Below, piece by piece: positions 1 through 64,000 of a stretch of 64,000 nt of DNA; the first letter of the stretch is position 1, and the number at the start of each line of letters is the position of its first letter. The stretch comes from Saccharothrix violaceirubra (GTDB lineage Bacteria; Actinomycetota; Actinomycetes; Mycobacteriales; Pseudonocardiaceae): contig NZ_JACHJS010000001.1 of NCBI RefSeq assembly GCF_014203755.1, forward strand, positions 4,216,001 through 4,280,000, read 5' to 3'. The notes beneath the pieces are model-generated. The model did no database searches and had not been told where the DNA came from. It saw only the letters and a program-made list of their open reading frames with translations. Made by a program: the position numbers and the translations under genes.

Positions 1-172
1 CGCCGCCGGGGAAGCGGCAGGCCGCGCCGATCACCGCGATCGGCTCGGCCGCCCGGCCCTCGACCTCGGCGAGGCGGTCCTGCACCCGGCCGAGTTCGGC
101 CGCGGCGCGGCGCAGGTAGTCGCGGAGCCTGTGCTCGACGTCCATGGTCGTCCGTTCGTCGGTGGTGCTCAC
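1..172 (-). CDS. Modular type I polyketide synthase, N-terminal fragment (third PKS protein of the line)
   Basis: Only the first ~57 codons are inside the window. They read as an N-terminal docking coiled coil ([19 protein letters not shown]) followed by the opening of a ketosynthase ([15 protein letters not shown]). I chose the GTG at 172-170 because its last bases form a GTGA overlap with the stop of the upstream PKS gene; an ATG nine codons later (145-143) is the alternative. The docking helix indicates that this protein receives the chain from the 1018-residue PKS. Its modules and any thioesterase lie beyond the left edge. Confidence 0.9.
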
Positions 173-3100
173 AGTCGGCTGTCCAGCAGGGCGAACAGTT
201 CGTCGTCGGTGATCTCCGCGGCGTCCGCGGGCAGGGCGGGGCCGTCGAGTTCCGCGCACACCAGGTCGGCCAGCGCGGCGGGCGTCGGGTGCTCGAACAC
301 CACCGTCGAGGGCAGGCGCAGTCCGGTCGCCGCGTTGATCCGGTCACGCAGCCGGACGGCGGCGAGCGACTCGAAGCCCAGGTCACGGAAGGCGACGTCC
401 GGGTCGACGCCGTCCGGCCCGACGTGCCCGAGGATCACGGCGGTGTGCCCGAGGACGAGGTCGAGCACGGCCGCGAGCCCCGACGGCGCGGCCGACGCGA
501 CGGGTTCGGGCACCTCCACCCGGGACACCGCCGGGACCCCGGAGTTGTCCAGCCAGTACCGGCGGTGCTGGAACGCGTACGTCGGCAGGTCGACCCGCCG
601 CGGCGAAAGGCCCGCGAACACCGGCGTCCAGTCGACCTCGACCCCGTGCGCGTGCGCCTCGCCGAGCGCGGCCAGGAACCGCTCCGGGCCGCCCTCGTCA
701 CGCCGCAGCGTGGCGATCGCGGTGGCCGGCACGGCGTCGACGATCGACGGACCGAGGACCGGGTGCGGACTCGCCTCGACGAACAGCCGGTGCCCGTCGT
801 CGGCCATGGCCCGCACCGCGCGGTCGAACCGGACCACCTGGCGCAGGTTGCGGAACCAGTAGTGCGCGTCCAGGGACCGGGTGTCGAGTGCGGTACCGGT
901 CGTCGACGAGTAGTAGGGCACCTCCGACTCCTTCGGCGTGATGTGCCCGATGCGCGCGACGAGGTCGTCGGCCAGCACGTCGACGGCCATGGTGTGCGAG
1001 GCGTAGCCGACCGGCAGCCGCGAGGTACGCACGCCGTGCGAGGCGCAGTGCGCGAGCAGCGCGCCGACCGCCTCCGGCTCGCCCGCCACCACGGTCGAGG
1101 CGGGCCCGTTGACGGCGGCGACGGACACGTCGGCGGTGATCAGCGCGGACACCTCGTCGACGGGCGACGCGATCCACGCCATCGCGCCCGGCGCGGCCAG
1201 GTCCGCCAACGCCAGCGCCCGCACCGCCACCACCTTCGCGGCGTCCGCCAGCGACAGGGCGCCCGCCACGCACGCCGCCGCGATCTCGCCCTGGCTGTGC
1301 CCGACGACCGCGTCCGGCCGCACGCCGTGCGCCCGCCACAGCCCCGCCAGCGCGACCATCACCGCGAACAACGCGGGCTGCACGACGTCCACCCGCGCGA
1401 AGTCGGCGTCCTCCCGACGCAGCAGGTCGGACACCGACCAGCCCAGGTGCGGCGCCAGCGCCTCGCCGCACTCGTCGAGCAGGGTCGCGAACACCGGGGA
1501 CCGCCGGGCGAGACCGGCCGCCATGCCCACCCACTGCGATCCCTGGCCGGGGAACACGAACGCGGTCCGGCCACCGCCCGCGACCCCGCGCGCGGCCTCG
1601 ACCGGCCGGTCCGCCGCGAGCGCGTCCAGGTCACGGCGCAGGGTGTCGTGATCACGGGCGACGAGCACGGCCCGGTGCCGCAGGTGGGCCCGGGTCGTCA
1701 GCAGCGAGTGCGCCACGTCGACCGGCCGCCGGCCGTCCAGGTGGTCGCGCAGCCGGGCGGCCTGGGCGCGCAGCGCGGCCGGGCTGTGCGCGGACAACGC
1801 GAACGGCAACTCGATCGGTGGCACGGGCACCGGCGGCGGTTCGGGTTCGTCGCCCTGCTCGAACACCACGTGCGCGTTCGTTCCGGCGACCGCGAACGCC
1901 GACACGGCCGCCCGCCGCGGCCGGCCGGTCTCCGGCCACGGCACCGACGCCGCGGCCACCCGCAGCGCCCCCGCCGACCAGTCGACCTCCCGGGTCGGCG
2001 TGTCGACGTGCAGCGTGCGCGGCACGATCCCGGCCCGCATCGCCATGACCACCTTGAGGACGCCCGCCAGTCCCCCGGCCGCCTGGGTGTGCCCGAGGTT
2101 GGACTTCACCGACCCGAGCAGGCACGGCGTCGTCCGGTCCCGGCCGTAGGTCGCCAGCAGCGCACCGGCCTCGATCGGGTCGCCCAGCCGGGTGCCCGTG
2201 CCGTGCGCCTCGACCACGTCCACGTCGCCCGGGTCGAGCCCCGCGTCGGCGAGCGCGCGGCGGATCACCTGCTCCTGGGCCGGGCCGTGGGGCGCGGTCA
2301 GGCCGCTGCTCGCGCCGTCCTGGTTGACCGCGCTGCCCCGCACCACCGCGAGCACCGGGTGGCCGTTGCGGCGCGCGTCCGACAGGCGCTCCAACACCAC
2401 CACGGCCGCGCCCTCGCCCGCGCCGAAGCCGTCCGCGCCGTCGGCGAACGCCTTGCACCGCCCGTCCGGCGCCAACGCGCGCTGCCGGCTGAACTCGACG
2501 AACACCCCCGGTTCGAACACGAGCGTCGCGGCACCCACCAGCGCCAGGTCCGTCTCGCCCGCCCGCAGCGACCGCCGGGCCAGGTGCAGGGCGACCAGCG
2601 ACGACGAGCACGCGGTGTCGATCGTGAGCGCCGGGCCGCGCAGCCCGAGCGTGTAGGAGATCCGACCGGACGCGACGGCGGCGAGGCTGCCCAGGTCGAG
2701 GTGGCCCTCCAGGTCGGCGGGCACGGACCGCAGCCGGGCCGCGTAGTCGTGCTGCATCAGGCCCATGAAGACGCCGGTCTCGCTGCCGTGCAACGACTTC
2801 GGGTCGATGCCCGCGCGCTCCAATGCCTCCCACGAGCACTCCAGCAGCAGTCGTTGCTGGGGGTCGACGGCCGGCGCCTCGCGCGGCGGGATGCCGAAGA
2901 ACCCGGCGTCGAAGTCCCCGGCACCGTCGAGGAACGCGGCCCGCCGCGTGTAGCTGCGGCCCGCCCGCTCCGGGTCGTCGTCGAACAGCGAGTCGAGGTC
3001 CCAGCCCCGGTCGGTCGGGAAGTCGGCCACCGCGTCCCGCTCCTCGACGACCATCCGCCACAGGTCGTCCGGCCCGACCACCCCGCCCGGGAAGCGGCAC

Positions 3101-3225
3101 GCCATCCCGACCACCGCGACCGGCTCGGCCGCGCCCGCCTCCAGTTCGGCGAGCCGCTGCCGGGTCCGGTCCAACTCGCCGACCACCCGCTTCAGGTACG
3201 CGAGCAGTTCGTCCTCACTGGCCAT
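169..3225 (-). CDS. Type I polyketide synthase, one minimal module: docking-KS-AT-ACP
   Basis: One extension module of 1018 residues. Residues 1-33 are a charged docking helix ([20 protein letters not shown]). KS spans about 35-460, with catalytic Cys206 in [17 protein letters not shown] and the [10 protein letters not shown] histidine motif. AT spans about 555-865, with Ser644 in GHSQGE and the YASH motif at 741-744, which in this family predicts methylmalonyl-CoA. ACP is about 915-1000, with the phosphopantetheine serine 953 in LGFESL. No KR, DH or ER lies between AT and ACP, so the beta-keto group should be retained. The C-terminus ends in a short acidic helix ([12 protein letters not shown]) closely resembling the tail of the upstream PKS. 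The start lies 21 bases after the upstream stop and the stop overlaps the next GTG, so the three PKS genes form one operon. Confidence 0.95.
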
Positions 3226-3246
3226 GTCGGTCCCCTCGTGTCCTCG

Positions 3247-19680
<16,434 letters not shown>

Positions 19681-19940
19681 CTACGAGCACATCTCCCTCG
19701 GGCTGCGGTGGGACCGGATACGTATATCAGCGATGCAAACATCACTACCGAAATCCGTCAACGCTTCACCCGAACAAGGGACGAGAGACTCTTTCGCGTG
19801 ACCCAGGACCAGCAATTATCACGCAGTGTGAATAGTCGTCACGATACGAATCACTTTCAGTAAACGACCGTTTGACGCCCCCCGGAACCCGTGTTTAGGT
19901 GACCGCGTCCTGATTGCTCCGCACAGATTGGACCGCCGAA
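19681..19940. promoter_or_regulatory. Divergent intergenic region between the PKS operon and the EF-hand gene
   Basis: This 260-base stretch is noticeably less GC-rich than its surroundings and must carry the promoter of the PKS operon (minus) and that of the EF-hand gene (plus). On the minus strand a GATAAT hexamer (revcomp of 19813-19818) lies 16 bases after a GTGACG, a plausible -35/-10 pair. The stretch 19828-19854 begins GTGAAT and ends AATCAC, an imperfect dyad overlapping this region that could be an operator. The minus-strand GAGGGAG just before 19680 is the PKS ribosome-binding site. Promoter and operator calls are inference. Confidence 0.4.
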
Positions 19941-20444
19941 ATGGCTACCAGCACTCTTGAGCGTCGGATCTCCATGCAATTCGACAAGCTGGACAACGAC
20001 GGCAGCGGGTACATCGAACTGGCCGACTACGACCGCACCGCCGAGGCCCTGATCAAGGCGACCGGTGCGAGCGTGGGCTCCGCGGCGGCCCAGGCGGTGC
20101 GGGCCGAGTACCACAAGCTCTTCCAGCGGCTGGCCGACCAGCTCGACACCGACCGCGACGGCCGGATCAGCCGCGAGGAGTACTTCGCCAACATCGAGGA
20201 CATCTACACGACCGAGGGCGAGTACGACATCCTGCGCCCCCTGTCGGTCGCCGCGTTCCAGATGATCGACCAGGACGGCGACGGCCGGGTCAGCCTCCAG
20301 GAGTTCCGCGCGGTCGGCCAGGCGCACGGCGTGCCGGAGGCCGAGTACGCGGACCTGTTCGACAAGCACGACACCGACGGCGACGGCTCCCTGTCGCTCC
20401 AGGAGATCCACAACTTCATCGAGGAGTACTTCGCCAGCGCCTGA
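19941..20444 (+). CDS. Four-EF-hand calcium-binding protein (calerythrin-like)
   Basis: A 167-residue acidic cytosolic protein with four canonical 12-residue EF-hand loops: DNDGSGYIELAD (18-29), DTDRDGRISREE (69-80), DQDGDGRVSLQE (110-121) and DTDGDGSLSLQE (144-155). Each has Asp/Asn at positions 1, 3 and 5, Gly at 6 and a terminal acidic residue, so all four look able to bind calcium. Size and layout match the actinobacterial calerythrin family of sarcoplasmic-type calcium buffers or sensors. There is no signal peptide. I chose the ATG over an in-frame TTG 27 bases upstream because the first EF helix follows directly. It is divergent from the PKS, with no evidence of a biosynthetic role. A strong hairpin follows. 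Confidence 0.9.
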   Translation: MATSTLERRISMQFDKLDNDGSGYIELADYDRTAEALIKATGASVGSAAAQAVRAEYHKLFQRLADQLDTDRDGRISREEYFANIEDIYTTEGEYDILRPLSVAAFQMIDQDGDGRVSLQEFRAVGQAHGVPEAEYADLFDKHDTDGDGSLSLQEIHNFIEEYFASA

Positions 20445-20457
20445 ACACGGCGTCGCG

Positions 20458-20485
20458 GGTGACGCGGGCACGGGCCCGCGTCACC
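20458..20485 (+). terminator. Rho-independent-type hairpin after the EF-hand gene
   Basis: A perfect 12-bp stem (GGTGACGCGGGC at 20458-20469 against GCCCGCGTCACC at 20474-20485) with a 4-base loop starts 13 bases after the stop codon. There is no T-tract, as is common in high-GC actinomycetes. Confidence 0.75.
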
Positions 20486-20538
20486 GCACGTCGGCAGGCG
20501 CACCGCCCACCTGGTGGACGCAGTGGTAGGAAGACCGG

Positions 20539-21867
20539 GTGAGCAACGTGGAAGACGCTGGCCTGCGGACGGCCCAGGACGAGGTCGTCGGGCTCGCGAG
20601 CGAGCTGATCCGGATCGACACCACCAACACCGGCGACCCGGACACCGTCGTCGGCGAACGCGCGGCGGCCGAGTGGGTCGCCGGGAAGCTGGCCGAGGTC
20701 GGCTACGAGACCACCTACGTCGAGTCCGGTGCCAAGGGGCGCGGCAACGTCGTGGCACGACTGGCCGGCGCCGACCCGTCGCGGGGCGCACTACTGGTGC
20801 ACGGGCACCTCGACGTCGTGCCGGCCGACGCGTCGGAGTGGTCGGTGCACCCGTTCTCCGGGACCGTGCAGGACGGCTACGTCTGGGGTCGTGGCGCCGT
20901 CGACATGAAGGACATGGTCGCGATGACGCTGGCCATCGCGCGCCGGTTCAAGCGCGACGGCATCGTCCCGCCGCGCGACATCGTGTTCGCGTTCCTCGCC
21001 GACGAGGAGGCGGGCGGCAAGTACGGCGCGCAGTGGCTGGTGGAGCACCGGCCCGAGCTGTTCGAGGGCGTCACCGAGGCGATCAGCGAGGTCGGCGGGT
21101 TCTCCGTCACGCTCAAGGACGACGTGCGCGCGTACCTGGTCGAGACCGCAGAGAAGGGCATCCGCTGGCTGAAGCTGCGGGTGCGCGGCACCGCCGGCCA
21201 CGGGTCGATGATCCACCGCGACAACGCGGTGGCCAAGCTCGCCGCCGCCGTGACGAAGCTCGGGCAGCACCGGTTCCCGCTGATCGTCCACCCGTCCGTG
21301 CGGGAATTCCTGGACGGCGTCACGGAGATCACCGGGATCGACTTCCCCGAGGACGACATCGAGGGCGCGGTCGGCAAGCTGGGCGCGCTGTCGCGCATGA
21401 TCGGCGCGACGCTGCGCGACACCGCGAACCCGACGATGCTCCAGGCCGGTTACAAGGCCAACGTGATCCCGTCCGTGGCCGAGGCGACCGTCGACTGCCG
21501 CATCCTGCCCGGCCGCGAGGAGTCGTTCGACCGCGAACTGGCCGAACTGCTCGGCCCGGACGTGGAACGCGAGTGGGTCGGGCTGCCGCCGGTCGAGACG
21601 ACGTTCGACGGCGCGCTGGTGGACGCCATGACCGCGTCCCTCATCGCGGAGGACCCGGGCGCGCGCGTGCTGCCCTACATGCTCTCCGGCGGCACGGACG
21701 CGAAGTCGTTCCAGCGGCTCGGTATCCGCAACTTCGGTTTCGCGCCCTTGAAACTGCCCGCCGACCTGGACTTCTCGGGTCTGTTCCACGGCGTGGACGA
21801 ACGGGTTCCCGTCGACGCGCTCCAGTTCGGCGTGCGCGTGCTCGACCGGTTCCTGCGCAACTCCTGA
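20539..21867 (+). CDS. M20-family zinc metallopeptidase
   Basis: 442 residues with the M20/M25/M40 peptidase layout: HGHLDVVP with metal ligand His88-x-His-x-Asp92, the bridging Asp in VDMKD (122), the catalytic glutamate in LADEEAGG (156-157), a lid/dimerisation domain around 215-330, and the C-terminal SGGTDAK and LFHGVDERV regions carrying the last metal ligands. Family members remove acyl groups or N-terminal residues from peptides and amino-acid derivatives; the substrate cannot be read from sequence. There is no signal peptide, so it should be cytosolic. The GTG start is the one that gives a conventional family N-terminus. It stands alone between two hairpin terminators. Confidence 0.9.
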   Translation: MSNVEDAGLRTAQDEVVGLASELIRIDTTNTGDPDTVVGERAAAEWVAGKLAEVGYETTYVESGAKGRGNVVARLAGADPSRGALLVHGHLDVVPADASEWSVHPFSGTVQDGYVWGRGAVDMKDMVAMTLAIARRFKRDGIVPPRDIVFAFLADEEAGGKYGAQWLVEHRPELFEGVTEAISEVGGFSVTLKDDVRAYLVETAEKGIRWLKLRVRGTAGHGSMIHRDNAVAKLAAAVTKLGQHRFPLIVHPSVREFLDGVTEITGIDFPEDDIEGAVGKLGALSRMIGATLRDTANPTMLQAGYKANVIPSVAEATVDCRILPGREESFDRELAELLGPDVEREWVGLPPVETTFDGALVDAMTASLIAEDPGARVLPYMLSGGTDAKSFQRLGIRNFGFAPLKLPADLDFSGLFHGVDERVPVDALQFGVRVLDRFLRNS

Positions 21868-21876
21868 CCGGCGGTG

Positions 21877-21915
21877 CCGCGACGATTTCCGGATTCGCAC
21901 CGGAAATCGTCGCGG
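21877..21915. terminator. Bidirectional terminator hairpin between M20 peptidase and LysR genes
   Basis: A perfect 16-bp inverted repeat (21877-21892 against 21900-21915) with a 7-base loop lies between two convergent genes. Its right arm abuts the LysR stop codon at 21918-21916. The central AAATC/GATTT run is less GC-rich than its surroundings. It can serve both genes. Confidence 0.85.
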
Positions 21916-22890
21916 TCACCACGACAGGGCGGGCTCGCGGCGTCCGCGCCACCACTCGTCGAATGCCGGGTTGCACCCCAGACGGGCGACGTAGGTGTCG
22001 AGCACGCGGGCGTGGATCTCGTCGATGTGCTCGGCCACGAGCGTGCCCGGCCGGTAGCACAGGTGCAGTTCCTGCCACAGCGGTGCGTCCTCGATCGCCC
22101 GCACGACGATGTTCGCCGGTCGGTCGAGGCTCGTCGCGATCGCGGGCACGACGCCCATGCCGGCCCGTACGAGTTCGAGCACGGTCGCCAGGCACGTCGA
22201 CGTGTGCGGTTGGTCGAGCACCACGCCGTAGTCGCGGCACACCCGGTTGAGGTAGGTCGACCAGGTGGTCGTGCCCGGCTGGTCGTCGAGCCAGGCGTGA
22301 TCGGCGAGGTCGGCCAGCGGCACCGCGCCCGAACGGGCGGCCGGGTGGTCGTGCGCCATGGCGACGAACACCGGCTCGGCCTCGTGGACGAGGACGTCCA
22401 CGACGTTGGGCGGCACCGCGGCGCCGGGCAGCGGGGGCAGGTAGACCAGCGCGAGGTCCAGGGCGCCGAGCGCGAGCCGGTCGAGCGTGACCCGTTCGTC
22501 CGGGTCCTCCTGGACCCGGACCCCGGCGCACCACGGCTGCTCGGACAGCCACCGGCTGACCGAGACGTGCAGGAACCCGCAGTACCCGCCGATCCGCAGC
22601 GGACCCGCCGCGCCACCGCGCCGCGACGCCCAGTCGTTGGCCCGTTCGGTGATCGCCGACATGCCGTCGAGGACGACCCGCGCCTGGGCCACCACCTCCA
22701 GCCCCAACGGCGTGGCATGGCAGCCGGTCGTGGACCGCACGAACAGGCGGTCGCCGACGATGCGCTCGATGCGTTGCAGCAGGCCGGACAGGGCGGGTTG
22801 GGAGACGTGCAGGCGGCGCGCGGCGAGGGTCAGGCTGCGGGCGTCGTCGATCGCGATCAACGCGCGCAGGTGCCGCACTTCCAGCTCCAC
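21916..22890 (-). CDS. LysR-family transcriptional regulator
   Basis: 324 residues. The N-terminal winged helix-turn-helix (about 1-60) contains the LysR signature ELEVRHLRALIAIDDARSLT...AARRLHVSQPALSGLLQRIE, followed by a linker helix and a periplasmic-binding-like effector domain from about 92. The GTG start is preceded by a strong GGAGGA on the minus strand. The gene is convergent with the peptidase and 53 bases downstream of ogt on the same strand. No obvious divergently transcribed target lies next to it, so neither target genes nor ligand can be assigned from context. Confidence 0.9.
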   Translation of the reverse strand: MELEVRHLRALIAIDDARSLTLAARRLHVSQPALSGLLQRIERIVGDRLFVRSTTGCHATPLGLEVVAQARVVLDGMSAITERANDWASRRGGAAGPLRIGGYCGFLHVSVSRWLSEQPWCAGVRVQEDPDERVTLDRLALGALDLALVYLPPLPGAAVPPNVVDVLVHEAEPVFVAMAHDHPAARSGAVPLADLADHAWLDDQPGTTTWSTYLNRVCRDYGVVLDQPHTSTCLATVLELVRAGMGVVPAIATSLDRPANIVVRAIEDAPLWQELHLCYRPGTLVAEHIDEIHARVLDTYVARLGCNPAFDEWWRGRREPALSW

Positions 22891-22943
22891 GGGTCCTCCG
22901 CCAGTCCGGTGGGTTCCCGTGACCGTACCTCCGTCCGGGGCGC

Positions 22944-23432
22944 TCAGAACAGCGTCGTACCGCTCTCGAAGTCCAGCAGCCGGCGCTTGCGGTCCAGGCC
23001 GCCGCCGTAGCCGGTGAGCGAACCGCCCGCGCCGACGACGCGGTGACAGGGGACGATCACGCCCACCGGGTTCTTGCCGTTGGCCAGGCCGACGGCCCTG
23101 GACGCGCTCGGGTTGCCCAGGCGGGCCGCGAGTTCGCCGTAGGTGATCTGCTCGCCGTAGGGGATTTCGCGCAGTTCGTCCCACACCGAGCGTTGGAACG
23201 CCGTGCCGTGCAGTGCGAGCGGGACGGTGAAGTCCGTGCGCTCGTTGGCGAAGTACTCGCCAAGTTCTTCGACGACTCGGGGAAACGGCGTGGGATCTTC
23301 CGGACCGAACGTCTCCTCGGCGGGACGGTGGCGTTGGTTCTCCATGTAGAGGCCGGTCAGCCGGCCTTCGGTGTCGGCGACCAGGGTGAGTACGCCCATG
23401 GGGCTGTCGATCCTGGTGTGCACGCGGGTCAT
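22944..23432 (-). CDS. ogt: Methylated-DNA--protein-cysteine methyltransferase
   Basis: 162 residues with the active-site motif IVPCHRV, Cys129 being the acceptor in the suicidal removal of alkyl groups from O6-alkylguanine and O4-alkylthymine. The C-terminal DNA-binding domain (FQRSVWDELREIPYGEQITYGELA) and the SLTGYGGGLDRKRRLLDFE tail are typical. The ATG at 23432-23430 overlaps the stop of the upstream ada-alkA gene by ATGA, so the two repair activities are translationally coupled. The domain that is the C-terminal half of E. coli Ada is thus a separate protein here. Confidence 0.95.
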   Translation of the reverse strand: MTRVHTRIDSPMGVLTLVADTEGRLTGLYMENQRHRPAEETFGPEDPTPFPRVVEELGEYFANERTDFTVPLALHGTAFQRSVWDELREIPYGEQITYGELAARLGNPSASRAVGLANGKNPVGVIVPCHRVVGAGGSLTGYGGGLDRKRRLLDFESGTTLF

Positions 23433-24901
23433 CGGTCGTCCTTCGGCATGTGGTTGACGGGGTGGTCGCCGGTCGCCCAGAGGTGCTGCACGGCGTAGGC
23501 ACGCCACGGCGACCAGCGGGTGGCGTGGTCGAGGAGCTGCTTGGGCTTGACCGGCAGTCCCAGGTGATCGGCGGCGGTCTTGATGCCCAGGTCGGTGGCG
23601 GGGAACGCGTCGGGGTCACCCAACGCCCGCATGGCGATGCTCTCGACCGTCCACGGCCCGAAACCGGGCAGTTCGGACAGTGTGCGCCGGGCCTCCACCC
23701 AGTCGCCGCCGACCGCGAGTTCGAGGGCGCCGTCGTCGAGCGCGGACACGAGACCCAGCAACGTGGCCTTGCGGGACTTCGGCATGGCCAGCGTGTCGGG
23801 GTCGACGTCGCGCAACGCGGCAGGAGTCGGGAACAGGTGCGTCAGGCCGCCTTCCCGGTCCTCGATCGGATCGCCGTGCGCTTGGACCAGGCGGCCGGCG
23901 TGGGTGCGTGCGGCGGCGGTCGAGACCTGTTGTCCGAGCACGGCGCGGACCGCGAACTCCCGGGGGTCGCCCGTGCGCGGGACCCGGCGCCCGGGACTCT
24001 TGGCGACAAGGGGTTCGAGGGCTTCGTCGTGGGCGAGCCGTTCGTCGATCGCGACCGGGTCGGCGTCGAGGTCCAGCAGCCACCGGCAGCGGTTGATCGC
24101 GGTGGTGAGGTCGCGCAGGTCCGAGAGCGTGAGACGGCAGGCGACGTGGTCGTCGTGCGGGGTGAGGGCCGCGATCGCGTGGCCGTGCGGGAGCCGCAAC
24201 GCGCACCTGTACGCCCCGTCGCGCCACTCCTCGACGCCCGGGACCCCGGTCGCCACCAGGTGTCCGAAGAGGTTGTCCGGGAACAGCGGGCGGCGGAAGG
24301 GGAGCTTGAGGACGATGGCGCCCAACGTGTTGGGCACATTCTTGGCACGTGCGCGCAACTCGGTGGGCGTCATGCCGAACACTTCGCGCACGGTCTCGTT
24401 GAAGGTGCGGAGACTGGCGAACCCGGCGGCGTCCGCGACGGCCGTCATGGGCAGGGTCGTGGTCTCGACGAGCAGCCGTGCCGTCTGCGCCCGTTGGGCG
24501 CGGGCGACGGCCAACGGCCCGGCCCCGAGTTCCGCCGTGAGCGACCGTTCGACCTGGCGGGTGCTGTAGCCGAGGCGGCGGGCCAGGCCCGGCACGCCGT
24601 CGCGATCGACGACGCCGTCCGCGATGAGCCGCATGGCGCGGGCGACGAGGTCGGCGCGTTCGTTCCACTGCGGAGACCCCGGCGAAGCCCCTGGGCGACA
24701 ACGCTTGCAGGCCCGGAACCCGGCTTGCTGCGCGGCGGCGGCGCTGGGGTAGAACCGCATGTTCTCGGGTTTGGGCGGGACGACCGGGCAACTGGGGCGG
24801 CAGTAGATGCGGGTGGTCAGGACGGCCGTGAAGAACCAGCCGTCGAACCTCTCGTCCTTCGACTGGACCGCACGGACGCAACGGTCGACATCGGTGTGCA
24901 C
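23429..24901 (-). CDS. Ada regulatory domain fused to AlkA-type DNA-3-methyladenine glycosylase
   Basis: 490 residues. Residues 1-75 are the Ada zinc-binding domain with Cys34, Cys38, Cys65 and Cys68 (RIYCRPSCP, ACKRC); in E. coli Ada the equivalent of Cys34 accepts methyl from DNA phosphotriesters and switches on transcription. About 80-185 is an AraC-type helix-turn-helix. About 190-490 is an AlkA-like glycosylase with the LGQQVSTAAARTHAGRLV helix, the helix-hairpin-helix LSELPGFGPWTVESIAMRAL and a following Asp in the ATDLGIK segment. It should sense alkylation, activate its own operon and excise N-alkylated purines. The GTG at 24901 gives a conventional N-terminus; longer in-frame starts run into the divergent beta-lactamase gene. 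It is coupled to ogt. Confidence 0.92.
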   Translation of the reverse strand: MHTDVDRCVRAVQSKDERFDGWFFTAVLTTRIYCRPSCPVVPPKPENMRFYPSAAAAQQAGFRACKRCRPGASPGSPQWNERADLVARAMRLIADGVVDRDGVPGLARRLGYSTRQVERSLTAELGAGPLAVARAQRAQTARLLVETTTLPMTAVADAAGFASLRTFNETVREVFGMTPTELRARAKNVPNTLGAIVLKLPFRRPLFPDNLFGHLVATGVPGVEEWRDGAYRCALRLPHGHAIAALTPHDDHVACRLTLSDLRDLTTAINRCRWLLDLDADPVAIDERLAHDEALEPLVAKSPGRRVPRTGDPREFAVRAVLGQQVSTAAARTHAGRLVQAHGDPIEDREGGLTHLFPTPAALRDVDPDTLAMPKSRKATLLGLVSALDDGALELAVGGDWVEARRTLSELPGFGPWTVESIAMRALGDPDAFPATDLGIKTAADHLGLPVKPKQLLDHATRWSPWRAYAVQHLWATGDHPVNHMPKDDR

Positions 24902-24976
24902 GGGACCAGTCTCATGCGGCGGGCGGCGGACGTCTCGCGGAAAAACGACATCAGCGTCCGCGGCTGGCCTGGGGAC

Positions 24977-25837
24977 ATGATCGTCCCACGCGTGGTGGCC
25001 CTGCTCGTTCTCTTGAGCGCGTGCTCGACGCCTGACGACAGGGTCACCGCCACGGCTTCGGCGCCGCCACCCGACCCCGCGTTCGTGGAGCTGGAGCGCC
25101 GCTTCGACGCTCAGGTGGGCGTGTACGCCGTGGACACCGGTTCGAATCGCGAGGTGTCGTATCGCGCCGACCAGCGGTTCGCTTTCGCGTCGACGTTCAA
25201 GGCGCTCGCGGCGGGATTGGTCCTGAAGGCCCATGAGGGCGGGCTGGACCGGGTCTTCCGGTACAGCCCGGCCGAGATCGTGGACCACTCCCCTGTGGCG
25301 TCGGGGAAGACGGGGCTGACCGTGCTGGAGACGTGCGATGCGGCCGTCAGGTACAGCGACAACACTGCGGGCAACCTGCTGCTCAGAGACCTCGGCGGCC
25401 CCAAGGGGTTCACCGCCGCACTACGCGATCTCGGCGACGAGACGACCCGCTCGAACCGCACGGAGCCGACGCTGAACGACACGTCGCCGGGCGACTTCCG
25501 CGACACGAGCACTCCTCGGGCATTGGCGACCACCCTGCGCACGCTGCTGACCACCGACCGCCTGCCGGACACGCCGAAGTCGATCCTGCTCGACCTGCTG
25601 CACCGCAACACCACCGGCGACAAGACGATCCGAGCCGGAACCCCCGAGGGGTGGACCGTCGGGGACAAGACCGGAACAGCGGCCTACGGCACGCGCACCG
25701 ACATCGCCGTCGTCACGCCCCCCGGACGTGCCCCGATCCTCCTGGCAGTCCTGACGACCCACACGAACAAGGACGCTTCATCCGACGACGCGCTGGTCGC
25801 CGAAGCCATCCGGATGGCGTTGGAACACTTCTCGTGA
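24977..25837 (+). CDS. Class A beta-lactamase, lipoprotein
   Basis: 286 residues. A short hydrophobic signal ends in the lipobox LSAC, so Cys16 should be lipidated and the enzyme anchored to the outer face of the membrane. All class A catalytic motifs are present: S72-T-F-K75, S-D-N at 127-129, E163 in the RTEPTLND omega loop and K-T-G at 231-233 followed by the conserved RTDIAV strand. It should hydrolyse penicillins and perhaps cephalosporins; the spectrum is not predictable. The ATG follows GGGGA. The gene is divergent from ada-alkA with 75 bases between the starts. No BlaI/BlaR or AmpR-type regulator is adjacent. Confidence 0.93.
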   Translation: MIVPRVVALLVLLSACSTPDDRVTATASAPPPDPAFVELERRFDAQVGVYAVDTGSNREVSYRADQRFAFASTFKALAAGLVLKAHEGGLDRVFRYSPAEIVDHSPVASGKTGLTVLETCDAAVRYSDNTAGNLLLRDLGGPKGFTAALRDLGDETTRSNRTEPTLNDTSPGDFRDTSTPRALATTLRTLLTTDRLPDTPKSILLDLLHRNTTGDKTIRAGTPEGWTVGDKTGTAAYGTRTDIAVVTPPGRAPILLAVLTTHTNKDASSDDALVAEAIRMALEHFS

Positions 25838-26073
25838 CCGAAACCGGGAGCGGTCGGTCGCCGAACGGACCCATCGTGTGGCCCGGGTGGTGTATTTCCG
25901 GGCTATGGACGCGACATGGGGTCCTGTGGGAGTCATGATCCGGGGTGGTGGGTGTGTCCACAGTCGCATCCCGGACAGATCCGGGACAGTAAGTGGACAC
26001 CCGGTCATTTCCCCGCCTCCTTGGCGTTTCCTCTCCACAGCAGAGGTGTCGCGCGCGGGAGGAGTGACCGCGG
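25838..26073 (+). promoter_or_regulatory. Upstream region of the TIR operon with nested inverted repeats
   Basis: 236 bases without a gene. Between about 25949 and 26001, GGGTGTGTCCAC and GTGGACACCC form an imperfect outer stem enclosing TCCCGGA/TCCGGGA, a nested dyad that could be an operator or a leader hairpin for the TIR operon. GGGAGGAG at about 26060-26067 is the ribosome-binding site of the TIR gene. No promoter is clear. Confidence 0.35.
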
Positions 26074-26979
26074 ATGAGCCGGTCCTACGACGTCTGCCTG
26101 TCCTTCGCCGGTGAGCAGCGGGCGTATGTCGAGGAAGTCGCACGTCTGTTGCGGGCCGGTGGGGTCGAGGTCTTCTACGACCAGTTCGAGACCGCCGACC
26201 TGTGGGGGCGTGACCTGGCCGTCCACCTCGACGACGTGTTCCGGCACCGGTCTCGTTATTGCGTTCTTTTCGCCTCCGCCGATTACGCGCGGAAGATGTG
26301 GACCTCGCACGAGCGGGCCAGTGCGCTCGACCGGGCGTTGCGGGATCGGGACGACTACCTGCTTCCGGTGCGGTTCGACGACACCGAGATCCCCGGGCTG
26401 CGGCGGTCCACCGGGTACCTCGACGCCCGGCGGCTCTCGCCCGGGGAGATCGTGGCGGCCCTGATCAAGCGGATCGGTGCCGGGGACTCGCTTGCGGTGC
26501 CGTGCACGATCCTCGCGGTTCGGGGATCGGTCGATGTGCGGCGGCTGTTCGACGACGCCTCGCGGGAGTGCGGCATCGCGGTCGACGTGGTCGGTGAGCA
26601 CGGCGTCGTTCCGCTCGACCGGGTGTCCACGGGGGACGTCGTCCGCCGTCTGGTGCCCGTCCTCGCCGAGTCGCGGCTCGTGGTCGGTGTCCACCGGGGC
26701 GAGGTGCCCGAAGGGGACTCGGTCGATCTCGCCGTCGCGTCCGCCCTGGTCGAGGTGACCGACGCCGAACGCGCGGTCGTGTTGTCGCAACGGGTCTACG
26801 ACGAGGTGGTGCGGGGGTCCGGGCGTGCGCGGCAGTACGTCGGGGTTCCGTTGGCGTCCGGTGGCACGGCGTGGGTCCGGGGGTCCGGTCGGCAGGGAGG
26901 GGCGACAGGGGCGCGGGTGACGGTGATCGGCGACAACGCGGTCATCGGGCAGGTGGGTGACCGCCATGACCACCGTTGA
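26074..26979 (+). CDS. TIR-domain protein with cyclase-like middle domain and C-terminal GQVGDR motif
   Basis: 301 residues, no signal peptide. About 1-135 is a bacterial TIR domain: YDVCLSFAGEQRAYVEEVA, VEVFYDQFE, LWGRDLAVHLDDVF and KMWTSHE, where Glu80 matches the catalytic glutamate of TIR NADases, then YLLPVRFDDTEIPGL. About 145-265 resembles a degenerate nucleotidyl-cyclase fold (VVGVHRGEV... AERAVVLSQRVYDEVV) of the kind seen in other actinobacterial effector proteins; this is inference. The last residues, VIGDNAVIGQVGDR, closely match residues 53-67 of the next protein and could mediate pairing. The gene overlaps the ATPase gene. The likely role is an NAD-consuming or signalling effector. 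Confidence 0.88.
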   Translation: MSRSYDVCLSFAGEQRAYVEEVARLLRAGGVEVFYDQFETADLWGRDLAVHLDDVFRHRSRYCVLFASADYARKMWTSHERASALDRALRDRDDYLLPVRFDDTEIPGLRRSTGYLDARRLSPGEIVAALIKRIGAGDSLAVPCTILAVRGSVDVRRLFDDASRECGIAVDVVGEHGVVPLDRVSTGDVVRRLVPVLAESRLVVGVHRGEVPEGDSVDLAVASALVEVTDAERAVVLSQRVYDEVVRGSGRARQYVGVPLASGGTAWVRGSGRQGGATGARVTVIGDNAVIGQVGDRHDHR

Positions 26980-29041
26980 GGACGAGCAGCCCGAGGACGA
27001 CAAGAAGCCCAACGAGGCCGCGCAGGACAAGGCCAACGACCCGGGCACGTCGGGGCGTTGGCGCAACTTCAGCGCGGCCACCGACGTGGCTTTCGCCGCG
27101 CTGCTCGGCGGCGGCACGGCGAACCTCTTCCTCGGCGACGCCACGGTGGGCCAGGTCGGCGACCGCGCCACCGCGTCGGGCCACCTGGGCGCGGTGGTGC
27201 GCAGCGGACCCGTGCCCCGGGCCGAACTCGACCGGATCCGGTCGTCGTTCGTGGCGCCCAGTCGCTACCACGACCTGCGGGCCGCGTTGGACGACCGGTT
27301 CCTCGTGCTCGTCCACGCGCGGCCCGGGTCGGGGCGGACGACCGCCGCGTTGCGGCTGCTCGACCATCTGTGCCCCGGCGGTGTGCGCAAGCTCGACCCG
27401 GACGCCGACCTGAAGACCCTGCGCGACAAGGACTTCGAGGACGACCACGGCTACCTGCTCGACTCGCTGGACCCCGCCCAGGCCCGCGAGCTGCGCCTGT
27501 TCCAGCTCGACCGGCTGGCCCGGCTGATGGAGGAGCGCGGCTGCCGGCTGGTCGTCATCGTGGACGAGACGACCGTGCTCCCGGTGCGCGACGTCGGCCA
27601 CCTGGTGGTCGCCGACCTCGGCACGGTCGGGCACGAGGCGTTGGTGCGCAAGTACCTGGACGGCGACGCGGCCGTGCTCGACCGCGACGACGTGCGTGAG
27701 GTCCTCGCGGAACTGTCGCCGGACCTGCCGTGCCGCGCCGTGGTCGACCTCGCCGGGCTGCTGCGCGACGTCGCCGCCGGACGGGCCGACGTGGCGGCGG
27801 TGCGCGAGCGCTACTCGCGGGCCGGGGAGGACGCGTTCGTCGAGTGGTTCGAGTCCGGTCACGACACCGACCAGCGGGCGTTCGCGATCGCGTTGGCGGT
27901 GTTCAACGACCAGCCCGTGCAACTGGTGTCGGAGGCGGGCGCGCTGCTCGCCGACATGATCAAGTCCGTCGAGACGGCACGGCGGTCCGACCGGACGCGG
28001 CCGGTGTTCGGGGTGCGGTTGGACCGTCGGGTCGCGGACGCGCGGGCGGTCCTCGTGCGCGGCACCGAGGACACCGAGTTCGGCCGGGTACCGGTCACCA
28101 AGATCCGGTTCACCGACGACCGGTACGCGTACCGGCTGTTGCGCCACCTGTGCGACCAGTACGACCAGGCCTACGACATCGTTCGCGAGTGGTTGCTGCG
28201 GCTCGGCGAGATCCCCGGCGACCAGGTGCGGATCAGGGCCGGGATGGCGGCGGGCCTGTTGAGCCTGCACGACTTCATCGGCATCCACGACCGCGTGGTG
28301 GACGAGTGGGCGCGGTCCGGCGACGAGAACGCGCGGTGGGCGGCGGTGGCCGCGTTGCGCATCCCCGGCCAGGACGCGGGTCTGGGCCGGGTCGTCTACA
28401 AGATGCTGCGCGCGTGGTCGCGGCCGGCGCAGCCGCAGGCGCTGCGGTTGACGGCCGCGCAGGCGCTGGGCAGTGCCACGGCGATGAGCCCGGCCGCGTG
28501 CCTGCGGCTCCTGCGCCAAGCCGCCCGGTTCGCGGACTGGGACATCGCCTTCGCCATCGGCGAGAGCATGTGCGAGCTGTACTGCCGGGTCGAGGACCCC
28601 GCGCAGGTGCTCGGCGCGCTGGTCCGCTGGACGCACGACGACGAACACCCCAAACGCCGGGAGACCGCGCTGCTCGCGGTGCTGATCATGTCGTCGTCCG
28701 TCGTGCGCCCGGACGAGGGCGGCGGCCGGTGGCCGGCGTTGATCTGGGACGCCGAGCACGTGCCGGAACGGCGGGCGCAGGTCGTGCTGTTGTACGCGCG
28801 GATGCTCCAGGCCGCCGAGTTCATGCTGCGCGGCTACCTGGCCCTCAAGGGGTGGGTCCGGTCCGCGCAGCGGGACGCCACGTTGCGCACGCCGCTGGCC
28901 CGCCTGCTGCACGAGGTCGGCGCGGCGTCCGACGAGACCGACAGCGTCCGCCACTACCTGGAGACCTGGCGGGACGAGCACGACGGACCGGCCGACGCGG
29001 TGCGCGACGTGCTGCGGCACTTCGATCGAAGAGGGGCGTGA
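26966..29041 (+). CDS. STAND-like P-loop ATPase with helical-repeat C-terminus, partner of the TIR protein
   Basis: 691 residues. About 1-45 is acidic and disordered. Residues 53-67 (NLFLGDATVGQVGDR) carry the motif shared with the TIR C-terminus. The ATPase core has a P-loop HARPGSGRTTAAL (117-129), where Arg replaces the usual Walker A lysine, and Walker B RLVVIVDE (194-201). The remainder is helical, with possible HEAT/TPR-like repeats (around 430-600), as in STAND/NLR proteins. I prefer ATG 26966; an in-frame GTG at 26957 is possible. Either overlaps the TIR gene, so the two are coupled. The expected role is sensor or scaffold controlling the TIR effector, from architecture and context only. 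Confidence 0.75.
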   Translation: MTTVEDEQPEDDKKPNEAAQDKANDPGTSGRWRNFSAATDVAFAALLGGGTANLFLGDATVGQVGDRATASGHLGAVVRSGPVPRAELDRIRSSFVAPSRYHDLRAALDDRFLVLVHARPGSGRTTAALRLLDHLCPGGVRKLDPDADLKTLRDKDFEDDHGYLLDSLDPAQARELRLFQLDRLARLMEERGCRLVVIVDETTVLPVRDVGHLVVADLGTVGHEALVRKYLDGDAAVLDRDDVREVLAELSPDLPCRAVVDLAGLLRDVAAGRADVAAVRERYSRAGEDAFVEWFESGHDTDQRAFAIALAVFNDQPVQLVSEAGALLADMIKSVETARRSDRTRPVFGVRLDRRVADARAVLVRGTEDTEFGRVPVTKIRFTDDRYAYRLLRHLCDQYDQAYDIVREWLLRLGEIPGDQVRIRAGMAAGLLSLHDFIGIHDRVVDEWARSGDENARWAAVAALRIPGQDAGLGRVVYKMLRAWSRPAQPQALRLTAAQALGSATAMSPAACLRLLRQAARFADWDIAFAIGESMCELYCRVEDPAQVLGALVRWTHDDEHPKRRETALLAVLIMSSSVVRPDEGGGRWPALIWDAEHVPERRAQVVLLYARMLQAAEFMLRGYLALKGWVRSAQRDATLRTPLARLLHEVGAASDETDSVRHYLETWRDEHDGPADAVRDVLRHFDRRGA

Positions 29042-29042
29042 C

Positions 29043-29999
29043 GTGGAGGTCGTACAACGGAAAGCGGTCGAGCGGTCGGCGCTGCGCAAGCTCAACCCGG
29101 CGGGGTCGGAGCACACCGCGGTCGTCTACCTCACCAAGCGCGGCGAGTACGAACGGGTCGTCGGGCGGCTCACGATGGCCGAGATCTGGTTGCGCACGCC
29201 CAAAGAGCTGTTCACGGTCGCCACCTCGCCGCAGGAGGACACGTTCGACCTGCGACTGCCGTCGCGCGAGGAGGCGTTCTCGTTCGCCGCGAGCGTGCGG
29301 GCGACGTGGCGGGTGACCGATCCGGTCGCGGCGGTCAAGGCGCAGCTCACCGACCCCTCCCCCGGTGTCCGGCGGCTGTTGGAGGAACGGCTGCGCGAGC
29401 ACACGCGCGGGTTCGACGTGGAGGGCAACGCCGAGGCCGAGCGCCGGTTCAACCTGGACTACGCGGACCGGGCGGTCGTGGTGTCCGACGCGGTGACGAT
29501 CACCGGGTGCACCGTCGTGCTGAACCTGGACGAGGCGACGACCGCGCACATCGCCGACCGCACGCTGGTGGTGCGCGAGCGGCAGAAGCACGAGTACGAC
29601 AAGGAACGCGACGAGCGCAAGCGCGAGCGGGAACGCGAGGACACCAAGCACGACCTGGCGCTCCAGGAAACCCGGATGAAGCAGTACGCGGACGCCTTGC
29701 AGTCCGGCGACCACAACGCGCTCGCGTTGCTGCTGGCCGGGCACGGCGAGGACGCGAACGCGGTCGTGCAGATCATCATGCAGCAACGCCAGCTCGAGCA
29801 CTCCGCCGCCCGCGAGGTGCTCGATCGACTGCTCGCCGCGAACCTGGTCAACCGCAAGGACGTCGGCCGGATCATCGAGAGCGCGGGCACCGCGCTCATC
29901 GGCGGCGTGTCCGACGTCCGGACGCCCAAGTCCGTGGAGTCCGCCCGTCCCGACCGGGAGACCGACCCGGACGACGAGGGCTTCGAGGAGGGGACATGA
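29043..29999 (+). CDS. SPFH/band-7-domain protein
   Basis: 318 residues. About 50-180 reads as an SPFH (stomatin/flotillin/band-7) domain: FSFAASVRATWRVTDPVAAV, VRRLLEERLREHTRGFDVEGN and YADRAVVVSDAVTITGCTVV. About 180-225 is a highly charged coiled coil (RERQKHEYDKERDERKRERE), and the C-terminus is acidic. A sequence around 283-293 (TALIGGVSDVR) is faintly like the GQVGDR motif of the two upstream proteins. There is no N-terminal transmembrane segment, so membrane contact may come from the next protein. The GTG start is 1 base after the ATPase stop, and the end overlaps the next ATG. SPFH proteins form oligomeric membrane scaffolds; its role in this operon is unknown. Confidence 0.75.
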   Translation: MEVVQRKAVERSALRKLNPAGSEHTAVVYLTKRGEYERVVGRLTMAEIWLRTPKELFTVATSPQEDTFDLRLPSREEAFSFAASVRATWRVTDPVAAVKAQLTDPSPGVRRLLEERLREHTRGFDVEGNAEAERRFNLDYADRAVVVSDAVTITGCTVVLNLDEATTAHIADRTLVVRERQKHEYDKERDERKREREREDTKHDLALQETRMKQYADALQSGDHNALALLLAGHGEDANAVVQIIMQQRQLEHSAAREVLDRLLAANLVNRKDVGRIIESAGTALIGGVSDVRTPKSVESARPDRETDPDDEGFEEGT

Positions 30000-30526
30000 C
30001 GCCGTTGGGCGGGGTGCCGCTGTTCGGCGACCTCGTCACGGCGTTGGACGGGGTGCTGGTGCAGGTCGGCCTGCCGCCGTGGTTCGCCGCGCTGCTGGAA
30101 CTGGTCGTCGTCGTGGTCGCGGCGTACCTGCTGCTGTGGCTGGTCGTGCGGCACGTGCTGCCGTGGTTGGGCCGGGTGCTGGTCGGCCCGCTGCTGCGGG
30201 TCGTGGAGGGCGTGCGGGTGCTGCTGCTCCTGCCCGACCTGGGCGCGACCCGCCTGGCTCGCCGGTTCGGGCGGATGCCGCCGGAGGCGGTGTACGCCTA
30301 CGGCGCGGTGGTGATGGGCCTGGTCGACGGTCTGGGCTCGGTCGTGCGGAAGGCCCTGCCTGTGCTGTCGCTGGCCCGGCGCACGCCCCGGGCCGTCCTC
30401 TTCGCGGCGCTCGCGCTGGGTTTCGTGCTGTGGAACGCCGGTACCTGCGGACCGCTCGACGAGGGGTGCGTCGAGCCGGTCGCGCAGTGGACCACGTCCC
30501 TGACCGCCTGGTTCGAGCGCCAATGA
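29996..30526 (+). CDS. Membrane protein of the TIR-ATPase-SPFH operon
   Basis: 176 residues, unrecognised family. A long hydrophobic helix at about 28-60 (FAALLELVVVVVAAYLLLWLVV), a second hydrophobic stretch around 62-80, a third at about 97-120 and a last near 138-152 suggest three or four membrane segments. The ATG overlaps the SPFH stop (ATGA), and a bidirectional terminator follows, so this is the last gene of the operon. It may be the membrane anchor or pore partner of the SPFH protein; that is inference. Confidence 0.75.
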   Translation: MTPLGGVPLFGDLVTALDGVLVQVGLPPWFAALLELVVVVVAAYLLLWLVVRHVLPWLGRVLVGPLLRVVEGVRVLLLLPDLGATRLARRFGRMPPEAVYAYGAVVMGLVDGLGSVVRKALPVLSLARRTPRAVLFAALALGFVLWNAGTCGPLDEGCVEPVAQWTTSLTAWFERQ

Positions 30527-30528
30527 CC

Positions 30529-30571
30529 GCGCCGGCCCGTCGTCTGGGGGAGGGAGACGGCGGGCCGGCGC
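30529..30571. terminator. Bidirectional terminator hairpin between TIR operon and sulfatase/ABC operon
   Basis: An 11-bp stem (30529-30539 with 30561-30571) continues after one mismatch into a further 5-bp stem (CGTCT/AGACG) around a purine loop. It starts 3 bases after the last plus-strand stop and ends 5 bases before the stop of the convergent ABC gene, so it ends both operons. Confidence 0.85.
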
Positions 30572-30575
30572 ACCT

Positions 30576-32162
30576 CTACGCGGTGACCAGGCCCGTGCGC
30601 CGCGCGCGCTGGGCGACCGGGTCGGGCACCGGTACCGCGTCGACGAGCCGCCGGGTGTAGTCGGCGGACGGGTCGCGCAGCACCCGGTGATGCGGCCCCT
30701 GTTCGACGACCGCGCCCCGGTGCAGCACGGCCACCCGGTGCGCGAGCGAGTCGACCACGGCCAGGTCGTGGCTGATGAACAGGCACGCGAACCCGTGCTC
30801 GCGTTGCAGTTCGGTCAGCAGCGCCAACACGCTCGCCTGCACGGACACGTCCAGCGCGCTGGTCGGCTCGTCCGCGACGAGCAGGTCCGGCCGCAACGCC
30901 AGGGCACGCGCGATGCCGACGCGCTGCCGTTGCCCGCCGGACAGCTCACGCGGCCTTCTGTCCACATAGGATGAAGGCAGGCGCACCGCGTCCAGCAGCT
31001 CGACGACCCGCGCGCGGTGCGCAGACCGGTCGACCCCGTGCACGCGCAGCGGTTCGGCCACGCAGTCGTGGATCGACAGCCGGGGGTTGAGCGAGCCGCC
31101 CGGATCCTGGAACACGAACCCGAGCCGACGGCGCACGGCCGGGTCGACCGGGTCGCCGCCGAGCACCGACACCGTGCCGTTCGCGGGGCGCAGGATGCCC
31201 GCCGCGACCCGGCCCAGCGTGGACTTGCCCGAACCCGACTCGCCGACCAGGCCGACGACCTCGCCCCGGCCGACCGTGAGCGTCACGTCCGACACGGCGG
31301 TGAACGCCCCGTACCGCACGGTCACGCCGTCGAACGCGAGCGCGTCGGTCTCGGCCTCGTGCGGCGCGGCGGGCGCGCGGTGGCCCAGACGCGGGACGGA
31401 CTCCAGCAGCTCACGGGTGTAGGCGCGCGCCGGCCGCGCGAAGAGGTCCTCGACCGGTGCCTGTTCGACGACCTCGCCGCGGTGCATGACCGCGACCCGG
31501 TCGGCCAGGTCCGCGACCACGCCCATGTTGTGCGTGATCAGCAGGATCGCCGTGCCCAGCCGGTCGCGCAGGTCGCGCAGCAGGTCCAGGATCTCGGCCT
31601 GCACGGTCACGTCCAGCGCGGTGGTCGGCTCGTCCGCGATGATCAACGCCGGGTCGTTGGCCAACGCCAGGGCGATGACCACGCGCTGCTTCTGCCCGCC
31701 GGAGAGCTGGTGCGGGTAGTGCCGGACGCGGGTCGCCGGTTCCGGAATGCCGACCAGGTCGAGCAGGCGCACGGCCTCGCCACGCGCCTGCTTGCGGGTC
31801 AACGGCCGGTGCACGCGCAGCACCTCGGCGAGCTGGCGCCCGACCGTGTGCACGGGGTTGAGCGCCGTGGCCGGTTCCTGGAACACCATGGCGATCGACT
31901 TGCCGCGCACCGAGCGCAACTCGTCCTCGTCCGCGCCGATCAGCTCGCGGTCGCCGAGCCGGGCGCTGCCGCCCACCGTCGCGGTGTGCGGCAGCAGGCC
32001 CAGCACGGCACGGGCCGTGACGGACTTGCCCGAGCCGGATTCCCCGACCAGGGCGAGGATCTCGCCGGGCGCGATCGTCAGGTCGATGCCGCGCACGGCC
32101 TGGACCGGACCGAACGACACGGTCAGGTCCCGTACCGCCAGAACCGGATCAGTCGTAGACAC
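30576..32162 (-). CDS. Peptide/nickel-type ABC transporter, double ATP-binding protein (DppD-DppF fusion)
   Basis: 528 residues with two complete ABC ATPase halves. Half 1 has Walker A GESGSGKS (40-47), signature LSGGQ near 153 and Walker B ALIIADEP. Half 2 has Walker A GESGSGKS (307-314), LSGGQ and LLVADEP. The YTRELLESVP and YTRRLVDAVP tails are typical of the oligopeptide ATPase family. It powers the two permeases encoded upstream. The GTG start lies inside the end of the sulfatase gene (14-base overlap), showing that the sulfatase is built into this transport operon. Confidence 0.93.
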   Translation of the reverse strand: MSTTDPVLAVRDLTVSFGPVQAVRGIDLTIAPGEILALVGESGSGKSVTARAVLGLLPHTATVGGSARLGDRELIGADEDELRSVRGKSIAMVFQEPATALNPVHTVGRQLAEVLRVHRPLTRKQARGEAVRLLDLVGIPEPATRVRHYPHQLSGGQKQRVVIALALANDPALIIADEPTTALDVTVQAEILDLLRDLRDRLGTAILLITHNMGVVADLADRVAVMHRGEVVEQAPVEDLFARPARAYTRELLESVPRLGHRAPAAPHEAETDALAFDGVTVRYGAFTAVSDVTLTVGRGEVVGLVGESGSGKSTLGRVAAGILRPANGTVSVLGGDPVDPAVRRRLGFVFQDPGGSLNPRLSIHDCVAEPLRVHGVDRSAHRARVVELLDAVRLPSSYVDRRPRELSGGQRQRVGIARALALRPDLLVADEPTSALDVSVQASVLALLTELQREHGFACLFISHDLAVVDSLAHRVAVLHRGAVVEQGPHHRVLRDPSADYTRRLVDAVPVPDPVAQRARRTGLVTA

Positions 32163-34434
32163 GTTCCGCCTCCGCCCACAGTCGCGCGACCAGCAGGGGG
32201 TCGTAGTCGGCCTGCGGTCCCGGCTCGTACCGGACGTGCCGCAGCGTGCCGGTGTAGGGGAACGTCCGCTCCCGCGTGTGCAGGTCCCAGTCCACCGGGC
32301 CGCCCCGGTCGGCGCCCACGCTGATGCCGGTGAACGGCGCGAGCCCGATCAACTGCGGCACGGGACCGAGCTTGGTCTCCCCCGCGTCCGTGGTCAGCGT
32401 GAACTCCCAGCGGAAGTCCGGCAACGCCTTCGCGGTGAGCCGGATCTCGTCGCCGCCCAACGGAACGGGGGCGCTGCGGTGCAGGTCGCCGTACGCGTTG
32501 TAGGTCAGGTGCGCGGCGTCGTCGTCCACGTGGACCACGTACCCGCCGCCCTGGTCGCCGTGCGCGAACAGCACGCCACGACCCCGGCCGTCGAGCGACG
32601 CCGTGGCCGTGAAGTCGCGGTACTGCACGAGCTGCGCGGACCGGTAGCGCTCCAGCAGCGGCGTGCCGGGGTAGAGCGTGACGGGCCGTTCGAAGCGCTC
32701 GTCGGACGGACGGCGCAGCGACGCGGCGGGCGAGTAGTCGGTCAGCGGGAAGACCGTGTTCCGCCACGCGGCCTTCTCCCACGCCGCCGCGAGTTCGGCG
32801 AGCTTCTCCGGGTACTCGGCCGCGACGTTCGTGGTCTCGGTCGGGTCCTCGGCGATGTGGTACAGCTCCCACTCGCTGTCGTCGTAGGGCGTGCCGGGAC
32901 GGTGCCGGGTGACGATCTTCCAGCCGTCGGCGTAGTAGCCCCGGTTGCCGCCGGTCTCGGTGTACTGGGCGGTGTGCGGGCTCGCCGCCTCGGCCGACCG
33001 CAGCACGGGCACCGCGCTCACGCCGTCCTCGGTGACGGCCTCGACGCCGTGGCGGTGGGTCAGCCGGGGCACGCCGGCCAGCTCCAGCAGCGTGGGCGTC
33101 ACGTCGGTGACGTACGCGTACTGGTGGCGCAGACCGGCTTCGACGCCGTCGGGCCAGTGCACGATGAACGGCGTGCGCACGCCACCGGCGTAGGTGTCGA
33201 ACTTGTAGAGCCGGAACGGGGTGTTGGACGCCTGCGCCCAGCCGCGCGGGTAGTGGATCGTGGTCCGCGGCCCGCCGAGCAGGTCGAGTTCGCGGGCGAC
33301 GTCGCGCTCCCAGTCGTCGGGCACGCCGGGCACGTGCACGAACTGGCTGAAGTAGCTGCGGGTGCCTTCGGCGCCGCCCTCGGCCGTGGCGCCGTTGTCG
33401 GAGGTGAACACGATGATGGTGTTGTCGAGTTCGCCGTGCTTGCGCAGGGCCTCGACGATCCGGCCGACGCTGTCGTCCACATTGGACAGGGACGCCGCGT
33501 AGACCTCCATGTACCGGGCGAACAGCTCACGCTGCTCTTCGGGCACGTCGTCCCACGCGAGCACGTCACGGCCGGGCTCGCTGTTGCGCGGCGGCAGCAC
33601 CGTGCCCTCGGGGAACAGTCCTTCGGCGAGCTGCTTGGCGAACCGCCGCTCGCGGATCACGTCCCAGCCCTCGTCGTAGCGGCCCCGGTAGCGCTCCAGG
33701 TCCTCGGGCTTGGCGCCCAGCGGCCCGTGCATCGCGTGGTGGGCGAAGTACAGGAAGAACGGCTTGTCCGGGTCGTTGGCGCGCAACGTGTCGATCATCG
33801 ACACGGCCCGGTCGGTCAGGTCGTCGGTGAGGAAGTAGCCGTCGGGCTGGTCGCCGATGTCGTACGGGCTGTTGTCCCACACCAGCCGGTGCGGGTGGTG
33901 CAGGTTCGTGAGCCCTTCGAGGCTGCCGAAGTAGCGGTCGAACCCGCGCTGCAACGGCCACGACGACCGGTCGGCCGCGTCGTGGCTCGCCGCGTCACGG
34001 GTCAGGTGCCACTTGCCCACCGCGAACGTCGCGTACCCGGCCGCACGCAACGACTCGGCCACCGAGGGCGCGTCGTCGGGCAGCTGGAACGAGTACGCCG
34101 GGTAGCCCGGATCGGAGTTGGCCGGGAACGCGAACCCGGCGCGGTGCGGGTTCAGGCCGGTGAGCAGCGCCGCGCGGGACGGCGAGCACAGCGGCGTGGT
34201 GTGGTAGTTGGTCAGTCGCAGGCCGTTGGCGGCCAACGCGTCCAGGTGCGGCGTCTCGATCTCGCCGCCGAACGGGCCGATGTCGGCGTAACCGAGGTCG
34301 TCGACCAGCACGACCACGATGTTGGGCCCCTTGGGACGGGGCTCGGCGGGCCAGGCGGGGCGGGACTGCGCGAACGTGCGGCCGATCTTGCCCGCGAAGT
34401 CGCGGTAGCCGTCGGCGTCGGGTGGGAGGGTCAT
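32149..34434 (-). CDS. Sulfatase (formylglycine-dependent arylsulfatase family)
   Basis: 761 residues. PNIVVVLVDDLGYADIG is the N-terminal metal site, and Cys83 in LCSPSRAALLTG is the CxPSR motif whose Cys is oxidised to formylglycine. GKWHL, AHHAMHGP and FTSDNGATAEGG supply further metal and sulfate ligands. It should hydrolyse sulfate esters to sulfate and an alcohol. No signal peptide is visible (the N-terminus is hydrophilic), so it probably acts on an imported substrate in the cytosol, consistent with its place between permease and ATPase genes. The length, with a C-terminal beta-rich part from about 580, matches the large AtsA-like class. A GAAAGGA ribosome site precedes the ATG. The activating formylglycine enzyme is not encoded in this window. 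Confidence 0.93.
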   Translation of the reverse strand: MTLPPDADGYRDFAGKIGRTFAQSRPAWPAEPRPKGPNIVVVLVDDLGYADIGPFGGEIETPHLDALAANGLRLTNYHTTPLCSPSRAALLTGLNPHRAGFAFPANSDPGYPAYSFQLPDDAPSVAESLRAAGYATFAVGKWHLTRDAASHDAADRSSWPLQRGFDRYFGSLEGLTNLHHPHRLVWDNSPYDIGDQPDGYFLTDDLTDRAVSMIDTLRANDPDKPFFLYFAHHAMHGPLGAKPEDLERYRGRYDEGWDVIRERRFAKQLAEGLFPEGTVLPPRNSEPGRDVLAWDDVPEEQRELFARYMEVYAASLSNVDDSVGRIVEALRKHGELDNTIIVFTSDNGATAEGGAEGTRSYFSQFVHVPGVPDDWERDVARELDLLGGPRTTIHYPRGWAQASNTPFRLYKFDTYAGGVRTPFIVHWPDGVEAGLRHQYAYVTDVTPTLLELAGVPRLTHRHGVEAVTEDGVSAVPVLRSAEAASPHTAQYTETGGNRGYYADGWKIVTRHRPGTPYDDSEWELYHIAEDPTETTNVAAEYPEKLAELAAAWEKAAWRNTVFPLTDYSPAASLRRPSDERFERPVTLYPGTPLLERYRSAQLVQYRDFTATASLDGRGRGVLFAHGDQGGGYVVHVDDDAAHLTYNAYGDLHRSAPVPLGGDEIRLTAKALPDFRWEFTLTTDAGETKLGPVPQLIGLAPFTGISVGADRGGPVDWDLHTRERTFPYTGTLRHVRYEPGPQADYDPLLVARLWAEAERVYD

Positions 34435-34450
34435 CGGGAGAGGTCCTTTC

Positions 34451-35299
34451 TCAGGTGCCGCGCGCGGCGTTCGCGGCCTGGGCGACGAGTTGGAAGCCCA
34501 GGACCAGCACGGCGGTCACCACCAGCGGGCCGACGGCGAACATCGGGTTGAGGTCGAGGTAGCGCAACGCGGTGTTCAGCACGGCGCCCAGCGACGGGTC
34601 CGGCGGCGTCACGCCGATGCCGAGCACGCTCATCGCGCCCTCGATGAACACCGCGACCGACATGGACAGGGCGAGCTGGACCAGCACCGGCTCCAGCGAG
34701 TTGGGCAGCACGTGCGTGCGCAGCACGTGCCACCGGCTCGCCCCGACGACCTCGGCGGCCGTCACGAACTGCGCCTCGCGCACCTTGAGCACGGCCGCGC
34801 GCAGCAACCGGCCGAACACCGGGATCTCCACCGCGACCACGACGATCATCACCGACGTGGTGCCCGGCCCGATCACCGCGGCCAGGCCGATCGCCAGGAT
34901 CAGCTGCGGGAACGCCAGCAGCACGTCGAACAGCCGCTGCACGGCCACGTCCAACGTCGCGGAGAACGTCGCCAGCGCGCCGATCGCGCACCCGATCAGG
35001 GCACCGATCGGCACGGCCGTGAAGCTGATCAGCAGGTCGACCCGGATGCCGGTCAGCAGCCGGGCCAGCACGTCGCGGTTGAGGTCGTCGGTGCCCAACA
35101 GGTGCGTGCCGGACGGTCCGAGCAGGTTCGCGTCCGGGATCTGCTCGTACGGGTCCCACGACACCAGCAGCGGACCGAGCAGGCCCGCCGCGATCACCAG
35201 ACCCACGAGCACCAGCCCCACCAGGCCCTTGCCCCGGCGGAACGCGTTCGGTCGGGCGATCGCGACCTCGACGGGTTCGAGCGCGTCGACGGCGGTCAT
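34451..35299 (-). CDS. ABC transporter permease, DppC type
   Basis: 282 residues, about six membrane helices. The N-terminal helix (LVGLVLVGLVIAAGLLGPLL) precedes the conserved HLLGTDDLNRDVLARLLTGIRVDL segment of the DppC/OppC family. The cytoplasmic coupling loop is AAEVVGASRWHVLRTHVLPN, the EAA motif that contacts the ATPase. It should pair with the DppB-type permease whose stop overlaps its ATG. The ribosome site GGGAGG is evident. Seventeen bases separate it from the sulfatase gene. Confidence 0.93.
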   Translation of the reverse strand: MTAVDALEPVEVAIARPNAFRRGKGLVGLVLVGLVIAAGLLGPLLVSWDPYEQIPDANLLGPSGTHLLGTDDLNRDVLARLLTGIRVDLLISFTAVPIGALIGCAIGALATFSATLDVAVQRLFDVLLAFPQLILAIGLAAVIGPGTTSVMIVVVAVEIPVFGRLLRAAVLKVREAQFVTAAEVVGASRWHVLRTHVLPNSLEPVLVQLALSMSVAVFIEGAMSVLGIGVTPPDPSLGAVLNTALRYLDLNPMFAVGPLVVTAVLVLGFQLVAQAANAARGT

Positions 35300-36255
35300 C
35301 GGCTGCCTCCCAGGCGGATGCGCGGGTCGAGGTAGGCGTGCACCACGTCGGTCAGCAGCTGCACGGCGACGAACACCGACACGGACAGGATCAGCAGCAC
35401 CTGCACCACCGGGTAGTCGCGGCGGGTGATGCCCTGCTCCACCAGCAGCCCCAGCCCCGGCCAGGCGAAGATCGACTCCACCAGGACCGCGCCGCCCAGC
35501 AGCGCGCCGGTCTGCAACCCCAGCGTGGTCACCGCGACCGGCAGCGCGCCGCGCAACGCGTGCCGCAGGACGAGCGCGCGGCCGGACACACCGGCCGCGC
35601 GCACCGTCGTGACGTAGTCCTGCCGCAGCTCGCCGCGCAACGTCTCGGCCAGGAACCCGGTCAGCACACCGGCCACCGGCAGCCCCAGGCACACCGCCGG
35701 CAGCACGAGGTACTGCGCGGTGATGTCGATCCGGTCCAGCAGACCGTCCGGCGGCACGCCGCCCGTGGGCAGCAGCCGGAACACCTCGCCGAACAACAGG
35801 ATCAGCAGCACGCCCGTGACGAACGGCGGCAGCGACACCGACGCCGTGTGGAACCCGGTCAGCACCTTGTCCACCCACGGCCGCCGGGTCGACGCCCAGA
35901 CCGGCCCGAGCACCAACGCGGTGAGCACGGCCAGCACCAGCGCGGAGAGCGCCAGCGTCAGCGTGTTCGCCAGTCCCTCGCCGACCAGGTCGGCGATGTC
36001 GCCGCCGATCAGGTAGGACCGGCCCAGGTCGCCGGTCAGCAGACCGCCGACCCAGTGCAGGTACTGCTCGGGCACGGACTTGTCCAGACCGAGCTGCGCC
36101 CGGATGGCGTGCACCGTCTCCGGAGAGGCGTCCGCACCGGCCAGCACGGTCGCCGCGTCACCCGGGATGGCCCGGATGACGAGGAAGACCAGCACGGACG
36201 CCAACCACAGCACCAGCAGCGCGGACGGCACGCGCCGCACCACGTAGCGGATCAC
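35296..36255 (-). CDS. ABC transporter permease, DppB type
   Basis: 319 residues with about six membrane helices. The N-terminus MIRYVVRRVPSALLVLWLASVLVFLVIRAIPGD is the signature of DppB/OppB permeases. The EAA loop is TVRAAGVSGRALVLRHALRGALP, and the C-terminus YLDPRIRLG is standard. The GTG start overlaps the stop of the solute-binding protein gene (GTGA) and its own stop overlaps the DppC ATG. It forms the membrane channel with the DppC-type subunit. Confidence 0.93.
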   Translation of the reverse strand: MIRYVVRRVPSALLVLWLASVLVFLVIRAIPGDAATVLAGADASPETVHAIRAQLGLDKSVPEQYLHWVGGLLTGDLGRSYLIGGDIADLVGEGLANTLTLALSALVLAVLTALVLGPVWASTRRPWVDKVLTGFHTASVSLPPFVTGVLLILLFGEVFRLLPTGGVPPDGLLDRIDITAQYLVLPAVCLGLPVAGVLTGFLAETLRGELRQDYVTTVRAAGVSGRALVLRHALRGALPVAVTTLGLQTGALLGGAVLVESIFAWPGLGLLVEQGITRRDYPVVQVLLILSVSVFVAVQLLTDVVHAYLDPRIRLGGSR

Positions 36256-37820
36256 GTCAGGAACGCCTTGCCCAGGTCGAGTTCGCGCCGCCGCGACCAG
36301 TCCACGTCCTGGAGCTTGTCTGCGATCACGAACTGCTCGAACACCACGCCGATCTCCGCCAGGAACGCGCCGTCGAGCAACTGCTTGGACAGCTCCTGGT
36401 ACGCGGCCTTGGACTCGCCGCCCGTGGGCGACGGCAGCTTCCACGCGGCGTCCGCGGCCTTGGTGTACGCCTCGGACGAGTACTTCGAGGCGTTGCGGCG
36501 GGCGTTGAACGGGTACGCGCTCACGGTCAGCGTCGACGGGGAGAGCTGCGCCCACGAGTGGTTCGTCGTCCACAGACCCGGGAACTGCGCGCCGATCAAC
36601 TGCTTGATGAACTGCGTCGAGTCGACCGGCTCCAGCTTCACCTTGATGCCGACGTCGGCGAGGTTGTTCTGCACGATCTGCGCGATGGCGGTGAACACCT
36701 GGTCGTTGCCCACGTAGGTCAGCGGGATCTCGCCGAGCTGCTTGCCCGACTCCGCGAGCAGCTTCTTGGCCTTCTCCACGTCGCGCTTGTAGGTGTTGTT
36801 CAGGCCCTCGTCGAACGCCGGGCTGGACTTCGTCCACGGCAGCGACGCCGGGTAGCCCTTGTCCCGGAACACCTCCTTGAGGATGCGCTCACGGTCGAGG
36901 CCGTACTGCACCGCCTGACGCACCTTCGGGTCGTCCAAGCCCGCCGCGGTGGCGTTGAGGCCCACGTACGCCTGGAGTTCGGCGCCGTCGAGGTTCACCG
37001 TGCGCAGACCCTGCGTGGTCGCGGCGGTCTCCGCGTCCCGGTAGCCGATGCCGCGCGCCAACTGGACCTGGCCGGACTTCACCGCGGCCAGCAGCGACTG
37101 CGCGTCCGGGATGACGCGCACGTGCACGCCCTCCAGGTACGGCGTGCCGTCCCAGTAGTCGGCGTTGCGCACGAACTTCAGGTCGGTGTTGGGCCGCCAC
37201 GACTCGAACGCGAACGCGCCCGTGCCGACGAACTTCTTGCCGGTGCCGATCTCGGCCACGGTCTCCGAGTCCACGATCGGCACGGTCTGGAGCAGGTCGA
37301 ACAGGTTGCTCACCGGGTGTTCCAGGTGCAGCACGACCTGGTCCGGGGCCGGGGTGTCGACCGAGGTGACGATCTTGGCGGTGCTCGCGAGCTGGCCGTT
37401 CCACTTCGGGTCGGCGTACGACTGGAGCGAGAACTTCACGTCCGCGGACGTGAACGCGCGTCCACTGTGGAACTTCACGCCCGAGCGCAGCTTCAGCGTG
37501 AGCGTGCGACCCTCGTCGGCCGCCTTCCACTCCGTGGCCAGCTTCGGCTTCGGGTCCAGGCCCTCGCGGGGGTACTCGACCAGCGTGTCGTACACGAGAC
37601 CGACGAGCGTGGTGATCGAGGCGTTGCTGTTGGTGAACACGTTGCCGGGCACCAGGTCGACGTTGACGCCCACCTCGGCGACACCGCCCGGCTTCGGCGT
37701 CACGGACGTTCCACCGGCGGACGTCTGCGCGTCCACGGCGGACTGGCAGGCGGTGGCGGACAGCAGCAACGCCACCCCCGCGAGTGCCTTGAACGTCGAG
37801 CGTCTGGTCAGTGAATTCAT
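36252..37820 (-). CDS. ABC transporter solute-binding lipoprotein (family 5)
   Basis: 522 residues of the peptide/nickel-binding (SBP_bac_5) family. The N-terminus MNSLTRRSTFKALAGVALLLSATAC carries a twin-arginine-like RRSTFK sequence, a hydrophobic stretch and a lipobox ending at Cys25, so it is probably a lipidated surface protein, possibly Tat-exported. Family landmarks include the FHSGRAFTSADVKFSL and QAVQYGLDRERILKEVF regions. It delivers substrate to the DppBC-type permeases. Given the sulfatase downstream, the ligand may be a sulfated or other organosulfur compound rather than a peptide; that is inference. The ATG overlaps the stop of the ROK regulator gene. Confidence 0.92.
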   Translation of the reverse strand: MNSLTRRSTFKALAGVALLLSATACQSAVDAQTSAGGTSVTPKPGGVAEVGVNVDLVPGNVFTNSNASITTLVGLVYDTLVEYPREGLDPKPKLATEWKAADEGRTLTLKLRSGVKFHSGRAFTSADVKFSLQSYADPKWNGQLASTAKIVTSVDTPAPDQVVLHLEHPVSNLFDLLQTVPIVDSETVAEIGTGKKFVGTGAFAFESWRPNTDLKFVRNADYWDGTPYLEGVHVRVIPDAQSLLAAVKSGQVQLARGIGYRDAETAATTQGLRTVNLDGAELQAYVGLNATAAGLDDPKVRQAVQYGLDRERILKEVFRDKGYPASLPWTKSSPAFDEGLNNTYKRDVEKAKKLLAESGKQLGEIPLTYVGNDQVFTAIAQIVQNNLADVGIKVKLEPVDSTQFIKQLIGAQFPGLWTTNHSWAQLSPSTLTVSAYPFNARRNASKYSSEAYTKAADAAWKLPSPTGGESKAAYQELSKQLLDGAFLAEIGVVFEQFVIADKLQDVDWSRRRELDLGKAFLT

Positions 37821-39010
37821 CGTGCGGGTGCCTTTCTGGCGTCGTCGAGCAAGTCGAGCGGGTGGTCGAACAGCCGGGTGAGCAGACCCGTGCAGGCGGC
37901 GGTCGCCTGGAGGTCCGAGCCGAACCGGGTCACCGACACGATGTCGGTGCCCGGCAGGGTGGTCGTGGTCGCGAACGCCCGCATCAGGTCGGGCAGGCGC
38001 TCGTCGGGATCGGTGATGGCCTGGCCGCCGAGCACCACGCGGTCGGGGTTGAACGCGTCGCGCAGCAACCCGACCGCCCGGCCCAACGCGGCGGCCCGGT
38101 CGGCGAGCAGGCGGCCGGCCACCGGGTCGCCCGCGCGGGCGGCGGCCCGGACCAGCCGGATGTCCGGCTCGGCGACCACGCCCGCGAGCACCGCCGCGTC
38201 GGCGACCGTGCGGTCGGCGACCGTGGCCTCCAGACAACCGGTAGCACCGCACGGACATCGCGTGTCGCCGCCGATCGGCAGGTGCGCGATGCTGCCGCCG
38301 CCACCCGGACCGCGGTGCAGCACGCCGTCCACGGCCAAAGCCACGCCGACGACCTCGCGGGCGTAGAAGTACAGCAGGCCGGACACGCGCGGACCCCAGC
38401 CGAACAGCAGCTCGGCGTTGGCCATCGCGGGCACGTGCCCGTCCAGGTGCACGGGCAGTCCGGTGGCCCGGTGCAGCAGGTCCACGGCCGGCACCCGGTG
38501 CCAGCCCAGCCGGTCGTGGTCGAGCAGCCCGGCCGCCGAGTCGACCAGACCACCGCTGGCCAGGCCGATGCCCACCACCGTGCGGCGCGGCCACCGGCGC
38601 AGGAACGCCCGGACCTTGCCCGCGATGTGGGCCAGCGCGTCCTCGGCGCCGCCGCCCGGCGTCGGGATCTCGTCGGAGTCCAGCAGCCGGCCGCGCAGGT
38701 CGGACAGGCCGTACGTGGTCGTGCTCACACCGATGTGCACGCCGCACGCGGCGAACACCGTGTCGTCCAGGTCGATCGGCACGCGCGGGCGGCCGATCGC
38801 GCCGGTCGGCACCAGGTCCGGGAACTCGCGCAGCAGCCCGAGGTCCATCAGCGCGGACACCTTGCGGCTGACCGTGGGCATGCTCAACCCGGTGTGCTCG
38901 CCGATCGCCGCACGCGACAGCGGGCCTTCACGCCGGATCACCGCGAGCACGGCGGCGGCGTTGACGGCACGCACGCCCGGACGGACGACGGCGCGCGGGG
39001 TTTCGGTCAC
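37817..39010 (-). CDS. ROK-family transcriptional regulator
   Basis: 397 residues. The N-terminal winged helix-turn-helix (about 15-75, AAVLAVIRREGPLSRAAIGEHTGLSMPTVSRKVSAL) is followed by a ROK sugar-kinase-like domain with the zinc motif CPCGATGCLE. Kinase-type regulators of this family sense sugars or phosphosugars. It is the first gene of the transporter-sulfatase operon and overlaps it by ATGA, so it most likely controls the operon; the ligand is unknown. I chose GTG 39010, preceded by AAAGG, over an upstream ATG at 39142 that lies in atypical sequence. Confidence 0.9.
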   Translation of the reverse strand: MTETPRAVVRPGVRAVNAAAVLAVIRREGPLSRAAIGEHTGLSMPTVSRKVSALMDLGLLREFPDLVPTGAIGRPRVPIDLDDTVFAACGVHIGVSTTTYGLSDLRGRLLDSDEIPTPGGGAEDALAHIAGKVRAFLRRWPRRTVVGIGLASGGLVDSAAGLLDHDRLGWHRVPAVDLLHRATGLPVHLDGHVPAMANAELLFGWGPRVSGLLYFYAREVVGVALAVDGVLHRGPGGGGSIAHLPIGGDTRCPCGATGCLEATVADRTVADAAVLAGVVAEPDIRLVRAAARAGDPVAGRLLADRAAALGRAVGLLRDAFNPDRVVLGGQAITDPDERLPDLMRAFATTTTLPGTDIVSVTRFGSDLQATAACTGLLTRLFDHPLDLLDDARKAPAR

Positions 39011-39316
39011 TGCGGAGCCTTTCGAGCACGGTGGGTCACCCGCTTTTGTTCTCGCGGGCAAGGAAGTAGGCGAGGTGGTCGGAGGTCCGACAAGGGTCAA
39101 CGGCGACAACGATGCACAGGCGAAGAATCCGTGTGTCCACATGGGAAGTCAACGACGTCCGGGATATGGAATGGCGACCCACACTTATTTTCAGTGCTTC
39201 ATGGAAGCTTGTTGTCCCGAGCCGGGCGTTCGTACGGTCGGAACACGGGTCCACCCCGTCTCACCAGCCGCTTCTCGCCGCGGCAAACCTCTCCGATCCT
39301 GTGAAGGGACTTCGTC
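39011..39316. promoter_or_regulatory. Divergent control region between the ROK operon and the dioxygenase gene
   Basis: 306 bases, less GC-rich than average, carrying both promoters. On the minus strand a short frame (39152 to 39036, TTG start) contains TSHVDTRILRLC, resembling the HVD-x-x-R...C pattern of actinobacterial leader peptides found upstream of sulfur-assimilation genes; the match is partial and no ribosome site is clear. On the plus strand a short frame from ATG 39171 contains CFMEACC and runs into the dioxygenase start. Either could be a cysteine-sensing leader. GAAGGGA near 39305 is the dioxygenase ribosome site. Confidence 0.3.
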
Positions 39317-40252
39317 ATGAGCCTGTCGTTGGAAAGCTCGGAATCCGACATTTCCGGGGTGTCCGTCGCGCGTCTCGGGTCGGGCATCGGGGCCCGCGTC
39401 GACGGCGTCCGGCTCGGTGGCGACCTCGACGCGGACACCGTCGCCAAGGTCCGCGCCACACTGCTCGCCCACAAGGTGATCTTCTTCCGCGGCCAGCAAC
39501 ACCTCGACGACGCCGGGCAACTCGCGTTCGGATCGCTGCTCGGCGAACCGACACTCGCCCACCCGACCGTGCGCGGCCGGCAGAACCTCAACGTGCTGCC
39601 GATCGACTCGGACTACGGCAAGGCCAACTCGTGGCACACCGACGTCACGTTCGTCGACCGCGTGCCCGCGATCAGCATCCTGCGCGCCATCACCCTGCCC
39701 ACCTACGGCGGCACCACGGTGTGGGCCAACACCGTGACCGCCTACGAGACGCTGCCGCCGTCGCTCAAGGCGCTCGTCGACCAGCTCTGGGCCGTGCACA
39801 CCAACGCCTACGACTACGCCGCGAACATCGACGAGCTGCGCATCGGCGGCGTCGACGTGAAGACCGAGGAATACCGCAAGGAGTTCGTGTCCGACCTGTA
39901 CGAGACCGAGCACCCGGTCGTCCGCGTCCACCCGGAGACGGGCGAGCGCGCGCTGCTGCTCGGCCACTTCGTCAAGCGGCTCATCGGCCTGTCGTCCACC
40001 GAGTCGCAGGCGGTGTTCAACCTCCTCCAGGCCCGTGTGACCCGGCTGGAGAACACCGTGCGCTGGGACTGGCAGGACGGCGACGTGGCGATCTGGGACA
40101 ACCGCGCCACCCAGCACTACGCCGTGGCCGACTACGACGACCAGCCGCGTCGCCTGCACCGCATCACGCTGGCCGGCGACGTCCCGGTGAGCGTCGACGG
40201 CACGCCCAGCGTGATCCGCCAGGGCGACGCCTCGCACTACTCGTCGCTCTGA
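39317..40252 (+). CDS. TauD/TfdA-family Fe(II)/2-oxoglutarate dioxygenase (alkylsulfatase/taurine dioxygenase-like)
   Basis: 311 residues. The facial triad reads His107-x-Asp109 (SWHTDVTF) and His267 (ATQHYA), with Arg278 and Arg282 placed 11 and 15 residues after the distal His as in TauD, where those arginines bind sulfonate and 2-oxoglutarate. The family oxidatively cleaves taurine, alkyl sulfonates or alkyl sulfate esters (AtsK), releasing sulfite or sulfate. The overall pattern looks AtsK-like, though substrate assignment by eye is uncertain. It is divergent from the transporter-sulfatase operon, which supports a shared role in organosulfur scavenging. It is cytosolic; the ATG follows GAAGGGA. 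Confidence 0.9.
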
Positions 40253-40260
40253 CCCCGCGA

Positions 40261-40342
40261 GTCCTCCACCCGGGCACCCCGAAACACACGCTCGGGCAGT
40301 CCGAAACACGCACTCGGGCACCCGACCGCTCGGGTGGAGGAC
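40261..40342. repeat. 22-bp tandem repeat array inside a 12-bp inverted repeat
   Basis: Two full 22-bp units (40271-40292, 40293-40314) and a shortened third share CGGGCA...CCGAAACAC...CT. They are framed by GTCCTCCACCCG (40261-40272) and its exact reverse complement CGGGTGGAGGAC (40331-40342). The unit resembles the array at 60267-60332 in period and core sequence. It lies between the dioxygenase and the LigD-type polymerase gene and could fold as a terminator-like stem after the former. Confidence 0.7.
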
Positions 40343-40369
40343 GCCGCGGACCGGATGCGACAGTGGGGC

Positions 40370-41293
40370 ATGGAGTTCAGCAACCTGGACCAGGCGTTGT
40401 TCGACGGCAGCGGGGCGACCAAGGGCGACCTGGTCGCCTACCTGGACGCCGTGCACGCCCGACTGGTGCCGGCCCTGGCCGGGCGGGCGTTGTCGGTCGT
40501 GCGGGTACGGCCGGGCCAGGAACCGTTCATGCAGAAGAACCTGCCCAAGTACACGCCCGCGCGGGTGCCCTCGGTGACGTTGTGGGCCGAATCGTCGCGG
40601 CGGGACATCCGGTACGCGTTGTGCGACGACCGCGAGACGCTGCTGTGGTTCGCCAACCAGCGCGCGGTCGAGTACCACGTCACGCTGTCCCGGGCCGCCG
40701 CGCCCGACCGGCCCACCCACCTCGTGCTCGACCTCGACCCGCCCGAGGGCGCCGGGTTCGACGTCGTGGTCCGGGCCGCGGCACCGGTCCGGCGGGCGTT
40801 GGCCGACGCGGGACTGTCCGGCCTGGTCAAGACGAGCGGGTCCAAGGGTGTGCACGTGTTCGTGCCGGTCGACGCCTCGGACGACGACGCGGCGGCGGCG
40901 ACCCGGGCGTTGGCCGTGCGGGCGGAACGCCTCGACCCGGACGTCGCGACCACGGCGTTCATCCGGGAGGACCGGGGCGGGCGGGTCTTCCTCGACTCGA
41001 CCCGCGCCTACGGCGCCACGGTGGCCGCCGTCTACAGCCCGCGCATCCGCCCCGGCGTGCCGGTGTCGTTCCCGGTCGACTGGGACGACCTCGGCACGGT
41101 CTCGCCGGCCGACTTCACGATCCGGACCGTGCCCGGACTGCTCGGCGACGGCGACCCGTGGGCCGACCGCATGCCCACGCCCCAGCGCCTGCCCGAGGAC
41201 CTCGTCGCGGAGGGGCACACGATCCCGGTCGCCCGCGTCCAGGCCATGCACGAGGGCAAACGCCGGGCGCGCGCGCGTCGAGCCGATCAATGA
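40370..41293 (+). CDS. LigD-type DNA polymerase/primase domain protein (stand-alone)
   Basis: 307 residues matching the polymerase (archaeo-eukaryotic primase fold) domain of NHEJ ligase D: EFSNLDQALFDGSGATKGDLVAYLDAV, the FMQKNLPKYTPARVPSVTLW region, the catalytic acidic pair in LVLDLDPPEG, TSGSKGVHVFVPVD and YSPRIRPGVPVSFPVDWDDL. Such domains add nucleotides at broken DNA ends. Here there is no ligase or nuclease domain, and no Ku gene is nearby. I chose ATG 40370 because it aligns with the usual family start MEFSNLDK; an in-frame GTG at 40334 lies in the inverted repeat. It is convergent with small membrane protein genes. Confidence 0.9.
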   Translation: MEFSNLDQALFDGSGATKGDLVAYLDAVHARLVPALAGRALSVVRVRPGQEPFMQKNLPKYTPARVPSVTLWAESSRRDIRYALCDDRETLLWFANQRAVEYHVTLSRAAAPDRPTHLVLDLDPPEGAGFDVVVRAAAPVRRALADAGLSGLVKTSGSKGVHVFVPVDASDDDAAAATRALAVRAERLDPDVATTAFIREDRGGRVFLDSTRAYGATVAAVYSPRIRPGVPVSFPVDWDDLGTVSPADFTIRTVPGLLGDGDPWADRMPTPQRLPEDLVAEGHTIPVARVQAMHEGKRRARARRADQ

Positions 41294-41319
41294 CCAGAAT
41301 TATTTGATCAGCACTGAAG

Positions 41320-41721
41320 TCATCGAACCGATCGGCCCGTGTGACGCAGCCAGAGGAGGCCGAGCACGGGCAGGACCAGCGGGATGAACACGTAGCCGCT
41401 GCCGAACCCGGACCACACGGTCGCCTCCGGGAACGCGGACGGCACGACGAGACTCGCCACGCCGACCGTCAGGACACCGCCCAGCTCGACCCCGCACGCG
41501 AGGTAGGCGATCCGGCGGGACACGACGCCCGCCAGCGCGGCCGTCGCCAGCAGGTAGACGACCGCCGCGAACGCCGACAGCAGGTAGGCCAGGGGCGCGT
41601 GGGAGAAGCGGCCGATCAACTGCACGGCGGACCGGGCGGTCGCGGCCAGCGCGAAGATCCCGTACACCGCGACCAGCAGCCGACCGGGCCCCGACCGGGT
41701 GACCTCCGCGAGATCAGCCAT
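41320..41721 (-). CDS. Small integral membrane protein
   Basis: 133 residues, family not recognised. Four hydrophobic segments are visible, at about 14-36, 44-68, 72-93 and 108-126, with short loops and a basic C-terminus (LRHTGRSVR). Its ATG lies just inside the end of the upstream gene (8-base overlap), so the two are coupled. Function unknown. Confidence 0.7.
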   Translation of the reverse strand: MADLAEVTRSGPGRLLVAVYGIFALAATARSAVQLIGRFSHAPLAYLLSAFAAVVYLLATAALAGVVSRRIAYLACGVELGGVLTVGVASLVVPSAFPEATVWSGFGSGYVFIPLVLPVLGLLWLRHTGRSVR

Positions 41722-42094
41722 GGGGCGTCCACAACTGGGACAGGCGCAGCACCATCACCGGCACGGACAGGCACGCCACGGCCAGCACCCCGGCACCCCA
41801 GCGGCTGCGTTCGGCCAGCGACCAGAACGCGCCCAACGGCAGCACGACCGCCGCGCCGACCAGGTAGCCGACGAACGTGCCCGTCTCCAACTCGCGGTCG
41901 GTGCCGATCACGGCGACCACACCGGCCACCAGTTGCCCGACCAGACCGAGTTCCAGGGCGACGACCGCGAGCGCCAGGCCCTGGCTCGGCCTGGTCGCGA
42001 GCGTGATCGGGTGGTCCAGGACGGCCAGGGCGACCGCCCAGGCGGCGGCGAGCAACGCCAGGACCGTGAGGACGGTCGGCAGTACGGGAATCAT
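41714..42094 (-). CDS. Small integral membrane protein
   Basis: 126 residues from the ATG at 42094; an in-frame ATG about 20 codons upstream is possible but adds a hydrophilic stretch. Four hydrophobic segments (about 5-24, 37-60, 71-90 and 101-120) suggest a four-helix membrane protein like its downstream neighbour, with which it overlaps. No family recognised. The pair may form one membrane complex; that is inference. Confidence 0.65.
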   Translation of the reverse strand: MIPVLPTVLTVLALLAAAWAVALAVLDHPITLATRPSQGLALAVVALELGLVGQLVAGVVAVIGTDRELETGTFVGYLVGAAVVLPLGAFWSLAERSRWGAGVLAVACLSVPVMVLRLSQLWTPHG

Positions 42095-42234
42095 CGCGTT
42101 TTCCGTCGAAATAGGGTTTCGGGGCCTGGGAAAACTAACAACACACCACGGGCCGCTCACGTCCAGGGCTCGCGAACGTCAAGCTTTGCTCAAATGGGAA
42201 GACCTGTGACGGGCGTCTCCCTAGCATTCCCCAC

Positions 42235-42420
42235 ATGAGACTACTGCTGTGGATCGCGCTGACCGGCGCGCTGGCCGTGGTCGGTGCGATGACCCTGCCG
42301 TTGCTCGCCGGCGTCCTGTTGATCGCGTGCTCGGACACCCACCACTGCGCACGGCGGCGCCGCCGCCAGTCCCGGCCGGGGCACAACCCCACCCCGGCCG
42401 GGTACCCCCTGGTCTGCTAA
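42235..42420 (+). CDS. Small predicted membrane peptide, hypothetical
   Basis: 61 residues: one hydrophobic helix (LLWIALTGALAVVGAMTLPLLAG, about 3-30) followed by a basic RRRRR segment and a Pro-rich tail ending in Cys. It looks like a single-pass inside-tail protein or uncleaved signal anchor. No strong ribosome site is seen. Its stop overlaps the stop of the convergent operon by two bases. It may not be a gene. Confidence 0.4.
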   Translation: MRLLLWIALTGALAVVGAMTLPLLAGVLLIACSDTHHCARRRRRQSRPGHNPTPAGYPLVC

Positions 42421-42815
42421 CCGCCGGCGCGATCGACCCGGTCCGCCAACGCCTTCAACGCGGCCACGTCACCACCCGTCCGATAACGGGCCTCGGGGTC
42501 GCCCAGTTCGTCGGCCACGCGACGGAACGCGTCCGGCAGGCGCCGCACCACGTCGGACGTCAACGCGCCGGCCACCGTCACCGAGTCATCGCCGGTCCGG
42601 GTGATCACCGGGTCGCCGTCGTGCACACCCACGGTCAGGTCGACCGTGTAGCGGTCGAGCGCGTCCAACGCGGGCCTGACCGCCTCCAGCGCGGCGGTGA
42701 CCCGGGCCAGCGCGGGGTCGTCCGGCCCGGCCTCCCGCACCTCGACGACCGCCTGCCGGAACAGGTAGAACCCGGCCTTGTCCAGGCGGATCGCGGTTGA
42801 GTCCTCAGAGGACAT
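42417..42815 (-). CDS. Conserved-looking hypothetical protein, last gene of the HerA-type operon
   Basis: 132 residues, soluble, acidic, no recognised domain. The sequence alternates amphipathic helices (LARVTAALEAVRPALDALDR) with short beta segments (YTVDLTVGVHDGDPVITR). The ATG lies within the end of the upstream gene (11-base overlap), so it belongs to the five-gene operon running from 47913. Function unknown. Confidence 0.7.
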   Translation of the reverse strand: MSSEDSTAIRLDKAGFYLFRQAVVEVREAGPDDPALARVTAALEAVRPALDALDRYTVDLTVGVHDGDPVITRTGDDSVTVAGALTSDVVRRLPDAFRRVADELGDPEARYRTGGDVAALKALADRVDRAGG

Positions 42816-43215
42816 CGAACTTCTCCTTCCCCAACTTCGGCGTGAACACGGTTCCCGCGTCCCCGTCCTGGATGACCAGGGCGCACTTGTCCGGGTCCCA
42901 ATGTGCGGTGATGCGCTCTCCCCCGGCGTTCGTCGTGTGCTTCGTCAGCACATCGGGCACCTGCCCGTTGATCACGCCGTCGACGTAGTGGGCCAGCGCG
43001 TCCGGGTGCACCCCGCGCACCAGGTGCGTGCCGCGGCCCTCCAACGCGCGCAGATCGGCGTGCCCGACGATGGCCCGTGCCTCCGGGTCCACCAGGTCGA
43101 CCCGGTCGACGGCGGCGGGCAGGGGCCGTTCGACCTCCGGCGTCCAGGGGAGGTCGCGGCCCGCACCGAGGTCCCGGTCGTCGGGTTCGGGCCGGTCGGT
43201 CAGCTCGGCGTTCAC
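42805..43215 (-). CDS. Hypothetical protein of the HerA-type operon
   Basis: 136 residues, soluble and acidic, no recognised domain. A central segment (VDLVDPEARAIVGHADLRALEGRGTHLV) and a C-terminal DPDKCALVIQDGDAGTVFTPKL look like small mixed alpha/beta folds. Its GTG start overlaps the stop of the ATPase gene (GTGA) and its end overlaps the next gene, so all are translated together. It is a candidate accessory subunit of the ATPase. Confidence 0.7.
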   Translation of the reverse strand: MNAELTDRPEPDDRDLGAGRDLPWTPEVERPLPAAVDRVDLVDPEARAIVGHADLRALEGRGTHLVRGVHPDALAHYVDGVINGQVPDVLTKHTTNAGGERITAHWDPDKCALVIQDGDAGTVFTPKLGKEKFDVL

Positions 43216-46127
43216 GGGACGACACCCGGGTCGGGCAGCACGGCGAGCGGCCACGTGGTGCCCAGGTCCAGGAACGCGGTGGCGGCCAGGAAGCGGGCCC
43301 GGAGCGGGGTCGCGCGGCTGAGCCGGTCGACGGCGGCGGCGTAGGCCCGGTCGCCGGTCACCACCGACTCGTCGGGCTGCCAGGAGTCCGGGTGGTCGCG
43401 CAGTTCCGCGGCCTGCTCGGCCGCGTTCCGGCCGGTCAACGTCAGGCCCCGGGCGGACCACGCGGCCGTGTCCGGGTGCGGACCGTCGCCCTCGAAGGTC
43501 CGCAGCGCCGCCGCGACGTCGGCCCAGCGGTGGCGGCCCGCCTGCCAGGTGACCTCGGTGCCGTCGCACCCGGTCGACCTGCTGTCCACTGTGGACAGAG
43601 CGGACGCGGTCAGGTGCGCGGCGAGCGACTCGGGCCGGTAGTGGGCGGCCAACCCCCGGTAGCGCACGTCGACCGCGTGCCCCACCCGGTGCGCCACCGC
43701 GCACTCCACCGTCCGCCGGTCGCCGCGCAGCGAGGCCAGCCACGACCGCCACGGGCGCGGCGCGGGCCGACCGACCAGGTGCGCGATCGTCAGCAGCTCG
43801 ATCCACAGCACCACGCGTGGTTCCCCGGCCAGCAGGCCGGCGGCGTTGACCTCGCGCGACAGGCACGGCCGGGCGGCGCACAGCGGTCCGCACGCGGCCG
43901 TGCGCCGTGACCGCAACGCGACGTCGGGCCCGCGTCCGGTCCGCTCCCGGTCCTCGCCCAGCGGCACGGCCACGCGCACCGGCCGGTCCATGCCGTCGGC
44001 GAACACCACCGCACGGCCCGGCGGCAGCGACACCACATGCCGCGACTGGGCTTCGTCCAGGTTCATCGTCGCGCCCACCGCCGCGCGGTCGTCGGCGGCG
44101 GGCAGCCGGTGCACGATCTTGAGCGCGGTGTTCTTGACGACGTCCGGCACGATCTTCGCCGGGATCTGCTCGGCGACCACGACGCCTTCGCCGTACGCGC
44201 GGATCTCGGCGAGCAGTGCGGTGAACAGCTCCACCGCGTGCGCGCCCGGCGAGCCGGGTTCGGCGCGGCGCAGCAACCGGTGGGCCTCCTCGACCACGGT
44301 CACGTGCCGCAGGCCGGAGCCGGTCCCGCGCCGGGTGCGCAGGTGCTGGTGCAGGCGCAGCAGGACGGCGCCGATGAAGAACGCCTTGTCCTGGTCGTCG
44401 CCGACGTCCTCCAGCTCCAGCACGACCGGGCGGGCCAGCAGGTCGGCGACGTCGAGCGGGTGGCCGCCGTCGAGGAACCGCCCGCAGGTGCCCAGGCTCA
44501 ACGCGCTGAGCCGGACGTCCACGAAACCGCGCACGTTGTCGGTGACCTCGCGGCCGTAACCGATGTCCCGCACCACTTCCAGCGCGGCACGGCGCAGATC
44601 GGCGAGCGTGGGTCGGCGTGGGGTCACGCCGGGCAGCCGGGACGTGCCGGTCACCGGGTCCCAGCCGAGGTCGGTGTGCGCCCGGAACAGCGCGTGGCTC
44701 AGGACCTGGGGGAACGGCTCGTGCGCGTCGAACGCGGCGAGGAACAGCGCGCGCACCTGGTCGAGGTGGGTCTGGAGCGGGAAGCCCGGCTCGGGTTCGA
44801 GCGGGTTGAGGCCGACCGGCACGGCGTCGGGATCGCCGGGGCGGATGACGGTGACCGCGCCGATGCGACCGGCCATGGCCGCGTACTCGGCCTTGGCCGG
44901 TTCGACCACCAGCCACGGGATGCCCGCGTGGTGCAGGCGTTCCAGGAGGTGGCGGATGGTCTGGGACTTGCCCGCGCCGGTCGCGCCGGCCACGAACGCG
45001 TGGCGGTTGAGCGTGGCCGTGGGGAAGGAGAACGTGCCGACCGGGCGGTCGGTGTCGTCGAGGACGTCGCCGAGGACCAGGTCGCCGGAGGTCTCCGGGG
45101 TGAGGTCGAAGTCCGCGTGGTCGACCAGGCGGACGCCGGGCAGTTCACGACGCGGGGGCCTGATCAGCCCGGCCACCAGGGCACCGCTCACCGGTGGACC
45201 GCCCACACCGGCACCACTCACGACCGGTTCGCCCGCGACCGGGCCGGGCGCGGCGGAGTCGGTCATGAGGGGTCCTGCCGCAGCGGAATCGCCGACCGCG
45301 GGGCCGGTCTCGACAGGTCGGGTCACGGCAGGGCCGGTCTCGACGGGTCGGGTCACGGCAGGGCCGGTCGCGATGGGGCCGGTCGCGGTGGGGCCGGTCC
45401 GATCGTGGCCGGCCAGGAACGGACCACTCGGTGCGAGGCCGGGTGCGGTCGTGGTGGGCCCGGTCGGCGGGGCCGATCCGTCGGGGATCAGGCGGTAGGG
45501 CAGGTCCGCCGACGCGCACAGCGCCGCGGCGGTGCGGCGGGCGTCGAGCGGCGTCGGTCCGGCCACGAACACCTCCACCGCCCAAGCGCCCGTGACCTGG
45601 GCGATGGTCAGTTCCTGATAGCGGTGTTCGGCGTGGCGCAGAGCCGTGCGGCTCGATTCCAGGCGGACGTCGCGACGCAGCGGGGGGATGCGCATGTCCA
45701 GGTCGGCGAGTTCGTCGGCCACCGCCGCGGCGGTCAGCGGCCGGGCGACGGTGAGCCAGGAGAACGGATCGCCGGAGTGCGCCACGTGCTCGTCGAACCC
45801 GCCCACCGGATCGACCGGGACGTCGGTGCGGACGGTGCACCGCACCCATGTCGTGAACGGCATGGCGGGCGGGTCCGCGGGTGCCGCGGTGGCTCCCGGC
45901 GGGTACAGCAGGCGGTCGTCGGGTCGAGCGGCCGGGAACGCCGGACGGCCGCCGAAGTACACGTGCACGCGCGGGTCGCCGGGCAGCCGCTGCCAGAGGC
46001 CCAGCAGCACTCCCCCGGCGGCGAGCAGCTCGGGGTGCGCGGCCGTGAGGGCGGTGACCAGGGCCTGGTCGGCGTACCGGGGTGTCGAGCGCAGGGCGAC
46101 CAGGCGCATGCCGTCGAACAGGCTCAT
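43212..46127 (-). CDS. HerA/DUF87-type P-loop ATPase
   Basis: 971 residues, no signal peptide or clear membrane helix. About 1-215 is an N-terminal domain of unknown type. About 220-320 is a Thr/Gly/Pro-rich linker with tandem RPVETGPAVT units. The ATPase core begins FVAGATGAGKSQTIRHLLERL (Walker A with Lys387) and WLVVEPAKAEY, with Walker B HVTVVEEAHRLL and the sensor-like region VVVAEQIPAKIVPDVVKNTALKIVHRLP, features of the HerA/FtsK superfamily of DNA-pumping ATPases. The C-terminal ~200 residues are unassigned. HerA relatives pump DNA in repair, conjugation and phage defence; the partner nuclease is not evident. The ATG overlaps a 40-codon ORF. Confidence 0.82.
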   Translation of the reverse strand: MSLFDGMRLVALRSTPRYADQALVTALTAAHPELLAAGGVLLGLWQRLPGDPRVHVYFGGRPAFPAARPDDRLLYPPGATAAPADPPAMPFTTWVRCTVRTDVPVDPVGGFDEHVAHSGDPFSWLTVARPLTAAAVADELADLDMRIPPLRRDVRLESSRTALRHAEHRYQELTIAQVTGAWAVEVFVAGPTPLDARRTAAALCASADLPYRLIPDGSAPPTGPTTTAPGLAPSGPFLAGHDRTGPTATGPIATGPAVTRPVETGPAVTRPVETGPAVGDSAAAGPLMTDSAAPGPVAGEPVVSGAGVGGPPVSGALVAGLIRPPRRELPGVRLVDHADFDLTPETSGDLVLGDVLDDTDRPVGTFSFPTATLNRHAFVAGATGAGKSQTIRHLLERLHHAGIPWLVVEPAKAEYAAMAGRIGAVTVIRPGDPDAVPVGLNPLEPEPGFPLQTHLDQVRALFLAAFDAHEPFPQVLSHALFRAHTDLGWDPVTGTSRLPGVTPRRPTLADLRRAALEVVRDIGYGREVTDNVRGFVDVRLSALSLGTCGRFLDGGHPLDVADLLARPVVLELEDVGDDQDKAFFIGAVLLRLHQHLRTRRGTGSGLRHVTVVEEAHRLLRRAEPGSPGAHAVELFTALLAEIRAYGEGVVVAEQIPAKIVPDVVKNTALKIVHRLPAADDRAAVGATMNLDEAQSRHVVSLPPGRAVVFADGMDRPVRVAVPLGEDRERTGRGPDVALRSRRTAACGPLCAARPCLSREVNAAGLLAGEPRVVLWIELLTIAHLVGRPAPRPWRSWLASLRGDRRTVECAVAHRVGHAVDVRYRGLAAHYRPESLAAHLTASALSTVDSRSTGCDGTEVTWQAGRHRWADVAAALRTFEGDGPHPDTAAWSARGLTLTGRNAAEQAAELRDHPDSWQPDESVVTGDRAYAAAVDRLSRATPLRARFLAATAFLDLGTTWPLAVLPDPGVVP
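45301..45400 (-). repeat. 30-bp tandem repeat encoding RPVETGPAVT units in the HerA-type ATPase linker
   Basis: Two 30-base copies (45301-45330, 45331-45360) differ at one position and are followed by shorter GGGCCGGTCGCG-type units. They encode repeated T-G-P-A-V segments. The near identity suggests recent slippage expansion of a flexible linker. Confidence 0.75.
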
Positions 46128-46246
46128 CGCGATTTCCCGGCACTGCGGGATCCGGTCCCCGGCATCCGGGCCGGCGGCCGGGAGGCACGCGTGATCGGCG
46201 GTGGACAGGCCACGCGACCGGACCGCTCGAAGGCCGCCCGGTTCAT
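46124..46246 (-). CDS. 40-codon basic small ORF coupled at both ends
   Basis: The ATG at 46246 overlaps the stop of the upstream membrane protein gene (ATGA) and its TGA overlaps the ATG of the HerA-type ATPase (ATGA). The product is a 40-residue, Arg/Pro-rich basic peptide (begins MNRAAFERSGR, ends SRSAGKSR) with no known domain. It may be a real subunit or a translated bridge that keeps ribosomes moving to the ATPase gene. The overlaps fill what is otherwise a 115-base gap in a tightly packed operon. Confidence 0.45.
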   Translation of the reverse strand: MNRAAFERSGRVACPPPITRASRPPARMPGTGSRSAGKSR

Positions 46247-47913
46247 CGCGGTTCCCGGGCGACGTCGGGCAGCAGCGCGATACCCGGGTTGCAGTCCCCC
46301 AGCACCACGCGCCGGCCGGCCGGACCGACCTCGACCAGCACGAACGCCGTCGGCGGCAGTGCCTGGAGCCGAGTCGGCTCGACGGCGAACTCGTACACCC
46401 GCGACGCGGTGCCGCCGACGCCCGTCGAACCGGACCGGGCCATCGACACCGTGTGCTGCCACGTCTCCGTGCGGGCGACCGAGTCGGTGAAGCTGTCGCC
46501 GACCTGGCGGGTCAACTGGCTGAGCCGGAACGTGTGCTCACGGCCGATGAACTCGGCCGCCGTCCTGGCCTCCTCGTGGTTGCCCAACCGCATGACGATC
46601 GTGGTGCCGTCGCCGGCGCCGAGCAGCTTCCCCAGGTCGCCGCGCAGGTGTTCGAGCACGAGCACGAGCCGGGCACCGACCCTGCGCGACCGCCGGGCCA
46701 GGGCCTCGAGTGCGGTGAGTCCCAGGTGGTCGGCACCGATCACGAACAGCGCGTCCCGCCCCGAGCCGCCGCGCACGGCGTGCAGCACGCGGTGGAACAG
46801 CACGCGGTCGAGGAAGTCCTTGCGGCGGGCGTGCGCACCGGTCGTGGCCAGCACGGTGAGACCGGGTCCGGGCCAGGTCAGCGGGTCGCCGGTGGTCGCG
46901 CCGGCCTCGCCGGAGCCGAGCAGGTCGACCAGGCCGGTCAACGCGCGCAGGGCGTCGGCGGTGCGTTCGGTGGCACCGGCCGCGTCGATGCGGCCGGTGA
47001 GGCAGTGGACCTCGGCGCGGGACAGCGACCCGGTACCCGGGTCGTGGTGGCCACGCACCACGCGCAGTCCGGCCGCGAGCCGGGCGAAGGTGATCGGCGC
47101 GTCCAGGCAGCGGGTGACCGTGGTCAGCAGGTCGGCGTCGACCAGGTCCGCGTCGGCCGCCGGTCCGCGCAGCGTGGCCACGGCGCCGACCACGACCTCG
47201 ACCACCTCGTCCGGGGGGAGTCCGGCCAGCAACGCGCCCGCGTGGTCGTGCGACAGCTCGACGCCGGACACCGGATAGCCGGCGGCCCCGGCGAACGCGG
47301 CCAGGCCGTCGGCGGTGCGTTGTTCGCTCAGGTCGACGACGAGCACGCCGCTGCCCGCGCGCAACAGCGAGCTGCCGACCGTGGTGACCAGCCCCGCCCA
47401 GCCGTCGCCCGTGCCGCCGAACACGTCCACGCGCGCGGCCGTCGTGCGCAGCGGGAACCAGCATTCGGGGACGTCGTGCCGGAGCCGGGCGGACTGCCAG
47501 GCGGCGATCTGCCGCCGGTACCGGTCGAGCGCGCGGTCGCGGACGCGGCCGGCCTCGGCGAGCCGGGCGCGGGGCAGGACGACCTCGCGGACGACGATCA
47601 AGGCCAGGCCGACGACGAGCACGCTGACCGCGAGCGCCGCACGGGTGGTCGCGGCGGGCACGGGCAGCAGCCAGCCGCCATAGGAAATCGCGCCGACGCC
47701 GAGCGACAACAACGGCACGCGTCGGGCGCGTCGCCTTTTCTCCCACCACGCGACCGTGACGTCCACGGGTTCACGCCACCGCGGCGGGTCGTGTTCGTCG
47801 TTCTCCGGTGCGGGCACGAATTCCCAGCCCCATCGTTCCGCTCCGGTGAACAGCCGTGCGACCAGTCCGCCGCGCGCGGACGCGCCGTCCACCGACAACG
47901 AACCGCCTGCCAC
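46243..47913 (-). CDS. Membrane protein with degenerate P-loop (conjugation-coupling-protein-like), first gene of HerA-type operon
   Basis: About 556 residues. Two adjacent hydrophobic segments (about 52-105, LLSLGVGAISYGGWLL and VSVLVVGLALIVV) follow a cytosolic start. The soluble part resembles TraG/VirD4-type ATPases: VFGGTGDGWAGL (about 165-176) occupies the Walker A position but lacks the lysine. LVVDLSEQRT, ALFVIGADHLGL and LVLVLEHLRGDLGKLLGAG follow. It probably does not hydrolyse ATP and may be a membrane platform for the HerA-type ATPase. GTG 47913 is chosen for its 7-base spacing to GGGGGAGG; GTG 47916 is equally in frame. It heads the operon. Confidence 0.7.
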   Translation of the reverse strand: MAGGSLSVDGASARGGLVARLFTGAERWGWEFVPAPENDEHDPPRWREPVDVTVAWWEKRRRARRVPLLSLGVGAISYGGWLLPVPAATTRAALAVSVLVVGLALIVVREVVLPRARLAEAGRVRDRALDRYRRQIAAWQSARLRHDVPECWFPLRTTAARVDVFGGTGDGWAGLVTTVGSSLLRAGSGVLVVDLSEQRTADGLAAFAGAAGYPVSGVELSHDHAGALLAGLPPDEVVEVVVGAVATLRGPAADADLVDADLLTTVTRCLDAPITFARLAAGLRVVRGHHDPGTGSLSRAEVHCLTGRIDAAGATERTADALRALTGLVDLLGSGEAGATTGDPLTWPGPGLTVLATTGAHARRKDFLDRVLFHRVLHAVRGGSGRDALFVIGADHLGLTALEALARRSRRVGARLVLVLEHLRGDLGKLLGAGDGTTIVMRLGNHEEARTAAEFIGREHTFRLSQLTRQVGDSFTDSVARTETWQHTVSMARSGSTGVGGTASRVYEFAVEPTRLQALPPTAFVLVEVGPAGRRVVLGDCNPGIALLPDVAREPR

Positions 47914-48172
47914 CACGCGACCTCCCCCGTGCCTCGCGGAAATCGACGATAGCGACACATTGTCGGGGTGGGCGCGGAAATCACCCGAGCGGTCGCGAGA
48001 CAAATTCCGGGCCCGTTTTACCGTGCGCAGCGAATATTCCGCGTGACCATTGCCGCGGATGATCGGCGCGGAATACCACTCGATTCCCGGCGGCGGACAC
48101 GCACCGGTGATCGAATTCGGCCGGTCGGGTGTCACTGGGCCGGCGGCCGGCGGCGGGTTAGGGTTCTCGCCC
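47914..48172. promoter_or_regulatory. Divergent intergenic region between the HerA-type operon and the beta-helix lipoprotein
   Basis: 259 bases with a less GC-rich patch at about 47990-48055, where the divergent promoters are expected. GGGGGAGG (minus strand, 47921-47928) is the ribosome site of the membrane ATPase-like gene. No clear operator is visible. Confidence 0.3.
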
Positions 48173-49342
48173 ATGCGCCGCCTGTCGCTCCGCGTAGTCG
48201 CCGCCCCGGTGGTCCTGGCCGTGGTGCTCACCGGTTGTGGGACCACGGTCGAGGGTCGTGGGGTCGCTTCGGCACCGGCGGTCACCACGACCGTCCCGCC
48301 GACGACCACCACCTCGAGCGTGGCACCCACGACCACGACGACGGCCGTCACCACGACGGTCCCGGCCGCGCCGCCGGACCGGCCCGGCAACCCGGCGGGC
48401 ACGGCCGCGGTGCCGGCGCAGGCGGCGGCCGTCGACACGAGCCGGCCCACGACCGTGATCGGCGACGGCACCCCGGCCGGGTGCACGTCCGAGGCCGTGG
48501 TCGCGGCCGTCGCCAAGGGCGGCGTGATCACGTTCTCCTGCGGCCCGGCGCCGGTGCGGATCGCGTTGACGGCCACGGCCAAGGTCCGCAACGACGCACC
48601 CGACGTGGTGCTCGACGGCGGCGGGCGGGTCACGCTCACCGGCAGCGGGCAGCGTCGCGTCCTCTACCTCAACACGTGCGACCAGGCCCAGGTCGTCACG
48701 ACGTCGCACTGCCAGCAGCAGGACGAACCGTCGTTGACCGTGCAGAACATCGCCATCGCGGACGGCAACTCGTCCGGCGACACCACCGAGGGCGGCGGTG
48801 GCGGCGGGCTGTTCGCGCACGGCGGCCGACTGCGGATCGTCAACGCCCGGTTCACCGGCAACCGCTGCGACAAGGTGGGCCCCGACCTGGGCGGCGGCGC
48901 GGTGCGCGTGCTCGGCCAGTCGAACCCGGTGTACGTCGTGGGCAGCACGTTCAGCGACGGCTCGTGCTCCAACGGCGGCGCGCTCAGCGGCCTCGGCGTC
49001 TCCTTCGTCGTGCTCAACAGCGTGTTGGACGGCAACACCGCCGTGGGCACGGGCGCGAACCCGGCCCGCGACGGCACGCCCGGCGGCGGCAGCGGCGGCG
49101 CGATCTACACCGACGGCAACAAGTTCGACGTCCGCATCGCCGGGTCCGTCGTGGAGGGCAACACCGCCAACGAGGGCGGCGGCGCGGTGTTCTTCGTCAG
49201 CAACGACCGCAGCGGCACGCTGTCGGTGGAGGGTTCGACGCTGAACCGCAACACCAGCAAGGGTTTCGAGACCGAGGGGTTCCCGGGGATCTTCTTCCTC
49301 GGCGCCGCCGAACCGAAAGTCGCGAACTCCACGATCCGGTGA
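48173..49342 (+). CDS. Secreted lipoprotein with right-handed parallel beta-helix
   Basis: 389 residues. The signal sequence MRRLSLRVVAAPVVLAVVLTGC ends in a lipobox with Cys22. Residues about 30-70 are a Thr/Pro/Ser-rich wall-spanning linker (TTTVPPTTTTSS). From about 95 on, repeated short strands with Gly/Asn turns (GGGRLRIVNARFTGNRC, VYVVGSTFSDGSC, VRIAGSVVEGNTANEGGGA) match pectate-lyase-like/polymorphic beta-helix proteins. Several Cys (CTSEA, FSCG, NTCD, SHC) may form disulfides. No catalytic acidic cluster is evident, so it may be an adhesin or binding protein. An upstream in-frame ATG would add residues before the signal peptide and was rejected. Confidence 0.82.
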   Translation: MRRLSLRVVAAPVVLAVVLTGCGTTVEGRGVASAPAVTTTVPPTTTTSSVAPTTTTTAVTTTVPAAPPDRPGNPAGTAAVPAQAAAVDTSRPTTVIGDGTPAGCTSEAVVAAVAKGGVITFSCGPAPVRIALTATAKVRNDAPDVVLDGGGRVTLTGSGQRRVLYLNTCDQAQVVTTSHCQQQDEPSLTVQNIAIADGNSSGDTTEGGGGGGLFAHGGRLRIVNARFTGNRCDKVGPDLGGGAVRVLGQSNPVYVVGSTFSDGSCSNGGALSGLGVSFVVLNSVLDGNTAVGTGANPARDGTPGGGSGGAIYTDGNKFDVRIAGSVVEGNTANEGGGAVFFVSNDRSGTLSVEGSTLNRNTSKGFETEGFPGIFFLGAAEPKVANSTIR

Positions 49343-49437
49343 CACCGGTACCGACTGCCCGGATGATTCGGCGCCACCCCCTGTCATCGACGCCGACGTC
49401 ACCGGGCAGCCGGCCAGTCCTGTCTACCGGCGCCGAT

Positions 49438-49487
49438 GTTGTCCGGTTTCGCGAACCGCCGACCGGACAACCAAGTCCGGACAAACC
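49438..49487. promoter_or_regulatory. Repeated TTGTCCGG/CCGGACAA sites upstream of the kinase-like gene
   Basis: GTTGTCCGGT (49438-49447) and ACCGGACAAC (49462-49471) are exact inverted copies separated by 14 bases, and a third half-site TCCGGACAAA follows at about 49476-49485. The last copy ends roughly 25 bases before the ATG at 49511. The arrangement looks like an operator; the binding protein is unknown. Confidence 0.4.
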
Positions 49488-49510
49488 TGACGACGGGTAG
49501 CGTCGGCCGC

Positions 49511-50497
49511 ATGTCCCGCCTCGCCGACCACGCCGCCGTGTCCACCGCCCTGTCGTTGTTGGGTGACAACGAGTTGCGTACGCTCGTCGACAACGCGCCC
49601 GTGGTGCACGAGGGCATCGGCGGCACGGCGGTGCGGTTGACGGTCGAGGGCCGGGACGTGTTCGTGAAGCGGGTCGCGCTGACCACGTTGGAGCGTCAGG
49701 GCCGCAACGTCCGGTCCACGGCCAACCTCTTCGGCCTGCCGCCGTGGTTCCACTACGGCCTGGGTTCCGCCGGGTTCGGCGGGTGGCGGGAGCTGGCCGC
49801 GCACGTCATGGCGACCGACTGGGTGATCGCCGGGCGCACGGCGGCGTTCCCGCTGCTGCACCACTGGCGCGCGCTCGACCAGGAGCCGCGCGCGGTGGAC
49901 CTGGCCGAGGTGGAGCGGACCGTCGCGTTCTGGGACGGGTTGCCGTCCGTGCGGCACCGGGTGGAGGCGTTGGCCGTGGCGACGTCCGCCCTCGTGCTGT
50001 TCCTGGAACATTTCCCGTACACGCTCGACGAGTGGGCCGGCCGCCACGGCGTGGGCGGATTCGTGGAGAAGGACCTGCTCGACGGCCTCGATTTCCTGCG
50101 CGGCAACGGCTTGTGGCACTTCGACACCCACCTCGGCAACATCCTCACCGACGGGGGACGGCTGTACTTCTGCGATTTCGGGCTGGCCTGCTCGACCCGG
50201 TTCGCCCTCGACCCGCACGAACGGGAATTCCTCGACCGCAACGTCGCCCACGACCGCGATTACGCGATCCGGTGCCTGGTGGACCGGGTGTTGCGCACCG
50301 CCTGCGGCGACGACCGCGAACGTGCCGACGCGGTCCTGCGCCGGTGCGCGGAGACCGGTGACTCCCCCGACCTGGCCGGCATCCCCGAGGCGGACGCGGA
50401 CGTCGTGCGTCGCCACGCCCGCACCGCGCTCAGGATGAAGCGCTTCTACCACGACCTGGTGGTGGAGAGCCGGCGCACGCCCTACCCGGACGCGTGA
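49511..50497 (+). CDS. Protein-kinase-fold protein (unusual serine/threonine-kinase-like)
   Basis: 328 residues, cytosolic. Kinase landmarks: VFVKRVAL (candidate ATP-binding Lys, about 57), the catalytic loop HFDTHLGNIL (about 203, HxDxxxxN pattern) and CDFGLA (about 221, DFG metal-binding). The P-loop glycine motif is poor (EGIGGTAVRL), and the catalytic loop is nearer to aminoglycoside phosphotransferase-like and small bacterial kinases than to eukaryote-type Pkn kinases. There are no transmembrane or PASTA regions. Substrate unknown. It stands alone behind an operator-like repeat. Confidence 0.75.
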   Translation: MSRLADHAAVSTALSLLGDNELRTLVDNAPVVHEGIGGTAVRLTVEGRDVFVKRVALTTLERQGRNVRSTANLFGLPPWFHYGLGSAGFGGWRELAAHVMATDWVIAGRTAAFPLLHHWRALDQEPRAVDLAEVERTVAFWDGLPSVRHRVEALAVATSALVLFLEHFPYTLDEWAGRHGVGGFVEKDLLDGLDFLRGNGLWHFDTHLGNILTDGGRLYFCDFGLACSTRFALDPHEREFLDRNVAHDRDYAIRCLVDRVLRTACGDDRERADAVLRRCAETGDSPDLAGIPEADADVVRRHARTALRMKRFYHDLVVESRRTPYPDA

Positions 50498-50679
50498 TCG
50501 GCTGGTGCCCGCGGGTCGCGGTGATCGGCCGGCACCACGATCGAGGCGGGGTCGACGGTGTCGCGTGATCGTGCCGTTCTCCGTGTGCCCGAAGCGGTGG
50601 ACCGCCGGAGACTCGTCTGGAATGTCCGGTACCGCTAGCGTTCGGCGCAGGCCGCCCGGACGCCACCGGAGAACCGCCC

Positions 50680-51780
50680 ATGCAGCTCGCCCTTGTCCTG
50701 GCCGCGACCGCGGCCCTCACCACCTCCCCCGCCGCGCCGGCCACCGTGACCGAGATCCTGCCGCCGGCCGGCTACCGGTCGGTGTCGGCCTACGCCCTCA
50801 ACGACGCCGGGCAGATCGCCGGTACCGCCTACCCCGAGTCCGGCCCCGGTCGGGCGCACCTGTGGCACGGCGGTGCCGTGACCGCTCTCGGCGTCGGTGC
50901 CGCCGTCGCGATCGGCCGCAACGGGCACGTGATCATCTCGGAGTTCACCGGCACGAACGGCCGCGTGACCCAGAAGGTGTTCCTCTACCACGACGGCGTC
51001 CGCCGCGACATCAGCCCGCCCGGCGAGGGCTACGCGGGCGCGGGCACCGTCAGCGGCAACGGCACCGTGCCCATGAGCTACTCCGACTCCGCGTACAGCG
51101 GCAACGTCAACCGGGTCGGTGTGCGGCGCGGCGGCCGGTTCGCCGAGGTGACCATCCCCGACTTCGGCCCGCAGGTGGGGGTCCGGGCGGTCAACGACGG
51201 CGGCGAGTTCGTCGGCAGCACCTACCGCACGTCGGCGTTCCGCTGCGACGCCGAGGACGTGTGCACCCGCCTGCCCGTACCGCCGGGTGTCACCGACCCG
51301 ACGCCGAACGCGCTCAACGAGTCCGGCGTGGTGGTCGGCTACGGCTTCACCGCGGCCGGCCAGGTGCCGTTGCGCTGGGACCACGCCGGGGTGACCGTGC
51401 TGCACGACGGTCCCGGCGCGCCGGCCGGTCGGGAGCAGGCGGTCAACGAGCGCGGCGACGTCGTCGGCTGGCGGCAGGTCGACGGCGTCCGCCGGGCGAC
51501 GCTGTGGCGCGACGGCGCGGCCGTCGACCTCGGCCGGCCCGGCGAGGAGTACAGCGAGACGATCGCCGTCAACGACCTCGGCCAGGTCGTCGGCCGCAGC
51601 CGGGTCGACGGTCGTGAGGTGGCTTGGGTGTGGCACCGCGGCAGGTACACCGTGCTGCCGTCGCTCGGCGGGGCGTGGACCAGTCCGATGGTGATCAACA
51701 ACACCGGCACCGTGGTCGGCACGGCGGTCGACGCCGAGGGCCGCAACCGCGCGGTCCGCTGGACGATCCGCACCTGGTGA
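50680..51780 (+). CDS. Secreted HAF-repeat protein (first of tandem pair)
   Basis: 366 residues with an N-terminal signal peptide (MQLALVLAATAALTTSPAAPA). The mature part is built of HAF-family repeats: SAYALNDAGQIAGTAY, NALNESGVVVGYG, AVNERGDVVGWR, AVNDLGQVVGRS and VINNTGTVVGTA, each followed by a strand carrying a tryptophan (HLWHG, TLWRDG). This is typical of extracellular propeller-like proteins of unknown function. It is about the same length and plan as the next gene and shares its leader sequence, so the two arose by tandem duplication. Confidence 0.85.
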   Translation: MQLALVLAATAALTTSPAAPATVTEILPPAGYRSVSAYALNDAGQIAGTAYPESGPGRAHLWHGGAVTALGVGAAVAIGRNGHVIISEFTGTNGRVTQKVFLYHDGVRRDISPPGEGYAGAGTVSGNGTVPMSYSDSAYSGNVNRVGVRRGGRFAEVTIPDFGPQVGVRAVNDGGEFVGSTYRTSAFRCDAEDVCTRLPVPPGVTDPTPNALNESGVVVGYGFTAAGQVPLRWDHAGVTVLHDGPGAPAGREQAVNERGDVVGWRQVDGVRRATLWRDGAAVDLGRPGEEYSETIAVNDLGQVVGRSRVDGREVAWVWHRGRYTVLPSLGGAWTSPMVINNTGTVVGTAVDAEGRNRAVRWTIRTW

Positions 51781-51907
51781 TCCTCCGGGCGGCGCACTCC
51801 CCGGGACGGCGGGAGACTTCGGGATTGCGCCGCCCGGCCCACACTGTGTGCGTGCGCATGTGGTTATGGTTCGGCCAGGCCGCCCGGACGATCACGGAGA
51901 GCAGCGC

Positions 51908-53047
51908 ATGCACCTGGTCCGCACCATTACCCTGGCCACCGCGGTGGCCCTGGCCGTACCCGTGGTGGTCGCCACCGGCGCTTCGGCGTCCGTGCGCATC
52001 ACCGAACTCCCCTCGCTGCCGGGCTTCACGTCGTCCTCGGTCGTCGGGGTCAACGACGCCGGGCAGATCATCGGCACGAGCTACCCGTCCGGCGGTGTGT
52101 CGCACGCCGCGCTGTGGACCGGCGGCCGGGTCGTCGACCTCGGCACCGGCAACGGCAGAGCGATCAGCCGCAACGGCAAGGCCGTGCTGACCGACCTGGT
52201 CCGGATCAACGGACCCTACGAACACGCCCTGCGCGTGTGGGACGCCGGTGTCACCACCGACATCTCCCCGTCGAGCGTCGGCTTCATCGCCGCGCCCGCG
52301 ATCAACGGCGGCGGCTCGATCCCGGTCGCGTACTCGTCCTCGCCGTTCGGCTACCACCTCGAACGCGCCGCCGTGTACCGCGACGGCGCCCTGCGCGGCC
52401 TGTCGCTGCCCGCGTCCGGCCCGCACCTGTCGCTGCGCGGCATCAACGACGGCGGCCAGGTCATCGGTTCGTGGCAGGCGATGTTCGGCAACGACCGGTT
52501 CGTCTTCCGCTGCGAGAAGGACGGCGTGTGCGCCCGCCTTCCGCACCCGACGGGCGGCACCGGCGAGTCCGCGAGCGCCCTCAACGAGTCCGGTGTCGTC
52601 GTCGGCAACGGCCGCAACGCCGACGGTCAGCTCGCGCTGCGCTGGGACGGCAACGGCGTCACCGCGCTGCCCGGCGGCGTCGCCGGGGTGGCGAGCGGCG
52701 ACCAGGCCGTCAACGAGCGTGGCGACATCGTCGGCTGGGTGCGTGCCGGCGGCACGCAGAAGGCCGCGCTGTGGCGGGACGGCGCACTGGTCGACCTGTC
52801 GCGTCCCGGCGACGACCAGAGCACGGCGATCGCGGTGAACGACCGCGGCCAGGTGATCGGCACGCGCTCCGGCGGCGGCCGGACCCGGCCGTTCCTGTGG
52901 CAGAACGGCGTGTTCACCGACCTGCCCGACCTGGGCGGCGCGTCGGCGACCCCGATCGCGCTGAACAACACCGGCACGGTGATCGGGTCGGCCCAGGACG
53001 CGGGTGGCCGCTACGTGGCGGTGAGCTGGTCCGTCCGCGTGTGGTGA
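51908..53047 (+). CDS. Secreted HAF-repeat protein (second of tandem pair)
   Basis: 379 residues. Signal peptide MHLVRTITLATAVALAVPVVVATGASA, then HAF repeats VVGVNDAGQIIGTSY, SALNESGVVVGNG, AVNERGDIVGWV, AVNDRGQVIGTR and ALNNTGTVIGSA. It is a clear paralogue of the preceding protein over its full length. I chose ATG 51908 because the signal peptide starts there; an in-frame GTG at 51848 would add a non-signal extension. Just before the start, the GGCCGCCCGGACG...GGAGA block is shared with the first copy. Function unknown; surface or extracellular. Confidence 0.85.
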   Translation: MHLVRTITLATAVALAVPVVVATGASASVRITELPSLPGFTSSSVVGVNDAGQIIGTSYPSGGVSHAALWTGGRVVDLGTGNGRAISRNGKAVLTDLVRINGPYEHALRVWDAGVTTDISPSSVGFIAAPAINGGGSIPVAYSSSPFGYHLERAAVYRDGALRGLSLPASGPHLSLRGINDGGQVIGSWQAMFGNDRFVFRCEKDGVCARLPHPTGGTGESASALNESGVVVGNGRNADGQLALRWDGNGVTALPGGVAGVASGDQAVNERGDIVGWVRAGGTQKAALWRDGALVDLSRPGDDQSTAIAVNDRGQVIGTRSGGGRTRPFLWQNGVFTDLPDLGGASATPIALNNTGTVIGSAQDAGGRYVAVSWSVRVW

Positions 53048-53053
53048 CGGTCG

Positions 53054-53084
53054 CGGCGTGGGGCGGGTCGTCCGCCTCACGCCG
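53054..53084. terminator. Hairpin between convergent HAF-repeat and sigma factor genes
   Basis: CGGCGTG (53054-53060) pairs with CACGCCG (53078-53084), with inner GCGG/CCGC pairing. It begins 6 bases after the HAF stop and overlaps the sigma-factor stop, so it could serve both directions. Confidence 0.5.
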
Positions 53085-53649
53085 TTCCGGCGTCCCGGTT
53101 CCCCTTGTCCCGCAACAGGTCCTCACGTGCCCGCGCGACCCGTGAGCGGATCGTGCCGACCGGACAGCCGCAGATCTCGGCCACCTCGGCGTAGGACAGG
53201 CCGAGCACCTGGGTCAGCAGCAGGGCCTCGCGGCGTTCCGGGCTCAGGTCCGCGAGCAGTACGGTGACCTCGACGACGTCCTCGAACCCGGCCCGGTCGC
53301 GACCGGCCGCGCTGGCCGCGTCGGCCGCCTGGTGGTAGTCGGCGGACCAGGCGATCGCGGGTCGGGCACCGGCCGCGCGCAGGTGGTCGACGACCGTGCG
53401 CCGGGCGATCGAGAGCAGCCACGTGCGCGCCGACGAACGTCCCTCGAACGCGGGCAGGCTGCGCAACGCGCGCAGGTAGACCTCCTGGGCGAGGTCGTCG
53501 GCACGGCCGGGGTCGGTCAAGTGCGCCACGAGCCGCCACACGTCGCGCTGGGTGGCGCGGACGAACCGCTCCAACGCCCGGCGGTCGCCCGCTCCGGCGG
53601 CCAGAGCCCACGCGGTGACCGCGCCGTCATCACCGGGTGAGATCGACAC
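53077..53649 (-). CDS. ECF-family RNA polymerase sigma factor
   Basis: 190 residues. Region 2 (about 25-95) contains [38 protein letters not shown] and [19 protein letters not shown]; region 4 (about 130-180) contains [45 protein letters not shown]. It directs RNA polymerase to ECF promoters (GGAACTT-type -35). The GTG start is 63 bases from the divergent anti-sigma gene, whose control region contains such a -35. This is an unusual arrangement, since the usual order is co-transcription. Confidence 0.93.
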
Positions 53650-53712
53650 GGATCAAGATTAATCCAGCTCCGGGTGGGAACTTCTACGGCCAGTCGGTCG
53701 ACAATAGGGACC
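53650..53712 (+). promoter_or_regulatory. ECF-type promoter of the anti-sigma gene, possibly leaderless
   Basis: GGAACTT (53677-53683) is a typical ECF -35; CGGTCG (53695-53700) lies at about the right spacing for a -10. The anti-sigma GTG at 53713 follows 12 bases later, which would put transcription start at or next to the start codon. The divergent sigma gene presumably drives it. Confidence 0.5.
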
Positions 53713-54435
53713 GTGGAGTGCGAAACCTGCCGCGAAGCACTGTCCGCGAGACTGGACGGCGAGGCCGAGCCGGTGCCGGCCGCCGACGTCGACGCGCACC
53801 TGGAGGGGTGCGCGGCCTGCCGGTCCTGGCAGGACGAGGCGATGGCGTTGACCCGGTCGCTGCGCGTGCGCGCGGCTTCGGCGACGCCCGATCTGGCCGC
53901 TGTGGTGGTGGCGCGTGGGATCCGTCGGGGTTTCGGGTTCGCGCGGCCGGCGCTGGGAGCGGTCGGGGTGGCGCAGCTCCTGCTGGGAGGTGTGCAGCTG
54001 TTCGGCGTGTTCGGGGCGTCGGATGTGCACGGTGCGGGTGTGCACGGTGTGGCTGGAGGGCATCTGTTCAACGAGGCCACGGCGTGGAATCTCGCGCTGG
54101 GGCTGGGCATCCTGTGCGCGGCGTGGTGGCCTCGGGTGGCGGGTGGGTTGTTGCCCGTGTTGGGCGGGTTCCTGGCGGTGTTGGCGCCGTTCTCGGTGTA
54201 CGACCTGTCGTCGGGGCATGCTTCGGCCACCCGGGTGCTGTCGCACGTGATCCTGGTGGTCGGGTTGGTGTTGCTGATCGTCGTGCATCGTGGGCGGCGG
54301 GGGCCGGATCGGCGGGGTCTGCCGGTGGAGGACCGGGTTGTGGACGGGGTGGCGGAGGTTCGGGGCGGGGGTGCCGAGCGGTCGACTCGACGGGCCCGGT
54401 CGCGGTTGCGGCCGGTCGGTCGTCGGGCGGCTTGA
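53713..54435 (+). CDS. Membrane zf-HC2 anti-sigma factor
   Basis: 240 residues. The N-terminal zinc anti-sigma domain has VECETCREALSARLDGE followed by DAHLEGCAACRSW, giving the Hx3CxxC pattern. About 75 residues in, several hydrophobic helices follow (ALGAVGVAQLLLGGVQLFGVFG, NLALGLGILCAAWW, LLPVLGGFLAVLAPF, LSHVILVVGLVLLIVV), suggesting four membrane segments with a basic C-terminal tail. It should hold the adjacent ECF sigma factor at the membrane until a signal releases it. The GTG at 53713 fits the domain start; in-frame upstream codons overlap the promoter. Confidence 0.85.
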   Translation: MECETCREALSARLDGEAEPVPAADVDAHLEGCAACRSWQDEAMALTRSLRVRAASATPDLAAVVVARGIRRGFGFARPALGAVGVAQLLLGGVQLFGVFGASDVHGAGVHGVAGGHLFNEATAWNLALGLGILCAAWWPRVAGGLLPVLGGFLAVLAPFSVYDLSSGHASATRVLSHVILVVGLVLLIVVHRGRRGPDRRGLPVEDRVVDGVAEVRGGGAERSTRRARSRLRPVGRRAA

Positions 54436-54892
54436 GTTCAGAGCGGTCGCTCACCGCTCGGGCGGAACACCGAAGAAGGGCACACGGGGGGATTCCGCCC
54501 CGACTGCCGCCGTCGTGGGTCGAGTCGGATGCCCCCGGTGTCGGCACGGGGACCCTGCGGAATCGCTTGTGTGCCGTGGGTGTCCCCCGACCTCCGCGGC
54601 GGTGAGGTCGGGGGACGTCAGGGCAACGTGCGAGCGTCTCGACTGGTTCCCGAAGCCCGGCTTTCGAAATCGCGGGAACCGGACCGGCCTCGGGGACGAC
54701 CACCTCTGTGTCGGGTGCCATGTGCCCGGCGCCTCATGGGTGAGAGCACACACCGGACCGGTCCCTGGGTCTTGGCCACCGGTCCGGTGTCATCCTTCCG
54801 CCTCCTCGGCATTCGGCCGGCATGCGCCTGCGTGGTCGTTGACATGTCCCTCCCGGAAGGTGTGCGCAGACACCACAGGGAGGGAAGGACCC
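54436..54892 (+). promoter_or_regulatory. Long hairpin-rich leader upstream of the ABC exporter genes
   Basis: 457 bases with no convincing gene. It holds a 13-bp perfect hairpin (54582-54594 with 54604-54616), an 8-bp stem GGTTCCCG/CGGGAACC (54645-54652 with 54673-54680), a 12-bp hairpin (54750-54761 with 54779-54790) and, next to the start codon, TCCCTCCC (54847-54854) pairing with GGGAGGGA (54878-54885). That last pairing covers the ribosome-binding site of the ABC ATPase gene, with an inner GGTGT/ACACC stem. The layout suggests attenuation plus translational control. Confidence 0.5.
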
Positions 54893-55849
54893 ATGGCTTA
54901 CGCCTTCGAGGCCGAAGGGCTGGTGAAGCGGTTCGGTGACACGACCGCGCTCGCCGGCGTCGACCTCGCCGCCCGGCAGGGCACCGTGCTCGGCGTGCTG
55001 GGCCCGAACGGGGCGGGTAAGACGACCGCCGTGCGCATCCTGGCGACGTTGCTGCGTCCCGACGCGGGTCGGGCGAGTGTCGCCGGGTTCGACGTCGTGC
55101 GTCAGCCCGGCGAGGTGCGTCGGTCGATCGGGCTGACCGGTCAGTACGCGTCGGTCGACGAGGACCTGACCGGTGTGCAGAACCTGGTGCTCATCGGTCG
55201 GTTGCTCGACCTGGGCACGGCCGAGGCCAAGTCCCGGGCGACCGGGTTGTTGCGGCAGTTCGACCTCACCGAGGCCGGTGCTCGGCCGGCCAAGACCTAC
55301 TCGGGGGGTATGCGGCGGCGGCTCGACCTCGCCGCGAGCCTGGTCGGGCGGCCGGATGTGATCTACCTCGACGAGCCGACCACGGGGCTCGACCCGGCCA
55401 AGCGCGACGACATCTGGGCGGTGGTCCGGTCGTTGGTCGCCGACGGCGTGACCGTGCTGCTGACCACGCAGTACCTCGAGGAGGCCGACGCGTTGGCCGA
55501 CGAGATCTCGGTCATCGACCGGGGGCGGGTGATCGCGCACGACACCCCGGCGGCGCTCAAGCGGGTCGTCGGCGGGCAGACCGTGCTGATCCGCCCCTCG
55601 GACCCCGACCGGCTCGCCGACGCGGCGGCGGTCCTGGCCGAGGTCGCGGGCGGACGGCCGGAGTCGCCGAGTCGGGGCGTGGTGACCGCGCCGGTCGACG
55701 GCGACCACGTGTTCACCGAGGTCGTGCGCCGGTTGGACGCCGCGCGCATCGGCGTGACCGAACTGTCGCTGCGGCTGCCCAGCCTCGACGAGGTGTTCTT
55801 CACGCTCACCGGTCGGCACACCGAGACGGGAACGGAGGACGCGGCATGA
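54893..55849 (+). CDS. ABC transporter ATP-binding protein, DrrA (daunorubicin resistance) type
   Basis: 318 residues, one ABC domain: Walker A GPNGAGKTT (about 37-45), Q-loop GLTGQYASVDEDLTG, signature YSGGMRRRLDLA, Walker B VIYLDEPTTGLDP and the H-loop position occupied by Gln (TTQYLEEAD), a feature of the DrrA/drug-exporter family. The C-terminal ~90 residues are the DUF4162-like DrrA tail. It powers the membrane partner encoded by the next gene, whose ATG overlaps its stop. A GGGAGGGAAGGA ribosome site precedes the ATG and may be masked by a hairpin. Confidence 0.93.
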   Translation: MAYAFEAEGLVKRFGDTTALAGVDLAARQGTVLGVLGPNGAGKTTAVRILATLLRPDAGRASVAGFDVVRQPGEVRRSIGLTGQYASVDEDLTGVQNLVLIGRLLDLGTAEAKSRATGLLRQFDLTEAGARPAKTYSGGMRRRLDLAASLVGRPDVIYLDEPTTGLDPAKRDDIWAVVRSLVADGVTVLLTTQYLEEADALADEISVIDRGRVIAHDTPAALKRVVGGQTVLIRPSDPDRLADAAAVLAEVAGGRPESPSRGVVTAPVDGDHVFTEVVRRLDAARIGVTELSLRLPSLDEVFFTLTGRHTETGTEDAA

Positions 55850-56658
55850 CCGCCGTCGCGGAACGGGTCACGGCGCCGACCAGGCGTCACACGGCACGGC
55901 CGTTCGCCATCGTGCGGCACAGCCTCGCGCTGGCCAAGCGGTCGCTGATCAAGACCATGCGCACGCCCGAGCAGCTGCTGGACGTGACGCTCCAGCCGCT
56001 GATCTTCGTGGTGATGTTCGTGTACCTGCTCGGCGGCGCGGTCGCCGGCGACACGCACGCCTACCTCCAGCTGCTGCTGCCCGCGATCATGGTGCAGACG
56101 ACGGCGTTCGGCGGCATGGCGACCGGCGTGAACCTGAACACCGACATCGAGAAGGGCGTGTTCGACCGGTTCCGGTCGTTGCCCATCGCCCGGTCGGCGC
56201 CGCTGATCGGCTCCGTGCTCGGCGACCTCATCCGGTACGTGGTGGCGATCGCGTCGCTGCTGGTGTTCGGCACGCTGCTGGGCTTCCGGGTCGAGACCGG
56301 GTTCGTCGCCGCGGTGGCGGCGTGCCTGCTGACGATCCTGTTCGCGTTCAGCCTGAGCTGGGCGTTCGTCATGATCGGCATGCTGATGCGCAACCCCGGC
56401 GGTGTGCAGGGCGTCGCGTTCATCGTGCTGTTCCCGCTGACGTTCGGCACGTCGATGATCGCGCCCGCGGCGAGCATGCCGGGCTGGCTGCGCGCCTGGG
56501 TCGACGTGAACCCGGTGACGCACGCCATGAACGCCGCCCGCGGCCTGATGGTCGGCGGCCCGGTGGCCACGTCCGTCCTGTGGACGCTGGCGTGGTCGGC
56601 GATCTTCCTGGCGGTGTTCGCGCCGTTGGCCGTGGCCGCCTACCGCCGCCGGGCCTGA
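55846..56658 (+). CDS. ABC-2 type transporter permease, DrrB-like
   Basis: 270 residues with about six hydrophobic helices (LLDVTLQPLIFVVMFVYLLGG at about 43-63; LIRYVVAIASLLVFGTLLGF; VAAVAACLLTILFAFSLSWAFVMIGML; GVAFIVLFPLTFGTSMIAPA; a last helix before YRRR). The cytoplasmic N-terminus and NPGGVQGVAF segment fit ABC-2 permeases of the daunorubicin exporter class. With the preceding ATPase it should form a lipophilic-compound or antibiotic exporter; the substrate is unknown. The ATGA overlap couples the pair; a terminator follows immediately. Confidence 0.92.
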   Translation: MTAVAERVTAPTRRHTARPFAIVRHSLALAKRSLIKTMRTPEQLLDVTLQPLIFVVMFVYLLGGAVAGDTHAYLQLLLPAIMVQTTAFGGMATGVNLNTDIEKGVFDRFRSLPIARSAPLIGSVLGDLIRYVVAIASLLVFGTLLGFRVETGFVAAVAACLLTILFAFSLSWAFVMIGMLMRNPGGVQGVAFIVLFPLTFGTSMIAPAASMPGWLRAWVDVNPVTHAMNAARGLMVGGPVATSVLWTLAWSAIFLAVFAPLAVAAYRRRA

Positions 56659-56662
56659 GGTG

Positions 56663-56700
56663 CGCGTCGGTGGCGGGCCGGGGGACCCGCCACCGACGCG
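56663..56700. terminator. Terminator hairpin after the ABC exporter operon
   Basis: A perfect 15-bp stem (56663-56677 with 56686-56700) and an 8-base loop start 4 bases after the permease stop and end right at the stop codon of the convergent small gene, so it can act in both directions. Confidence 0.85.
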
Positions 56701-56943
56701 TCACTCGGGCCGCTCGTCCTGCCGGGTGACCTCGCCCGAGGCGTGGACGGTGATGATCCCCGCCGGGTGCACGGTGGGCCGGCCGTTCGCGGTGACGGTC
56801 ACGGTGTCGGAGGCGCCGAGGACGACCTCCCCGGGCTCGTCGCCGAGTGCGACGAACTCGAGGTCGCCGCCGGTCTGCACCACCTTGCCGCGGAAGGTCC
56901 CGTCCTGGACGACGATGTTCCTGGTCACCGGTTTCTCTGCCAT
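56701..56943 (-). CDS. Small beta-rich hypothetical protein
   Basis: 80 residues, no signal peptide or membrane segment. Alternating short beta strands (RNIVVQDGTFRGKVVQTGGDLEFVALG, EVVLGASDTVTVTANG, GIITVHASGEVTRQ) suggest a single-sheet or beta-helix fragment fold like bactofilin-type repeats; the family is not recognised. It lies 23 bases downstream of the AfsR-like regulator on the same strand and may be co-transcribed with it. Confidence 0.65.
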   Translation of the reverse strand: MAEKPVTRNIVVQDGTFRGKVVQTGGDLEFVALGDEPGEVVLGASDTVTVTANGRPTVHPAGIITVHASGEVTRQDERPE

Positions 56944-56966
56944 GACCGGACGTTACGTCCGGCAGG

Positions 56967-59900
56967 TCACCGGAATCCCCACTTCACCGGCGGATTGCTC
57001 CGCCCGGACGCCCGGTCCTCGTCCACCAGCTTGACGGCGTCCTCGCGGTCCAGCGCCAGGCCGGCCGCGTAGGCCAGGTCGTACGCGGCGTCGCCGATGT
57101 CCGCACGCGACAGGTCGGCCACCGCGATCACGTCCGGGTCCCGCGGATCGGGCGCGCCCCGCAGGCGGGCCGCCACGCCCAGCACGCGGGCCGCGCCCGC
57201 CGCGTCGCCCGACAGCAGCCGCAGCCTCGCCACCGCCACGGCCGACCGCGCGAGCACCGGCATGTCCTTGGCCGCCAACGCGTGCGCGACCGCCGTCCGC
57301 GCCTGTTCCCCCGCGGTCTCCAGGTCGCCCTTCGCGGCGGCGAGGTGGGCGAAACCCACCGCGACGAGCGCGCTGAACTGCGGCACGTGCGGGGTCCGCG
57401 CGGACGCGTCCGCCGCGCGCCGGTACTCGCGACCGGCCTCGGCGAGGTCGCCTTCGTACCGGGCCAGGTTGCCCAGGGTCAGCGTGGCCATCACGACCGG
57501 CGCGTAGGCCGTCGGGCCTTCGAACGCGGGCAGGCTCGACGCCCGGCACTCGGCGCGGGCCCGGTCGACGTCGCCGGCCACGGCGCGCGTGGCGGCCAGC
57601 ATCATCCGCTCGAACGGCAGGTCGTCGTCCGGATCGAGTTCGCGACGCAGGCGCACGGCCTCCTCCAGCGCCGCCACGGCCCGGTCCACCTCGCCGAACG
57701 CCTGGTACACGGGTGCGACCTCGGTCAGCAGCTGGGCCAGGCCGAACCGGTCGCCGACCACGCGGAAGCCGTCGATCGCGCGTTCCGCCACCTCCCGCGC
57801 GCCGGCCATGTCGCCGATGTTCTCCAGCAGGCCGCAGCGGAACGTGTCCAGCATCGCCCGGGTCCACGGGTCGGGGTGGCCCTCCGCCGGCGCCAAGGCC
57901 TCGTTCGCGGCCAGGTAGTCGTCGGTGATCAGACCGATCAGCGGTCCCACCAGCGGCAGGAACGGGTGGTCGGGGTAGTCGACCGCGCCCTCGGCGACCA
58001 CGCGCAGCGACGCGGTGTGCGCGGCCAACTCCTCGAACCCGCCCGCGATGATCAGGTTGAGCAGCAGGAACGCCTCCACCGCGAGCCGCTGCGGGCGCGG
58101 GCCGCCGGGCAGGCCCAGTGCCAGGCGCAGCCAGCCGATCGCATCGGGGCTGCTGCCGCGCATCGTCCAGAACAGGCCCAGCGCGGCCGACAGGCGGATC
58201 GTCGTGTCCACGTCGCCGCCGGCGGTCGTGAAGTGCAGTGCCGCCAACAGGTTGTCGCGCTCGGCGTCGAGCCGGTTGATCCAGCGCACCTGGTCCGCGG
58301 TGCGCAGGTGCGGTTCGGCGGACTCGGCCAGGTCGCGGAAGAACGCGGCGTGCGCGGCGTGCGCGGCGGCCACCCGCCCGGTCTCGGCGAGCCGTTCCAG
58401 GCCGTACTCGCGGATCGTCTCCAGCATCCGGTAGCGCGGCCGGGGCGCCTCGACGACCTGGAGCAACGACTTGTCGACGAGCGCGGTGAGCAGGTCGAGC
58501 GCCCGGTCGCCGACGAGCGCCTCGGCGGTGTCCGCCTCGACGCCGCCCGCGTACACGGCCAGCCGCTCGGCGAAGTCGCGTTCGTCGTCGTCGAGCAGGT
58601 CCCAGCTCCACGCCACGACGGCGTGCAGCGTGCGATGGCGGGGCAACGCGGTCCGGCTGCCGCCGGTGAGCAGCCGGAACCGGTCGTCGAGCCGTTCGGC
58701 GAGCTGCTCGACCGACAGCGCGCGCAGCCGGGCGGCGGCCAGTTCGATGGCCAGCGGCAGGCCGTCGAGGCGACGGCACACCTCGGCGACGACGGCCGCG
58801 TTGTCGGGCGTGACCGCGAAGCCGGACCGGACGGCGGCGGCGCGTTCGGCGAACAGCACCACGGCCGCGCCGGAGGACAGCGCGTCCACCGGGGCGTCGG
58901 GTCCCGCGACGTCCAACGGCGGCACCGGACGGACCGCCTCACCGGTCACGCCGAGCGGTTCGCGACTCGTGCACAGCACCCGCAGGCGCGGGCAGCGGCC
59001 GAGGAGTTCGGCGGCGAACCGGGCGCTCGCGTCGAGCAGGTGCTCGCAGTTGTCGAGCACGAGCAGCGCGCCCGCGTGCGACAGCACCTCGACGGCCCGG
59101 GCCAGCGGGTCGGCCGACGGCAGCGGGATGTCGACCGTGCGCGTCGGCTCGCGCAGGGCCAGCACGCCGAGCACGGCGGGGACCAGGTCGGCCGCGTCGG
59201 TGACGGAGGCGAGTTCGACCAGCCACACGCTCGGCGCCTTGGCCGCGATCTCCGTGGCCAGCCGCGTCTTCCCGGCACCGCCCGGACCGACCAGGGTGAC
59301 GAGCCGGTGCGCGGCCAGGTCCTCGCCGATCGCGACCACCTCCCGCTCGCGGCCGACCAGGCTGGTCAGCGGCGCGCGGACGCCGCCCGTGCGCGGTCGT
59401 CGCGCGGGTTCGGCCCGCAGCACCTCCAGGTACGCCTCGCGCAGGTCGGGTCCGGGGTCGGCGCCGAGTTCGTCGGCGAGCGCGCGGCGGGCGTCCTCGT
59501 AGGCGGCCAGCGCCTCGGCGGGCCGGCCGACGGCGGCCAGGGTGCGCAGCAACAACGCCCGCGTGCGCTCGCGCAGCGGATGGCGGGCGGCCAGGTCGGT
59601 CAACCCGGCGACGAGGTGGTCGGTGCGCCCGGACAGCAGGTCGGCCTCGGCGAGGTCCTCGACCGCGCCCAGCCGTGCCTCGTCGAGCCCGGCGACGTAG
59701 CCGGTGGCGAACGGCAGCGTGGCGGCGTCGGCCAGGGCGGGCCCGCGCCAGAGGTCGAGCGCCTCGGCCAACCGGACCCGGGCGCCGTCCGCGTCGCCGC
59801 TGCCCAGCGCGCGGCGGGCCTCCCGGGCGAGGCGGTCGAACCGGTGCGAGTCGACGTCGTCGGCGGGCACGTCGAGCCGGTAGCCGGCCGCCGCCGAGCC

Positions 59901-60143
59901 CAGGGCGCCCGCGTCGGGCAGGGCGCGGCGCAGCCGGGAGACCAGGGAGCGGACGGCGCTCACCGCGTCGGCGGGTTGGGCCGTCCCGTCCGGCCACAGC
60001 GCGTCGACGATCTCCTCCACGGTGACCACCCGGCCGGGCGCCATGGCCAGCCGGACCAGCAACACCCGCAGTCGCGCCCCGCCGATCGCGACCGGGACGT
60101 CGCCGTCGGTCACCTGGAGCGGCCCCAGCACCCCCACCCGCAT
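56967..60143 (-). CDS. AfsR/SARP-type transcriptional regulator with BTAD, NB-ARC ATPase and TPR domains
   Basis: 1058 residues. About 1-95 is an OmpR/SARP-like winged helix (MRVGVLGPLQVTDGDVPVAIGGARLRVLLVRLAMAPGRVVTVEEIVDALW). About 100-245 is a bacterial transcriptional activation domain ending AYEDARRALADELGADPGPDLREAYLEVL. About 260-560 is an NB-ARC/STAND ATPase with P-loop VGPGGAGKTRL (about 282-292), ALLVLDNCEHLLD as Walker B and LPLAIELAAARL. The C-terminal ~450 residues are helical TPR-like repeats. Such proteins activate secondary-metabolite or stress genes when the STAND part is released. It is far from the PKS, so no target is implied. Confidence 0.92.
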   Translation of the reverse strand: MRVGVLGPLQVTDGDVPVAIGGARLRVLLVRLAMAPGRVVTVEEIVDALWPDGTAQPADAVSAVRSLVSRLRRALPDAGALGSAAAGYRLDVPADDVDSHRFDRLAREARRALGSGDADGARVRLAEALDLWRGPALADAATLPFATGYVAGLDEARLGAVEDLAEADLLSGRTDHLVAGLTDLAARHPLRERTRALLLRTLAAVGRPAEALAAYEDARRALADELGADPGPDLREAYLEVLRAEPARRPRTGGVRAPLTSLVGREREVVAIGEDLAAHRLVTLVGPGGAGKTRLATEIAAKAPSVWLVELASVTDAADLVPAVLGVLALREPTRTVDIPLPSADPLARAVEVLSHAGALLVLDNCEHLLDASARFAAELLGRCPRLRVLCTSREPLGVTGEAVRPVPPLDVAGPDAPVDALSSGAAVVLFAERAAAVRSGFAVTPDNAAVVAEVCRRLDGLPLAIELAAARLRALSVEQLAERLDDRFRLLTGGSRTALPRHRTLHAVVAWSWDLLDDDERDFAERLAVYAGGVEADTAEALVGDRALDLLTALVDKSLLQVVEAPRPRYRMLETIREYGLERLAETGRVAAAHAAHAAFFRDLAESAEPHLRTADQVRWINRLDAERDNLLAALHFTTAGGDVDTTIRLSAALGLFWTMRGSSPDAIGWLRLALGLPGGPRPQRLAVEAFLLLNLIIAGGFEELAAHTASLRVVAEGAVDYPDHPFLPLVGPLIGLITDDYLAANEALAPAEGHPDPWTRAMLDTFRCGLLENIGDMAGAREVAERAIDGFRVVGDRFGLAQLLTEVAPVYQAFGEVDRAVAALEEAVRLRRELDPDDDLPFERMMLAATRAVAGDVDRARAECRASSLPAFEGPTAYAPVVMATLTLGNLARYEGDLAEAGREYRRAADASARTPHVPQFSALVAVGFAHLAAAKGDLETAGEQARTAVAHALAAKDMPVLARSAVAVARLRLLSGDAAGAARVLGVAARLRGAPDPRDPDVIAVADLSRADIGDAAYDLAYAAGLALDREDAVKLVDEDRASGRSNPPVKWGFR

Positions 60144-60431
60144 GGCGGCAACTCTAGCCACGCCGGGCCGGGGGCGACCGGCCGCCGGCGCGCGGGGGCG
60201 GATCGTCCGATCGGCGGGTGCGGGAGTGGGCGGCGCGGAGTGTTCGAGCACGGGGGTGGGGCATGGGTGCCTGAACGCACAACTCACGGTGTCCGAACGC
60301 ATAACTCGCGGTGTCTGAACGCATAACTCGCGGGAGTGGGGCGGGGCGGGCTTTAGTGCGTGCGAGTGAACAACATCGAAAGTCGATTACGAACACCACC
60401 CGCGCTGCCAGGTTTGGTGACCCTTGACGGC
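60144..60431. promoter_or_regulatory. Divergent intergenic region with a 22-bp repeat array
   Basis: 288 bases between the AfsR-like gene (minus) and a P-loop ATPase gene (plus). It contains the three-unit repeat array at 60267-60332 and, downstream of it, a less GC-rich stretch at about 60350-60425 (AACATCGAAAGTCGATTACG), the likely promoter and leader of the plus-strand gene. Confidence 0.35.
60267..60332. repeat. Three tandem 22-bp intergenic repeat units
   Basis: Units at 60267-60288, 60289-60310 and 60311-60332 share the core CGAACGCATAACTCGCG; the second and third differ at one base and the first at a few. Period and core resemble the array at 40271-40330. There are no spacers, so this is not a CRISPR array. 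Confidence 0.8.
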
Positions 60432-62081
60432 ATGGCAGAACGGGAGTCCGACGTGACAGCTGGCCTGGACCACGTGCTCACCGCGCACCAGCCGTTCGGC
60501 CCCATCGTCACGGAGGACGTCGTCCACCTCGGACCCGACACCGCGGACCGGCTGTTCGACCGCTCCAACCGGAGCTACCGGCAGGCCGCGGGAGAGGACA
60601 CGCCCACCTACATCATCGGGCGCAAAGGCGCGGGCAAGACCGCATTCCTGATGGGCTCGAATCATGTCGCGGGACCGGCGCGCGAGGTGTTGCGGACCGA
60701 GAACGTCTACCACGAGATGCTGAAAGTCCTCACCACCTACAGCCGCGATCACGAGCCTTTCGTCGACCAGCGCGCCGAGATCTGGCAGGCGCTGTTCGAG
60801 CACGTGGCCATGCTGCACGCGTGGAGCGGGTTCGACGGCGACGACCGACGGGGCCGGCTCAACACCATCGCGGGCTACCTCGGCCGCTCGACCGAACCCG
60901 GCGTCACCGGGACGGCCGTGGCCGAGCGGTTCCTCGTCGCGTTGCGCCGCCGCCTGCTCGACCACGGCGGCGAAGGCCTGAGCGAGGCCATCGCCAACGT
61001 CACGCACGACGGCCAGGTCCCGTTCGGGGCGGCCCGCGCGGCGACGCTGGACCTGCTCGCCGAACGCCCGCGCCCGCTGCTGGTCGTCATGGACAACCTG
61101 GAGGACCTGCACCTGCGGCTGCCGGAACTCACGCCCGCGCTCACCGGACTGTTCCGCTGCGCGGGCACCGTGATCGCACGCCACCACGGCCACCGGCCGT
61201 ACGGCGTGCAGATCTGCCTGCCGTCCGAGCTGTTCGACAAGATCCACGAGTTGGCCGCCGCGCCCGAGAAGGACCTGCGCGGCCGGTACCTCAAGATCTA
61301 CTGGACGGCACCGGAACTGCTCCGGCTCACCGCCAACCGGCTGGTGCTGTTCCTGCGGACCCACCACCCCGAGCAGTTGGCCATGCTCGAACGCCGCGCC
61401 GCGCACAACGACGAGCCCGACCCGGCGATCGCCGTGCTGCGCGCGGCCCTGCCCGACCGCGTCCGGTCCGGACTGGACATCGACGAGGACCCACTGGCCT
61501 ACCTGCTGCGACACACCCAACTGCTGCCCCGGCACCTGATCCAGATCCTCAACAGCGTGTTCAGCCGGCGCGACCGGGGCTCGACACCGTGGGACGTCAC
61601 CCCGGCGGCCGTGCTCGCGGGCACGCGGTACGCCGAGCACCCGCTGGTGGCCGGGGTGCTCGCCGCGTACCAGACCTCCTACCCGCTGGCGGGCGCGGTG
61701 CTGCGAAGACTCGCGGGCCGGATCGACTTGTCGTTCCCGGCCCGCGGCCTGCACCGCGTCTACAACCAGCAGGGCATCCGCAAGCTCACCGGCCTGGACT
61801 TCGACGAGTTCCTGGCCATGCTGTTCACGCTCGGCGTGCTCGGCGTCCGGTTCGACCAGACCGGCCGCTACAACAAGGCGCACTTCCAGTACACGTTCGA
61901 CTACGACCTCATCGCCCGCGAGGACGCCGACCAGCTCTGCGTGCACCCGCTGTTCACGCGCTACCTGCTGGAACGGTCGCTGCCCCGGCTGCGTGAGGCG
62001 GGCGCCCACGCCACCTACCCGTACGGCTGCGACCCGCGCGGCGAGGACTACCGCGACGCGTTCGGCTACCTGGACCCGTGA
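60432..62081 (+). CDS. P-loop ATPase of unknown family, paired with patatin-like phospholipase
   Basis: About 549 residues, soluble. Walker A IIGRKGAGKTAF (61-72) and Walker B LLVVMDNLEDLHLR (about 214-227) mark an AAA/STAND-like ATPase; the rest is helical, with a winged-helix-like C-terminal part (about 470-530, GIRKLTGLDFDEFLAMLFTLGVLGV). A family name is not recognised. I prefer ATG 60432; an in-frame GTG at 60360 would add 24 residues of unstructured sequence. It sits 13 bases before the phospholipase gene, which has a clear ribosome site, so the two form an operon. A sensor/effector relationship is inferred from this pairing only. Confidence 0.75.
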   Translation: MAERESDVTAGLDHVLTAHQPFGPIVTEDVVHLGPDTADRLFDRSNRSYRQAAGEDTPTYIIGRKGAGKTAFLMGSNHVAGPAREVLRTENVYHEMLKVLTTYSRDHEPFVDQRAEIWQALFEHVAMLHAWSGFDGDDRRGRLNTIAGYLGRSTEPGVTGTAVAERFLVALRRRLLDHGGEGLSEAIANVTHDGQVPFGAARAATLDLLAERPRPLLVVMDNLEDLHLRLPELTPALTGLFRCAGTVIARHHGHRPYGVQICLPSELFDKIHELAAAPEKDLRGRYLKIYWTAPELLRLTANRLVLFLRTHHPEQLAMLERRAAHNDEPDPAIAVLRAALPDRVRSGLDIDEDPLAYLLRHTQLLPRHLIQILNSVFSRRDRGSTPWDVTPAAVLAGTRYAEHPLVAGVLAAYQTSYPLAGAVLRRLAGRIDLSFPARGLHRVYNQQGIRKLTGLDFDEFLAMLFTLGVLGVRFDQTGRYNKAHFQYTFDYDLIAREDADQLCVHPLFTRYLLERSLPRLREAGAHATYPYGCDPRGEDYRDAFGYLDP

Positions 62082-62094
62082 GAGGGGTGTCGTC

Positions 62095-64000
62095 GTGCCG
62101 ATCGCACCACGGCCACGCGGCGACGCGCCCGGCGTCGCCGCCGAGTACGTCGCCGAGCCGCCCGAGGGGCTGCGCATCGGCATCGCGCTGTCCGGCGGCG
62201 GCGTGCGCTCGGCGGCGTTCAACCTCGGCGCGGTGCAGGCGTTGCGGGAACGGGGCGTGCTCGACAACGCCGAGTACCTCGCGGCCGTGTCCGGCGGCAA
62301 CTACGTCGCGAGCGCGCTGGCCATCTCGGCGGCGCGCTCGGACCCGGTGCTGGAGAACGGGAAACCGCTGTGGGGACGGGGTTCCCCGGAGGAGCGGTAC
62401 CTGCGCCGGCACACCGACTACCTGGCGCCGGGCCTGGTCGGCAAGCTGTGGCTGGTGGCCGGGGTGGTCTACGGGTTCGTGCTGAACTACCTGCCGTTCG
62501 TGCTCAGCGCGGTGGTGCTGGGCCGGGTCGCCGGGTGGGGCCTGGCGGCGTTGGGCGTGCGCCTGTCGGACCTGCGGCTCAACGGGTTGTCGATGCCCGC
62601 GTCGCCGGTGCTCGTCGGGTTGCTGCTGGTGGGCGCGGCGGCGTTCGTGGGCGCGTTGCTGCTCGTGCTGTACCGGCGGTGGTTCAAGAACGACAACCCC
62701 GGCGACTACGGCGAGTCCCTGTCGGAGAAGGCCGCTTCCGCCCTGCTGATCACGACCGGCGTCGTGGTGACGGCGCTGGCGTTGCCCCCGGCCGCCCAGC
62801 TGTACGGGGTCGCGTCCCGCACGGTGCTGGCGTGGGTGTTCGGCGAACCCGCGGAACGGTTCGGCACGCTCACCGGACGGCTCGTCGTGGCGTTCGTGTG
62901 GCTGGTGGTCTCGCTGCTGTCGGCCTCGGTCGCGCTGGTGCTCAGCCGCCGGTTCCGGGCGCGGCGGTCGATGCTGGTGCTGTCGTCGGCGGCGGGCGCG
63001 GGTCTGCTGTTCGTGCCGCTGCTGTCCTCGTTGGAGCATTCGACGCGCACGGGCCTGCGCTCGCCGTCGGACGCGGTCGGCGTGGGCGTGATGCTGGCGG
63101 TGCTGCTGGCCATGGCCGTGTTCGTGCACAACCGCCGCTACTCGATGCACCTGTTCTACCGGGAGCGGCTCAACAGCGCGTTCGCGTTGGAACGCCGGGT
63201 CGACGACCGGGGTCGGGTGGTGGCCGCGCCGATCGCGTTCCACGAGCGCCTGTACTTCTCCGACCTGGAGCCGGTGACGAAGGTGCCGAAACTGGTCGTG
63301 TGCTGCGCGGTCAACCTCGCCTCGGACGTGCCGGTGGGCCGGTTCGCGGAGTCGTTCACGTTCGAACGCGACGTCAGCGGCGGCCCGCTGTTCGGCTACC
63401 GGTCAACGGCCGAGGTCGAGCAGCGGGGCGGGTTGCCCGGCACGCAGTTGACCCTGCCGTCGATCATGGCCGTGTCGGGTGCCGCCCTGTCGCCGATGAT
63501 GGGCCGGTTCACCTATCCCCCGCTGCGCTTCCTCATGGCGTTGACGAACGTGCGCCTGGGCGTGTGGATCCGCAACCCGTTGCACCCCGCCTGGCGGGAG
63601 CCGCGCACGCCGCCGCGCACCGCGCTCGGCCGACTGGTCGCCATGGTGCGCAACGGGTGGCTGGAACCCGGGGCCTGGTACGTGCTGCGCGAGGCGATCG
63701 GCGCGGCGCGGGCCAAGCACCGCTACATCCACCTGACCGACGGCGGCCACTGGGAGAACCTGGGCCTGGTCGAGCTGCTGCGCCGGCGGTGCACGCACGT
63801 GCTGTGCTTCGACGCGAGCGGCAACGGCGGACTGGACATCGGCCGGGCCATGGCGTTGGCACGCAGCGAACTCGGCGTGGACATCGATCTCGATCCCGGA
63901 CCGGTGCTGTCCGACGAGGACGGTGTCAGCCGGGAGATGACGGCGGCAGGCGAGGTGCGCTACCCGTCGTCCGGCGAGGAGCGCGGCCAGATCGTCTACG
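62095..64000 (+). CDS. Membrane patatin-like phospholipase (3' end outside window)
   Basis: At least 635 residues; the gene runs off the right edge. The patatin oxyanion motif SGGGVRSAAF (33-42) and nucleophile region AAVSGGNY with Ser66 precede a central section of about five or six hydrophobic segments (about 120-350), then the catalytic-acid motif TDGGHWENLG with Asp549. The membrane segments inserted between nucleophile and Asp are unusual for patatins, which are normally soluble. The expected reaction is hydrolysis of membrane phospholipid acyl esters. The GTG start is preceded by GAGAGGGG. Coupling to the ATPase suggests regulated membrane damage or remodelling; that is inference. Confidence 0.85.
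   Translation, partial: MPIAPRPRGDAPGVAAEYVAEPPEGLRIGIALSGGGVRSAAFNLGAVQALRERGVLDNAEYLAAVSGGNYVASALAISAARSDPVLENGKPLWGRGSPEERYLRRHTDYLAPGLVGKLWLVAGVVYGFVLNYLPFVLSAVVLGRVAGWGLAALGVRLSDLRLNGLSMPASPVLVGLLLVGAAAFVGALLLVLYRRWFKNDNPGDYGESLSEKAASALLITTGVVVTALALPPAAQLYGVASRTVLAWVFGEPAERFGTLTGRLVVAFVWLVVSLLSASVALVLSRRFRARRSMLVLSSAAGAGLLFVPLLSSLEHSTRTGLRSPSDAVGVGVMLAVLLAMAVFVHNRRYSMHLFYRERLNSAFALERRVDDRGRVVAAPIAFHERLYFSDLEPVTKVPKLVVCCAVNLASDVPVGRFAESFTFERDVSGGPLFGYRSTAEVEQRGGLPGTQLTLPSIMAVSGAALSPMMGRFTYPPLRFLMALTNVRLGVWIRNPLHPAWREPRTPPRTALGRLVAMVRNGWLEPGAWYVLREAIGAARAKHRYIHLTDGGHWENLGLVELLRRRCTHVLCFDASGNGGLDIGRAMALARSELGVDIDLDPGPVLSDEDGVSREMTAAGEVRYPSSGEERGQIVY

Follow-up and report, generated by a model that had tools for sequence, protein, structure and literature searches.

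A four-gene operon of Saccharothrix violaceirubra joins a TIR protein, a STAND ATPase, an SPFH protein and a membrane protein in a candidate NLR-like signalosome

BASS NLR-effector pairs have been described mostly in filamentous actinobacteria, with TIR domains as occasional effectors (Dyrka et al. 2020; PMC7889193, PMC8086366, PMC12261475). In the accessible portions of these papers, the effector gene lies next to an NLR-like gene, and a short motif at the C-terminus of the effector matches one at the N-terminus of the NLR. The operon reported here has this same arrangement. Unlike the pairs described in those portions, however, its effector is a TIR domain plus a degenerate cyclase, not BELL, its STAND protein is nSTAND3/HEAT-like, and an SPFH protein and a membrane protein are added. 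There are ten BASS families, and family likeness was compared here with one BASS3 peptide only. A second group of described systems consists of the VMAP, iSTAND and MoxR-vWA conflict systems with their effector-associated domains (Kaur et al. 2020, 2021; PMC7159879, PMC8195603). As far as the available text of these papers goes, shared features are cNMP cyclases (some of them inactive), TIR, Band-7 and HEAT domains, paired adaptor elements and occurrence in multicellular actinobacteria. In addition, vWA genes, instead of or besides CRP-type genes, were found near 13 of the 32 relatives of the operon that have a single cyclase-like protein. The systems differ, within the same text, in that Band-7 is here a separate conserved gene beside the STAND gene and the effector has a terminal motif. 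Searching the four operon proteins with Pfam, we recognized no ternary core of MoxR, vWA and VMAP/iSTAND at the locus.

AVAST type 5 (Avs5) resembles the operon in its nSTAND3-type NTPase, its repeat C-terminus and its NAD-type effector domain, but the part of the source that was available describes an effector fused to the STAND protein (PMC12931631), whereas here the effector stands apart from the STAND protein and has an SPFH protein and a membrane protein as partners. Pfam found no effector domain fused to our STAND protein, and the TIR domain is encoded by its own gene. Thoeris and other TIR defence systems have the NADase-type TIR fold in common with the operon, which also gave a weak match to the ThsB profile (2.1e-5). 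In contrast to Thoeris, the TIR partner here is a STAND protein, and neither Pfam nor PADLOC matched any of the other three operon proteins to a ThsA-type partner. A published description of the four-gene combination was not recognized in the literature outside most subscription journals and bioRxiv.

The operon occupies positions 26074..30526 of the window, the stretch of 64,000 nucleotides that was analysed, and consists of four plus-strand genes for a TIR protein, a STAND ATPase, an SPFH protein and a small membrane protein, as seen in Table 1. The genome that carries it, from a soil actinobacterium, is 7.35 Mb in a single contig. Genes 1 and 2 overlap by 23 bases (14 from the alternative ATG start), a gap of 1 base separates genes 2 and 3, and genes 3 and 4 share an ATGA overlap, exactly as the first-pass annotation had stated for an operon of overlapping or abutting genes. 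The four identities that it had assigned were borne out by the ORFs, the domain matches and the relatives, and the structure models back the TIR and SPFH folds. It had also claimed that a terminator closes the operon. A strong hairpin is indeed present downstream, but it has no U-run.

Table 1. Positions in the window of the operon genes and of the features within and beside them
Feature	Position	Strand	Basis or remark
Gene 1: TIR protein, 301 aa	26074..26979	+	ORF; TIR_2 3.7e-16; model pLDDT 85
TIR domain, aa 4-135	26083..26478	+	Glu80 codon 26311-26313
Degenerate class III nucleotidyl cyclase-like domain, about aa 142-270	26497..26883	+	Foldseek, CYC profile, residues
Effector-side motif VTVIGDNAVIGQVGDR, aa 282-297 of TIR protein	26917..26964	+	
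Gene 2: STAND-type ATPase, HEAT-type C-terminus	26957..29041	+	ORF; alternative ATG start 26966
Sensor-side motif TANLFLGDATVGQVGDR, aa 54-70 of STAND counted from GTG	27116..27166	+	
P-loop PGSGRTT of STAND	27323..27343	+	Arg replaces usual Walker A Lys
Gene 3: SPFH/Band 7 protein, long helix, helical C-terminus	29043..29999	+	
Gene 4: small membrane protein, 176 aa	29996..30526	+	Predicted TM aa 33-51, 61-79, 133-151
17-bp hairpin without U-run, between operon and convergent ABC-transporter gene	30529..30571	+	

The gene 1 product is laid out as a TIR domain, a degenerate class III cyclase-like domain and a C-terminal motif, and its structure model matches both TIRs and class III cyclases. 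The TIR fold fills aa 1-138 of the model and is close to an NAD hydrolase structure, and Glu80 of WTSHE80R aligns with WTNYE of 7uwg/7uxu. The first-pass annotation had proposed structure prediction as a check on the catalytic fold of the TIR domain, and both the NADase-type fold and Glu80 were found. NAD cleavage is the putative activity of this domain. For the cyclase domain, Foldseek matched Ma1120 (4wpa_B, E 2.1e-4) and also AC9 (7pdf); these matches come without ranges, and the domain was placed by inference, with the TIR domain occupying aa 1-138. The CYC profile matches the gene 1 protein (E 1.4e-6), and a profile of 19 cyclase-like relatives matches the class III cyclase 5d0g (E 5.7e-8). 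Both metal-ligand positions are lost, as neither aligned position is Asp. Comparison with the relatives supports the view that the cyclase domain within the TIR protein is a relic. Five further loci with cyclase-like genes are present in the same genome, and the regions retrieved around them revealed no partner of the STAND, SPFH or membrane-protein kind.

Relatives of the STAND protein (39 matches) were found in Lentzea, Saccharothrix, Umezawaea, Actinokineospora, Amycolatopsis, Nocardia and others. The nSTAND3 domain was matched by 20/31 STAND relatives (E <= 0.01) and HEAT_2 by 14/31, while the STAND protein of the operon itself, with an E of 0.043 for nSTAND3, fell short of the cut-off. 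The Arg at the Walker A Lys position is nearly invariant in the close STAND family. By single-chain structure model and fold match, gene 3 encodes an SPFH fold followed by a long helix. Pfam Band_7 was not matched by the gene 3 protein itself but was matched by 11 of 43 relatives, and hydropathy predicted no N-terminal TM segment in it. Three TM segments were predicted in the gene 4 protein.

Conservation was examined in 60 loci, made up of 19 from GTDB contigs, 40 stretches around STAND matches (the stronger half, approximately, of 89 places) and this operon. Since the loci were chosen through STAND, the counts describe STAND neighbourhoods. Conservation of the gene order, another check proposed in the first-pass annotation, held in other genomes, and the SPFH gene accompanies STAND in 57/60 loci. 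A gene 4 homologue follows the SPFH gene in 27/60 loci and was missed in 33/60, including two of the eight TIR loci. It is very improbable that the clustering of the genes and the similarity of the motifs described below are those of unrelated genes that are neighbours by chance. The flanking beta-lactamase and ABC-transporter genes, which do not travel with the operon, would suit that explanation, but it was rejected because the order is recurrent in these 57 loci and the motif pairing stands well above controls. Homologues of the two flanking genes lie far apart in relatives from the genus and, therefore, no empty site can be defined.

The upstream protein has a cyclase-like domain in 59/60 loci and, by the TIR profile, a TIR domain in 8/60. 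It is a single cyclase-like protein in 32 loci, a tandem cyclase-like protein in 9, a SARP-type protein with Trans_reg_C/BTAD domains in 9, a TIR protein in 8 and a SEFIR/TIR protein in one (L108; Pfam SEFIR/TIR_2). Upstream CRP-type genes occur in 19 of the 32 single cyclase-like loci and in all nine tandem loci (two each), compared with 0/8 TIR loci and 0/10 SARP or SEFIR loci. The difference between 28/41 cyclase-like loci and 0/18 TIR, SARP and SEFIR loci gave a Fisher value of 3.4e-7, calculated on rows that are not independent owing to common ancestry. Thirteen of the 37 CRP-type genes were scanned, and all 13 match cNMP_binding. The metal residues Asp1 and Asp2 and the Arg were each present in 13/13 cyclase-only rows versus 0/32, 1/32 and 2/32 TIR-fused rows, respectively. 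The Asp regex gave false positives in TIR proteins, and the residues of the TIR-fused proteins were taken from alignment rows. Judged by regex and by eye, all ten proteins of the SARP or SEFIR type likewise have a degenerate cyclase part. In a quick tree, the TIR loci form one branch (SH-aLRT 99) and the SARP loci mostly one branch. The simplest story suggested by these sequences is that cyclase plus cNMP receptor is the widespread form, and that this output was replaced by TIR, SARP and SEFIR domains; the direction of replacement rests on midpoint rooting and decayed residues. The SEFIR/TIR protein at L108 represents a separate capture of a TIR-family domain. TIR is one among several kinds of output that a STAND-SPFH platform carries, and its other versions look cyclase/CRP-based or transcription-factor-based.

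In another possible explanation, the operon is a module for signalling in stress or development, not for immunity. STAND activation would then alter second messengers or transcription, by way of cNMP to CRP, directly through a SARP-type factor or, in the TIR clade, through an NAD-derived signal, and cell death would not be the purpose. The CRP-type genes upstream of cyclase-like loci and the nine proteins with Trans_reg_C/BTAD domains speak for such a module, and defence genes went unrecognized around the operon and in the scanned flanks of its relatives. Enrichment near defence genes, a further check proposed in the first-pass annotation, was unsupported. The flanking genes look like housekeeping genes and not like a defence island. 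PADLOC (E <= 1e-5) was run on 20 flanking genes, namely 5 around this operon and 15 of the 27 listed for seven TIR relatives, and the matches in 5 of these 20 look generic (ABC ATPase, HTH, methyltransferase-like and similar). Even so, we consider a pure signalling role unlikely. The distribution is patchy, with STAND relatives in 76 of the 390 genomes of the family, the TIR domains are close to an NAD hydrolase structure, the STAND protein is related to nSTAND3, as in Avs5, and a second TIR-family (SEFIR) domain was captured at L108.

The TIR protein ends in ...VTVIGDNAVIGQVGDRHDHR and the STAND protein reads ...TANLFLGDATVGQVGDRATAS near its N-terminus, where GDATVGQVGDR matches the C-terminal tag GDNAVIGQVGDR of the TIR protein. 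Pairing of the two motifs was scored in 59 operons, L081 being left out for lack of an effector. The mean tail-to-head similarity was 43.8 within the own operon, 36.8 with another operon of the same clade, 24.4 with other clades and 19.8 elsewhere in the own STAND protein; common ancestry contributes to these motif-pairing figures. The 99th percentile of the control was exceeded in 37/59 operons and in 5/8 of the TIR clade. The Saccharothrix violaceirubra pair scored 43 against a 99th-percentile threshold of 31.4, and ranked 4th among the 59 pairs and 9th within the TIR set of 18. When operon labels were permuted among 32 cluster representatives, 0/20000 permutations reached the observed sum, although only 13 of these 32 effectors ranked their own STAND protein first. 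Within the TIR clade, 1/20000 permutations reached the observed value (18 pairs, with 10 of the 18 pairings inferred). Pairing was weak in the SARP and SEFIR loci (1/10 above the 99th percentile of the control) and the tandem loci (3/9), and also in 3/11 loci of the VDA-type clade and 3/8 TIR loci. The codons for the six common residues GQVGDR differ at 3/6 positions between the TIR-protein and STAND copies and, therefore, a fresh duplication of the motif was ruled out.

These findings bear on the proposal in the first-pass annotation that the TIR protein is recruited homotypically. The paired motif provides a sequence basis for recruitment, but the likely recruiter is the short terminal motif and not the TIR domain itself. 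Similarity to the single published BASS3 peptide that was compared is weak, with shuffle p values of 0.03 for the STAND motif and 0.28 for the TIR motif. The core tetrad of RHIM/PP-type motifs is (I/V)-Q-(I/V/L)-G. The copies here read G-Q-V-G and, in a PDB search, the motif profile found no RHIM chain, its five matches looking like chance; RHIM membership was rejected. The missing RHIM chain would also suit an alternative in which the paired motifs are non-amyloid docking peptides, either a small folded element of the effector-associated kind or a pair of copies, each of which binds the SPFH lattice. The motif type shifts jointly in both partners between clades, and the strong differences between types agree with docking, as does the known principle of paired effector-associated domains in the accessible part of PMC8195603. 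We find docking peptides improbable, however. Both motifs are short, Gly/Asn/Asp-rich and beta-prone, they fall in stretches of low model confidence, and their placement at the effector C-terminus and the sensor N-terminus is like that of BASS motifs in the available portion of PMC7889193.

The reading that we lean towards is an NLR-like signalosome in which a STAND protein senses, a motif recruits the TIR protein, SPFH and membrane proteins form a scaffold, and TIR has replaced a cyclase output. The STAND/HEAT protein would detect a trigger and oligomerize. Judging from the matching sequences, its N-terminal motif may recruit the TIR protein through the C-terminal motif of the latter, probably by amyloid-like (beta-arch) templating. 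The TIR domains, brought together, would become active and cleave NAD+, so that the cell is killed or arrested or a signal is made. The SPFH protein itself shows no obvious anchor in the membrane; together with the small membrane protein it would make up a membrane-bound scaffold for the complex, and scaffolding of the signalosome at the membrane is probable. In the TIR clade the cyclase output appears to have been replaced by TIR; most other family members keep the metal ligands, many of them beside CRP-type receptor genes. Immunity may be the outcome.

More tentatively, the operon and its relatives may represent an undescribed class of NLR-like signalosome. A STAND-SPFH-membrane platform would carry a plug-in output protein with a cognate assembly motif, and at least three swaps would have exchanged this output among a cyclase feeding CRP regulators, a SARP transcription factor, a TIR in one clade and a SEFIR/TIR protein in a second clade. 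Every swap would have gone along with a decayed cyclase active site and a missing CRP gene. Prion-like signal assembly would take place on the SPFH cage as its membrane hub. One compact operon joins NLR-like sensors, prion-like motif pairing, second-messenger cyclases and SPFH membrane scaffolds, which are usually studied apart. The relatives form a natural series that varies in its output alone. This makes it testable whether one sensor platform can be switched from signalling by cyclic nucleotides to cleavage of NAD, and whether immune-type assemblies are hosted by SPFH cages. The sister forms appear to drive transcription, an observation that fits signalling as well as immunity.

A further paired terminal motif, judged by sequence, is found at a second site in the S. 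violaceirubra genome (L169). There, the cyclase-like protein carries the terminal motif ...VFMAGRDVAQH..., and the product of the small gene that follows it ends in ...VYQAGRDIIGR. The accompanying CRP-type gene matches cNMP_binding (4.6e-15). Neither a STAND nor an SPFH gene was seen near this pair.

CRP-type genes also accompany the tandem cyclase-like proteins of relatives, with two of them lying upstream in all nine such loci. A possible explanation is that each cyclase is paired with one receptor. At ten loci (L024, L027, L031, L034, L037, L039 and L075-L078), the cyclase-STAND-SPFH operon is preceded by a vWA gene, one further protein and a DA1-like gene; Pfam confirmed vWA and DA1-like in L034 and vWA in L031.

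The SEFIR/TIR locus L108 was placed far from the TIR clade in a quick tree and is apparently a separate capture of a TIR-family output.

Features at the compared loci and in the window
Feature	Position	Strand	Remark
CRP-type, cyclase-like and small next gene	L169:10505-12424		near contig end
Tandem cyclase-like proteins	L088, L091, L092, L094, L101-L104, L107		upstream of STAND
Second Band_7/flotillin-type gene	L032:5316-6263	+	Nocardia; Pfam-recognised; upstream of operon
SEFIR/TIR_2 domain	L108:7413-8855	-	on degenerate cyclase part
STAND P-loop	window 27323-27343		Lys replaced by Arg

The P-loop Arg is nearly invariant across the close family of the STAND protein, and the distant members L086 and L087 read GWGKT.
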